This document shows, one piece after another, positions 1 to 64,000 of a stretch of DNA of 64,000 nt (position 1 is its first letter; each line of letters starts with the position of its first letter). The notes beneath the pieces were generated by a model, which was not told the origin of the DNA, did no database searches, and was given only the letters and a program-made list of their open reading frames with translations. A program made the translations under genes and the position numbers. This DNA comes from Aphrocallistes beatrix (lineage: Eukaryota; Porifera; Hexactinellida; Sceptrulophora; Aphrocallistidae): contig OY725502.1 in assembly GCA_963281255.1 (NCBI GenBank), positions 2,790,001 to 2,854,000 of the forward strand, read 5' to 3'.

Positions 1-1
1 T

Positions 2-199
2 GTGCCTTTACTGAACCCGGACCAGTTGAGTGCATATAACTGTATTATGGAGTATATAGAAAATCCGATTGCTGGAAACAACGCATTTTTTGTTGACGGT
101 CCCGGTGGGACTGGCAAAACATTTTTTTACAATACCTTGTTAATTAAGATTCGCTCCAGTGGTGAAATTCCACTGACAATGGATTCTTTGTTACTTTGA
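2..199 (+). pseudogene. Helitron Pif1-like helicase fragment
   Basis: About 65 residues open at the window edge. They match the N-terminal helicase part of Helitron replicases: an LNPDQLSAYNCIM start of the Pif1 domain, then FFVDGPGGTGKTFFYN, which contains the Walker A motif GPGGTGKT (about residues 33-40) for ATP binding. In the family this helicase follows the Rep/HUH domain and unwinds DNA for rolling-circle transposition. The reading frame stops soon after, where family members continue with the next helicase motifs, so this is a truncated scrap. It may be a relic of the autonomous partner of the short Helitron copies in this window; that link is inference. Confidence 0.8.
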
Positions 200-471
200 A
201 GGCTCTAGATAACTAGTGGGAAATTGAATTTGAATTTAACAAAATTTTTTGGACTCAAATCATTTTCAATGACTTGTTATATTGGAACTGAAACTGTGTT
301 GACTTTAAGTAAACATTCTAAATCACTGTCAGACTGATGCTATTTTACCACCTCAACCTCAAAGGAAACTGCAACCAATTCCTTCTCCAGATCGGCCTGG
401 GGCAGAAATTTCCATGTATTTCAAAAAAATAAATTGCTTGAGGATATATTATCGTTGAGCTTTTGTGCAAA
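200..471. other. Unassigned AT-rich DNA
   Basis: No gene or recognised repeat between the helicase scrap and the first short Helitron copy. Confidence 0.5.
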
Positions 472-999
472 CTTTACTATTAAAACTCGACTATTAAAAC
501 TATATGTAACGAATTGATTGAAGAAAATACCAGCACAGAAAGATGATTTTTGGCATGTGGGAGTCTTTTGGCTATGGCTCCATTAAGCTCTGAGCTCAGA
601 CGAAAATGTCGACTCATCAAGGAAATATAATGTCATTGTCACCTTTTTTATAATTAGAAATTTCAGTTTTTCCGACTATAACTGAGCCATTTTACATGAA
701 AGAAGGCTGAAATTTTAATAGATAAGGAATATTAATATATCTCACATATGATGCAACTATCATCAAAAATGATGACCCATCACTCTGTTATGACGTCATT
801 ATTACGCATTAAAATTTAAAAAATTGACAAATTTGGCGATTTTTTGTGCGATTTCGATTATAACAGTAGGACAGACCTATTTAGAGAGATGTTATCTCCC
901 TTATAATTAAATCAATGTGACGCCAGACGCCCACAGGGCGCCTTTGGCGGACACAAAATGTCCGCCAGCCGCGGAGCGCATGCAAGCGAAGCGCGTTTG
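472..999 (+). mobile_element. Short non-autonomous Helitron, copy H1
   Basis: Begins with a diverged version of the family 5' end (ACTATTAAAACTCGA), followed by the core beginning TGTAACGAATTGATTGAAGA, a CRE-like segment, and the GC-rich 3' end with the hairpin-prone GCGCAKGCAAGCGAAGCGCG block. It lacks the TA microsatellite that most copies have after the 5' end. Confidence 0.8.
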
Positions 1000-1174
1000 T
1001 AAATACATAATAATTGAGTTTTAATTGTGCGTCTTTTGGATATCTACTAAGTTCTAACTTCAGACGAAAATGTCGGAGCATCATGAATTTTTAGAATTAA
1101 AATCTCAGTTTTTCGACTACTCAGTCATTTTATTTAGTGATAGAAGGCTGAAATATTGAATGTCTATATGAATA
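1000..1174 (+). mobile_element. Helitron remnant, left half (split by Gypsy)
   Basis: A degenerate copy of the Helitron core in tandem after H1, interrupted at 1174 by the LTR element. The rest resumes at 5613-5735 with the usual sequence order (ATGATG..TCACTC, then the GCATMAAAA block and the TTTTTCGAGTGATATCGA block). The Helitron was therefore present before the LTR element landed. Confidence 0.7.
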
Positions 1175-1398
1175 TGTAATATATTTGGGTAGAAAGCAAT
1201 TCAAACTGTATTTAGTTTTCTAAGTGCTTGTAATAGAATTACCAAATTAAGATAATCATACAATATGTCACAAGCGATAGCTTGCCCTATAAATATGTAA
1301 GTAGAGTCAGTGAAGTCATATCATGACCAACACCATGGGTGGTACTAAGCTACGGAAACCACGCAGGTAGTGATGAGGTCTAACCTAAAGTCTCTACA
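1175..1398 (-). repeat. LTR (3' LTR in element orientation)
   Basis: About 224 bp, starts TGTAATATATTTGGGTAG and ends CTCTACA. It pairs with 5376-5607 at very high identity and is flanked by GAATA. Confidence 0.93.
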
Positions 1399-1538
1399 CT
1401 CCCTTCCACTAGCAAGTCTTTACTCTAAGATTCTGGTTGGTATCTGTCGGGAGGGTGCCGTATCCGAGATGAGCGACGCGGTGGAGGAGGGGTCACCTGT
1501 TGGGCTACATCACTGCGACTAGTCACCATGTGCTGCAT

Positions 1539-2760
1539 TTATGGACAACGAGTTCCAACAGTATATGGAAAGGAAAAATCTTGAGTATCCACTGGACCAT
1601 CTGCTTCATCAGCGCGGATGTGATCCATGTGGCGATGTATTATCCTGCCATCGTCCAATTTGACTATAAACGATAATGGTCCGCTTTTCTCCGTTAGGAT
1701 ACCCTTTAACCAGGACGTCACATGCGGGAAATTGCGCACGAAGACGCGTGAGCTAATCGTGAGATCCCTCAGCTTAGCTGCACAGTCGTACCTTTCCTTC
1801 TGTAATTGTTGTTTAACTCCTATTCGAGCTGAAAGATCAGGGATAAGGCGACTGAAGTGCGATCTGAGCTGCCTTTCCATAAGCAGTTCAGCTGGAGTTA
1901 TTCCCGTGGTTGAATGGGGGTAATATGGTAGTGGAATAAGAATCTAGATATTCTTGTTTCCAGTGATTCTGTAGAAGTTCTTTCCATACTGTCTTTAAAC
2001 GTCTGTACCGCCCCCTCGACTTGGTCATTGGAAGAGGGGTGGTATGGAGCAGTTCTCTATCGAATACCATTCTTCCTCGTAAACTCCTGAAATTCTGCAC
2101 TAGTGAATGCAGTTCCGTTATCTGACACGATTATCTCAGGTAATCCATGCGTTGCAAATAAGGCTCTCAGTTTTTCGAGAGTAGAATTCGAAGTCGCCGA
2201 ATGTACTATTGATACCTCCATTCATTTCGAGTGGGCATCCACTACTATAGGGAACATCTTCCCCATGAATGGACCAGCAAAATCAATGTGGATACGCGAC
2301 CATGGACGATCAGGCCACTCCCAAGGATGTAATGGCGCCTTAGGAGGCGAATGTCTTGATAACTGATAAGGCTCGCATGACTTAACTTTCGTTTCAAGCT
2401 GTTGATCCATTCCAGGCCACCATAAGAAACTTCGTGCCAAGCTTTGCATGTGCGATATCCCTGGATGTGCTTCATGGAGCAATTCAAGAACCAATACTTG
2501 GCCTTTATTTGGTATCACGACACGAGTCCCCCACATAATACATCCATCTTGCACGCTTAACTCATCCTTTCTGCGACAGAAAGGTATAGTCTCCTCGTCC
2601 GTCAAATGCGGCCACCCGAGATGCAAGAATCGGCGAATCCGAGATAACAATGGATCGCGGCTGGTCAATTGGCTAATTCGCTCCGCAGTAAATTCTGATA
2701 GCTCGAGGTTCCTCATGAGTAGTATCGTTTCCCCAGGAACAGGAATATCCGTCGGGTAAT
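1539..2760 (-). pseudogene. Gypsy integrase fossil
   Basis: Minus-strand pieces of a Ty3/Gypsy integrase: an HHCC-type zinc-binding segment near 2480-2350, a catalytic-core segment near 2340-2220, and a C-terminal piece with DGRIIHRHMDHIR near 1650. Part of the broken pol region of the 1175-5607 element. Confidence 0.85.
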
Positions 2761-3514
2761 TAGGTAGGGGTAGACGATTCAAGCCATCTGCATTGCCAAT
2801 TTCCCCACCAGGTCTGTACACAATCTTGTAATCGTATGCGCCAAGAATAAGGGACCATCTCTGTAGCCTTGCAGATGCTAAAGGTGGGACTGGATGCGTG
2901 TGTCCAAAGATGTATTGTAGTGGCTTGTGGTCAGACTTGATCAAGAAGGCGTCCATAAAGAAATTGGTGAAATCTTTTAACTGCAAAGATAATTGCCAAA
3001 CCCTCCTTATCGAGCTGAAAGTATTTCTTCTCCGCGATGGCAAGTGAGCGCGAAGCGTAATAGATAGGCCTCTCTGTGCCATCTTCTAAAACATGCGACA
3101 GTACGGCTCCAACTCCATATGGTGACGCGTCACAGATGACAACGAGGTCTTTATCGGGCTGAAAGTGAACGAGTATCTGGGATGATGATAGCACCCCTTT
3201 GCCTTCCGGAAGGCGCTCCCCTGAGCTCTACCTCAATCCCACTTGACATGTTTCTGTAACAACCAGTGTAATGGAGCCATCAAGATTGAGAGATTGGGAA
3301 TGAACTTCCCATAATAATTCATAAGCCCTAGGAATGACCGTAATTCAGAGGTGGTCTTTGGGGTGGGCGCGTTCTGTATTGCTTGAGTCTTCTTGCCACT
3401 TGGTCTGAGGCCTTCAGCATCAATGACATGTCCCAGATATTCAATTGATGGGAGTAAAAATGCACATTTGTGTCGTTTGAGACGAAAACCAGCTTGCTTG
3501 AGACGCAATAGCAC
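2760..3514 (-). pseudogene. Gypsy RNase H region fossil
   Basis: Pieces of the RT connection and RNase H region: LGHVIDAEGLRPS and FLGLMNYYGKFIPN near 3420-3300, then CDASPYGVGAVLSH near 3130 and IYYASRSL near 3065. Broken; belongs to the element above. Confidence 0.85.
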
Positions 3515-3526
3515 TGCCTTAATTAA

Positions 3527-3640
3527 CCCTCGCTTGCCACAGGAATGTGTTGCGTCATTTCCGGTTTAAGCCATTTTCAATGGGGAAGCCATAAAAATTG
3601 TATTTACTATAAATAGGAAATACCCCAAGCCGTCCGGGGG
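3527..3640. mobile_element. Small TTAA MITE (piggyBac-like, family C)
   Basis: 114 bp flanked by TTAA (3523-3526, 3641-3644), with ends beginning CCC and related at low identity. A second copy in the other orientation is at 24436-24553 and shares the AATGTGTTGCGTCATTTCCG block. TTAA targets and CCC ends are typical of piggyBac-type elements. It lies inside the Gypsy fossil. Confidence 0.8.
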
Positions 3641-4647
3641 TTAAGGTTGTGAAGGTGATCTTCACTAACGCCTGTTATAAGTTTATCGTCAAGGTAAATA
3701 CAAGTACAAACGCGTGGCAACCCTCGTAGGATGCTCTCCATAGTCCTCTGGAAGATCGCTGGTGTGGCCAATAAACCAAACGGAAGGCGATTGTATTGGA
3801 ATAGCCCCCTCTGTGTGTTTATGGTAGTGTATTTCTTCGACCGTTCTTCTAAGGGAATTTGCAAGTAGGCGTGGGCTAAATCCAGCTTGGTAAATGACTT
3901 ACCTCCTGATAACGACGCTAAAAGGTCATCAATCCGTGGTAGCGGATAAGTATCTACTAATGCAAAAGCATTCGCGGTTACTTTATAGTCCCCACAGATA
4001 CGTACCGATCCGTCCCCTTTAACAATGGGTACTATTGGCACTGCCCATTCCGCAAATCGTACAGGCTCAATGACGCCCTGACTCTGTAGCCGATCAAGCT
4101 CCTTCTCCACTCTCCCGCGTAAGGCAAACGAAACTATCCTAGGGCGAAAAATTTTTGGAAGAGCGTTGGGATCGACACAAATTTTGGCGCGAATATCCCC
4201 CACACAACCAAGTTCATCTTGGAATAGAGGCGAGTAAAAATCCAAAATCCTCGTCAGCTCACTCGAGGTGGGAATCTGATGAAGCTGGGACCAATTCAAT
4301 TCTATCTTCCTTAGCCAATCACGTCCAAGCAGGCTGGGGCCATTTCCTTCTACCACTAGCAAGTTCAACCTTTCTTCCTGCCCGTTAAGTTTTACATCTA
4401 CTTCAAGATTGCCCATTACCTTGATCTTTTCGCCAGTATAGGTCCTCAGTCGGGCTCCAGAGGGTTGTAGCAATGGGGGTTTTCCATCGGCCCATAACGT
4501 TTCGTCAGTGTTTTGACTAATTATTGACAAAGTCGCTCCCGTGTCCACTTCTAACAATAGGTTTGCTCCATTGATCGTCGCTGTCACCTGCATAGGATGA
4601 TTGTTTCGGTCCTTCACATTGAATAAGTTATATTCCCCACACTCCAT
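3607..4647 (-). pseudogene. Gypsy protease-reverse transcriptase fossil
   Basis: A long open piece of pol with a retropepsin-like VDTGATLSII region near 4555-4510 followed by a Ty3/Gypsy reverse transcriptase (DGSVRICGDYK, FTKLDLAHAYLQI, YLDD). Its downstream boundary lies at the inserted TTAA MITE. Fossil; not separately functional. Confidence 0.88.
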
Positions 4648-4810
4648 ATCCCCACTGGCCTCGTCAGGCTGAACCTGGTGTGTATCTTGAGACTGTATCT
4701 GATGCGTATCTTTCTGGCGAGGGTGTAGAAACGACGTGCTCTTCGGCTTGCTCCGACAAACTTTGGATAGGTGTCTTTGCTTCCCACACGGCCTGCGCCA
4801 TAACGATAGC

Positions 4811-5357
4811 CTACAAAGCTTGACTCCTCCCGGACGTACTTTTCACGAAGTAAAGCTTCTCTGAACTTTGCAAATCATGGACATTACGCTCCGCGGATTC
4901 TGCTGCTTGAGCTAGGTCGAATGCCTTCTTAAACGTCAAATCTGGCTCGGAAAGCAAACGGCGTTGGATACCACTGTCGCTAATACCACACACAAGACGG
5001 TCACGGAGCATATCATTTAGCGAATCCGAAGCCACAATGCTCGGACAGCTTCCTTAGCTCAGCAACGCAGACCGCAACTGCCTCACCGTCCCTGCGAGAT
5101 CGAGAGTGGAACGTAAACCTCTCCACAATAACTTAAGGCGTAGGTTGTAGGTGGTTCTCGGCCGGTATGACAGGAGCGAGCAAGCTCTTCAGGAGCTGGT
5201 ACGTCTCCGCGCCACACACGCTAATGAGGATCGCCCTCTGTTTATCCTCAGAAACGATCTCGTTAGCCGCAAAATACTGCTGAAGCCTTTCAGTGTATGA
5301 GGTCCAGTCTTCTTCACCGGCCTCAAATTCGCTAATGACTCCGTACCTGGATGCCAT
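4811..5357 (-). pseudogene. Gypsy gag fossil
   Basis: Two pieces of a gag-like protein beginning MASRYGVISEFEAGEEDW just inside the 5' LTR, with a retrotransposon-gag-like helical segment and no clear relation to host genes. Assigned by position and by resemblance to Mag-like gag N-termini. Confidence 0.75.
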
Positions 5358-5375
5358 TTATATCTTCGCCGCCAC

Positions 5376-5607
5376 TGTAATATATTTGGGTAGAAAGCAA
5401 TTCAAACTGCATTTAGTTTTCTAAGTGCTAGTAATAGAATGACCAAATTAAGATAATCATACAATATGTCACAAGCGATAGCTTGCCCTATAAATATGTA
5501 AGCAGAGTCAGTGAAGTCATATCATGACCAACACCATGGGTGGTACTAAGCTACGGAAACCACGCAGGTAGTGATGAGGTCTAACACTACTGTCTAAAGA
5601 CTCTACA
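5376..5607 (-). repeat. LTR (5' LTR in element orientation)
   Basis: About 232 bp, TGTAATATATTT...CTCTACA. Pairs with 1175-1398 and is followed by GAATA. Confidence 0.93.
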
Positions 5608-5612
5608 GAATA

Positions 5613-5735
5613 TATCTCAAATATAATACAATTAACATCTAAAAAAATGATGAATGATCACTCTATTATGATGTCATCATTACGCATAAAAAATTGAAAA
5701 ATTTGCTGATTTTTCGAGTGATATCGACAATAACT
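5613..5735 (+). mobile_element. Helitron remnant, right half
   Basis: Continuation of the Helitron copy cut at 1174: carries the ATGATG / TCATCATTACGCAT / TTTTTCGAGTGATATCG blocks. The GC-rich 3' end is missing. Confidence 0.65.
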
Positions 5736-5783
5736 TTAATATCATTCTAATACACTAAAGCAATGGCACAGACCATAGCCTAC

Positions 5784-5983
5784 NNNNNNNNNNNNNNNNN
5801 NNNNNNNNNNNNNNNNNNNNNNNNNNNNNNNNNNNNNNNNNNNNNNNNNNNNNNNNNNNNNNNNNNNNNNNNNNNNNNNNNNNNNNNNNNNNNNNNNNNN
5901 NNNNNNNNNNNNNNNNNNNNNNNNNNNNNNNNNNNNNNNNNNNNNNNNNNNNNNNNNNNNNNNNNNNNNNNNNNNNNNNNNNN
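5784..5983. other. Assembly gap (200 N)
   Basis: Exactly 200 N, the usual arbitrary scaffold-gap size. Open frames running through it are artefacts. Confidence 0.99.
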
Positions 5984-6136
5984 TGTATCTCAAAATCTAG
6001 AAATGAGAATCAAAAACGGTTTGGAATGTGCCAGTATTTCTTGATGGAGATACCTCCCCACGCTTAACATCTCTTATAGCTCTACTTTCATCGTATGCTG
6101 TAATGCAAATCATATGTTTTTTCGAGGGCGGTATCC
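5984..6136 (-). mobile_element. Family A TTAA element, terminal fragment
   Basis: The left end of a family A element in reverse orientation, ending TTTTCGAGGGCGGTATCC followed by TTAA. Its body is lost in the gap. It matches the first 150 bp of the complete copy at 11134-13062. Confidence 0.85.
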
Positions 6137-6506
6137 TTAAATGTAAATTTGTTTAAACTGTTTTCTTCGAATGGAAAGTTAGAGACTAATGCACCTCACC
6201 CATTTGACAACAGTAGAATTCTATTTCTAACATTTGACTTTGTTCATTTATTGAAAAGTATTCGTAATAACTGGTTAAGCCAAAAAGATTATGACAAATG
6301 TTTTATTATCCGAATCTGGTAAATTTTAAAGCTGATTCTACCGATTATCCACCTAAATTTGGTAGTGCATCCTTTCAAGAAGTAATCATTAATATACTTT
6401 GAAAGTCCAAGTTTAGCCAAGTTAGTAGCACCTCATTTGACTATGAAAACATGCTTTCCATCTAGCATAGAGCGTCAAAATGTAAAACTGGTGTTGAAGT
6501 CGTTAA
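6137..6506. other. Unassigned spacer between two family A ends
   Basis: No ORF or recognised repeat. Bordered by TTAA on both sides because two family A copies abut it. Confidence 0.5.
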
Positions 6507-6945
6507 GGATACCGCCCTCGAAAATCTTTGCTCAACATAAAAAAACGAAAAGTTTTTATCTTTGATTTCATTGTATTAATGAGTGGTCTTTAATCTAATC
6601 GTACAAATTAAAGGGTAGCTAGTTTGATTTTTAAGATTTTACCCCCCTTAAAGTTTAGAGCTACTGAAATTTGAAAATAATCATTTTTTACCGCATTTAT
6701 CAGTTGATTTTAACCTATTTGATTTGTTTTTAAATTATATGGACCTCAAACATTGTTTTGACCCCTTCAGAGATTATATAATACAAGAATTTGGAAGAAA
6801 GACCATTAAAATGATTCAAAACAAGATCCATTATAGAATTCCTCTCACTATTACTCGTGGAAAGGCAGGTTTAATATGGCAGAAATCTACTAATAATTGC
6901 ATCGAAATAAAATTCGGATCATTTGGAAAAAAAGTGTAATATGTT
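6507..6945 (-). mobile_element. Family A TTAA element, right-end fragment
   Basis: Starts after TTAA with GGATACCGCCCTCGAAAA and follows the reverse complement of the right end of 11134-13062 for about 440 bp before the foldback at 6952 begins. Confidence 0.8.
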
Positions 6946-6951
6946 CTCAGG

Positions 6952-7235
6952 GGTTAACAATCTGAGTGAGCTGCTTAACCTACTGATAGTTGCTGACTGT
7001 GATGTATGCAGCATGTGTGTATGCATATGATAGCGTGTTACATAGAAAAACTCGGCTAACAGTAGGCAAGAAAGATAGCACCAGACTTAAAGGTAAAGTT
7101 AAGTCTGGTGCTATCTTTCTTGCCTACTGTTAGCCGTTTTTCTATGTAACACGCTATCATATGCATACACACATGCTGCATACATCACAGTCAGCAACTA
7201 TCAGTAGGTTTAGCAGCTCACTCAGATTGTAAACC
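6952..7235. mobile_element. Foldback element / near-perfect hairpin
   Basis: Two arms of about 137 bp (ends GGTTAACAATCTGAG and CTCAGATTGTAAACC) are reverse complements with very few mismatches, separated by a loop of about 10 nt near 7092-7101. It has no ORF. It lies against a family B fragment, at the point where that family has its central ACCAAAATATTC segment. Target duplication is unclear. Confidence 0.85.
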
Positions 7236-7591
7236 TGCAACCAAAATATTCTTCAAATGTGGTCAATATATATATCAAATTGCTGGAAATTTAGTGCTGA
7301 GCACGAATTCAGTATTAAAATAACGACCTGGCATAGTCGAATAAAGTTATAGATATAGGATTTCGGCGGATACTATTGGACGTCATTTTTTGGTCCCCAG
7401 TTATAACTGACAACTTTTTCACACTTCTGAAGGTGTCATGATGTGAAAATATTTGATATGCCCTATTTTGTTAAGTACTACTATAAGTTGTTGATTAAGG
7501 ATGTTTAGATGTTATTTAATATTAGGATACAGTAAAACTAAAGGAAATCAAGCCTTTCCGAAGAAAATTGTTTTGTAGCCTGTTTTTGCAC
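7236..7591 (-). mobile_element. Family B TTAA element, internal fragment
   Basis: Reverse-complement match to 8215-8535 and to 13063-13310, including ATTTGATATGCC and the GTCAGTTMTGACTGGGGACC segment. Truncated at 7592 by another family B unit. Confidence 0.75.
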
Positions 7592-7595
7592 TTAA

Positions 7596-7735
7596 GGTTG
7601 GTGTTTCCTATGGGAAACTTGTTTTTACTAAAATATGCCCAAATTGCTTTTTTATCATTTTTAGATCCTTATAGGGATTCGCCACTTTGAGCCACTTGTA
7701 TCACCTGGTGTCGCTCTAAAAACGACACATTTTAA
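7596..7735 (-). mobile_element. Family B element (outer unit), left part; resumes 10188-10290
   Basis: Begins after TTAA with GGTTGGTGTTTCC, the family B end, and follows the reverse complement of 13690-13839. At an internal TTAA (7732-7735) a second family B unit is inserted. The outer unit resumes after TTAA at 10188-10191 and runs to about 10290, where it is truncated. Confidence 0.8.
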
Positions 7736-8537
7736 GGGTGGTGTTTCCTTCCAGAACTAACTTAAAAAGTTTTCAATACTTTCTCCTGAAATTTTGTAGA
7801 AACTATCATCGATGAGTTATCTGCAAAAATACACTTTTCGGGAGCTCAAGAAGCAAGAAAATTTTTTTTTTTTCCTCAAATCACCTAATTTATAGAGGAC
7901 ATTCAAGGAAACTTCAATGCCTTATGCCTCTTTTACTCAATTATTCCTGCACGAAATGGTTGAATAAAGAAAATAATAGGAATATAATTTTCAATTTTAA
8001 CCCAAATAATTTTATATTTCAAATTTCAATGCTACAATATTTAGAGGCAGAATTTTCGTCAGGAAAAATATTTTAACTTTTTTCTAAAGTAGAATATCGA
8101 AAATATGTCATTTTGTTCTACGTGACGAGATCTTTCCAAAACCGTCGAGTTTTTTACTCTACGACTTTTGTAACTAGAGATTCCTCCGTTGTAAAATTGA
8201 TTTTTTTGAGTGCTAAAAACAGGCTACAAAGCAAATTTCTTCGGAAAGGCTTGATTTCCATTAGTTTTTACTGTGTCCTAGTATTTAATAACATCTAAAC
8301 ATCCTAAATCAACAACTTATAGTAGTACTTAACTTCAAAATATGGCATATCAAATATTTTCACATCATGACACCTTCAAAAGTGTAAAAAGTTGTCAGTT
8401 ATGACTGGGGACCCAAAAATGACCTTGTCCGATAGTATCCTCCGAAATCCCACATCTATAACTTTATTTGACTATGCCAGGTCGTTATTTTGATACTGAA
8501 TTCGTGCTCAGCACTAGATTTCCAGCAATTTGATATA

Positions 8538-9016
8538 CTCTAACCGGACAAAAGTATTTGAAATTCTTACAATTTCCATCATAACTAGTTATAAAGTGGA
8601 TCTATTCGTGGAGAGATATGTAATCAAACTGTAACAGATACTGTAATTTCGATTTCAAATTCATATTCTACACAAACGAATTAGTCAGGTTTGAAGCCTT
8701 CTATTACTATATTCATTCATAAATTGAATTATTATCAATCTATGTAACTTTGTGCCACTTTTCACAACCATTACCATTAGACATGATGACGAGTAGTGGC
8801 ACAAAGTGGCATAGTTTGATGAATCTTAACCTTGGAAGTTAATTAATCAATATAAGGCATCTAACCTGAGTAATTCGAATGTGTAGAATATGAATTTTAA
8901 AACGAAATTATAATATCTATAACAGTTTGATTACATTTCACTCATGAATAGACCCACTTTATCACTAATTATGATGGAAGATAGTAAGGATTTCAAATAC
9001 TTATGTCCGATTAGAG
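8538..9016. mobile_element. TA-target MITE (Tc1/mariner-like)
   Basis: 479 bp between two TA dinucleotides. Ends CTCTAACCGGACAAAAGT and ACTTATGTCCGATTAGAG are imperfect inverted repeats, and the palindromy continues inwards. The uninterrupted sequence occurs in the family B unit at 13255-13280. Confidence 0.85.
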
Positions 9017-9283
9017 TATATATTGACCATATTTTGAGAATATTTTGGTTGCCTTTTACTAGCAACGGTTAGGAATGTGAAAAAATTCCTGGCCGTTGCT
9101 AGGCACGGGCAAACAAAAATGTTTCCAAATATGGTCAATATATATATCAAATTGCTGGAAATCTAGTGCTGAGCATGAATTTAGCATTAAAAAGATGATC
9201 TGGCACTGTTAAAAGAAGCTATAGCTGTGGGACATTTAGCATTTAAAATGTGTCGTTTTCAGAGCGACACCAGGTGATACAAG

Positions 9284-10035
9284 CAAGGTTGAGTCAAATC
9301 AATTTGATTTGAAAAAAACTTCATTTTTTGATTTGATTTGATTGAGTTGGTTAATAAGAAATGATTGAGTTGATTGATCTGGATGTTGTCATTGAATAAA
9401 ATAGAATGATCTGAATGATCTGAAATTTCATTTAAATTAATTGAATTGAATTGAATTGATTTGATTTGAATTGATTTGATTTGAATTGAATTGATTTGAT
9501 TTGAATTGAATTGATTTGAATTGAATTGATTTGAATTGAATTGATTTGATTTGATTTGAATTGAGTTGAATTGATTTGAACTGATTATAATTGATTCGAG
9601 TTATCTGAATTGATTTTTATTTGAATGACCGTATATACTCGAATAGTTGCCGGCCCTCGAACCATCCCCCTCCAAAAAGAGGGTTCTAAATTTCTTGGTT
9701 CACTCTTGCGGTTATATTTATCGAAAGCTCTCTTGCATATGTATTGTGAAACTTTTATTTTTCTTCAGGGGCAAATGCAAAATTGGGCTAAAAATTATCT
9801 ACGGTATCTGAATTGAATTAAATGATCTGAATTGAATTGAATTGAATTGAATTGATTTGAATTGAATTGAGTTGAATTGATTGATTTGAATTTAATTGAA
9901 TGATTAAAATGAATGAGCTGAACGATTTGAATAAGCACAAATGATTGAATTGATTGATCTGGTGTGTATTATGTAAATGATCAGATGCAATATTACAAAA
10001 AAATAATTCAAATCATTGAGTTTGACACAACCTTG
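9284..10035. mobile_element. hAT-type MITE carrying a TTGAATTGAT satellite
   Basis: 752 bp, ends CAAGGTTG...CAACCTTG, flanked by the 8-bp duplication GATACAAG (9276-9283, 10036-10043). The empty site (GGTGATACAAGTGGCTC) is visible in the paralogous family B unit at about 13690. Eight-base duplications and CARGG ends fit hAT. The interior is mainly tandem TTGAATTGATTTGA-like repeats in two blocks. Confidence 0.88.
9425..9960. repeat. TTGAATTGAT-type tandem repeats in two blocks
   Basis: Blocks at about 9425-9620 and 9805-9960 of 5-bp and 10-bp TTGAA/TTGAT repeats, separated by about 185 bp of non-repetitive DNA. All inside the hAT MITE. Confidence 0.85.
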
Positions 10036-10293
10036 GATACAAGTGGCTCAAAGTGGCGAAATATTGGGGCTGGAGTTATAAAAATCGGTATTATTGATTA
10101 GAACCCCTATAAGGATCTAAAAATGATAAAAAAGCAATTTGGGCACATTTTTAGAAAAAAACAAGTGTCCCATGGGAAACACCAACCTTAAATGCAAAAT
10201 GTCCCGCATATAACTTCTTTTAACAGTGCCAGATCGTCTTTTTAAAACTCGGCGGTTTTGGAAAGATCTTGTCACGTGGAACAAAATGATAGT

Positions 10294-10526
10294 CATCTAC
10301 ACTGAGCACTTTCTACAACATATATTTATTTCTATTTCCCATCATTTTAACTCGAATAGCCATTTATAATTATTGCTGTGTCATCATGATGACTTCAGCA
10401 TAATTAATTGATATAATTTTGTAGATCATCTATTCTGAACACTTTATACAATATATGTTTATTTCTATCTCATCATTTATTTCTATTAACCATTCATCAT
10501 TATTGCTGTGTCATCATGATGACTTA
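10294..10526. repeat. Tandem repeat of about 135 bp (split by family B)
   Basis: Two units: each has a CTGARCACTTT block, ATTTATTTCTAT, then ATTATTGCTGTGTCATCATG. A third diverged unit continues at about 13840-13990, after the inserted family B element. Confidence 0.7.
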
Positions 10527-11133
10527 AGGTTGGTGTTTCCTTCCAGAACTAACTAAACTAACTAAAAGTTTTCATTATTTTCTCCTGAATTTTTTTGTGG
10601 AAACTTTTCTCGATGAGTTATCTGCAAAAATACACCTTTCAAGAGCTCAATTTTTTTAAAAAAATTTTTCCCCCAAATCACCTGATTTATAGAGGACATT
10701 CAAGGAAACTTCAATGGCTTATGCCTCTTTTACTCAATTATTCTTGCACGAAATGGTTGAATAAAGGAAATAATAGGATTATAATTTTCAATTTTAACCC
10801 AATTAATTTTCTCTTTCCAATTTCGTTGCTACAATATTTAGAAGCAAATTTTCGAAAGGAAAAATATTTTGACGTTTTTCTAAAGTAGAATATCGGAAAT
10901 CTGTCTCTATCATTTTGTTCCACGTGACAATATCTCTCCAAACCGTCGAGTTTTTTACTCTACGACCTTTGTAACTAGAGATTCCTCCTTTGTAAAATTG
11001 ATTTTTTTGAGTGCTAAAAACAGTCTACATAGCAATTTTATTGGGAAAGGCTTGATTTCCGTTAGTTTTTACTGTATCCGAGTATTAAATAACATCCAAA
11101 CATCCTAAATCAACAACTTATAGTAGTACTTAA

Positions 11134-13062
11134 GGATACCGCCCTCGAAAAAATATATGATTTGCATTACAGCATACGATGAAAGTAGAGTTATAAGAAA
11201 TGTTAAGCGTGGGGAGGTATCTCCATCAAGAAATACTAGCACATGCCAAACCGTTTTTGATTCTCATTTCTAGATTTTGAGATACAGTGTCTCAAAGTCT
11301 GTTTTTTAAATTTTCCGCTAGCACATCTTAATGGTAGAAATTTAGGCACTCAATGAATTGTTTAGGACATACCAAGGAATCAAACGCTTCCAAAATCGAA
11401 TCATAGATAGTCTACCATATTTGCAACTTCATAGGACCAAAAGAAAGTTAAAATGACAAATTTTGTAAATTTTATCGGTGTCCGAAAAAAAAGGGCCAAA
11501 AATGTCTGTTTTTTTGGGGAAATCATGAATAAAATCACCGAGTTAGAATATATCCAAAAAATGGTGGTCCTACGTTCATCGCCTAATGATATGAAACAAC
11601 TCTTGAAATTTTCAAACTTCTATCTCAAACCAAATTTGAGAAATAATTCTGTAAAGACGGCCAATTTTGAAATTTTAAAGTCCCGAGATATAGAGATTTT
11701 AAGTTTAGGTGTTAAGAAGAATGTAAAATGAGTTATTAATAATGAACATAAGCATCCACAGACATTTATTCGCATCCATACTGCTGATTTAGGTATATTA
11801 AAGCCAAATATTTACAAAAATAGCAAAAGTACCATGAAAATCCACAAATTTCCTTGAGGCCCCTAACTCCGAATATTTTGAGAAAATTGTAGATAATATT
11901 TCATATTCCTGGCACTGCGACGTATAATCTATCAGTTTAGAATGAATAAAAAGCTTCCAAAAAGTATATTAGGAAGTTAGAGCGAAAGTCTACGACTTTT
12001 AGTTTCGAAGTTAGGATTTTCGAAAAATGCTACGTCATCATATGACAAAAATCTAAAACTTAACATTCCATAGGATGTAGTGCAATTATTATCAAAGAAT
12101 CATATATGTACACTCATAAAAAGTATATTAGGAAGTGAGAACTAAGAATTTGGACTTGGATTTACAAAGATAGAGAGATATCTCTTTTTGGACCCTAAAT
12201 GGGGGTTTTTGACCGAATATGCGAGGTCCAAGTCCAGAACTTTCAAAATAATCATCAAAAGTTCTCCAATTTTTCTGTACATATTATTAACGGCAATTGT
12301 ATTCACCATTTAGCATAATAGCTAAATTTGGACACATATTTAATGATTAGATTCGCCATTTTCTAATAGATTCTAAGTTCTCCATAGAATTTGTATTACA
12401 ATTAAATCAATGATAAGTCGAGAATTATTTATTTTTTGACAAAGGAATGTTCGAGGAACCTATATATTTTCGCATATATCCTTTTAGTTAAGAATATAAT
12501 AGATTATATATCTTCAATAGTTTTTAAGATATGACATCGCCCTCTTTCGGGGCCATAGAGAGATATTATGCCCGAACTTTACCTATAATAAGCGATATCT
12601 CAAGAACAAATGGTCGGATCCGAACAAATTTTTTTTTGAAACAATCGGAATTTTATTTCTGACCCAGTGATCGCAAAATATCTGAGATCAAACTTGCGAT
12701 TTCCCGAGGATTATATAAATGAACTCCCTTATAGAGCTATTTTGTTCGGATTTTATTTGGCCATTCTTTTAAATCTTTGTGTTTTATAATCTCCAAAGGT
12801 GCTAAAACAATGTTAAGGTTCATATCATTAAAAAAATATCAAATAAGTTAAAAACTAATTGGTAAATGAGTTAAAATCCTCTAATAATTTTTCAATTTTT
12901 GTTAACGCTAAACTTTAGGGGGTTATTTCGCAAAAAATAAAAAAAAATGCCGTCCAAATAGTGCTGTCAGTTGGTAGACCGATCAGTAATACAATGAAAT
13001 TAGCAATAAAACATTTTGCAGTTTTTTTTTACGCCAGGCAAGATTTTTCGAGGGCGGTATCC
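11134..13062 (+). mobile_element. Family A TTAA element, complete copy 1
   Basis: 1929 bp, inverted ends GGATACCGCCCTCGAAAA, flanked by TTAA (11130-11133, 13063-13066). The empty site GTACTTAACTTC is present in the paralogous family B unit near 8328. Open frames are short (92 codons at most) and not shared with copy 2, so it appears non-coding. The superfamily is not known from the ends; TTAA is used by piggyBac, Kolobok and Sola3 types. Confidence 0.88.
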
Positions 13063-13393
13063 TTAACTTCATAATTTGGCATATCAAATATTTTCACATC
13101 ATGACATTCAAAAGTGTGAAAAAGTTGTCAGTTCTGACTGGGGACCCAAAAATGACCGTGTCCGATAGTATCCGCCGAAATCCTATATCTATAACTTTAT
13201 TTGACTATCCCAGGTCGTTATTTTATTACTGAATTCGTGCTCAACACTAAATTTCCAGCAATTTGATATATATTGATCATATTTGGAGAATATTTTGGTT
13301 TCCTTTTCCTAGCAACGGTCAGGAATGTGAAAAATTCCTGGCCGTTGCTAGGCACGGTCAAACAAAAAGGTTTACAAATATGGTCAATATATC

Positions 13394-13564
13394 CAGTAGA
13401 ACTCGGTTAGTACGTACCCCTCCGTGAAGCGGAAAAAAGTACGTACTTACCGAGTTGATATTATATAGGAATCTATATAATAAATGCATTTTGGTTCAGA
13501 GAAATGAGTACGTACTAAGCCGAAGTACGTCTTATCCCGAGTACGTACTAACCGAGTTCTACTG
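13394..13564. mobile_element. Palindromic MITE with GTACGTAC-rich ends
   Basis: 171 bp, ends CAGTAGAACTCGGTTAGTAC and its reverse complement. CAGTAGA ends resemble pogo/Tigger elements. A direct repeat TATATC flanks both sides rather than a bare TA. Confidence 0.8.
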
Positions 13565-13843
13565 TATATCAAATTTCTGGAAATATAGTGCTGAGCATGA
13601 ATTCAGCATTAAAAAGATGATATGGCACTGTTAAAAGAAGTTGTAGCTGTGGGACTGTTCGCATTTAAAATGTGTCGCTTTTAGAGCGACACCAGGTGAT
13701 ACAAGTGGCTCAAAGTGGCGAAATATTGGGGCTGGAGTTATAAAAATCGGAATTATTGTTTAGAACCCCTATAAGGATAAAAAAAGCAATTTGGGCACAT
13801 TTTTAGTAAAAAACAAGTGTCCCATGGGAAACACCAACCTTAA

Positions 13844-14339
13844 GCATAATTAATTAAGATAATTTTGTTGAGACATCAATATTGAACACTTTGTTGAACA
13901 TGTGTTTATCTCAAACTATATAAAATCTGAGCACTAATAGGCATTTATCATTAATTTAGGCAATGATGACGCGACAAGTCTTTAACCGCAATTTGCTTAG
14001 AGGTCCTATATCCGATGGATCTAGGAATTAAATAGGTTTTAGAGTGCCTCATATTTAACTACTGTTACCAATCTCAAGTTTCTAGCTCTTTTAGTTTTTG
14101 TGCAATAAGCAAAAGAATGAAATCACAAAATCCTACGTAATGATGATGATTTAGCATATATTGAAAATCGTATGAGGATGTGCACATCTTTATTTTCGTT
14201 CGCTGCTTCACTAAAAAATTCAGGGCGATATATTTTAAACTCTGGACTGTGCACCACTTACTGCCGGACGGCAGCACTCATTTTAGTACTATGCTACTAT
14301 ATTATTATATTGGATCATATATCCAATATCATAATATTG
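13844..14339. other. Tandem-repeat remnant and unassigned DNA
   Basis: 13844-13990 continues the 135-bp tandem repeat. The remainder has no gene. A small palindrome TATTGGATCATATATCCAATA at 14310-14330 precedes a family A fragment. Confidence 0.5.
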
Positions 14340-14859
14340 GAAGCACCCTAAAAAGTCAAAATTGGTTTGAGATAAAGGGTTGAAAATTTCAAGAGTTGTT
14401 CCATTTCATTGATGAAATAGGACCACTCTATTTTCGATTTCTTTGTGATATTCTTGCTGATTTACCAAAAAACAGACATTTTTCTGGGGTTTTTGGTACT
14501 TTGTTTTCAAACTAATTTAAAATTTATAATTTTTATTGCTTTAACCTTCTTTTGTTCTTATGTGGTCGCAAATATGAGTGACTATCTTCTATTCAATTTT
14601 GAAGCATTTGTTTCCTTGGAACGTCTAAAAAAATATTTTCAGTGGCCTGGTGTCTAACATTAGGATGTGCTACCGAAAAACGGAAGAAACAGACTTTGAG
14701 ACACTATCTCAAAAACTAGAAAGAATTGAGAATCAAAAGCGGTTTGGAATACGTAAGTATTTCTATAAGAAGTAATGTTCCCATGCTTAACATCACTTAT
14801 AGCTCTCCTTTCATCGTATCTTGTAAGCCAAATCGAATGGTTTTTCGCGGGTGATATCC
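14340..14859 (-). mobile_element. Family A fragment (old)
   Basis: Diverged reverse copy of the left 520 bp of family A, ending TTTTTCGCGGGTGATATCC then TTGA, a decayed TTAA. Confidence 0.75.
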
Positions 14860-15215
14860 TTGAGCGTAAAATATACATTTTGAGTATACCTTGTGTTGTT
14901 GAAGACTAATAGAATCTGTTTAGTTATTGTTATTGTTTGATCTCTAACACAAGACTGGACTTGTTATTGCTGTTATTGTCTTGGAATTGTGTGTCTAATT
15001 GATATGTTGCTAGGTATTCTAAATTATACTTAATTGATTTCCAGTGTTTGACAAATCTTATTTTATAGTGCAATAGCATATTATAGTAAAGCTGGTCACA
15101 ATAACTGTAGTAACATTTCTATGGTGTGGGTCACTCTATCACAGTAAAAACATATCCATGTTGCGGATTACTCTATCATGCGGATCAGTATATCATGAAA
15201 CAGCTCTATTCTGCG
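14860..15215. mobile_element. Deletion derivative sharing both ends with 50780-54105
   Basis: The first about 200 bp (GAGTATACCTTG, CACAAGACTGGACTTGTTAT) match 50790-50990. The last about 140 bp (GGGTCACTCTATCACAG, CAGTATATCATGAAACAG) match 53960-54105. It therefore looks like a short internally deleted relative of the long integrase-bearing element. Confidence 0.72.
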
Positions 15216-15439
15216 TGGTTAATGATTTAAGGCAGCTCATGCACAAGTATTAGTTGAACCATCTGCCAACACTAGTCCAAAATCCGCGATTTACTGTTAG
15301 GCCTTATTTGTAGTTGGCCATGCTATTATCTATTTGCTTTTTACATTGGTTTAGTCCAACAGTTACATTTTTCATTGTATTATAATTTGATATATAATAG
15401 CAAGAATCTTCAGTTTCTTTAGTGCTAATTAGTTTTACA
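15216..15439. other. Unassigned
   Basis: No gene or known repeat seen. Confidence 0.4.
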
Positions 15440-15563
15440 ATGGAAATAACTGATAAAAACGAAACTATTAGATCAAATGATTACTTATCTACAAATGAAT
15501 GCATTGATAAATTAGCTTGTGGCGGAGCAAAAATGGCAAAGATTCATCGAGTATCTAATCGAG
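15440..15563 (+). CDS. Possible host first exon (hypothetical)
   Basis: ATG at 15440 opens about 41 codons (MEITDKNETIRSNDYLSTNE...KIHRVSNR) ending at CGAG followed by GTGTGT, an acceptable splice donor. The composition is less TE-like than the surroundings. No family recognised and no partner exon identified; it could be chance. Confidence 0.25.
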
Positions 15564-15964
15564 GTGTGTTGTTATTTTATTTTGTAAATTTCAATACTGT
15601 AAATTGGTAATGCAAATTCTTTACGAATACATTTGGTAGCAGAGTGCAGAGTCCAAGTTATATTCAATGAGAAAAGCGAATCTTTGACCAGTACCGCATT
15701 TATTTTTCTAAATTGGTTTGGGTTTGTAAAAAGGATTTGTCAGGGGGCTTCCAGCTTTCCCTCGCAGTTTCCATAATGAATTTCATACCAAGTCATCGCG
15801 TTTAGTAATGAAATTTATTGATTTGCTGGACACCCGAGTAGAGTACACTTATTTCGCATTGATACGCTTTTATAGGGTGGCAAATTGGAGCACTTGAGAG
15901 TATTTTAGTAGCTACTGGTTGCTTAAAGTAGGCTTATTAACATTTTTCTATTTTGACTTCGCAT
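15564..15964. other. Unassigned, possibly intronic
   Basis: AT-rich with no ORF or clear repeat. Confidence 0.35.
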
Positions 15965-16440
15965 TTATGGTTTAACCTCAAATGTCTTGAATGTTAAAAT
16001 TAAGTTGTAGTCCAGAACAGTGCAGCCAGACTTATCTACAATGTCTCCCGTACCTTCCCGTCTTCTCCACTTCTTGTCAACCTCCACTGACTGCCTGTTA
16101 AATATCGTATCCTCTTCAAAATCCTCCTTATAACTTACAAAGCCATCCATTTTCTTGCTCCTGATTATATCATCCAACTCATATAGGTTAAGACATCCAA
16201 TCTCATTCTACGATCATCCAACGCCATCCTTGAGCATCCTACTATCAAATCCTGCAAACCCTGGGTGATCGTGCTTTCACTTTAGCTGCGCCTGGTGAGT
16301 GGAATCTTCTCCTTCCGCGCATTCGGAATTCCCCTTCACTCCCTATCTTCAAAAAACTACTGAAAACTCACCTCTTCCGCAACGCACACCCCGCAACTAC
16401 TTAAATAAACACTTAATATACACATCTTAAATTTTCAACG
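15965..16440 (+). mobile_element. CR1/L2-type LINE, 3' fragment
   Basis: A 5'-truncated LINE on the plus strand. It covers the end of ORF2 (LPVKYRILFKILLITYK, FLAPDYIIQLI, then ...KKLLKTHLFRNAHP) in disrupted frames. It is the same family as 30035-33860, and a TACATACA-rich tail follows. Confidence 0.8.
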
Positions 16441-16486
16441 CACTCGTACATACATTACATTGCAAGAATACATAGAATACATAGAC

Positions 16487-16945
16487 CTGGGGTCACATTG
16501 ATTAATTATAAGGAAGATAATACTCTAAATACATCTGTTCTACTGCTAATAATCGATAACGCACGAAAAATCAGCAAATTTGTCAATTTTTAAAATTTTG
16601 AAGCGTAATGATGACGTCATAACAAAATGATGAGTCATCATTTTTGGGATAGTTGCATCCTATGTGAGGTATATTAGTATATACATTCAATTAAAATTTC
16701 AGCCTTCTAACGCGTTATGGTCGAAAAACTGGAATTTCTAATTATAAAAAAGGTGACAATGACGTCATAATTCCATGATGAGTTGATATTTTCATCAGAG
16801 CTCAGAACTTACTGGAGCCATAGCCAAAAGACTCCCACATGCTCAAAATCTGCTTTCTGGGTCTTACAGTTTCTTCAATCAATTCGTTACAGATATATAT
16901 ATATATATACACACATATAGATTAATCGAGTTTTAATAGTAAGGA
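16487..16945 (-). mobile_element. Short Helitron copy H2
   Basis: Reverse copy from the GGGGTCACATTGATTAATTA block to the 5' end (AATCGAGTTTTAATAGTAAGGA). The GC-rich 3' terminus is missing. Confidence 0.85.
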
Positions 16946-16968
16946 TTTTTTGCTGTCTTATATTATTA

Positions 16969-17110
16969 CAAGTGCGCTTTGTTTACATACGCTGCTCGAC
17001 GGGGGGCACTTTTGTGCATCTAGGCTCATATTGATTAATTATAATGTAGAACACATCTCTAAATACTTCTTGAGTAATCATTTTTTGATGATAGTTGTCT
17101 CGAATGGCGG
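16969..17110 (-). mobile_element. Short Helitron 3' fragment H3
   Basis: Begins CAAGTGCGCTTTG, the diverged 3' end, and stops at about the ATCATTTTTTGATGATAGTT block. Confidence 0.7.
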
Positions 17111-17242
17111 AAAATTCGTCACTATCGTATCTAATTCGCGATTGGTTATTTTTATCACAAATTTAGTGATTTTAAGATCCGGTTTAAGGACAGTTCGAAG
17201 TATTTTAATTTAATAAATTGTTCAAAATTATAGTGAATTTAA

Positions 17243-19172
17243 GGATACCGCCCGTGAAAAATCCATAGGTTTGGCTTACAGCATATATCAAGAATAGAGA
17301 TATATAAGATGTTAAGCGTGGGCAGGTAGTGCAATTAAAAAATATTGAGACATGCCAAACAGTTTTTGGTTCACATTTATAGTTTTTGAATTACAGCGTC
17401 TCAAAGTCGGTTTTTTCCGTTTTTCCCTAGCACATCTTAATGGTAAGCCCTCCTGCACTCTGTGATTTTTTTAAAGCACATGTTTGGATCAAATGCTTCG
17501 AAAATTTATTCATAGATAGTCTATCATATTTGCCACTTCATAGGACCAAAAGAAAGTTAAAATTTTAAAAATTGTAAATTTTATCGGTGTCCGAATAAAA
17601 AGGGCCAAAAAACGGCGAAAAAAGCCCGATTTTCTTTGCAAATCAGCAATAAAATCACAAATTTATAAAATATCAAAAATTGAGTGGTCCTACGCTCATC
17701 GCCTAATGATATGGAACAACTCCTGAAATTTTCAAACCTCTATCTCAAAGCAATTTTGAGTTAAAATTTTTGAAAGACGGTCAATTTTGGAATTTTAAAG
17801 TCCCGAGATATAGGGATTTGAAGTTTTGATGGTAAGAACGATGTAAAATGAGCTATTAACGAAAAATAAAAGCATCCATGGACATTTAATCGCGTGTATA
17901 CTAATGAATTAGATGTATTCCAACAGATTTTGGTGAAAATAGCAAAATTATACTGAAAATTCAAAAATTACCTTGAGGCCCCTAACCCCGAATATTTTGA
18001 ACCAATTAGGGAATGTAAATCATATTCCTAGCAGTACAATGTATAATTCATCGGTTTAGAATGAATAAAGAGCTACCAAAAAGTATATTAGGAAGTTAGA
18101 GCGAGAGTCTACGACTTTTAGTTTTCAGGTTAGGATTTTCGAAAAATGCTACGTCATCACGTGATAAAAATTTGAAACTTAGCATTCCATTCCATGTAGT
18201 ACATTTATTATTTAAGAATCAGATATATACCGTCTTGAAAAGTATATTAGGAATTGAGAGCTAAGAATTTTGGTGTATATTTCCCGAGATATGGAGGAAT
18301 CTGATTTTGGACCATAAATGGGGGGGCTTTGACCGAAATTTGGAGATAAATGCTTTGAACTTCCAAAATAATCATGTTGGGTGCTTCAAAGTTTCTGTAT
18401 ACATTGCTAGTGACTATTGCATTGTTTTTTGAGTATAATAGCTACTTTTGGGAACTTATTTCATGACAAGATTCACCATTTTCTAATATATTCAAAGTTC
18501 TCCATAGAATTTGTATTACAACAAAAACGATGATTAGTCAAGAAATATTTACTTTTTGACAAAGAGATGTTTAAGGAACCTATATATTATCATATATATC
18601 CTTTCATTTAAGATTATTATAGATTATATATCTTCAATAGTTTTTAAGCATTGACATCGAGCACTTTGGGGGCCATAGAGTGGTTTGATGTCCGAACTTT
18701 ACCTACAATATACTATAACTTACGAACTAATGGTCCGATCTGAACAAACTTTTTTTTAAAATGTTCAGAATTTTTTTCTATACACAATAGCTAATATCCC
18801 AACGGCCATTTCCCGAGCATTTTAGAAATGAAGTCCCTCATAAAGATATTTTTGATTGGATTTCAGGTGCCTCTTTTTCTAAATGCATCTGTTTTATAAT
18901 ATTTTAAGGGGCCAAAACCATTTTGAGGTTCGTATAATTGAAAAAATATCAGATAAGTTAGAAAATAATTGTTGAATGCGCCGCAAAATCACGAATAACT
19001 TTCCGATTTTTAGTACGCCTGAGCTTTAGGTGCCCAGTTCTAGAATATCAAAATAAATACCGTCCAACAAGTACGATTAGATGGTAGACTACTCAATAAT
19101 CCGATGGAATTGACAATATAAAATTCCACAATTTTTTTTAATGTTTTGCGATGTTTTTCGAGGGCGGTATCC
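17243..19172 (+). mobile_element. Family A TTAA element, complete copy 2
   Basis: 1930 bp between TTAA (17239-17242, 19173-19176). Left end GGATACCGCCCGTGAAAA, right end TTTTCGAGGGCGGTATCC. Collinear with 11134-13062 throughout despite many substitutions; the lengths differ by about one base. No shared ORF. Confidence 0.88.
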
Positions 19173-19176
19173 TTAA

Positions 19177-20333
19177 ATAAGACAAGTAGCCATTACAATA
19201 TTACTTTGTCTTTATACTATTCTTCAGGTTCAATAGGTAATTGTTTAATCCTTGATGAGTGCCTGTTAATAATTGTTGTATTTGTTTTGGTCTGCAGTGT
19301 TTCATACAGGATTTGCATGCAAGATGTGCATTCTGGGAAATCTAAATATTTAAGGGAGGTAGGTATTAAATCACATCTTTCCATTTTATGCTTTTTTATT
19401 TCTAGGGGGGCGGTTTTAATCTAAGATTCATAGAATTTCTTAGAATTGCTTATTCTTAATTTAATTCTGAATAGAACAGTCTGTAACTCTGAGTTTGGAA
19501 TGTTGTAGGTTGAATGCTGTAGTGGAATGCTGCAGTGCTATAATTGCAATTCAAGTTTTCCGTATAGTACTGAGCTGTGAATTGGTTGATGCTTTTTCAT
19601 GGAATGTTGATACATTCCAGCGTTGCTATCGAAACGTATTTTGGTCAGTTGAGGTCATATCTTAGGGACCCCAATTACTAGGCATTCAAATTCGATCCTA
19701 TTTGAATGCCAATACACTACACTCTATTAAGCAAAGATATATTTTCTACATCTAGATTAAATGGAGTTATTATACTAATTACAAAATGTGACCAATACGA
19801 TAAATTCAAGCTGCTTCGTAAATTGTAACATTTAAGACTTAAAGAGCAGATTTTCGAGGGGTCGATTTACCCTTAAAAATAGCAGTTTCTAAACTAGAAA
19901 TTATTTTATGATATAGAGCCCTGTTCATGCAAGTAAATGATAAACAAGGCTGGATGCGATTAACCTATTATCCAGTCAACCGTCGCCAATTTCGGTTAAC
20001 GGTTAATAAAATCTTAGATCGATTAGCCGATCTGCTTTATTTCCTGAATATTTACACTGATTTTATTGTTTTGAACGAAAGTTCATTAATATTATTTCTA
20101 AAAATTTGATAATACATAGTACATATAAGTTCTATTTTCTGATATTTTGAGACCACTATAAATTACCAAATTTTCCAACTGCAGGTTAACGGTATAGTGC
20201 CCTGGAGGAAAGCAAAATAGCCGATCCCTAAAATCGATTAGGGAACGACCGGGATCTTGGTTATAGTCCCCATCCAGGCCAACAGGTCCCCTGTTAATAC
20301 TTAACATTAAAACTCGATTCATGTTTATATATA
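19177..20333. other. Unassigned with an old dispersed repeat
   Basis: 19560-19810 (ACATTCCAGCGTTGCTAT...) reappears inverted at 25390-25640 and in part at 54425-54545. Otherwise no gene was found. A degenerate Helitron 5' end lies at about 20297-20325. Confidence 0.45.
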
Positions 20334-20886
20334 CAAGCGCGCTTGCTTGCGCTGCGCGGCTGGCGGACACTTTATTTCCGCCGGAGGCACCCTGCGGGCG
20401 CCTGTGGTGACCATTGATTAATTATATGTGAGATAACATCTCTAAATACGTCTGTCCTACTGTGATAATCGATATCACACGAAAAATCACCAAATTTATC
20501 AATTTTTAAAATTTTGATGAGTAATGATGACATTATAACAAAGTGATGAGTCATCATTTTTTGATGATAGTTGCATCATATGTGAGATATGTTAGTATAC
20601 AGATTCTATTAAAATTTCAGCCTTCTATCTCCTATAATGGCTGAGTTATGCTCGAATAATTGTGTTGCTTAACTCTTAAAAATGTGACAATGACGTCATA
20701 ATTCAATGATGAGTCGACATTTTCGTCTGAGCTCAGAACTTACTGGAGCCATAGCCAAAATACTCCCACATGCCAAAAATTAGCTTTCTATGACCTGCAG
20801 TTTCTTCAATCAATTCGTTACAGAGATATATATATATAAATATATATATACACGCATACACATTAATCGAGTTTTAATAGTAAGGA
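20334..20886 (-). mobile_element. Short Helitron copy H4 (complete)
   Basis: Reverse copy from CAAGCGCGCTTGC (3' end) to AGTTTTAATAGTAAGGA (5' end), with the TA microsatellite near 20825. Contains TGACGTCA. Confidence 0.88.
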
Positions 20887-20890
20887 TATA

Positions 20891-21425
20891 AGCGCGCTTC
20901 GCTTGCTTGGGCTGCGCGGCTGGCGGACACTTTGTGTCCGCCGGAGGCTCCCTTCGGTCGCCTGGAGGTGACATTGGTTAATTATAAGGGAGATATCATC
21001 TCTAAATATGTCCATCTTAGTTTAAAATCGATATCACTCGAAAAATCACCAAATTTGTCAATTTTTAAAATTTTGATGAGTAATGATGACGTAATAACAA
21101 AGTGATGAGGAATCATTTTTTAATGATAGTTGCGTGATATGTGAGGTATGTTAGTATACACATTCTATTAAAATTTCAGCCTTCTATTTCCTATAATGGC
21201 TGAGTTATGCCCGAATAACTGTGTTGCTTAACTTTTAAAAATGTGACAATGACGTCATAATTCCATGTTGAGTCGACATTTTGCTCTGAGCTCAGAACTT
21301 ACTGGAGCCATAGCCAAAATACTCCCACATGCCAGAAATCAGCTTTCTGCGCCCGGCAGTTTCTTCAATCAATTCGTTACAGATATAGATATATATACAC
21401 ATTAATCGAGTTTTAATAGTAAGGA
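20891..21425 (-). mobile_element. Short Helitron copy H5 (tandem with H4)
   Basis: A second reverse copy directly adjacent to H4, head-to-tail, separated by only a few TA bases. Confidence 0.86.
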
Positions 21426-21431
21426 TATATA

Positions 21432-21893
21432 CACTGCCTGAACAAAAGTATTCGTACACCCCATAATTCTACCTGCAAATAGTTATAATACTGATTTATT
21501 TAGCGAGTCAAGGTATTTAATTGGTAAGAGATACGCTTAATTTAACTTCAAATTCGAATTACTCACTTTTTAATCTTTCAACTTGTTTACACTCCCACAA
21601 GGTTAACATTTTTCAAACTGCGCCACCTCATACCACCAATGCCATAATATACAATGGTGATCACTCGCGACATGTGGCATAGGAAAGCAAATGCTGAAAA
21701 TACTTGATCTTGAAGAAGAGTAACTAAGTTAAAAACTTATAAAGTTGGTAATTTGAATGTGGTGAACCCGAATTTGAAGTCAAATTAAATGTATCTCTTA
21801 CCAATTAAATACATTGACTCGCTAAATAATTCAGTATTATAACTATTTGTATGGGGAATTATGGGGTGTACGAATACTTTTGTTCAAGCAGTG
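21432..21893. mobile_element. TA-target MITE, Tc1-like (family T)
   Basis: 462 bp between TA dinucleotides, ends CACTGCCTGAACAAAAGTAT and its inverse, strongly palindromic for over 100 bp on each side. Closely related copy at 50155-50631; diverged copies at 34355-34880 and 58383 onward. Lies in the TA microsatellite between Helitron copies. Confidence 0.88.
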
Positions 21894-21895
21894 TA

Positions 21896-22388
21896 TATAT
21901 ATATATCTGTAACGAATTGATTGAAGAAACTGCCAGGTGCAGAAAGCTGTTTTTTGACACGTGGGAGTGTTTTTGCTATGGCTCCACTAAGTTCTGACCT
22001 CAGACGAAAATGACCACTCATAATGGAATTATGACGTCATTGTCACATTTTTATAATTTGAAAAGACCATAACTCAGCCATTTTAGGGGATAGAAGGCTG
22101 AAATTTTGATAGAATGTGTATATTAATATACCTTAAATATGATGCAACTATCATCAAAAAAATGATGACTCATCATTTTATGATGACGTAATCATACGCA
22201 TCAAAATTTAAAAAGTTGACAAATTTTGTGATTTTTCTTGCGATATCGAATATAACAGGACATACGTAGTATTTAGGGATGTTTTCTCCCTTATAATTTA
22301 TCAATGTCACCCCAGGCGCCAGCAGGGCGCCTCCGGCGGACACATAGTTTCTGCCAGCCGTGCAGCGCAAGCAAGCGAATCGCGCTTG
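21896..22388 (+). mobile_element. Short Helitron copy H6
   Basis: Plus-strand copy starting in the TA microsatellite at TGTAACGAATTGATTG and ending CGCGCTTG. The extreme 5' end is absent. Confidence 0.85.
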
Positions 22389-22748
22389 TATCAATATTTT
22401 ACTGGGACTTGACAACTCATTATTCTTGAGGCATGCATTCGAGTTGGGACGTTCACATTGACTTTACTCAGATCGAAATTGGTAAGAAGCCTATTATTTA
22501 TTTTTGAAAATTAGAACGATAGATATTGAGTGAAGTTATTGTTAAATATAAGCTTTCGAATATTTGTACGATGAGGTGTTTTTGAATATCAACAACTGCA
22601 TTGCTTTGGATCCCGGCTTTAGTTCTGGTCCTGGTCGGGTTCCGATCATTCACTAATGCGTGGATAATATCCTATCCAAATACATTTAAATAAGTTAATG
22701 TTGAATGTCATCGACTGGGGCGCCTCGAACTCCATATAATTATAACTA
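22389..22748. other. Unassigned
   Basis: No ORF or known repeat found. Confidence 0.4.
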
Positions 22749-23272
22749 CAAGTGCACTTTGCTTGCGTGCGCTGCGCGGCTGGCGGACACAAAGTTTCCG
22801 CCATAGGTACCTTTAGGTGCTTAGGCTCATATTGGTTAATTATAAGTAGATAACTCTAAGCTCATATTAGTTAATTATAAGTAGATAAAGCTATCTCTAA
22901 ATACTCCTGCCTTATTGTTAAAATCGATATCATTGAAAAATCACCAGATTCGTCTATATGCAATTTTTGGACGCGTAATGATGACGTCATAACAGAGTGA
23001 TGTGTCATCATTTTTTGATGGGAGTTATATCATATTTGAGATCTGAATATACACATTCTATTATATTTTCAGGTTTCTATCACCTAAAATGGATGAGTTA
23101 TAGTCGAAAAACTGAAATTTCTAATAATAAAAAAGGCGATAATGACGTCATAATTTCATGATGTGCCGTTATTTTCGTCTTAGTGGGGCCATAGCCACAA
23201 AACTCCCACATGCCAAAAATCAGCTTTCTGTGTCTTGCAGTTTCTTCAATCATTTCGTAACATATTATATAT
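22749..23272 (-). mobile_element. Short Helitron copy H7
   Basis: Reverse copy from CAAGTGCACTTTGCTTGC to the GTTACATATT end of the core, with a local duplication of the TCATATTRGTTAATTATAAG block at 22828-22880. Confidence 0.83.
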
Positions 23273-23273
23273 A

Positions 23274-23319
23274 TCCTTACTATTAAAACTCGATTATGTT
23301 TATAGTATATGTGTATATA
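23274..23319 (+). mobile_element. Helitron 5'-end fragment
   Basis: TCCTTACTATTAAAACTCGA plus TA-rich microsatellite, cut by the MITE at 23320. Confidence 0.7.
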
Positions 23320-23634
23320 CAGGGTGTTTCAGCGATTGTATCACGAAAATATTTGAAATTACTTGGTAAATATTTTACTAATCATCTTCCCCTTTTACGA
23401 TGTTGTTTAACACCCTCTGACAGTTGTGTGACAACAAAATGGACAAGCTAGATGACAAACAAAAGAAGATCAAGATGGTGGAATTCTACCATAAAAATCA
23501 GTCCTATTCAAGATTACCCCAGACTTCTAAGGTTTACCCGCCCAAAATGACAAAATCGGAAATGCCTTATTCCATATTAAATGATGTTTTGAAATAATTT
23601 ATTTACTTATGTGTGTAATCAATGAAACACCCTG
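23320..23634 (+). mobile_element. mariner deletion derivative
   Basis: 315 bp between TA dinucleotides with ends CAGGGTGTTTCA and TGAAACACCCTG. The interior still encodes about 25 residues like a Tc1/mariner transposase N-terminus (KIKMVEFYHKNQSYSRL), so it is an internally deleted former autonomous element. Confidence 0.78.
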
Positions 23635-23638
23635 TATA

Positions 23639-24183
23639 TCCTTACTATTAAAACTCGATTATTGTATATATATATATATATATATATATGTAACGAATTG
23701 ATTGAAGAAACTGCCGGGCGCAGAAGGCTGATTTTTGGCATGTGGGAGTCTTTTGGCTATTGCTCCAGTAAGTTCTGAGTTCAGAGCAAAATGTCGACTC
23801 ATCATGGAATTATGACGTCATTGTCACATTTTTAAAAGTTAAGCAACACAGTTATTCGAGCATAACTCAGCCATTGTAGGAGATAGAAGGCTGAAATTTT
23901 AATATAATCTGTACACTAACATACCTCACATATGATGCGACTTTCATCAAAAAATGATGACTCATCACTTTGTTATGACGTCATCATTACGCATCAAAAA
24001 ATTTTAAAATTGACAAATTTGCTGATTTTTCGAATGAAATCAGTTTTAACACTAAGATGAACATATTTAGAGATGTTATCTCCCTTATAATTAACCAATG
24101 TCACCTCCAGGCGACCGAAGGGAGCCTCCGGCGGACACAAAGTGTCCGCCAGCCGCGCAGCGCAAACAAGCGAAGCGCGCTTG
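23639..24183 (+). mobile_element. Short Helitron copy H8 (complete)
   Basis: From TCCTTACTATTAAAACTCGA through a TA microsatellite and the core to CGCGCTTG. Confidence 0.88.
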
Positions 24184-24411
24184 TATATATTTATATCTGC
24201 AACGAATTGATTGAAGAAACTGCCAGGCACAGAAGGCTGATTTTTGGCATGTGGGAGTCTTTTTGCTATGACTCCAGTAAGTTCTGACCTCAGACGAAAA
24301 TGTCGACTCATCATAGAATTATGACGTCATTGTCACCTTTTTTATAATTAGAAATTTCATTTTTTCGACTTTAACTTTTAGGCGATAGAAGGCTGAAATT
24401 TTAACAGAATA

Positions 24412-25093
24412 TCCTTATTATTAAAACTCGATTAACCCTTGAAAGCATTTGGGATTTTTCTATTTATAGTAGTAACCCCAAACTTGTATGGCTTCCCCGT
24501 TGAAAATGGCTTAAACCGGAAATGACGCAACACATTCCTGTGGCAAGCGTGGGTTAATGTGTCTGTATATATATGTGTATATATATATATATATCTGTAA
24601 CGAATTGATTGAAGAAACTGCCAGTCACAGAAAGCTGATTTTTGGCATGTGGGAGTCTTTTGGCTATGGCTCCAGTAAGTTCTGAGCTCAGAGCAAAATG
24701 TCGACTCATCATGGAATTATGACGTCATTGTCACATTTTTAAAAGTTAAGCAACACAGTTAGTTATTCGAGCATAACTCAGCCATTATAGGAGATAGAAG
24801 GCTGAAATTTTAATAGAATCTGTATACTAACATATCTCACATATGATGCAACTATCATCAGAAAATGATTACTCATCACTTTGTTATGACGTCATCATTA
24901 CTCATCAAAATTTTAAAAATTGATAAATTTGGTGATTTTTCGAGCGATATCGATTATAATAGTAGGACAGACGTATTTAGAGATGTTATCTCCCATATAA
25001 TTAATCAATGGTGACCACAGGCGCCCAAAGGGCGCTTAAGGCGGACACAAAGTGTCCGCCAGCCGCGCAGCGCAAGCCAGCGAAGCGCGCTTG
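24412..25093 (+). mobile_element. Short Helitron copy H10 (inside H9)
   Basis: Starts TCCTTATTATTAAAACTCGA, ends CGCGCTTG. Contains a 118-bp TTAA MITE near its 5' end. Sits exactly between A (24411) and T (25094). Confidence 0.87.
24436..24553. mobile_element. Small TTAA MITE family C, copy 2
   Basis: 118 bp flanked by TTAA (24432-24435, 24554-24557), the reverse orientation of 3527-3640, inserted in the Helitron word CGATTAATGTG. Confidence 0.83.
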
Positions 25094-25389
25094 TGTATAT
25101 TAAGATACCTCACGTATGATCGAACTATCATCAAAAAATGATGACTCATCACTTTGTTATGACGTCACCATTACGCATCAAAATTTTAATAGTTGACAAA
25201 TTTGGTGATTTTCGAACGATTTCGATTATAACAATAGGACAAGCGTATTTAGGGATGTTATCCCCCTTATAATTAATCAATGTTACCCCAAGCGCCCGCA
25301 GGCCGCCTCCAGCGGACACAAAGTGTTCGCCAGCCGCGCAGCGCAAGCAAGCGAACGCGCTTGCATATATTAAATATTAAAATACTTTC

Positions 25390-25930
25390 TCTTTTTAAAT
25401 TCAATAGTTTATGTGAGATATTCAACAAATTACCAAATGTGACCAATATTATAAATTGATAATAACTGGTGAATCATTGAATTTAGACTTATAGATTATA
25501 TTATCGCATGATAGGATGTAGTCTATTGGCTATCAAATTGAATTGAATTTAAATGTCTAGCTCTTGCGGTTTTCAAGATATGACCGCAACTGACAAAATG
25601 AGTCTCCATAGCAACACTGGAATGTGGCAACATTCCATTTAAAAATGATTAATTTACCAGTGTAAAGAAATAAGCGAGTATATTTCATTTTTTATCATTT
25701 AAATTTATTTTGCAAACGAGTTAGCAATCACAAATCAAATTTAGCTCTCAGTTTTTAGTTAATCTCTCACAAAATTTTGACGGCACGATTTTTCCTCTAA
25801 ATTACGTACGTTTATTTTAGTCTTGGTATATTGTGTCTTTCAAATTTTATATTGAAATATTGACTTTTGAACTAATTATGAACATTTGAAATTGACATTA
25901 TAATAATGTTAAATACATATTAGTAACAGT
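25390..25930 (-). repeat. Old dispersed repeat and unassigned DNA
   Basis: 25390-25640 is an inverted diverged copy of 19560-19810. The rest up to the mariner has no recognisable content. Confidence 0.45.
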
Positions 25931-27130
25931 ACGTAGGGCACTCGGAAAGTTTTGACGTTTGCTATGAAACCATTAATCTAGAAGAAAGATTTATTGTTAA
26001 TTCGTTTCATTTTGCGGTTATTAGTATACACTGAAAATTTCATTCATTTATCTTTCATACTTCCAGAAATATTTGACTTGTTAGTCTGCATGGCTTCTAA
26101 CTTGCTTACTACATCATCCTCAGATTTCACAAGACGTGATTTTCGGGCAATTATTTTGATTTTATTCAAAATGAAAAAGACGAGGCAGGAGATCCATGAA
26201 ACTTCACAGGAACATTTCCCAGTTGTTGCTCCTTCTTTGAGTACAGTTGAGCGATGGTACAGAGAATTTACTCATGGGAACTTCGTTCTAGAGGATGCTC
26301 CTCGTGCAGGGAGACCGAGTGTTTCCCACAATGAACAAAATGTGGATCAAGTACTGGAGCTAGTGATCCAGGATTCTCATGTTACATACGCTCAGATAGA
26401 GCATGAAACTGGCCTCTCATCGGGGACTATTAATGTCATTATACATAAAGAACTTTGTCTACGAAAGTTGTGTGCCCGCTGGATCCCCCATTCTTTGACT
26501 TTACAGCAAAAATCGGCCCGAGTTGACTTTTGCAAAATTATGCTCAAAAGATTTGATAATGGAACTTCAAGGGCTGTTTCGGATATTCTTACAGGGGATG
26601 AAACATGGATATACCATTATGATCCGGAAACAAAACAACAATCGAAGGAGTGGGTGGAAGAAGATGCACCACCTCCAACAAAAGTACGAAGGGCGAAATC
26701 TGTAGGGAAGCAAGTGTGGGCAATTTCTTTTAGATCCAGTGGGTTTGTAGCAGCTGTGGCGCTTGAGGATAGAAAAACAGTTACTGCCGATTGGTACACC
26801 ACAGTATGCCTCCCCAAAGTTATCACAGAAATAAATTCACATCGTGAAAAGACGGGTGTCAGGGGAATTTTGCTCCATCATGATAACGCATCATCTCACA
26901 CCGCACTCAGAAATCGCGAGTTTTTGGAAGATTCTGGACTTAGAACACTGTCCCATCCTCCCTACAGTCCAGACCTAGCCCCTTGCGACTTCTGGCTGTT
27001 CCCTACGATAAAGAATGAGTTGCGTGGAAAGAGATTTTCATTGAATGAGGAACTGGCGAGGTGATCGAAACCATACCCAAAGATGAGTGGAAAATGTGTT
27101 TTCAGAAGTGGTTTAGTAGAATGAAAAAAT
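25931..27130 (+). mobile_element. mariner element, 3'-truncated
   Basis: GTAGGGCACTCGGAAAGTTT at about 25931 is a plausible left inverted repeat. The right end is missing because the pogo-like element begins at 27131, inside the end of the transposase. Confidence 0.6.
26090..27064 (+). pseudogene. mariner transposase
   Basis: First ATG at 26090 (MASNLLTTSSSDFTRRDF) gives 324 codons. There is an N-terminal helix-turn-helix pair (STVERWYREFTHGNF, then RAGRPS linker) and a DDE/D domain with D of TGDETW, D of HHDNASSH and D of SPDLAPCDFW; the last two are 34 residues apart, the D34D spacing of mariners. A frame shift near 27060 moves the normal ending (IPKDEWKMCFQKWFSRMKK) to another frame, which is then cut off by the next insertion. 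The enzyme would excise and paste DNA at TA sites. The copy is almost full length but inactive as read. Confidence 0.92.
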
Positions 27131-27241
27131 CAGTTATCCGAACCGAGGGGGTTCGGATAACTGAAATGTTCGGATAACTGAAGTTGTCATGTAATTATAT
27201 AGAAAAGTTGGTCGGTTAAGCTAAGTAGTCATAATGATGAA

Positions 27242-27769
27242 TCCTTACTATTAAAACTCGATGATTGTATATATATATGTAACGAATTGATTGAAGAAAC
27301 TGCCGGGCGCAGAAGGCTGATTTTTGACATGTGGGAGTCTTTTGGCTATGGCTCCAGTAAGTTCTGAGCTCAGACGAAAATGTCGACTCATCATGGAATT
27401 ATGACGTCATTGTCACATTTTTAAAAGTTAAGCAACACAGTTATTCGGGCATAACTCAGCCATTATAGGAGATAGAAGGCTGAAATTTCAATAGAATATG
27501 TGTACTAACATACCTCACATATGATGCAACTATTATCAAAAAATGATGACTCATCACTTTGTTATGACGTCATCATTACGCATCAAAAATTTTTAAATTC
27601 ACAAATTTGGTGATTTTTCGAGTGATATCGATTAGCACAGTAGGACAGACATATTTAGAGATGTTATCTCCCTTATAATTAACCAATGTGACTCCAGGCG
27701 ACCGAAGGGAGCCTCCGGCGGACACAAAGTGTCCGCCAGCCGCGCAGCGCAAGCAAGCGTGAAGCGCGC

Positions 27770-27772
<3 letters not shown>
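27242..27772 (+). mobile_element. Short Helitron copy H11 (complete)
   Basis: From TCCTTACTATTAAAACTCGA to GCGCTTG. Carries TGACGTCA at 27402-27409 and 27565-27572 and TGACTCA at 27547-27553. Confidence 0.88.
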
Positions 27773-27800
<28 letters not shown>

Positions 27801-28295
27801 TGTAACGAATTGATTGAAGAAACTGCCGGTCACAGAAAGCTAATTTTTGGCATGTGGGAGTATTTTGGCTATGGCTCCAGTAAGTTCTGAGCTCAGAGCA
27901 AAACGTCGACTCATCATGGAATTATGACGTCATTGTCACATTTTTGAAAGTTAAGCAACACAGTTATTCGAGCATAACTCAGCCATTATAGGAGATAGAA
28001 GGCTGAAATTTTAATAGAATGTGTATACTAACATACCTCACATATGATGCAACTTTCATCAAAAAATGATGACTCATCACTTTGTTATGACGTCATCATT
28101 ACGCATCAAAAAATTTAAAATTGACAAATTTGGTGATTTTTCGAGTGATATCGATTAGCACAGTAGAACAGACATATTTAGAGATGTTATCTCCCTTATA
28201 ATTAACCAATGTGACTCCAGGCGACCGAAGGGAGCCTCCGGCAGACACGAAGTGTCCGCCAGCCGCGCAGCGCAAGCAAGCGCGAAGCGCGCTTG
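27773..28295 (+). mobile_element. Short Helitron copy H12 (tandem with H11)
   Basis: Starts with a TA microsatellite and lacks the TCCTTACT end, so H11 and H12 share one 5' end. Ends GCGCTTG at 28295. Confidence 0.86.
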
Positions 28296-28614
28296 TAATA
28301 GATTAAATACATATTGATCTATGTACGTATCATCAATAGTATACTATAAAATGATGGCAGCGTAGTACTTTCAATTCTCAGCTCAAAGATGCATCATTTA
28401 TAATTTATTATATTTAGTTTGGTCAACCAAGGGGTTCGGATAACTGACGTTCTACTGTATATATACTACAAACAGTATACAAACACCTTTTGTTGTTTGC
28501 GTTATTAACATCCACAGTTTTGACTTTCACGAAATATAATTTGTAGCAAATTTGCCGTTTGCAACATAGTCCCTCAAAATTGGCAGTTTTCATCACATTT
28601 AGCTTTTATTCATC

Positions 28615-28990
28615 ATCAATTGTGTATTATTGATATCTCGTTATCAACTCAAGTTAGCCATGAGAAATGTATCATTTTTAAATAGGAAGTCGTATTTTTG
28701 GAGCCATTTGGTGATGTTGCCTATGTGTTGAATGTGAGTTATGTAGTTTTCACACCTGTTTCTCACAGATTTATGATAAATTTTGGCGATTTTCTGACCT
28801 GTATTAAACACATTTTAGAGCGTTGCCTGCCTGTAAACAATCTTATAATAACGCTTTAAAATGTTTGGTGAGAAATGTAGTATTTTAAAATAGATATCTA
28901 CCTATTTAAAAAGAATACATTTCTCATGCCTAACTTGAGCAGATTGCGAGATATCAACAATACACAATTGACCCAAGTTCCAAGACCCGT
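28615..28990. repeat. Inverted repeat, dispersed
   Basis: TCAATTGTGTATTATTGATA at the left pairs with ATCAACAATACACAATTGA at the right, and MGAGAAATGTA..TTAAATAG blocks are also inverted. The left half is related to 54110-54360. Confidence 0.65.
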
Positions 28991-30034
28991 GATTGAACAC
29001 ATACAGTCATAAAGGAGTCTATGTCTAGACCATAAGATATGGTGTATTAATAATCGAAAGTAATGCATTGTACTTAACATTGATGTATTACATTGTATGG
29101 CTGTTATGTTGACCGGTCCTTGGTCCCATTCCAAATTAAAAATGAGCATAGCAAGGATCCATTATTCTGGAGTACAGTATAATTTATTGAATGGTAGAAG
29201 TGTTCAGTTTTGTTTTACTTTGTACAAATCTTCATGAAGGATGGATTCTTCAATCATAATGGAGGAAACGATTGGGGTCAGTTCGCTATTTAGTTTTGTT
29301 TTTTTTTAATTTTAAAATAGAAATCGCAAGATATACCCCTTCAGAATAGCCAAAAATATACCCTCGAAATCTACCAATACATATTAGTTCCAAGAGAGTC
29401 AGTTGTAAAAGTCCCTTGATAATGTAGGTATAGGGAGCCCTTGCCGTTCCGGTTTATGTCCTTTCGAATTACCGTGAATTACAGATTTGCGAACTGCATG
29501 ACTAAATGTCAGTGGAAACATTCGGGCGGTTACTTTCGTAGATTTTAAACAGGCATTAATTCCAGACCAATGATCATAACAATTGAATTTAATGTTTGTT
29601 TTTGAGATAGGGCTGGCTCGATTTCATGCTAGGACTTCATGCAAACCCTTTATGTAGTAAATCATTACATAAATTTGCAACCGCTTGATATGTACTTTGA
29701 GAGCAAAAGTGTCTAGAGAGACCATTCTTCTTTTGCTCTCTCCTATCACTTAGAATAAATGATGCACAAAACTACTATGCTGCTACTACCAGAGGATCAA
29801 CTAATCATATACTACAGTCATTGTAAATCCTAACATCCTCCCCATCTTCTCCTGACATTTGGACTTGGCTTCATTGACATTCGAACTTAATAATTTTATC
29901 AGTCTGAACGTCACAATCTAAATTCTAAAACAACAATAAACCATAAAGATAGAAAAATTTGAAAAAATCTATGAAAATATATCTTTAATTTGGCCATTGT
30001 CAATTGCGTTGTACAATTCAATAAAAGTAAGTGT
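28991..30034. other. Unassigned
   Basis: No gene seen. Short AT-rich frames only. Confidence 0.4.
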
Positions 30035-30123
30035 ATGTTAGCATGTACATATTTGTGTGTATGTATGTGTATGTATGCTTGTAAGGTATGTATATGCACT
30101 GAAATTAATTTAATGAGTATAAA

Positions 30124-32031
30124 TTTAAGTGACTGTGTCGTGCGCGATACGCAAAAGATGAGTTTTCAGGAGTTTTTTGAAGAGAATAAGTGAGGGGGCA
30201 TTCCGAATGCTCGGATGGAGAAGATTCCACTCAACAGGCGCAGCTAAAGTGAATGCACGATCACCCAAAGTTTTGGAAGATTTGATAGTAGGATGTTCAA
30301 GAAGGATGGCATTGGATGATCGTAGAGTACGATTGGATGACTTAACCTGTATGAACTGGATGATATAGTCCGGAGCAAGAGAATGGATGGATTTGTAAGT
30401 TATGTGGAGAATTTTGAAGAGGATGCGATGTTTAACAGGCAGCCAGTGGAGGTTAATAAGAAGAGGAGATGACGAAAAGGTACGGTAGACATTGTAGATT
30501 AGTCTGGCTGCACTGTTCTGGACTCACTGGAGTCGAGCTAAGAGGGATGAGGGGCAACTATACAAGAGGCTGTTACAGTAATCAATACGAGATGTGATAA
30601 GACCATTAACGAGAGTTTCACAGACTTTCCTAGAGAGATACTTTCTAATACGCCGGATGTTATAGATGTAGTAGAAGGAGGAGGAGGCAACTTTGCTGAC
30701 CTGTGTAGACATTGAGAGGGTGTTGTCGAGCCAAGATTCCGTACTTCTTTGGAAGAAGAGATTCTCGACTCACCAACATAGATGGTATCAGTTTAAACCT
30801 TATATAGTTGTTGACGAGTCCCTATTATGAGGAACTCAGTCTTGGTGTCATTGATAAGTAACTTGTTGGTGAGGAGCCAAGAACGAATCGCAGAGATGCA
30901 AGATTGGATGGCGGAGAAAGCAGAATCTTCAGAAGAGATGAAATCGGGTTTAAAAGAAAGATAGCCCTGAGTATCGTCGGCATAGCAGTGCATGTCGGGG
31001 AGGTGGGACCTAATGAGGTCGAAAAGAGGACTGTATAGAGACTAATGAGAAGCGGATCAAGACAAGAACCCTGAGGAACTCCGTGTTCAACCGGGATATT
31101 GGAGGAATCAGAACCCTTTATCGAGACGAATTGAGTCCTATCAGAGAGGTGAGATTCAAACCAAGACAGAGAAAAGCGCAAATGCCGAAATGAAACTGGA
31201 GACGGTGGAGTAAGATGGTATGGTCGACGGTGTCGAAGGCTGAACTAAGATCAAGAAGAACCAGAAGAGATACATGTTGGCGATTCATGCTGAGGAGGAT
31301 GTCGTTTGTGACCTTCAGGAGCGCAGTCTCCGTATTGTGGTGTTTACGATAGGCAGACTGCGTCCCGGGAAGAGATGATGTAATGTAAGATGATTCACGA
31401 CCTGGATGGAAGCGGCCCTCTCAGTGATCTTAGAAATGAAAGAAAGATTGCTAAGTGGATGATAGTTAGAGAAGATGGGATCGAGATTTGGTCTTTTAAG
31501 TTTGGGCAAGATGATGGCGCGCTTCCAGGGAGAAGGAAAATGACCAGTGGAGGGGGAACCATTTACGATTTTCGTAAGGATGGGTAGAGAAAATTTGACC
31601 AAGGATGTTGGGATAGGATCGAGGATGAAAGATTTATTAGGAGCAGAGGAAACAAGGGAAACAGTTTCTTCCTCAGATAATTCTTTGAATTGGTGTAAAG
31701 TATGTTGGGATTCGATGTTTGAATTGTCTGAGGGGGTAACGGAAGACGACGATGTATTCGAATCAATGGTGGAACGGATGTTATCTACCTTAAGAACAAA
31801 GAAGTTGGCGAGTTCCTGAGAAAGAGCAGCTTTATCAGCATGAGGTGGTAGTTGCTGGCGTAAGCCGAGAAGTGAGTTAGCCTTACGGAAGAGTGAGTGC
31901 TGGTCATGACAGGACTGACTGATCATATCAGAATAGAAACTGCGACGTTCCCTGTTCATCAGGTCAGTCACAAGATTCCTTTGATGCTTGAATTCAGCCA
32001 AATGGTCAGGGTCATTGGACTCGCGCCACAT
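30124..32031 (-). pseudogene. LINE reverse transcriptase region
   Basis: Four overlapping open pieces (31315-32031, 30825-31181, 30793-30993, 30524-30712) plus a tail to 30124 in changing frames. The catalytic YADD-type motif is present as [12 protein letters not shown] near 30990. Frame changes near 31315, 31000, 30790 and 30520 prevent one continuous protein. Confidence 0.85.
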
Positions 32032-32171
32032 CTGTTCAGCTTTCCTTCTCGCACGCTTGGCCTGCTTGATGCTACTGGTGAACCAAGGGATACGGAGACG
32101 GGTGACTATGGTTTTGGATCGCGGTGGAGCGTGCTAATCATAGATAGAGGATAGGGTGCTACTATATGATG

Positions 32172-32898
32172 CTATAAGTTCCTCAAGATGCTCAGGTTGG
32201 TTAACACAGAGATCAGAGGAAGCGAGATCAGCAAGAAAGATTGGGAGGTTGATGGATTTGGAACGATAGGAAACCTCCTGAGAGGAAAGAGAAGGTTTCG
32301 AAAGCGAGAGACTACAAGAGTTTGAGAAATGGTCAGAGAATAGATGGACGGAGAGGGATCAGAGAGGATGATGTTCTCAGCAGAACGGGATATTATCAGA
32401 TCGAGAATGTGACCCTTCTCATGAGTTGACTGATTCACATGCTGGATCAAAGATAGAGAACGAAGGAGCTCGGAGAACTGAAGAGACTCAGATGGGGTGT
32501 CAACATGGATATTGAAGTCTCCAGTTATAATTAGGGACTCCTTGCATAAGGGGATGGGTTCGAGGAGGGAAGAAAACTGTTCAAGGAAGGTATAAATAGA
32601 AATAGGATGATTCCTTGAGTAGGGAGGCCGATAAATTAGGATAATACGAAGGGAGATTTCAGAAGAAGAGATAGTCCAGTCCGAGAACTCAAAAGATGAT
32701 ACCTCACCAGATGTATTGCACTTCAGCGTCAAGGAATCACGACAGAGAAGTGCAGTGCCTCCACCCTGATGATGTGCCGACCGAGCGCGATCAAGGAGTT
32801 TGTAGCCGGATGGAGTGCATTCAAATCTCACTGCCGCATCCCTTGACGTAAACCAGGTCTCAGTAACGGCAACAACGTCAGGATGGTGGTCAGATACA
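32172..32898 (-). pseudogene. LINE endonuclease region
   Basis: AP-endonuclease-like segment: VVAVTETWFTSRDAAVRFEC just before the Helitron, then GGGTALLCRDSL, IILIYRPPYSR, LIITGDFNIHVD, HILDLIISR. The expected SDHxxI-type ending is lost after a frame change near 32360. Confidence 0.85.
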
Positions 32899-32932
32899 TC
32901 CTTACTATTAAAACTCGATTAATCTATATGTA

Positions 32933-32979
<47 letters not shown>

Positions 32980-33469
32980 ATCTGTAACGAATTGATTGAA
33001 GAAACTGCCGGGCGTAGAAAGCTGATTTTAGCATGTGGGATTTTTTTGGCTATGGCTCCAGTAAGTTCTGAGCTCAGAGCAAAATGTCGACTCATCATGG
33101 AATTATGACGTCATTGTCACATTTTAAAAAGTTAAGCAACACAGTTATTCGGGCATAACTCAGCCATTATAGGAGATAGAAGGCTGAAATTTTAATATAA
33201 TCTGTATACTAACACGTCTCACATATGATGCAACTATCATCAAAAAATGATCACTCATCACTTTGCTATGGCGTCATCATAACTCAAAATTTTAAAAATT
33301 GACAAATTTGGTGTTTTTTCGAGTGATATCGATTTTAAAACTAAGATGGGCATATTAGAGATGTACTCCCTTATAATTAACCAATGTCACCTCCAGGCGA
33401 CCGAAGGGAGCCTCCGGCGGACACGAAGTGTCCGCCAGCCGCGCAGCGCAAGCAAGCGAAGCGCGCTTG
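32899..33469 (+). mobile_element. Short Helitron copy H13 inside the LINE
   Basis: 571 bp from TCCTTACTATTAAAACTCGA to GCGCGCTTG, between A (32898) and T (33470). Removing it restores the LINE frame RFLDYVSDHHPDVVAVTE, so it gives exact ends and shows insertion between A and T without target duplication. CRE word at 33106-33113. Confidence 0.94.
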
Positions 33470-33860
33470 TAATCAAGAAAACGAGAGGATTTCGTCCTAA
33501 GATTCCGAGAGTTGAGAAGATGGAAAGATATAAGATGAGGATGACCACGCGAGGAAGATTTAATCGGCTTGATAGTAATAAGATTGGATGGATTTGGACA
33601 CGAATAAATACCCATGTTGTTTGGCAAGAGGGAAGAAGAAAGATGAGAATAAGAATGAGGGGGAAGTAGAGAAGGAATAGGAAAGGGAAAGTGGCCCAGG
33701 TGCAGAGCATCTGTCTCTCGCGAGTGAGCATAGCGAACGAGGGGGAGGAGAGCTGTAGTTTATATTGAGGAATAGTTGGTGATTGTGGTGGAGTAGGGAG
33801 GCCGCTTCATTTTTGATGTTGTTAAATAATAAGATGGACATCCAGGAAGCATACATCGAA

Positions 33861-34354
33861 CATCACCTTCTTTCAACTTAGGCCTGGCACCAGGTACCTC
33901 CGTGAACTTTCCGTCTCCTTTGTGGACTTTGTGTGGCCTCTATGTCTTTTTCCCTTGAGATATTTAATACAATCGCTCGCACTATCATCATGTCATCAAT
34001 ACATCACGGCTTAGAGCCCCGAGCTATGCTTGTTTTAGACGTGTTGATATTTTAATACGGGAACTTGGAGTCTGAAGGTAGTAGTTACTCATTTTCAACT
34101 TAAGAATCATTATCTATGAGTTAGTAATCCGAAAGACTAATAGGGGGCAAAAAGATTACAAAATACGTATCATGCGTGTATGTAATAGTATGTAATAGTT
34201 AACATAAAGGTAAGCATGTTAACAATTATTAAAACAAGTATTATTAGCAATTATGGTTGGTTATAAATGCCCACTTACTACTGCATCCCTGATGCTATAT
34301 TTCAAGTTTACTGTATGGCTTTACTATTTAGAGTAGGCTATGTACTAAGTTATT
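33861..34354. other. Unassigned
   Basis: No gene or clear repeat seen. Confidence 0.4.
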
Positions 34355-34880
34355 TAACTAGTCAAAGACAATTATTCTGTAAGATGTATGCTTAATTTAA
34401 CTTCAAATTCGAATTACTCACTAAAATATTTCCACTCGATTACTCTCCAACCAGGGATTTACTTGCTACTAACTACCTTTTTATTCTTTTGAGGAAAAAA
34501 GAGGTAGCAAGTTAATATTCTCGATGGCGGGCAAAGAAAGTAGTAAATTTCGCGACACCTTGAGAAATTGGACATTGTTAACAGTAAGAAAATTCTGATT
34601 CTGAAATACTCAAATATTTTTATAAATCGCTCGATGTACACTCGTTTCGGTCATACACTACACGATCAATGATTTCTTCACCCTAACCCAACCATATGTC
34701 GATCAAAACATAGGTAGCAAGTAAAAGAAAATGGGTAAGTAACTAAAACTAAAATGGAGGAAAAAATAAAGTAGCAAGTAAACGGTTGGCCAAAAATTTT
34801 GTCAGTTCTGGAATCCCTGTCTCCAACAAGGTTAAACATTTTCAAACTGTGCCATCTTGTTTTCAATGTGTTTCCTATTA
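34355..34880. mobile_element. Diverged family T MITE, split
   Basis: 34355-34451 and 34820-34880 match the middle of 21432-21893 (CTTAATTTAACTTCAAATTC, ACAAGGTTAAACATTTTCAA). The ends are gone. Interrupted by the hAT MITE. Confidence 0.7.
34452..34819. mobile_element. hAT-type MITE, TSD TCTCCAAC
   Basis: 368 bp, ends CAGGGATT and AATCCCTG, flanked by the 8-bp duplication TCTCCAAC (34444-34451, 34820-34827). Contains repeated GGTAGCAAGT words. No ORF. Confidence 0.87.
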
Positions 34881-35077
34881 GTTTATATTTAGCAAATCTT
34901 AATTGTTTAGTTGCATTGCCCTGCGAGTTTAGTTGCATTACCCTGCGAGGCTGGCGTTATTTGTTATCATTGTCTCATTATTTGTGATAACATGATCAAA
35001 GCAGATAGTTTCATCTATGATTTGTTAGAAACATCTAATTAACGCCATGAGATAATAATAAACACTAGTTATATCAA

Positions 35078-35370
35078 ATAAGCGCATCGCTGCATTCGCT
35101 CGCGGCTGGCGGACACTTTGTAACAGCCGGAATCGCCCTTTGGGCGATTGGGGTCACATTGATTAAATATAAGGGAAACAACATCTCTAAATACGTCTGT
35201 CATACTGTTATAATCGATATCACTCGAAAAATCACAAAATAAATCAATTTTGCAAATTTTGTTGCGTAATGATGACGTCATAACAGAATGGAAAAAATAT
35301 TAATATACACATTCTATTAAAATTAAGATGGCTGAGTTATAGTCGAAAAACAGAAATTTCTAATAATGAT
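35078..35370 (-). mobile_element. Short Helitron fragment H14
   Basis: Reverse copy from a diverged GC-rich 3' end (GCTCGCGGCTGGCGGACAC) into the core. The 5' half is lost. A TGACGTCA word lies at 35273-35280, about 1.15 kb upstream of the channel gene. Confidence 0.8.
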
Positions 35371-35599
35371 TGCTCTCAGTGGTTCCCGCCAAGCACGTTA
35401 AGCCTGCTATGAGCACGTTTAGCTTGTCGAATAACTGGATTTTGGTGTAAAAACCCGAAAAAAACGCACAAAAATTTCAAGGTTAACGTGCATTCCAATA
35501 ATCCTTAGGGAAACACTGATTGCTCTACACCATAAACACTTGTACAATGAAAAGTGTTTTGCGATAATGACAAGACTATATGTACTTCTATATATATTA

Positions 35600-36231
35600 G
35601 GGTGCTCCAAAAAATTCGAAAGTTTGAATCTTTAGATGCACACTCTTCAAATAGTTTACTTTGATCACCAAAGTATTCACCAGAAAATTTTCATGCAATT
35701 TGAGGATGGTTTAGTAGTTGCGCAAGGTAGCTTCCCCCTCGTGCTAATTTATAATGGGATATGTCGGGGTTTGTGCCAAAAGTTGTAAAAGGCGTATTTC
35801 TGAATTTTAAATAAACTAGTAACTTTATTTTTGTGATATTTGGGGGTGGTTTCATATAAGCTTGGTGAAAACAGTTATTACAAAATAATTTCAACTGTGA
35901 AGGTTGGTCCCAACTGTTTTCACCAATATCTCGGAGCCGGTAGATTTTAGGTTATCAAAATGTATTATTAGCTTATATGAAACCACCCCCAAATATCACA
36001 AAAATAAAGTTACTAGTTTATTTAAAATTCAGAAATACGCCTTTTACAACTTTTGGCACAAACCCCGACATATCCCATTATAAATTAGCACGAGGGGGAA
36101 GCTACTTTGCGCGACTACTAAACCATCCCCAAATTGCCTGAAAATTTTATGGTGAATACTTGGTGATCAAGGTAAACTATTTCAAGAGTGTGCATCTAAA
36201 GATTCAAACTTTCGAATTTTTTGGAGCACCC
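35600..36231. mobile_element. Foldback MITE with about 275-bp arms
   Basis: 632 bp between TA dinucleotides. Ends GGGTGCTCCAAAAAATTCGA and its exact inverse. Arms 35600-35875 and 35955-36231 are near-identical inverted repeats around a loop of about 80 bp that carries a nested GGTGAAAACAGTT/AACTGTTTTCACC pair. No coding capacity. Confidence 0.92.
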
Positions 36232-36428
36232 TAATATATGGTTGCAAAATATTGATGAAGGCGGTGGAGCTGAGACAATTTTCCAACTAACAACCTCCCT
36301 AAATATAATACTGATTCACAAATTTTGATTCTAAATATATTACAGAAATTTGACTATTAACAGACTATACTTAAGGATATTATGCTAATTATAATTTTTT
36401 TTGATACTATAATTTAATTCCTCATTTA
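36232..36428. other. Upstream region of the channel exon, probably intron
   Basis: A pyrimidine-rich run (TTTTTTTTGATACTATAATTT...) leads to GTTGTCTAG at 36445-36453, a plausible 3' splice site. No ATG continues into the exon. Confidence 0.5.
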
Positions 36429-38036
36429 TTGACATTATTCAATTGTTGTCTAGATAATTTCTTTTCTCGATACTTTTCCTTGAATCCACATGATTCTAGA
36501 ATTTTGTATTGGCTATTCCTTCTTTCACTTATTTACCTATACAATGTTTTATTCGTTACATATCGCCTTGTCTTTCCTATTTTTAATGAAAAATTTTGGC
36601 ATTTCTTTTTGATTATTGATATTATTGCTGACATATATTATTACATTGACATACTTGTGCAAATTCGTACTTGTTATCTAAATCAAGGCTACATCGTTAT
36701 TTCTGGATCTTTGTTGACTAGGCAATATGTTTTTGTGGATAAAACTGTATTTTTAGACATTTTTACAGTGCTACCTATTGATTATTTTTTGTATCTACAA
36801 TCTCATGCCCTACCTTATCAAAACATTATTGTCGGAGTCAGAGTTTTAAGATTTTTAAAATATTATCGAATTCGAAATTTTTTCAATCGAATGGAAGCAA
36901 GAAGCGATAACCCTTCTATTGTCGAAATTTTATCTCTCTTCATTTTTCTATTAAATTGGATACACATAGTGGCATGCATTTATTTTGGGCTGTCTTTAAT
37001 AATTGGATTCGGAGATGATAAATGGGTATATCCTTGTACTCTGTCTAATGTAACGAATATTTGTAAAAATGCATCCTATGGCTCCTCGATTCCTTTTGGA
37101 GATATTTTGCAGCAATATTGCAATAGTTTACATTGGGGTACACAGATCGTTACTACTATAGGCGAAGTTGAAGGACCGGTGACCAATTTCGAACATGTAG
37201 TCGTCATTTTTCTCTTGATATGCGGTATTTATTGGTATGCTACTCTGATTGGTGAGGTTGGAAATACAATTCAAACTTTGAATGTTAATCGAACAAGATA
37301 TACAACACGTTTGGATAATATTAAACAATACATGGGAAAATTTTTGATAGAATCCAATCTCCAATATATGGTTGTAAATCTTTTCGATCACCTCTGGACA
37401 GCGAAAAAAGGAGTAGATGAACAAGAAATTTTAGAAAATTTACCCAAGAAATTGAGAGCTCAAATAGCTTATTCAGCAAATCAGCATTTATTAAAGGAAA
37501 ATCTTTTATTTCAAAATCAGCCATTAGGGTTCCAAATTGATCTAATTTTGAGAATGAAAACACAAATATTATTGCCTAATGAGTGTATATATAGACAAGG
37601 ATACATAGGGAATGATATGTATATTATTCGTGAAGGAAATGTCACTTTAAGTACTATTTTTCCAGGGAATCCCCCTCTTATCAAAGAATTAACATGCGGT
37701 AACTACTTTGGTTTGAGTTGTGTTATTAATTTCGATTTTATTGGTCGACGGCGTGAAGAAACTGCGAAAGCAAAAGGTTTTTGTAGTATCTGGGTAATTG
37801 AAAAGCGTATTTTATTAGATGTCTTACTAGACTATCCAATAGTGATGAATTATCTAGGGGAATATTTCAAAAAGGCATTTTTCGATCCTAATATTGATAA
37901 AAAGAGAGATATTAAAGGTGGTTTGTATACAATAGAAGAATTAAACTCTCAATTAAGAAATCTTGATCAATATCGTAGAGAATTAAGTCATTATTTTAAA
38001 CAAGTCAAAAATGAACAGAATTTATATTCGAACTAA
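36429..38036 (+). CDS. Cyclic-nucleotide-gated channel-like protein, main exon
   Basis: 535 codons open, single exon (residues counted from TTG 36429). S1 about 26-47, S2 57-80, S3 101-120, S4 132-150 (VRVLRFLKYYRIR), S5 164-192, then GFGDDKWVYP, pore 230-252 with TTIGE (CNG-type filter, not HCN GYG), S6 254-282, C-linker 283-355 (LWTAKKGVDEQEILENLPKK), cyclic-nucleotide-binding domain 360-478, C-terminal coiled-coil-like tail 501-525. Family members are tetrameric plasma-membrane cation channels opened by cGMP or cAMP. Gap-free alignment to bovine CNGA1 from FG to TA puts Leu429 at Glu544 and Glu444 at Arg559, the ribose and phosphate contacts; the Thr (445) is kept. There is no in-frame ATG before residue 155, so the exon probably begins at a splice acceptor (36452-36453) and the start codon lies upstream. 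No disabling stop occurs over 1.6 kb. Confidence 0.93.
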   Translation: MTLFNCCLDNFFSRYFSLNPHDSRILYWLFLLSLIYLYNVLFVTYRLVFPIFNEKFWHFFLIIDIIADIYYYIDILVQIRTCYLNQGYIVISGSLLTRQYVFVDKTVFLDIFTVLPIDYFLYLQSHALPYQNIIVGVRVLRFLKYYRIRNFFNRMEARSDNPSIVEILSLFIFLLNWIHIVACIYFGLSLIIGFGDDKWVYPCTLSNVTNICKNASYGSSIPFGDILQQYCNSLHWGTQIVTTIGEVEGPVTNFEHVVVIFLLICGIYWYATLIGEVGNTIQTLNVNRTRYTTRLDNIKQYMGKFLIESNLQYMVVNLFDHLWTAKKGVDEQEILENLPKKLRAQIAYSANQHLLKENLLFQNQPLGFQIDLILRMKTQILLPNECIYRQGYIGNDMYIIREGNVTLSTIFPGNPPLIKELTCGNYFGLSCVINFDFIGRRREETAKAKGFCSIWVIEKRILLDVLLDYPIVMNYLGEYFKKAFFDPNIDKKRDIKGGLYTIEELNSQLRNLDQYRRELSHYFKQVKNEQNLYSN

Positions 38037-38318
38037 ATAATTTTAATTAAATTTCACTATATCGTTTAAACCATTTTAACTAATACATTTCTTATATACG
38101 TGAGTGCATGAATTCAACATTCTTTCAATTTTACTCAATAATAATTAATATTTAATTACTTTATCGTTGTTGTTGTTGTTGTTGTTTCTATTTTCTGGAT
38201 TGCATTATGTCTGAATATTTACTCATTCAGTATCAGTTATATTTATTAATAGAGAAAAGGTTGCTCCAAATGAAAATGATAGTTATTAGAGTGAAAATTA
38301 TTCAAAAGAATCGTACAT
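38037..38318. other. Downstream of the channel gene
   Basis: AT-rich with a GTT microsatellite at 38165-38188. No canonical AATAAA close to the stop codon; AATAATAATT lies near 38141. Confidence 0.45.
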
Positions 38319-38465
38319 CAGGGCCGGGGGAACTGGTCCGGCTGGCCCGGCTTTGGCCCGACCAATTGTATGTCATTATGGCTTATTTTCATATGCAAAT
38401 TTACTTTTGGCCGGACCAACTTTCGCTATGGCCGGACCAATAAAAAGTTGCCTCCGCCGGGCCTG
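38319..38465. mobile_element. GC-rich hAT-like MITE
   Basis: 147 bp, ends CAGGGCCGG and CCGGGCCTG with internal GGCCGGACCAA repeats. TACAT flanks both sides, shorter than the usual 8 bp. Confidence 0.7.
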
Positions 38466-38749
38466 TACATATATTTGAAAAGTAAAATGACACTTTGGGG
38501 CAAAGAAATTTTGATATTAGGATTTTATGCTACAAAGGTGAATAGGAAAATGGTCCTCGGAAGTGAAAAGTGAAGAAATAGGAATTTGATCAAAATAGAT
38601 TGGAAAGTGGCAATACGTTGCCCAGGGCCGAGGACGATTCTTCTTGGCGGAATCGAGGTATTTTAGGTAATATAATTGGTTTAAGGACCAAGGATTGTGG
38701 CCATTTAGTTATATATATCATGCATTTAGGATGATTGTACAAAAATAGC

Positions 38750-38960
38750 TTTCGATCATTTTCCAACATCGGGAGCTCTTCGATCGAATACCTATTACTT
38801 GTTTTTTTTAGTCTAAATGGTATAATAGCATTTTCAATCATTTTGGACATTAGAAAAATTTTGACCAAATTCCTATTTCTTTATTTTTTTAGTCAAATTT
38901 GGAATAATGGCATTTTGGATCATTTTTCGACATTCATAAACTCAAATTCCGACCTAATTT
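38750..38960. repeat. Diverged tandem repeat, about 95 bp unit
   Basis: Repeated GATCATTTT..ACAT, TTTTTTTAGTC and GGTATAATAGCATTTT words occur two to three times with spacing of about 90-100 bp. Confidence 0.55.
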
Positions 38961-39143
38961 TCGATCGAAATCTGGTCTCCACCGATGATATTCTTTTAGA
39001 GTTGAATTTTTCTCAAATCTTTCAAATAATTGCTCTAAAAGCTTCTAGCCATAAAAGGCACACAGGTGGTGTATATTTGTTATTTTAGCATAAAATTGCT
39101 GACTAGCCTAATTTATCCTTAATTATTAAAGTTAAATTACAGC

Positions 39144-39260
39144 AGGGGCGGATACAGGGGGGGGTCCAGGGGGGCCATGGCCCCCCCTGAAAATTTTACG
39201 AATTGATCTACGGGGGAGCTATTTGGGCCTAACCCCCCAGATTTGTGAACTTTAGCCCTC
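39144..39260. mobile_element. hAT-like terminal fragment
   Basis: CAGGGGCGGATACAGG at the left is a very common hAT-type end, followed by G-rich and C-rich palindromic DNA. No partner end was found before 39640. Confidence 0.55.
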
Positions 39261-39636
39261 AATTATATGAGTTTATTTTCTCAATTCCAATGATATCTAC
39301 TAAGATACTTCTTTCTTCAATTCAATTATTCCGTGTTTAATGATTTCATCAGATCTGATTTACATTAACCCATAAGTGTAACAATTATTCCTTTATTTGA
39401 GACGAATACTCCAACATTAGCTTCGAGTTCCATTTAGATTCGATTGAGGTGAAAACTTGAGTATGCTACTATTTCATAGGCATCTAAAATCCGTACAGAA
39501 TTATTTTTCATTAGAATGCCATACATTGTATCATATCACTATGTTGACTAAAACCTAAATATACTCGCAAAAACATTTTAATTATGCCGGGGTTTTCTTA
39601 CTATCAATTTTTTCTTATTACCTCTTCATAAATTAT
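39261..39636. other. Unassigned
   Basis: No gene or clear repeat. Confidence 0.4.
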
Positions 39637-40051
39637 ATAATCGATATCACTCGAAAAATCATCAAATTTGTCAATTTTTAAAATTTTGATGCGTAATGAT
39701 GACGTCATAACAAAGTGATGAGTCATCTTTTTTGATGACAGTTGCATCGTATGTGAGGTATGTTAGTATACATATTCTATTAAAATTTCAGCCTTCTATC
39801 TCCTATAATGGCTGAGTTATGCTCGAATAACTGTGTTGCTTAACTTTTTAAAATGTGACAATGACGTCATAATTCCATGATGAGTCGACATTTTGCTCTG
39901 AGCTCAGAACTTCCTGGAGCCATAGCCAAAAGACTTCCACATGCCAAAAATCAGCTTTCTGTGCCAGGCAGTTTCTTCAATCAATTCGTTACAGATATAG
40001 ATATATAAATATATAAATAAATATAAATTAATCGAGTTTTAATAGTAAGGA
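39637..40051 (-). mobile_element. Short Helitron copy H15
   Basis: Reverse copy lacking the GC-rich 3' end, running to AGTTTTAATAGTAAGGA. Both CRE words are present. Confidence 0.85.
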
Positions 40052-40119
40052 TTCCTTTATTTATATAACATATTGATAATCTTACTGTGTACAGGAAGCT
40101 TAGATCGTAACAAGATGGA

Positions 40120-40375
40120 ATCTAAACGTAGACGAGTGGTGACCGGCTCCATTTTGACTTATTTTAGCAGCCAATGTGGCTGTTTCATCATGTACTTCAG
40201 AGCGATCCTTCAGTGAACTCAGGCTTGTTAAAACGTACTTGAGGTCTACTATGGTTGAAGAGCGACTTTCTAGTCTTGCTCTCATTTTTTGTAATAAGGA
40301 CATCCGTGTAAACATTGAAAACGTCATCTCAAATTTTGCCCATAGTAGTCCAAGAAGGTTAGAATTTTTGTTTTA
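40120..40375 (+). pseudogene. hAT transposase C-terminal fragment
   Basis: The open frame reads SSCTSERSFSELRLVKTYLR STMVEERLSSLALI, the hAT dimerisation region (ERSFS..L..K..LRSTM..ERL..LA). Adjacent upstream sequence is in another frame. No ends identified. Confidence 0.8.
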
Positions 40376-40382
40376 GTCGTGT

Positions 40383-40872
40383 TCTTTTTATATTTCTAGT
40401 TGTACTTATGTAGGATCTGTATCTTATATGGGAAGAGGTTGAGGTCATCTATGAGAATCTTCCTAACTGTTGTCCTGGATAATTGCAGCTCTCTTGAAAG
40501 CCTCCTTGATGAGCTGTGTGGTGAATCTGCAAGTTTCCTCTTTAATTTTCGATGTTAATGGGGGTCCTCACTGTCTTGGATGGTCCTGGTCTAGCTGTAT
40601 CATCTACAGTACCATTCCCTTCAAACCTCTTGACAATATTTTTGATGGTATCTGGTTTAGGTGTAGTTCTAGATTTATAGAATCTCCTAAATCTTCTCTG
40701 GGTTGTAGTAACTATAGAATTATGATTTCCGTAGTACCATTTTATTACATTACCACTTTCACCGCGCGTCAGCCTTGTCATAACTTGCTAGTTAATAAAA
40801 CAAAATAGCATCCTTCAAAAGACTGCCGAGTTATGGCAATTTTATTTCAACCTGTTTCCCGTGGCCCACCCT
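40383..40872 (-). pseudogene. mariner-like transposase N-terminal fragment
   Basis: Minus strand from the inverted end CAGGGTGGGCCACGGGAAAC at 40872. Then LTRGESGNVIKWYYGNHNSI, TTTQRRFRRFYKSRTTPKPD, IVKRFEGNGTVDDTARPGPS and, after a frame change near 40540, a second helix-turn-helix segment. This is the DNA-binding half of a Tc1/mariner transposase; the catalytic half is absent here. A fragment of the catalytic half of a similar type lies at 45290-45402. Confidence 0.82.
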
Positions 40873-40886
40873 GTATTTATGATTCA

Positions 40887-40916
40887 TCCTTACTATTAAA
40901 ACTCGATTAATGTATA

Positions 40917-40975
<59 letters not shown>

Positions 40976-41467
40976 GTAACGAATTGATTGAAGAAACTGC
41001 CGGGCGCAGAAAGTTGATTTTTGGTATGTGGGAGTCTTTTGGCTATGGCTCCAGTAAGTTCTGAGCTCAGAAGAAAATGTCGACTCATCATGGAATTATG
41101 ACGTCATTGTCACATTTTTAAAAGTTAAGCAATACAGTTATTCGAGCATAACTCAGCCATTATAGGAGATAGAAGGCTGAAATTTTAATAGAATATGTAT
41201 ACTAACATATATCACATATGATGCAAATATCATCAAAAAATGATGACTCATCACTTTGTTATGACGTCATCATTACTCATCAAAAATTTTAAAATTGATC
41301 AATTTGGTGATTTTTCGTGCGATATCGATTATAACAGTAGGACAAACGTATTTAGAGATGTTTTCTCCCTTATAATTTACCAATGTGACCACAGGCGACC
41401 GAAGGGAGCCTCCGGCGGCCTCAAAGTGTCCGCCAGCCGCGCAGCGCAAGCAAGCGAAGCGCGCTTG
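40887..41467 (+). mobile_element. Short Helitron copy H16 (complete)
   Basis: TCCTTACTATTAAAACTCGA to GCGCTTG with a pure TA microsatellite of about 50 bp at 40922-40972. Confidence 0.88.
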
Positions 41468-41474
41468 TTGATAA

Positions 41475-41901
41475 TAATTGCACAACATCCTATGGAATGT
41501 AAAGTTTTAGATCGTTATCAAAACAGACAATTTTCGCGTGAACTTTTTTTCAGACCCAAATAAGATTTACAAATTTTGTCATTTTAACTTTCATTTGATC
41601 CTATGTGGTGGTAAATATGATAGACTATCTATGATTCGATTTTAGAAGCATTTGTTTCTTTGGCATGACCTAAAATTTATTTTGAGTGGCCGGGGGTCTA
41701 CCATTTGGATGTGGTAGCGAAAAACTAAAAAAACAGACTTTGAGACACTATATCTCAAAAACTAGAAATGAGAATCAAAAGCGGTTTGGAATGCGTAAGT
41801 GTTTCTAGAAGGAGATACTTGCCCACGCTTAACATCTCTTATAGCTCTACTTTTATCGTGTGCTGTAAGCCAAATCGTACGATTTTACGCGAGCGGGATC
41901 C
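41475..41901 (-). mobile_element. Family A fragment
   Basis: Reverse copy of the left part of family A ending GAGCGGGATCC then TTGA. Shares TTTGAGACACTATATCTCAA and CCCACGCTTAACATCTCTTA with the other copies. Confidence 0.78.
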
Positions 41902-42116
41902 TTGATGTGACGATTCCGATTTCACACTTTAAAAAAACATTTTGAGCATTTTTTTAGTTATTAACAATTGATAAATCAATATTTCACACATTTTGAAAAT
42001 TCTTATTTTCCTTAAAAGCCAACTCACAATGGCTAATAGAGTCTTTCAATGTGAAAGTTCAAATTTCACACTTAAAATGCCTTAATTACTGGAGCTGCAT
42101 TATCGAACTGTTGGCC

Positions 42117-42190
42117 GATATTTTATCAGTGTGCTTCCTATATTATTATATTGGATCTATGATCCAATATAATAATATACATAGGGCATT
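42117..42190. repeat. Short palindrome TATTGGATC/GATCCAATA
   Basis: TATTATTATATTGGATC and GATCCAATATAATAATA form a hairpin with a loop of about 3 nt. A related palindrome lies at 14295-14340. Both are near family A fragments. Confidence 0.6.
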
Positions 42191-42270
42191 CCAAAAGTTC
42201 TCGTCCCAAATCTGTATCTCAAATGAGAGTGAAAATAGGATATTTTCGATTTGTCCATTGTATTCCTTAA

Positions 42271-42364
42271 CCCGCGGTTGGCTAGGAATGTTGAAAGTGA
42301 AAATGAAAGTACATTGAAAGTGGGGTTTTCTCTATTTATACTTTTGAGACCTAGCCAGGCGAGG
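42271..42364. mobile_element. Small TTAA MITE (piggyBac-like, family D)
   Basis: 94 bp, ends CCCGCGGTTGGCTAGG and the inverse of CCCTCGCCTGGCTAGG, flanked by TTAA (42267-42270, 42365-42368). Confidence 0.82.
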
Positions 42365-42639
42365 GTTAAGGGATCAGCTTCCAATTTGTATATTAGTTTA
42401 TTTTAAGAGGACAATTATTGTGGCTCCTATATTGAATTTTGTGCATCGGTTTAGGGCACTGCCTTTGAACGTGATTTTTAGGGTTCCCTTTGATATATTT
42501 CAGTTCTGAGCAGATTGCCCAAAAACGATTGCCCTCAAATTGCTGCAAATAGTAAATCTTTTGCAATGTTTACATTTTCACTTTTGCTAAAACCACGAGT
42601 CTTGTAACGAGGGACTAAGAGTGTCGCGATAGCGAAAGG

Positions 42640-44075
42640 TTCATTGATTTCAATATTGGAAAGTGTTCACGGATATCACCACCTTCAAAATATCTTTCCA
42701 TTTGAGCTAGTAGTTCAGTTTTCATCGTCCCTATTCCACTCTCTGTTATTGATAACAATTCATGTGTGATATATTTCACTGACGGAATCACTTCTGAAAT
42801 ACAAGCACCCTCACGTTCACCTTCAGTTGTAACATCCGCAAAGGGTTTTAATTAACTTATAACCTTCGGAATTAATACCCATTCAGTCGAGTTCAGCGTC
42901 TGATCCAATTTTATGTCTATCTCGTAGTCATCCTCACATCTACGAATTGCGCGCTTCTGTTGTTGCAATCTCAAAAGCATATGATAATAGCTACACCACC
43001 TTGTTTTCTCTCCCAAGATTAAGTTGTTGTGTGGCATCATATCCCCCATCTTCCTCGTGCAATGCTTTTTGGTGCTTGTGAAGAATGTACATTGCCTTGG
43101 GGCTATGTTTGAAGTAAGACACTAATTTGTTAGCCCTGGTCATCATTAACTTAACACCGCTTTGTTCAAAAATGGAATGATCAACAATTAACTGTAGAGT
43201 GTGCAAAAAGCATCCGTTCAATGTCATCGCCTTAACCATAGTTGGGGCATTGTCACGCAAAACTACGTGGAGTTTGGAGTGGTTCAGTTTCCATTCTGCC
43301 ATTATGTTACCAAGCACATCTGCAATGTGTTGGCCTGTGTGTGACTCATCGATTGGGAAACACTTCATAACTACCATCTTGGGTTTCCAATTATTATCAA
43401 TGAAGTGTAACGTTGTACTGATAAAACTATGCATACTCTGAGATAACCAGATGTCTGTAGTTATAGAACAGAAATGAAAAATATCACTCGCTGTAATCAT
43501 TTTTATATGTTGGTATACTCGTTTGTATATACTAGTATCTGGAATGATTTTTGACGTAATTTATTCTTGTTTGGGATAACAAACCTTGGGTTAAGTTGAT
43601 TAATCAATACTTTAAAACGATCATCCTCCACAATTGTGTAGGGAAGCATAGCGTTACAAATCCACTCAGCTAAACGAAATGTTATTGTCTGTTGCTCTGG
43701 ATGATGTTCGGTCCACTTCTTCTGCCGATCGAATGTCTGCTGGAAAGTCAGCTGCTTCGTCATATTCATACTTGTCGCTATGCTGTAGATTTCATTGTGT
43801 TTCTCTTCATTAGAAAGTTTTAGCCTTTTTTTATCTTGCTCAGCCTTCTTAACTTCACTCGCTTGCTTATACTCATCATGGTGATGAGAATTGAGACGAG
43901 TCCACAATCCTTTTGTCAAGTATGTTTTCTTTTCAGCGTCACTAGAAGCACGGCGTACTCTTCGGGATTTCGCTGAACATTTTTCTATGTTGCACACTGC
44001 TATCGAATCATCTAACTCGTCTATAGTGAAGTAAGTCCATACCCCAGAAATTGTTCTTTTTAGTGAAGATGCCAT
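42640..44075 (-). pseudogene. ZBED-type hAT transposase, broken and truncated
   Basis: ATG at 44075 (MASSLKRTISGVWTYFTIDE). An N-terminal BED-type zinc finger has C...C...H...H around AVCNIEKC and LNSHHHDEY. A middle region LTFQQTFDRQKKW and a catalytic RNase H-like part follow, with ITTDIWLSQSMHSF and HTLQLIVDHSIF, then the helical insertion domain to PFADVTTEGEREGACISEVI near 42830-42790. The frame ends at about 42640, so the C-terminal dimerisation half is missing. Reading frame changes near 43500, 43020 and 42850 break it. In hAT elements this protein cuts and pastes DNA. No terminal repeats located. Confidence 0.85.
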
Positions 44076-44127
44076 TACTTCAAAACAGGAATTACTGACG
44101 GAGTAAGATGTTCGGCATTTATAGATA

Positions 44128-44652
44128 CAAGCGCAATTCGCTTGCTTGCGCTGCGCGGCTGGCGGACACTCCCTTCGGTCGCCTGGAGGTGACATTGGTT
44201 AATTAAACGGGATATATCATCTCTAAATATGTCCATCTTAGTTTTAAAATCGATATCACTCAAAAAAACACCAAATTTGTCAATTTTTAAAATTTGGATG
44301 AGTAATGATGACATAGCAGAGTGATGAGTTATCATTTTTTGATGATAGTTGCATCATATGTGAGACGTGTTAGTATACAGATTCTGTTAAAATTTCAGCC
44401 TTCTATCTCCTATAATGGCTGAGTTATGCCCGAATAACTGTGTTGCTTAACTTTTTAAAATGTGACAATTACGTCATAATTATACGATGAGTCGACATTT
44501 TCGTCTGAGCTCAGAACTTACTGGAGCCATTGCCAAAAGACTCCCACATGCCAAAAATCAGCTTTCTACGCCTGGCAGTTTCTTCAATCAATTCGTTACA
44601 GATATATATATATATATATACACAAACAATAATCGAGTTTTAATAGTAAGGA
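44128..44652 (-). mobile_element. Short Helitron copy H17 (complete)
   Basis: Reverse copy from CAAGCGCAATTCGC to AGTTTTAATAGTAAGGA, with a short deletion in the GC-rich part. Confidence 0.86.
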
Positions 44653-45200
44653 TGCATGTAGTATCTACATTGCAATGTATTGGTATGTATACTCGCATAA
44701 TTGTCAATAAAATGTTTTGGTTTAACACGTAGCTATTGATTCAACGAGTAGTGAACTATTGATGTTATGAATTGACTGTATTTCTGAGGTTAAAGGTAGC
44801 CTTAGGTAGGGTTTCGTCCTAAAAGAATGGTCGGAATTCGGAATAGCGGGGTGTCTAGAATTCTGAAATAAATTAATGTTAATGTCTATAGTGTATAATA
44901 AATACGTTTAACCATAAATTACATGAATAGAATATTAATTCATTGTGAGTTCCACTACATAAAGGTTTTTAAATTCCCGGCTAGATCCCGGTAATAACCG
45001 GGATTCCGGCAAAATAGCCAAATCCCGGCAAAACCGGGATTCCCGGTCGATCCCTATTAGGATTACATATTTTGTCTGGGTGTGAGCAAACAGCGAAGTT
45101 TATGCTAAGTCCAAAGTTCAACAAAAGTACTAAGAGGTTTAGCAAAAATCGAAAAGAGCATTTCATGATATTCTGGTGTAGGACTATGCTTTGTAAATAC
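44653..45200. other. Unassigned with a CCCGG-rich hairpin end
   Basis: 44965-45058 is GC-rich (AATCCCGGCAAAACCGGGATT) and resembles a hAT-type terminus. The rest is AT-rich with no gene. Confidence 0.45.
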
Positions 45201-45289
45201 TAGAATAAATAAACTCGGCATAAATGTGCTTCTGTGGAGTTGTGAATATGGTAAAAATAACATCAAAAACGGTGAAAAGTTAAGAAACA

Positions 45290-45402
45290 GAGGATGATGC
45301 AGTTTCAACAAGATGGGGCACCACCACATATTGCCAACATTGTTCTTGAATTCCTTAGAGAGAAGTTTGAGAATCAGCTGATTTCACGAAATTGTGACTT
45401 CC
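45290..45402 (+). pseudogene. mariner-like transposase catalytic fragment
   Basis: MQFQQDGAPPHIANIVLEFL followed by REKFENQLISRNCDF, around the second catalytic Asp of a mariner-type transposase. The sequence stops where the foldback at 45403 begins and does not resume after it. Confidence 0.82.
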
Positions 45403-46124
45403 TTTTGATATGTCATCATGTTCTTGCGCAATAGGCTCTTTTTAGAGCGGAAAATGTTGCTGTTCCAGCTCATATTAAACATCGTTATCTGCATTTCTAA
45501 TGCTTGATCTTTTGATAGGTCAACACTAGGAAAACCTCAAGCCAAAAAATCTGAAAATTTTAGTTGGAATGTCTATGCATTCCTCAGTTGCAATGGAAAC
45601 AAAAAATTGCATGTTTGAGCCATAACTCGAAAGGTATAGACCGTAGAGACTAAGAAATTATACCATTTAATCCGTAAACTATTACTCCCTATATGAGAAT
45701 AATACTATTCACATGTTTATTTTTAAAGTTCTGAGTTATCTAGGATTTTATCACGATCTATAGAGAAATAATGAGTTGTGACAAAATCCTAGATAACTCA
45801 GAAAATATTGAAAATAGACATGTGAATAGTATTATTCTCATATAGGGAGTACTAGTTTACGGATTAAATGGTATAATTTCTTAGTTTCTACGATCTATAC
45901 TTTTTGAGTTATGGCTTAAACATGTAATTATTGTTTCCATAGCAACTGAGGAATGCATTGGCATTCCGACTAAAATTTTCAGATTTTTGGCTTGAGGTCT
46001 TTCTATTGTTGCTCCATCAAAAAATCATTAGAAATGCAGATAACGATGTTTAATATGAGCTAGAACAGCAACATTTTTCGCTCTAAAAAGAGCCTATTGC
46101 GCAAGCACATGATGACATATAAAA
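45403..46124. mobile_element. Large foldback element
   Basis: About 720 bp. Outer arms TATGTCATCATG...TTGCGCAATAGGCTC and their inverse, paired inwards for about 350 bp on each side to a centre near 45765 (ATCTATAGAGA). Internal arms contain AGTTATCTAGGATTTT and its inverse. No ORF. Confidence 0.88.
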
Positions 46125-46309
46125 TTTTTGACAGCGGAATTGGATACTCTGATATAATGTTTGTATATGGTAATAATACATTTCAAATGTCTATCGGAAG
46201 TGGTTTTTGATTTATCGGTCTGATTAAATTTTTTCTTTGTTAAAACTGGCCTCTTCGTTTTATGGCCTTCTCGGTGACATATATAGCCGTATATTAAGTA
46301 TGCCATGAT

Positions 46310-46629
46310 CATAGGTGTCGTAACCCACCCGGTTACCCGGCAACTGCCGGGCGGCCCAGAGTGAATGCCGGGTGCTACCCGGTCTAATGCCGGATGCTAC
46401 CATGGTGAAAAGACCGGGTACTACCCACTACCCGGTAAAAAGCTTAGTGCTATTATGTACTGGTAATTGGCTGTTACTAATTCCTCATGTAGATCAAGGG
46501 TTCACGGCCCATTTGGCTGACGGTAACGCTGGATCAGCTGAAGATACGGTCCGATTAACTGACTGAACGGCCCTGGATTATTGTGGCCGGGCAGTCCAAG
46601 GGTAGGAAATAAAGTTTACGACGCCTATG
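46310..46629. mobile_element. GC-rich hAT-type MITE, TSD GCCATGAT
   Basis: 320 bp, ends CATAGGTGTCGTAA and TTTACGACGCCTATG, flanked by the exact 8-bp duplication GCCATGAT (46302-46309, 46630-46637). The interior has many CCCGG and GCCGGG words. Confidence 0.88.
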
Positions 46630-46754
46630 GCCATGATTGAACATATTATTAATGGATAGATGCTATATAGGATGAGAAGTAAAAATAGCATTTAATATAG
46701 TAGTTTATTATACTTTTTACAGGATCGAGTTATCTCTTTTCGTTTAAAAATTAT

Positions 46755-47005
46755 TAAGAAATTATTTCAACCTGTTTCCCGTGGCCCACCCTGTATACCG
46801 TTATAAAAAGTATATTAAGAATTGTGAACTAAGAATTTGTGCATATAGTATTATTTATAGAGATATCTCTTTTTCGACCCTAAATGGGGGGTTTTGATAA
46901 TCAAGTACGACTAGATGGTTGACCACTCAATAATACAATAGATTTAAAAATAAAAGATTTTGCCGTTTCTTTCAGGTCAGGCAAAGTTTTTCGAGGGCGG
47001 TGTCC
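46755..47005. mobile_element. mariner end fragment next to family A right end
   Basis: 46755-46795 repeats the terminal segment CCTGTTTCCCGTGGCCCACC seen at 40850. 46796-47005 is the right end of family A with an internal deletion, ending TTTTTCGAGGGCGGTGTCC then TTAA. Confidence 0.75.
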
Positions 47006-47233
47006 TTAAAATACCCTATATTAGCCAATGAGAACACGTATTTAACTCAAAACTTTTTTCAAAAGGTGTGAAAATATGCATCAATATTTAAATGCACATG
47101 AAATGCCCAGATTATTATTGGTTTCAAAGTGAGAAATTCGGAATCTCCATATGTTAATATCTTACATTAGTATTTGAGCTCTCATTTGTATCTTTAAACA
47201 AAGTTTTGCAGTGGAGTGGTTAAAATAAGAACG

Positions 47234-47263
47234 TCCTTACTATTAAAACTCGATTAATGTGTG
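47234..47263 (+). mobile_element. Helitron 5'-end fragment
   Basis: TCCTTACTATTAAAACTCGA plus a few bases, cut off by the hAT element. Confidence 0.75.
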
Positions 47264-49942
47264 CAGGGTTTCATACAGAGGGGGGGTGGCCCTGGGATTT
47301 CCCCCCACAGGACAATATCAACAATCTTGAACATGTTGACATTATGTGAGATTACAACAAAGGGCAGGCTATATGATACTATTATTCTAAATCATGAAAT
47401 CACTATTGCTGTTAATAAAATACAGAAGTCAGTAATGATTATATGCTATATTATAACTGAATTCGACGATTATTCTCTTTAAAAACTTCAAGAACTTCAT
47501 CAAAGTTAACTGAGGATAACTCTGGACCTTCGATTGCGATTCTCATTAAATGTGCGAGATTAGCATTATTAAGCCTATTCCGAAGTCTAGTCTTAATTTG
47601 CTTCATGCTGCTGAAAGATCTCTCAACTGAAGCTGTCCCTACTGGAAGAACAAGAATGATGTTAAGTAGCTTGAATATCTCTGGAAAGATACCAGTGTAA
47701 GCTCCAGATGCCGCCATGCGAGCTTTGACATCTTGTAGGCTTGGTGCTTTGGTAGTCTTATTTTCTTCCCAGACCAACCTTGATTCGTGAATCAATGCTC
47801 GCCTGAACAAGCGCCACTCAACATCAATTTCATCCTTGTCAATAAGTGATGGGGAGTATATGTTACACCATCATAGAAAACTGTTGCTTCATTGCCATAA
47901 AATTGGGCCAAAACACTCATTTCTTTTTTACCATAATCTAGTAAAGTTGCTTCTTCTGAAAGAAGAGATGTTGGATTGAAAACAGAGGAGGAGACAAGGA
48001 GATCTACAGCTTCACCAGAGAATCGGTTGCGGATGTTGTGTAGCAAAGCATCGATATAAGGAAGAGTAACCTTTTCTCGGAAATCAGTTAAAGATCCAAC
48101 ACAATCACCTCCCGCAAAGCTACGAGCTGAGCGGCCTCTTGTAATTGTGATTCCATGATCGCTCTCAAGCTCGTCAACCTGAGTGCTCACTCCAGAACAC
48201 CACTCGGCTTGGTCTTCCTTCAATTCATCTAGCTCTTTCAGAATGCTTTCAAGAATCAAAGATAGCCTGCTAAAGTCAGCAGTCTGCCTTTGCATGTAGC
48301 AACTAAGCCTGGAAAGGAGATCAAGTACTTCTGACAAAAGGAAAATGCTGGCTACTCCAGAAAAGGAGCTCAAGACAAGAGAAATTCCGTATGCTTCTGC
48401 ATCTCCTGACTTCTGGTAGAGCTCATGTAGAGTAATAATAAGAGCAGGAAGATCTTTACGGATTGCACGTAGGCACCGCTCATGGGACAACCACCTCGTG
48501 CTACTAGGCTTTACTACCTTCAGCTCAGGTAAATTTAGAACTGATTGTACAACCTTGAGAGCTTCTGCTTTCTTAGGCGAATAGTAGAATAGTTTCCACA
48601 GGTTGGTCATTGTGCCAAACATGTTGTTGATTATGGTGATGGACTCAGCAGCTTGAATAGATGCCAGTTGAATTCGGTGGTATGTACAGTGTATGTATAC
48701 TGCATGAGCTGAGTGCGTTCTAATCCTTCTTTGGACACCATTTTTACATCCAGAAAAGGTTGCTGCACCATCGTAGCCTTGCCCAACTAGCCGTCTGTAG
48801 TCGAGATTTTTCTCTTCCATGAAAGAGGTGAGAGCTTTTGTGATTGAGGCAGCATTTACTTCCTTGACATGGAGTATATCTAGAAAGTGTTCCTCGGGAT
48901 AGCCATCCATAATCCACCTGCAACAGATAGATAGCTCTTCCTGTGTGGATATATCTTGACACTCATCTGCTAAGATAGAAAAAAATGGGATGGACCTCAA
49001 ACTCTGCAATTGCTTTCCTTCAAGCCACGTGTCAAGAGCTTCCAGAAATATCACTGCACTGTACTTTGATGTGTAATGAGCATTGGAGGCACCTCGAGTG
49101 AGGTGCTCTTCCAGCAAACCATCTCCATTGGCAACCTGTAAGGCAATTAAATTTGAGTAAACAGTGGTGTTAGGAATCTTGTCCTTTGCCAGGAAATAGA
49201 TTGACCTCATCAGCTTAAGTACGATTATACGATTCCTCTCCGCTCTACACGCAGCCTCTTTTGCAGCAGCTGAACACTGTAACTCAAGAACGGATTTCCC
49301 GCACTCTGCCTGCTGTGACATACTAGCAGTGGTTGCAGCATCTCTATGACACCGTGACTCTTCGTGTGCTCTCAATAGTTCATTAGCATGGTTCCAGTCG
49401 GTAATTCCCCTGCTTGTCCAAGCACCCCTTGAACCTGAGGTTGGAAGGCCCCACTTCTTGCAGATGGTGCAGAACATGCCTATGCTAGCATCTTTACAAG
49501 TTACCCAGGGATACTTGTTTTCCCACTCTCTTTTATAAGAGAGCTTAGCTTTATATTGCTTTATCTGCTCACTAGATGATAGTTTGTGTATTTTGGAATG
49601 AGGTGGTTTTGGAAGCAGATCATCCATGGCAGCAATTCCTGGATTTTGAGAGGAGGGTGGAGAATGACTTCCACTTGATAGTTGTGATAGCTCTTCAGAT
49701 GCACCTTTATCTATATCTATTTCACTTGGAGTGTCTTCATGTGGCCGCTTTTGTGAAATGAATCGCCTGATATCCATATATACAATACTTGTAGGTTTAC
49801 TCAGATCTAAATCTAGAGATCTTAAAAATCTAAAGATATGTAGGTTAAATGACAAGAATGGTTGTAAATCGATATTTAAGCGTCAATGATTAAAAAAAAA
49901 TTCCTCCCCCCCCCCAGAAAAAAATCCTGTATGAAACCCTGG
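47264..49942 (-). mobile_element. Nearly complete hAT transposon
   Basis: 2679 bp, inverted ends CAGGGTTTCATACAG, G/C-homopolymer runs next to both ends, one transposase gene filling most of the element. The expected 8-bp duplication is not evident (AATGTGTG versus GTATATAA). Confidence 0.88.
47451..49777 (-). pseudogene. hAT transposase (ZNF862/ZMYM-like), one frameshift
   Basis: Start ATG at 49777 (MDIRRFISQKRPHE), preferred to the longer frame because that opening is common in this group. Low-complexity N-terminus, then a TTF-type zinc finger (FCTICKKWG ... HEESRCHRDA), catalytic region with SILADECQDISTQEEL, VGQGYDGAATFSG and HCTYHRIQLA, and a C-terminal hAT dimerisation domain (LPVGTASVERSFSSMKQIKT). 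About 775 residues in all. A single-base frame change near 47850 separates the last about 130 residues; no other disruption was noticed. Such proteins catalyse cut-and-paste transposition and have been domesticated many times. Confidence 0.9.
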
Positions 49943-50154
49943 TATATAAACATGTTAAATATCATATTATCTGGTATACCATAGAAAACGGTTCAATATC
50001 TTTAAGAAAAGAAAAAGCATAGTATATGTTGGGCACATTTGCCTTCTGGTTGTGTCCATTAGAACTTTGTGTAGTGGAGAGAATGGAAGGCTATTTTTCA
50101 GGCTTCTGACCATTTCATCCTAAATTTGCGAAAATATTTTTAGCATAGGTAATA
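49943..50154. other. Unassigned
   Basis: No feature seen. Confidence 0.4.
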
Positions 50155-50631
50155 CAAAGCCTGAACAAAAGTATTCGTACACCCCATAATTCCCCATACA
50201 AATAGTTATAATACTGATTTATTTAGCGAGTCAAGGTATTTAATTGGTAAGAGATACGCTTAATTTAACTTCAAATTCGAAATCTCCATATTCGAATTAC
50301 TCACTTATTAATATTTCAACTTGTTTACACTCCCACAAGGTTAAACTTTTTCAAACTGCGCCACCTCATACCACCAATGCCATCATATACAATGGTGATC
50401 CCTCGCGACATGTGGCATAGGAAAGCAAATGCTGAAAATACTTGATCTTGAAGAAGAGTAACTAAGTTAAAAACTTATAAAGTGGGTAATTTGAATGTGG
50501 AGAATCCGAATTTGAAGTCAAATTAAATGTATCTCTTACCAATTAAATACATTGATTCGCTAAATAAATCAGTATTATAACTATTTGTATGGGGAATTAT
50601 GGGGTGTACGAATACTTTTGTTCAAGCAGTG
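50155..50631. mobile_element. TA-target MITE family T, copy 2
   Basis: 477 bp between TA dinucleotides; ends ...GCCTGAACAAAAGTATTCG and its inverse. Very similar to 21432-21893, with a short extra segment at 50278-50292. Confidence 0.88.
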
Positions 50632-50779
50632 TACATGAAGCCTAAACAATTAAAATTCACTTACCTGAAGAGATTTCAAATCATTGATTATAGTGCTCTG
50701 CGAAATTCCGTACAACCACTCCCGAGGAGAATCTTAATACCAATTGCAAAAAGTGTATACTCATATTGTATCTCATGTT

Positions 50780-53700
50780 AAGCGTAAAATGTAAATTTAG
50801 AGTATACCTTGTTTAAGTATCGAATCTGTTTGGGTATTGCTATTTGACCTTTTTGATGATTGCTTACACAAGACTGGACTTGTTATTGGTGTTATTACCG
50901 TTGAATTGTGTGTCTAATTGATATTTTGGTAGGTATTGTAAATTATATACTTAATTAATTTCCAGTTTTCGACAAATCTTAAGAGGATAAAACTGAATTT
51001 TAACCATTTCCATTCTAAATGCAACTTTAATTCCTATCTTGAATCTTTAGTACGGGGAAACTTTTTTATAATGTAGTTAGGATTTTCTTTGTCATGAAAA
51101 GTATGATTTTCGAACTAGTTTACTGTGATATAATTTTTATGATTAATATATGCCATGCTTTATATATTCGATTAAATTATGATACCTTTATCTCGCGAGA
51201 ATTGTACGTTTTGGCTAGATGTAGAGGGAAGTTCTTTTTTCGCTGGGCAGTTGAGGTTACTATATGACTTTTTTTAATTTCTTTTGCTTCAAACGGGCCT
51301 AGATACTTGGTTTGTGTTGCTGTTCCGGGGAGTTTCTTTTCTTTAGGTATATTCCTTACTAAGAATAAATCTCCAGTATGTATCTCTGATCTAAAAAAAA
51401 ATTTAATTTACCATTAACAACAGATTATCCCATGGAAATTTTGCTCATTTATTGCTAGGAAATTTAATAGTGGTAGAATACTTATTTTGAGCTTAGTGCT
51501 GGGAGTGAAATATCACCTGTTATCTTGAACTTTTTGATCATATATTTTTTTCTGTCTAGACTGCTCGATTTTAACATACATTCGTGCATCGGTTTGATTC
51601 TGAGTCCGAACTTTTTGTAGTTCTCTCATTGCATCATTAACAGAATCTAATGGCCCATCAAAGGTGTCATTAATTTCTCTCGGAACTTCTTCGTCAGATA
51701 ATTTCTCGTCCAATTCCTCTGACTTGACATAGCTTTTATTGGTTAATTTAATCAATTTTGCTGGATCGCATTTACGCCCAAACATCAATTCAAATGCTGA
51801 AAAATGCGTGGCCCTTTTAATAGTTGTATTTGATGCAAATGTTGCAATGGATAATTTCGTTGACCAAGTACCATCGGAGTCCATTTGAAATCTTTCAATT
51901 TTTCTATTTTAAACAATGAGAATCCGTCACACAGTGGAAATACAAGAATAAAACGACATAGTTGTTGAAACATTCAACATACCGCTTGAGAATTTTGTTG
52001 TGGGACTCAACCAATCCATTGCTTTCTGGATGGTATGCTGTAGTACTTCTATTGTCAACTCCAAGACTTTGATAAAACTCTTTAAATCCCTTAAATAAAT
52101 TTGTATTAATACAGTGGACTATATCAAAAAACCATTTTTACAAGATACAATAGTTTCAATTGTACGAGAGAAATTTCTTTGAAATTAGATTAAACTATGT
52201 AGCTTCTCGTTAGTACGAAAAAATACTCTAATGAGTATAATTTTTGACATTCTCTTGTAGTAACATATAGAGAGTCGACTCACAGTCATCTTTCATTGTA
52301 ATTTCATTTTAGTGCTTAAGTGATGATATTAGAATAAATCACTGTGATGATGATGATGATGATGTTATTTTCGCATCACGATAATGATCAGATACAGACG
52401 TCATTATATGCGTTTTAATTAAGAAGTCATAATTTATCGTCTTTTGGAATTACGCAAACTGCAAGATGATACTACACTTATTGATATGACATGACTTTTA
52501 CACATAGATTAAGGCAATAATACTATTTTAAAAAATGATATCTAATTATATAATGGAATTGAAAATAGAGAATAGAATTCGCTTCATCACACTTTTAGTG
52601 CTAAATGCCTTCGGAGTAATTGGCTTCATGAAATTTGCTAACCTACAGATTGTTTGTTTATTTGTTGATGAAGTATCTTGCAATTTATTGCTTTTATCCC
52701 TAACATTCGATATCTTAATAATTTAGTTATTCAATAAATCAAAATTTTTGATTGATATAATTTGTATAAATCGTACAATATTTTTAGAAATCGAAATGAT
52801 CTCAATATTTTTGATGGTAAAATAGCATTAAAAACGAGTTTAATTCCATAATACTAGTATCATTAACGTAGTATACAAGTAAATTAATCTTAACATATCA
52901 GTATGATAAACGAGTAACTTGACTCAATCTGAAGAAAATTTCAAAGCAATTATCATTATGCAATAATTTGATACTAACGTAATTAATTAAAACAACTTGC
53001 CTTGCTAGTGAATTATTTACCTTGATCATGTTGAATTATGGCTGGTACACCAAATGTGAGATATATATCTTGTTATCCAGCAATAACTTCTGCCGATGTT
53101 TTTCTCCTTAGTGGACGTGCAACAACAAATTTCGACAAGTAACATACCGCAACTAAGATATGCAAATACCCAAACTCGTTTTAAGGCATGTTATTGATGA
53201 GATCTACTCCAATATGTTCCCATGGGGCCTGTGGTGGGGGTATAGGTTGGAGTTCCCGTTGCGGTTGTGGAGTCTTTGGAGCTTCTACCTGACAACGATG
53301 ACAAGTCTTCGTCCATATGACAAATGCAACTATACATAATGTAGATTTGATATCCCAAGTTAGAATATTATATAATTTCGTTCCTCTCTAGCTAATAAAG
53401 CATATTTAGTACAAAATATGCGTTATTATTAATTAAACAAACTCAGTTACTAAAAGGCTGAGAAAAACATACAACTTAATGGATTAATTTGGTTAATATT
53501 GTGAACTCACGTAATTTTTGATATCTTCTGTCATTCCATTCCAATAATATTTCTCGCGTACCGAAGACATCATTGAATTTTGTCCTTGATGGGCGTGGTA
53601 GAGGTCAAGAATCTCAGGAAAATCTGATTTTAAAGAGTACTCAAAATGTTGAAATTTCCCAGAATTATTTTGTATCACCTAGCATATTGTGAGTTGCAAT

Positions 53701-54105
53701 ATTATATAAAAGTTGAATTTGTAGGGGGAAAGTGAGTGTTCAATGACTTACCTTGAAAAGTGTTTCTCCCTCAAATACACGAAATGATGAGGCTTTTCTC
53801 CGATAAATTTTTTTCGCATATCTGCGATGCCGTACAGGCATCGAGATCTAAAATATCTACCGGGTATTGCTCGTACATTAAGTACGTAATCAAATCATGG
53901 TGTTCTTTGGAATTCATTTTGTAGAACAAGAAGCAAGTCAGAAGTTAAATAACGGTGCACTATATCACAGTTACTTATAAATATCTATTATGCGGGTCAC
54001 TATATCACAGTAAAACATATCCATTGTGCGGGTCAGTCTATCACAGCAATAACATATCCATGGTGCGGGTCACTCTACCATGCGGGTCAGTATATCATGA
54101 AACAG
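50780..54105 (-). mobile_element. Ginger/Gypsy-integrase-like element, fossil
   Basis: A 3.3-kb element whose two ends are both shared with the short relative at 14860-15215. On the minus strand it carries an N-terminal segment near 53925, an HHCC zinc-binding segment near 53690-53500, an integrase core near 53330-53035, and C-terminal pieces near 52090-51510 and 51410-51190. Pieces are bordered by plausible splice signals, which Ginger-type transposases are known to use. Broken, with several interruptions. It could alternatively be a decayed Ty3/Gypsy remnant or a domesticated integrase. Confidence 0.7.
51190..53925 (-). pseudogene. Integrase-type transposase fossil
   Basis: Recognisable landmarks: YYWNGMTEDIKNYV (zinc-binding region), WEHIGVDLINNMP (start of the core), ESNGLVESHNKILK (end of the core), and VRNIPKEKKLPGTATQTKYL (C-terminal domain). 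The combination resembles integrases annotated as KRAB-A-domain-2-like or Ginger transposases. Treated as a broken fossil. Confidence 0.7.
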
Positions 54106-54109
54106 GACT

Positions 54110-54545
54110 ATAGGCATTCAGTGTCCTGGAACTTGGGTCCGATGTATATTTTTGATATCTCGTAATCCGCTGAGTTAGACGTTGGAAATATATTATTGTT
54201 AAATAGAAATTGTATTTTTGGAGTCCATAGGTCTTGTTGCCTTGCCTCAACTATGTGTAGAATGTGAGTCATGCGATTTTCAAGTCTTTTTACAGATTTA
54301 AGATAAATTTTGTGATATTCTGACCTGTTATGCAAATATATTTCATAGCGTTATTAATGTATAATTTCCAGAGAAAATCAAGATGGTGACAGGTTGATTT
54401 GAAAAATTTGAACTTTTTGTCATTACATTCCAGCGTTGTTATGGAAAAGCATTTTTTCCATTTGAGCCTACATCTTTAAAACCGTATTAGTTAGACAGTC
54501 AAATGTGATTATATTTGATAAGCAATAGGCTACCTTTTATTAGCT
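54110..54545. repeat. Old dispersed repeats
   Basis: 54110-54360 is related to 28640-28825 (GATATCTCGTTATC.., TTTTTGGAG, GAATGTGAGT). 54425-54545 is related to 19600-19640 and 25500-25640 (ACATTCCAGCGTTG). Confidence 0.6.
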
Positions 54546-54591
54546 CTAAATACATTTATTAGCATTATCCTATAGTTTTCGAGATAATATG

Positions 54592-54651
54592 GGCCCAGGA
54601 CCCGAAGGGCGCCTCCGGTGGACACAGTGTCCGCCAGCCGCGCTGCGCTCT
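54592..54651 (+). mobile_element. Helitron 3'-end fragment
   Basis: CGAAGGGCGCCTCCGG..GGACAC..GTGTCCGCCAGCCGCG then GCGCTCTTG. Confidence 0.75.
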
Positions 54652-54984
54652 TGTTTTTAATTAAAATGCTATCAATTCCTACAAATTTTATAATTTTATT
54701 TTAGGATACGAGACATCAGTAAACAAAGCAATACTCGAGCCATCCATCAATTCTATTCGTGAGCAATGTTAGAATCGATGTTATTTACTACTTTGTCTGA
54801 AGTTAAATTGGATAGTACCTAAATTATATTCTTTTGATCGAATGATTGGATTGACTGAATAAGGGCGAATAATTTACAATACTGGATCAAGGAAGTGAAT
54901 GATAAGTTAGATATACCTGTACCTTAAAAATGCCTCAACCAGCTAATTTTTAAAATACTCTATATGATCTGTTGTAAACCAAGG
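54652..54984. other. Unassigned
   Basis: No feature seen. Confidence 0.4.
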
Positions 54985-55186
54985 AACGGGATGGCCATTA
55001 GGGAGGTGGAGGCCATCACAGCTATTTACTAGAACGCATTGAATTAACATCGCTCTGTGAACCAATTCTATCTGGAGAGGAACGGGACAGCTATTAGGGG
55101 AGGTGGAGGCCATCAAGCTAAACAACTAGTCACTAGTAATGTCCGCACATCGCTCTGTTACACTACCTGGAGAGGAACATGATGGA
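54985..55186. repeat. Tandem duplication, about 97-bp unit
   Basis: Two units each with GAACGGGA..GCYATTAGGG, AGGTGGAGGCCATCA, ACATCGCTCTGT and CTGGAGAGGAAC. Confidence 0.75.
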
Positions 55187-55583
55187 CACATACTTATAGT
55201 GTAGTTATATATTTATGTATGATTTATGATTGATGGTTATTAAAAGGAGTAGTATTAAGGCAATATCATCGCATATATTAATGATTCCTCGCTTCATTTT
55301 AACATAGATAATTAATGAGCTAGAAACATAATATCGCAAATACTTGAGATAAAACTTATAAATGCTTTCAGTCCATGACCCCCAATTCCATCGTTGCCAT
55401 CCAGGGACAATCATTGTTCAGGTTAGAAAGTATGAATACAACCCCAAATCACGGCCACTCTAGTCTTGGTGCCAATGTTTGCAAATTTAAAGCCTAAAAG
55501 AATTTGAGATAGAAAGTATAGTAAATATGCACATATCCGTGGTGCGGTGAAAATCAAACGGCTAATTAATTTATTAATAATAA
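55187..55583. other. Unassigned
   Basis: No gene or known repeat. Confidence 0.4.
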
Positions 55584-55753
55584 CAAGCACGCTTCGCTTG
55601 CTTTACTCTAAATACATCTGTCCTACTGCGATAATCGATATCGCACGAAAAGTCACCAAATTTGTCAATTTTTTAAATTTTGATGCGTAATGATGACGTC
55701 ATAACAGAGTGATGGGTCATCACTTTTGATGACAGTTAAATTATATGTGAGAT

Positions 55754-57191
55754 CGTGACCTTCGTTATATAAGGCCATACTACTATGCACTGATTGACTC
55801 AACCATGGATTACTTAAAGTCTAATATTTTAATAACCCATTATTGTAAAATACAGCTTGAATATTATAGTAGTCGTAGTATGATTGATTTAAAGAAATTA
55901 TATTATGTCTTTTTATTCCATCTTCATTCAACATGCGTATAAACATATGTATTATGGGATACTGGCAATTCGTGACATTACAATTCGTAACGTACATACT
56001 ACGTACCAAGTACTATTCACCGATATAAAACTTATACTTGAGATTTGTGTGGTTTGTGGTTAATAATAAAGTTAAGAATTGAATGATTTCAATGATTGAT
56101 CTGCTTAGATACGAAATGTAGATTTGGAATTGTCAATACAAGTAAATTAAATTGTAATGTCACGAATTGTATGTCATGAATTGTCTGTTCCCGAATTATG
56201 TATATTAGTATAGTTATTTGAAAACTTTGGAAAACTGTCGATATCTTGTCTTGTATTAATATCTCTTATTATTAACGCGTCATACACAATTAGCTACAAG
56301 CAGTATTAGGATGCCTAATAGATGTCCTGCACCTGGCTGTAGAAGCAATTATGATGGCGAACCTTACACACCAGTGTTAGGCTACCAGTGGACAAGGATA
56401 TCGCACAGGAATGGTTACGATCACTGCATACGGAAGGTGTAGATGATCTAAAGAACATTTTTGTATGTTCTAAACACTTCCGTTCTGAGGATGTTATTAC
56501 AGAAGGAGATATACCACAGCCAGATGGGTCAATAACTAAAATCAAGCGTCGTCCAATACTCCATGAAAACGCCTGTCCATGCTTCTTGCCTAACTGTCCC
56601 AGTTACCTCAGTTCGCAGCGTGTCAACTAAACCCAAACGTTTAGATCTAGGTGGAAAAGACTTTTGCCATTTCTCTACTGCTTTGCATCAAAGCCAGAAA
56701 GAATTTGACCTGGAACAAGCAATGTTTGGCGTTAAATCCATTTCGGATGTTAGATCAGTTAATACACTACGAGCTACCTTTTGATTGGTTAGTTTGGTCT
56801 CCAAATCCAACTACAATCAATTTTATCCTACCATCAACTTCTGGAAACACTATTTCTATAAAGAGTTATATCAGCGTTGATGAATCTCTAGCTACCCTGG
56901 GTTTTATCAAGGTTCACAGATACCACTCTCTATAAGCAAAATCAACGATATCAGACAACTTTCTACTCTTATAACAGAAGTTTCAGAAATCCTCAACTTA
57001 AATTGTATACTTTTGTTTTATTATTTATGCTTATTTACGCATTTTCGTTTATGTATGCATCAAAAATGGATTGATGATGATGTTGTTTCAATGTCTAAAA
57101 ATAGTTGAGAAAGTTATAGAAATACATAGTTCAGACTTTAAGTAATCCATGGTTCGGAATAGTAGTATGGCCTTATATAACGAAGGTCACG
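55754..57191 (+). mobile_element. THAP-domain (P-like) transposon, internally deleted
   Basis: 1438 bp with long inverted ends: CGTGACCTTCGTTATATAAG continuing for about 70 bp (..GGCCATACTACTAT.., CCATGGATTACTTAAAGTCT). Flanked by GTGAGAT at 55747-55753 and 57192-57198. A THAP domain plus a 7-8 bp duplication suggests the P superfamily. The catalytic domain is absent. Confidence 0.85.
56311..56935 (+). pseudogene. THAP-domain protein of the P-like element
   Basis: ATG at 56311 gives MPNRCPAPGCRSNYDGEPYT, the first C-x-C pair of a THAP zinc finger. A one-base shift near 56371 moves the rest (RLPVDKDIAQEW, FVCSKHFRSED) to another frame, giving the C2-CH signature. CPCFLPNCPSYLS and LDLGGKDFCHF follow in further frames, and FDWLVWSPNPTTINFILPS near 56790-56850. 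In P elements the THAP domain binds the transposon ends. The transposase body is missing. Confidence 0.83.
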
Positions 57192-57529
57192 GTGAGATAT
57201 ATTAATATACAGATTCTATTAAAATTTCAGCCTTTTATCATTTAAAATGGCTGAATTATGGTCGAAAACTGAAATTTCAAATTATGGACAATGACGTCAT
57301 AATTCCATGATGAGCCAACATTTTCGTCTGAGCTCAGAATTTAAAGGAGCCATAGCCAAAAGACTCACACATGCCAAAAATCAGCTTTCTGTGCCTGGCA
57401 GTTTCTTCCATCAATTCATTACATATAAATATATATATATGTGCACATAAATTAATCTAGCATTAATCTACAATATTAAGAAAGCTTCTAAATTGGCAAA
57501 TTCGAGTGTGCATATTTGATCATATACAA

Positions 57530-57656
57530 TCGCGCTTAGCTTGATTGCGCTGCGCAGCAGACGAACACTATGTGTCCGCAAGAGGCCCCGAGGTTTATAT
57601 TGAGTAATTAGAAAGTGGAAAACCTTAAATACGTATTTTTTACAGTTTTAATTAAT
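57530..57656 (-). mobile_element. Helitron 3' fragment H21
   Basis: CAATCGCGCTTAGCTTGATT and a diverged GTGTCCGC block. Tandem with H22. Confidence 0.7.
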
Positions 57657-58118
57657 ACAAGCGCTGCGCGGCTGGCGAACACTGTGTCCGCCGGAGGCGC
57701 CTGTTGTCACCATTGATTCATTAGATGGGAGATAACATCTTTAAATACGTCTGTCCTACTGTTATCATCGATATCGAACGAAAAATCACCAAATTTGTAA
57801 ATTTTTGATGCGTAATGACTACGTCATAACAGAATGGTGAGTCATCATTTTTTGATGATAGTAGCAACATATGTGAGATATATTAATATACACATTCTAT
57901 TAAAATTTCAGCATTCTATCGCCTAAAATGGCTGAGTTATAGTCGAAAAACTGAAATTTCAAATTATAAAAAGGTGACAATGACGTCATAATTCCATGAT
58001 GAGTCGACATTTTCGCCTGAGGTCTGAACTTAGTGGAGCCATTGCCAAAAGACTCCCACATGCCAAAAATCAGCTTCCTGTGCCTGGCAGTTTCTTCAAT
58101 CAATTCGTTACAGATATA
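57657..58118 (-). mobile_element. Short Helitron copy H22
   Basis: Reverse copy from CAAGCGCTGCGCGGCTGGCG to TTCGTTACAGATATAT. A further short duplicate of the GCCATAGCCAAA..CTCC block follows at 58120-58162. The extreme 5' end is missing. Confidence 0.83.
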
Positions 58119-58382
58119 TAGCCATAGCCAAAGGACTCCGACAAGGCAAAAATCAGTTTTCTAAACGTAATGGGATACAGCTAATCGGATTCCAGATTCA
58201 AATAATACGCATTCGAATTAGTTACAGCTGAATTTTCAAACCAAAATCTGAAATCAGATTTTTAGTAACACTTTGAATTTGAACGTATTACCCTTCATGA
58301 AAAGTACAGTTTAGTACTATTTGAATGGAGAAGAATCAAGTGTTCAAATACTTTTGGTGGTTGGTATATATTAACATAGATA
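58119..58382. other. Diverged MITE-like DNA
   Basis: Ends with GTTCAAATACTTTTGGTGGT next to TATA, like one terminus of a Tc1-type MITE. No partner identified. Confidence 0.4.
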
Positions 58383-58770
58383 CTCCAAGGACAAAAGTAT
58401 TCGTACACCCCAATATTTTCCATCCAAATTATGATAATACTAATACATTTAAATATAATCAGCAAACAGATACACTAAATCTGACTTAAAAGAAATTTCT
58501 CCATATTCAAATTACTCTTTATAAGCTTTCAGCTTAATCACTCTCCTTCAAGATCAAGTAGTTTCAGCATTTACTACCCTATGGTACATATCACAAATTT
58601 TCACCATTATAAATGATGGCATTAATGGTACGAGGTGGCAGTTCGATTAATTTCGTCAATTATGCATACTCTCTATTTCAAAAAGAAATGTCTAACCAAC
58701 TCCCTTCTACTAGATGATATTGATATAATGCCGCTTCGAATGTAAACCAAATAAAGAAAACTAAATACAT
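58383..58770. mobile_element. Diverged family T-like MITE
   Basis: Left end CTCCAAGGACAAAAGTATTC resembles family T. The middle has inverted matches to its ATCAAGTA..TTTCAGCATTT and GAGGTGGC words. The right end is unclear. Confidence 0.6.
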
Positions 58771-58953
58771 AACATTGTCATATATATAATGTGCAGTGAA
58801 ATATCAATCACAGGACCTATTCAAAAAAAATCTCAAAAAAATCAATTAATAAAATTTCTACAGCAAAAGTAGATAAACTAAAATCTTCGCAAACCAAATT
58901 CTAAACAATAATCACACGAATCACACTAAAAGTATTTCCTTTCAAGCACGTGG

Positions 58954-59163
58954 TCATTTAGCAAACCATTGAGTATGTACGAATTCTCCAGGTTTGGATA
59001 ATAACTCGTATGTGTGAGCACCGAAATAATCTCTTTGAGCTTGAAGAAGGTTTGCTGGAAGCATTTCAGTCCTGTACCCATCATAAAAAGCAAGTGCTGA
59101 ACTAAATGCTGGCGTTGGAATACCAAGTTTGACAGCAGCAGAAACAACTAATCTCCAACCTTT
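58954..59163 (-). CDS. PGD: 6-phosphogluconate dehydrogenase, 3'-terminal exon
   Basis: 210 bp in phase 0, preceded (on the minus strand) by the acceptor GATGTCAG at 59171-59164. The 69 residues ([20 protein letters not shown] ... [20 protein letters not shown]) match the C-terminal helical domain of 6PGD, the oxidative pentose-phosphate enzyme that makes ribulose-5-phosphate, CO2 and [18 protein letters not shown] is intact, including the Arg and His that reach the partner subunit's active site in the sheep enzyme (446 and 452). The protein then ends HTQWFAK-stop where most orthologues have NWTGHGG plus a short tail. Upstream exons are not in the window, or were not recognised. Could be a paralogue or a gene with a different last exon. 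Confidence 0.88.
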
Positions 59164-59554
59164 CTGACATCTAGTGATATTAATCGGTAAAAACAAAACA
59201 AATCTGTATTCAATTATATCAGAAAAATATAGGAGCAAATTATTATAAATTATTGAAATTAAACATTGAAGAGCGGTCCAGCAATGGTAAAATACATTAC
59301 GTCCTTCAAACTCCATAAGACTGTGAAATTAGCATACATTTAAATATGAATTAATGTCTAAAATTCAACATCATCAAGCAGTGGTTCAATAAAGTATACT
59401 TTTTGCTAGGGCTCGGATGTACAAGGAAATTATGTTGAATTCTTTCCTTCTATAATTTGTTGAATCATTCGTGCGATTATTTCCTTTTAAATTATCTCAA
59501 ATCTGAAATATGAATTTTTCGTCAGGTGGCAAATGAGTACACGGTAAACGATAT
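59164..59554 (-). other. Probable intron of the 6PGD gene
   Basis: No ORF of note; lies between the exon acceptor and the Tc1 element. Confidence 0.5.
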
Positions 59555-60912
59555 AAAGTATGCCCCGAAAGTCTTTTCCTATTTGATTTGAAATTATAAA
59601 ATTAATAATACGTGTCATAGGGGTTTAATTATTTCCCAATATAACCTCCTTTCATTACTACACACTTCCTCATTCTGTCTGGCATGCCATCTATCAATCT
59701 TCTGAGTAAATCAGGACTGATGTCCGACCACAACGTTTTCAGATTTTTTTCCAGCATTTCTAGATTCGTCGCAGGAGGTATCTCTGATAGGTTTTGTTTA
59801 AACACAGCCCACAAAATTTCAATCGGAGAAAGATCAGGAGAGTTGCCTGGCCATACTTCTTTCGCCCAGTAACCAGGAAGATTCAATCGACACCATTCCT
59901 GGCTCGATTTTGAGGTGTGAGCAGGGGCTCCATCCTACTGAAAGATGGCATTCGACATGTTTTCGCAAAGTTTTCTCTCCAGAATCGTCCCTTTTGACCG
60001 CCTACGAGCGAAGGCAGATTTACATGGGCCAGCTAGGATGTTATCCACATAATATTTGACATTTACAGTGCATTTCTGAGGAAGAATGTGTAATTCTGAC
60101 ACAACATTAGCTGACATAGCGCCCCATACCATCAAATATGGGGGAAATTTTGATGTGAGAACCGGAGGTATATTTTGAGCATCAGAGTCCCAAACGCGAT
60201 CTGTTTGTCGGTTTGAAGGTTCAAACAGATGAAAAGGAGCTTCGTCCGAGAATACGATGTTAGCACAATCCTTAGCTGACCAATTGAGCCTTTCTTTACA
60301 AAATTGTAATCTGTGAACCCTCTGTTTTTCCGTTAATCTCGGATTGCGGGATCGTTTGTAGCTTTTGAGGCCAAGCTTTTCCCTCAAATAGCGATGTATG
60401 GCGGTTTTGGAGGTCTTGTGGCCACGAGCGGTTAGTCTTCTCCCCAGTTTTCTTGTCGACTGGTGTCTCTTACCAACAGACTCTGAAATCACAATTTTAG
60501 CCACTCTCGTTAGTGAAGATGGCCTCCCTGATCTGGGTTTATCAATCAGACTTCCACCACACTTATTGCGTAACCACCAATTATTTACTATTTTGATTGT
60601 TTTCCCAAGTCTTCTAGCAACGTCTTTCTGTGTAATCCCTGCTTCTAACATTGCTATCGCTTTGACACGCACAAGATTTGAAGAAGGATTCATTAAATTT
60701 GACATCTAATATCCGAAAAAAAATGAAATTTGTAAATTTAAAAAAAAAATTGAGACGAATACAATTCCTTGGAAAATATAGCTATTATTTAATCTTTTAA
60801 CACGTTGCCAAAAGTAAAATAGTTGTAAGTTTAACTTTGTTGGACTAGATGAGCTAAGGGTGCATAATATAGTCGAAATTATAATAGGAAAATACTTTCG
60901 GGACATACTGCA
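59555..60912 (-). mobile_element. Tc1-like transposon
   Basis: About 1.36 kb. Inverted ends AGTATGCCCCGAAAGTCTTT and the inverse of AGTATGTCCCGAAAGTATTT. TA lies next to both ends. One transposase gene fills the inside. Confidence 0.87.
59629..60705 (-). pseudogene. Tc1-like transposase with one stop codon
   Basis: ATG at 60705. 358 codons in one frame, interrupted only by TAG at 59935-59937 between FQ and DGAPAHT; most family members have FQQDGAPAHT there, so a CAG-to-TAG change is likely. N-terminal paired-type helix-turn-helix (VRVKAIAMLEAGITQKDVAR, GRPSSLTR), catalytic D of FSDEAPFHLF, D of QDGAPAH, and the third acidic residue in SPDLSPIEILWAVFK. The enzyme moves DNA by cut-and-paste into TA. 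Confidence 0.9.
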
Positions 60913-60926
60913 TAAGATGAGAATAC

Positions 60927-61007
60927 CTTGTTCGAATCCGCTGGAAAAATATGTTTGTCATTGTGATATTGCGCTACTGACCATTTGGCAAACCAATGAT
61001 TCATGAT
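60927..61007 (-). CDS. Possible small exon (hypothetical)
   Basis: On the minus strand, 81 bp lie between an acceptor (TTTGTAG) and a donor (AAG then GTATTC) and are open in phase 0: MNHWFAKWSVAQYHNDKHIF and seven more residues. Family not recognised. The Tc1 element starts about 15 bp beyond the donor. WFAK is also seen at the end of the 6PGD exon, perhaps by chance. Confidence 0.25.
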
Positions 61008-61452
61008 CTACAAATTGAATTAGTCATAGTTGAACATCGTTAATGAATTGCTCGATTCAATAAATAAAATTATTAACCTGTGAAATTTTTCACATGTTGA
61101 ATGTGAAACCTGATTATTGCTTTCTTTACTACTGAGTACTATTTGCCTTCATGATTACATCCATTTCAGTACTTTTTGTATCTGAAATAATTAATTATCC
61201 TGATACTTTTGTGCGAGTAGTGTACATATATAGTTATCTAATTTCAGGTATGGTTGTCAGTGTATCCTTAAGAAATCAGCGGGAGATGGTAATATCAGAA
61301 ATTTGGGAGAGTGTAACCAAGTAATGAATTTGAGGAGAGTAAAATGAATGAGGTGAATCGCCATCCAATGCGATCAATATTTCTAATAGAGACAGCAAAT
61401 TCGCTTCAAAGAGAGGATATTCGTAGATCTATATTTATCAAATGATTAAATT
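61008..61452. other. Unassigned
   Basis: No gene or repeat recognised. Confidence 0.4.
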
Positions 61453-62376
61453 CTACGCAACATTTTTGGAGTAATACTTGTTGTAACAATTCGCAAAATG
61501 TTTGTTTGATATTGTCGGACTGTTTGGGATCAAGAGCGTACATCCGGGCTGCCCCAACAATGATATTGACTTCAGCTCTCCATCTCGGGATTGAGATGAA
61601 ATGTATAATCTCGAGAAGAACTGCACGCCACTTTTCATTGCAACGATAGTTGTGTTAATTCGGGAAAATGTATTCTGCCCTGTATTGAGAAGCGGCAAAC
61701 TATTCTTGTGAATGGGGTTCATACAGTGATTTAGATGATCCGACATTCTCTCTATTAATGCTTGGTACATCTTTTTTCTCGATGTGAGGTCGACCTAACA
61801 CCATCACGATTTATCTTAATTACCATATTGGAGAGGGGCCAGGACAATTGGATTTTTTCTAATGACATACAATGGTTGGTCCATAGTGTTGATTGGTCTG
61901 TGTTCGGTGACATGCTGGACAACTTTCTACCAATGTATCATCATGACCAATAAGTGTATACTGTCTCGGGAAAGTGGCAAAAGAGTAGTGATTGCAGGTG
62001 GACGAGACGCATCTTGCAAACTAGCAAAGTGGGCTGACCACGAGATTTATGTGTGCTATGTATTTTTTTTAGCTCTTGTGGCAGTGTATTTAATATCATG
62101 ATGAAGTTCAGCATCGATCTTCCTGAAGATCTATGTCTTGTGTACAATGCCGTAAATCAAAAAAGTGCTCAAATCCCTACAAGATATCTTGGAATGCAAT
62201 TTCGTGCCTCTGAGTTCGGTAACCACTACACGTGCAAGTTTGTCAAAGTTTGGTGTCGCAGCTTTGTGACTCTTGTGTTCTTCAAGGTGCACCATTTGGA
62301 CACACAAAAAGTATAATAATCCATCTTTGGTATCAACATTTTGATGAGAGAAGCTTGCTCTCAAGCGAGATTTCAA
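61453..62376 (-). other. Unidentified, formerly coding-looking region
   Basis: Three minus-strand open pieces (61453-61770, 61941-62147, 62131-62376) with higher GC than the surroundings. They contain HLEEHKSHKAATPNFDKLAR and SSGRSMLNFIMILNTLPQEL. I do not recognise the family. The different frames suggest a decayed transposon gene. Plus-strand frames of similar length exist, so the strand is uncertain. Confidence 0.3.
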
Positions 62377-62531
62377 TGCTGAATTGGGGGTCTCAGTTGG
62401 TTGTTCTGTTTCTTTACGCTTCCTGGATCATCAACAGTAAAACATCTCTATATTGTCAGCTTCGAAACCCGAGTTTTGTTCAGTATTTCAAGGTGTTCAT
62501 TAACCAGATGTTCATTTTAATTAATATATAT

Positions 62532-62856
62532 CAGGTTTGGGTTCAAGTACTTTTGAAAGTACTTAAGTACAAGCACAAGTATTTTATTACCAATTTCATT
62601 ATTATATTTTATGTAAGAATAGATAAACATTCTAAGTACGTACCATGGTTCAATTATTTATATTAACACAGATAAAATGACTATACTATTCATTACTTAA
62701 CTTATTAATATTCGGCAAGAATGAAGTTACTTTGAGTAATTTTAAGTATTTAAGCAAAGTACTTAAGTACATGTACTCACAAAATTGTACCTAAGTACCA
62801 AAGTACTAGTACTTAATACCAAAGTACTTACATTTGTACTTGAACCCAATCCAGAT
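62532..62856. mobile_element. AAGTACTT-rich hAT-like MITE
   Basis: 325 bp, ends CAGGTTTGGGTTCAAGTAC and the inverse of CTGGATTGGGTTCAAGTAC, dense in AAGTACTTAAGTAC words on both sides. ATATATAT on both flanks could be an 8-bp duplication but is low complexity. Confidence 0.75.
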
Positions 62857-64000
62857 ATATATAGGTTGTGTTCAAAAATAATGTGTTCACTATATCGAGG
62901 TGTTCACTGAACAGGTGTTTACTATCTGAGGTTTCATCGTATTTGGGTCTTTACCATTCGTATAGTATCTTATTACTCAAAACAATAAGTAAATAATTAA
63001 CCTGTGACACAAGAGGTAATTAATCAACATCATGCATAGTGGTAAATATGGACATATATGGCACAAGGTAGCACTGATTGATAAAATATGGAGAAATAAT
63101 AGATAGAATTGATTTCGAATTTCAAACCGATTAGTTGTATCACTTATGGTTTAGTAGTTTTGTCCTTCTCGAATAAACCAATTTTTGTACTAAATATACG
63201 TGAAACAATGAAGTGTACACTTACTTTTGTCCGGGTAGAGACATACAAGTACGTGTATTTCAGCAAAAATGAACTCTTGAAATGAAATGAAAACGAAATT
63301 ACTGTCTTGCAAATATTTTTATATGATAAGTTACGAGTAATCGAGGTGGCTGTTTAGAAAGTAAAGCGAACTATCCCAGCTCTGCGCCAATATTCTTAAT
63401 TTGCCCAACAAAGTTGGAATAATTTGTGCTTTGAAATGTTTATTTTATCAATGTGCAAAGTTGGAATTACACATTGACGTATTTATCTGTATATCATTTG
63501 GGGTTTACCAGGAGTATCGATGTTGGATATGTCGAGGATAAATTTATTTTACTAGCGAAATATTTCATACAAATACTGTTAATATTTTTTTGATATACTT
63601 TATTGAAATTATGCAGTTAAGTGTATGGAAATTCTATAGTATTTACTTCAATTAGTTATTCACGCATTCAAAATTACTCTGCTTTTGATACATTCAACTC
63701 GATTCGTCATTTCCATGTCATTCATTGACTATAGTTACATAGTACATAAGAAAGTGATTAGTGACGACACAAAGTTGATAATACCACAGATAACAACAAT
63801 TATTCGAGTTAAAAGATTCAAAACTGAGATTTGCAGAGCAACGAACGAATGAATTTGAGACCAGATAATATATTTCTGTGTTTTGATTACTAATTCTGTC
63901 TAAATAGGCCCATTTAAAAATATTTCTTGATTACAAATATATTTGTTACCGTAACTCTACGCATTAGCCCCGATACTGTTAGTAAACCTAAAATAAATTG
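62857..64000. other. Unassigned to window end
   Basis: A MITE-like terminus CTTTTGTCCGGGTAGAG lies at 63224-63240, close to the end of the 8538-9016 element. No gene seen. Confidence 0.4.

Follow-up and report, generated by a model that had tools for sequence, protein, structure and literature searches.

A CNG-type channel frame with a replaced ribose-contact glutamate and a retained phosphate-contact arginine in its cyclic nucleotide-binding domain

The window, a 64,000-nucleotide stretch of DNA, contains a long open frame for a channel of the cyclic nucleotide-gated (CNG) type and raises the question of whether the cyclic nucleotide-binding domain (CNBD) of this channel can still respond to a nucleotide. 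A preliminary description had proposed that both classic ligand contacts of CNGA1, Glu544 and Arg559, are lost, and that the locus encodes a conserved channel that is weakly or differently gated, or an auxiliary subunit. The frame runs from stop to stop, comprises 543 codons plus the stop, and covers the channel from S1 to the CNBD and tail (Table 1). An open run of 543 codons has a chance of about 8e-20 at the base composition of the ORF, and a PDB search with its protein returned CNGA2, CNGA1, CNGA3, and TAX-4 (E = 3.7e-75 to 3.2e-68; matched stretches within residues 23–530). A real CNG-type channel with a long open frame is thus borne out, together with the retained TTIGE pore and the replacement of Glu544 by Leu. 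Judged from the sequence, the channel is ordinary in its architecture, and the loss of this single Glu is real and common to related channels.

Table 1. Coordinates of the channel frame, its parts, and neighboring features in the window.
Feature	Position	Strand	Evidence
Window channel ORF	36405–38036	+	Open frame; PDB homology; paralog homology starts near 36454
S1–S6 and pore	36454–37289	+	Aligned to CNGA1/CNGA2
Selectivity filter TTIGEV, residues 250–255	37152–37169	+	Compare TTIGET in CNGA1/2
C-linker, approximate limits	37290–37490	+	Alignment with CNGA1 and CNGK repeat
CNBD and short C-helix	37491–37883	+	PF00027, E = 5.7e-11; segment model; Foldseek
Leu437 at Glu544 (ribose 2'-OH) position	37713–37715	+	HMMs; MAFFT alignments
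Arg450 at Arg559 (cyclic phosphate) position, kept	37752–37754	+	HMMs; BLOSUM62 scoring; MAFFT
Glu451 (Thr560 position) and Glu452 (Ala561 position)	37755–37760	+	Alignments with CNGA1 and paralogs
Candidate splice acceptor AG, TTGTTGTCT-AG, directly 5' of homology start	36452–36453	+	Sequence
Foldback (MITE-like) element	35592–36239	.	Arms 97–98% complementary; repeated across genome

Within the phosphate-binding cassette (PBC), the Glu544 position is occupied by Leu437 (Leu429 in the earlier numbering) and the Arg559 position by Arg450, and the residue formerly placed on Arg559 (Glu444) is Glu452, which falls on Ala561. Two registers compete here: an ungapped alignment from FG to TA, which then has to skip two residues on the way from TA to the Gly-Phe turn, and an alignment with a two-residue gap in the loop between the P-helix and beta-7. 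Two profile HMMs, one built from 14 canonical CNBDs and one from CNG sequences alone, set Arg450 on the conserved Arg with high posterior, and they did the same for two paralogs described below. With BLOSUM62, the gap-in-loop register was preferred in all 42 comparisons (14 canonical domains × three queries). The margins ranged from 1 to 37 units and were close, at 5 units or less, in eight cases. Arg450 always lay in the Arg column of five MAFFT alignments, whose partners were CNGA1/2, CNGA1 with a CNGK repeat, 15 bacterial CNBDs, three bacterial channels, and 13 other channel rows, and this column was invariant in 16/16 rows, including the 15 bacterial CNBDs (one more locus, L063, was left out). 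The distance from the F of FG to the Arg ranges from 11 to 17 residues across the 14 canonical CNBDs, so length changes sit in the P-helix/beta-7 loop, and the window protein and its two paralogs all have the motif R-x7-G-[FY] with the same spacing as in CNGA1. The reported change of Arg559 to Glu was therefore a register error of the ungapped alignment; by these alignments, Arg559 is kept and Glu544 alone of the pair is replaced. Without this correction, the pocket would have looked dead.

At the Thr560 position, the window copy has Glu451 and both paralogs have Ser; the Ala561 position is Glu in all three. The Asp604 position, which we take to be Pro495 of the window protein (counted from CNGA1 Glu544), holds no conserved residue among the window copy and the paralogs by this count of our own on the alignments. 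Prokaryote genomes were also searched for relatives with a pattern taken from the alignment, and none of the 143 pattern matches was confirmed.

The eukaryotic assembly that contains the window (100.5 Mb, 28 contigs) was searched for related channels and CNBDs. Contig C10 carries two intronless tandem paralogs, L002 and L003, with frames of 665 and 642 aa that are 42% and 39% identical to the window protein; they have Ile and Met at the Glu544 position and keep the Arg. Two more distant single-repeat channels, L008 and L009, have Tyr and Phe at this position and keep the Arg as well. All five single-repeat channels thus carry a different residue for the Glu (L, I, M, Y, and F), and the Arg and the Gly-Phe turn are present in 5/5. 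Because the loss is common to all five, a sequencing error as its private cause in the window is rejected. A search with CNGA1 (10 matches among 13 scored candidates) recovered the same channels and, in a frame of 395 aa, one weak match to the CNBD; such a search could overlook a conventional gene split into many small exons. In L008 (961–3192) and L009 (1024–3165), the place of TTIGE or GYGD is taken by an unusual filter region, TNIHNQ[PS]RP.

The same genome contains a single frame of 2203 codons (L049:1306–7914; contig C1, about 6833306–6839914) with four channel repeats; every repeat has its own CNBD, and the filters read GFG or GYG. By these features, the frame is a CNGK-type K+ channel; its repeats 1–3 keep both the Glu and the Arg of the PBC, and repeat 4 has neither. 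In total, 25 PF00027 matches were found and sorted by eye into nine channel domains, seven PKA-R/PKG-like domains, six domains of other, PNPLA6/NTE-like or unassigned, proteins, in most of which no clear Glu/Arg pair is visible, and three that were partial or unreadable at the PBC. The seven domains, which we take to belong to PKA-R, PKG, or similar regulatory proteins, all have both Glu and Arg (7/7, as sorted by eye). Since the Glu is replaced in the single-repeat channels and kept in the PKA-R/PKG-like domains, the change is not one of cyclic-nucleotide sensing at large. Nucleotide-cyclase domains are also present in the genome (11 matches among 14 scored candidates).

In an IQ-TREE analysis of 14 rows, which include no CNGB, HCN, or CNGC–F sequences, the window protein groups with L002 and L003 in a single clade (100/99), and this clade, CNGA1/2, and L008/L009 make up a seven-row group without a settled inner order. 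The window protein shares with CNGA1–3 and TAX-4 the S1–S6 core, a TTIGE-type filter, the C-linker, the CNBD fold (recognized by PF00027, a segment model, and Foldseek), Arg559, and R-x7-G-[FY]; the Pfam Ion_trans model was not reached by the window copy at E ≤ 0.01 and was reached by both paralogs. It differs from these channels in the replaced Glu544, a PBC loop that is two residues shorter, the changed Thr560, the Asp604 position (unconserved by our own count), and the lack of a detectable CLZ, for which neither the window protein nor L002 and L003 gave a Pfam match at E ≤ 0.001. By architecture and tree, the protein is thus of the CNG type, and by its residue at Glu544, it is no canonical cyclic-nucleotide-binding subunit. 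Most classical CNGA are described as carrying a CLZ, and the CNGA-like clades CNGC–CNGF as lacking it and falling outside classical CNGA (PMC9803222); a possible likeness to CNGC–CNGF, drawn from that description, consists in the absence of the CLZ. CNGA and CNGB are reported there for the demosponge Amphimedon, and the words “hexactinellid” and “Oopsacas” do not occur in the main text of that paper (PMC9803222).

Modelling of the binding domain, as suggested in the preliminary description, gave a CNG fold. The AlphaFold2 model of residues 296–503, computed with 15 bacterial relatives, has a pLDDT of 86.1; because Arg450 already stood on the bacterial Arg in the input alignment, the model cannot serve as independent evidence on the register. 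The best Foldseek match was a CNGA1/B1 entry (E = 6.1e-17), and the best 50 of 1576 matches were CNG, HCN-type, and SthK entries, with query TM-scores of 0.56–0.66 and rmsd values of 11.7–13.6, a combination of moderate TM and high rmsd that may reflect the orientation of the C-linker. In the model, beta-7 follows three residues after Arg450, and a three-residue turn leads into beta-8, an order that, compared with CNBD structures, fits the gap-in-loop register. The last helix stops at residue 493 and is followed by Asp-Pro. A full-length model from four rows reached a pLDDT of 49.1 and was set aside.

Another protein with this Glu replaced is Epac, a Rap exchange factor and not a channel, in which the replacements are polar or charged, unlike the hydrophobic residue of the window protein. 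In PKG, Glu183 is described as holding the ribose 2'-OH, and Arg192 and the amides of the P-helix as holding the phosphate (PMC3080414). The same Glu is given as conserved in PKA and channels and as replaced by Gln270 in Epac1 and Lys405 in Epac2, both of which nevertheless respond to cAMP; this single residue sets the response of Epac1 versus Epac2 to a 2'-O-methyl analogue (PMC4300089). A loss of nucleotide gating therefore does not follow from the loss of the Glu, and on these contact data a channel with the Arg but with Leu, Ile, or Met for the Glu is more likely altered than dead.

Our preferred reading, to which we assign a probability of about one half, is that the window encodes one of three closely related CNG-type subunits with an altered nucleotide response. 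It is favored by the register and by the loss of the Glu with the Arg kept in the single-repeat channels, as against the intact pair of the PKA-R/PKG-like domains, and also by the single clade of the three subunits, past constraint on the protein and the absence of a stop (see below), the CNG fold, the nucleotide-cyclase domains in the genome, and the Epac precedent. The earlier proposal of a conserved channel with weak or different gating, or an auxiliary role, is a fair reading in the same sense, although its premise of two lost contacts was wrong. Mechanistically, the CNBD would still cradle the cyclic phosphate through Arg450 and the backbone of the P-helix, and both the hydrogen bond to the ribose 2'-OH and the conserved Asp604 of the C-helix would be missing, so that binding is probably weak or of altered selectivity. 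Tolerance of 2'-substituted nucleotides would probably be closer to that of Epac1. Of the three, the window copy, with Glu451 beside its phosphate site, probably binds nucleotides least well, and its main role may be that of a modulatory subunit in heteromers with the C10 paralogs. Against this reading stand the possibility that Glu451 and Glu452 could repel the cyclic nucleotide from the phosphate site, the example of zebrafish CNGK as a CNG relative without nucleotide gating, and two properties of the window copy treated below, its low retention of conserved sites and its lack of an early ATG or a traceable paralog N-terminal part. In the literature that we searched (titles and beginnings of abstracts), no precedent was found for a CNG channel without this Glu; the clade may be seen as a natural test of how much change a CNG pocket tolerates before gating is lost.

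Gating of the clade independently of nucleotides is a possible, if doubtful, alternative. It is consistent with the replacement of the Glu by a hydrophobic or aromatic side chain in all five single-repeat channels, with a Glu that is invariant in the three-member clade at the position of Glu452, and with the Asp604 position, where our own count finds no residue conserved among the three; against it, the Arg and the Gly-Phe turn are kept in all five channels, and the cAMP response of Epac persists without this Glu. A precedent is zebrafish CNGK, whose CNBDs are described as not conferring cyclic-nucleotide gating, the channel being gated by internal pH (PMC4749565). Zebrafish CNGK is a K+-selective four-repeat protein, however, whereas the window protein is a single-repeat one with a TTIGE filter.

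Over 464 aligned codons, the identity of the window copy to L002 is 0.541 at first, 0.696 at second, and 0.308 at third codon positions, which argues for past constraint on the protein; selection was judged only from codon positions among the paralogs, with third positions saturated. At sites where the other two paralogs and CNGA1 agree, retention is 100/133 for the window copy, compared with 100/107 for L002 and 100/113 for L003; the window copy is thus faster evolving or relaxed and may be decaying. We consider it unlikely that, of the three, only the C10 pair works and the window copy is truncated at its 5' end or decaying, although this would be compatible with the other readings. Beyond the lower site retention, this idea draws on the 5' end: the ORF has no in-frame ATG before codon 163, which implies either an exon further upstream or loss of the 5' end, unlike the paralogs, whose N-terminal parts lie in the same open frame. 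These parts were not convincingly matched anywhere in the window, the best hit (E = 0.69) lying antisense within the ORF. It also draws on the surroundings, namely the foldback element just upstream and the other nine window ORFs of at least 150 aa, of which five have transposon-type domains and one a DUF4371. On the other hand, all 543 codons are open without a frameshift, and because 281 of the 4887 possible single changes would create a stop and none is present, any phase of neutral evolution can only have been brief. A plausible splice acceptor lies at the start of homology. In the 964 bases after the stop, A never occurs 7 or more times in a row, so that a polyadenylated retrocopy is not supported.

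Loss of both Glu544 and Arg559, finally, is very improbable: the ungapped match is locally neat, with E-T-A on R-T-A, and comes close in the eight scorings mentioned above, but it was beaten in 42/42 scorings and by both HMMs and can be had only by deleting two residues from the stretch that links TA to the Gly-Phe turn.

The foldback element is 648 bases long and ends 165 bases before the ORF. One of its arms matched 42 places in the genome, including its own two arms (40 candidates scored of 536), and other full-arm copies are 89–93% identical to the first arm of the window element. The remaining long ORFs of the window with Pfam domains encode an integrase zinc-binding domain (2222–3085), a reverse transcriptase with an aspartyl protease (3607–4842), a Mos1-like transposase (25982–27064), an endonuclease (32172–32918), a DUF4371 protein (47792–49882), and a Tc3-like transposase (59935–60705); three further ORFs of at least 150 aa had no Pfam match.

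The mitochondrial contig C28 (17,996 bases) carries a COX1 gene with 11 TGA and no TGG among 447 codons read, and with ATA used 36 times. Its 11 AGA codons presumably encode Ser because familiar COX1 motifs are then restored. Taken together, this code (TGA as Trp, AGA as Ser, and no TGG) probably points to Hexactinellida. In glass sponges, AGR is described as Ser throughout the group, TGG as rare if used at all, and ATA as favored, AGR as Ser being otherwise reported from some bilaterian groups (PMC2267718). Many single-exon genes are also reported for glass sponges (PMC10282587). Since AGR as Ser is not exclusive to this group, a glass sponge is the likely host by these signs in combination.

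The channels described here provide a concrete set for a probable glass sponge and are of interest for impulse conduction in this group. The genome paper on Oopsacas lists CNG/HCN channels and no obvious Kv, and presents the channels that reset the membrane potential as a puzzle (PMC10280926); the CNGK-type frame is a candidate for this K+ repolarization. A broader idea, tentative and somewhat unlikely to hold as a whole, is that in the nerveless, impulse-conducting glass sponges all single-repeat CNG-like channels have exchanged the Glu for a hydrophobic or aromatic residue, have kept the Arg, and have been re-tuned or given a new ligand, and that PKA, PKG, and CNGK of the K+ type are left with classical cyclic-nucleotide sensing. 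Innexin and Wnt gave no match in genome searches whose controls also matched nowhere, and the Oopsacas genome is described as lacking both (PMC10280926). The telomere pattern TTAGG had no match in the genome, and TTAGGG had four, all on contig C26.
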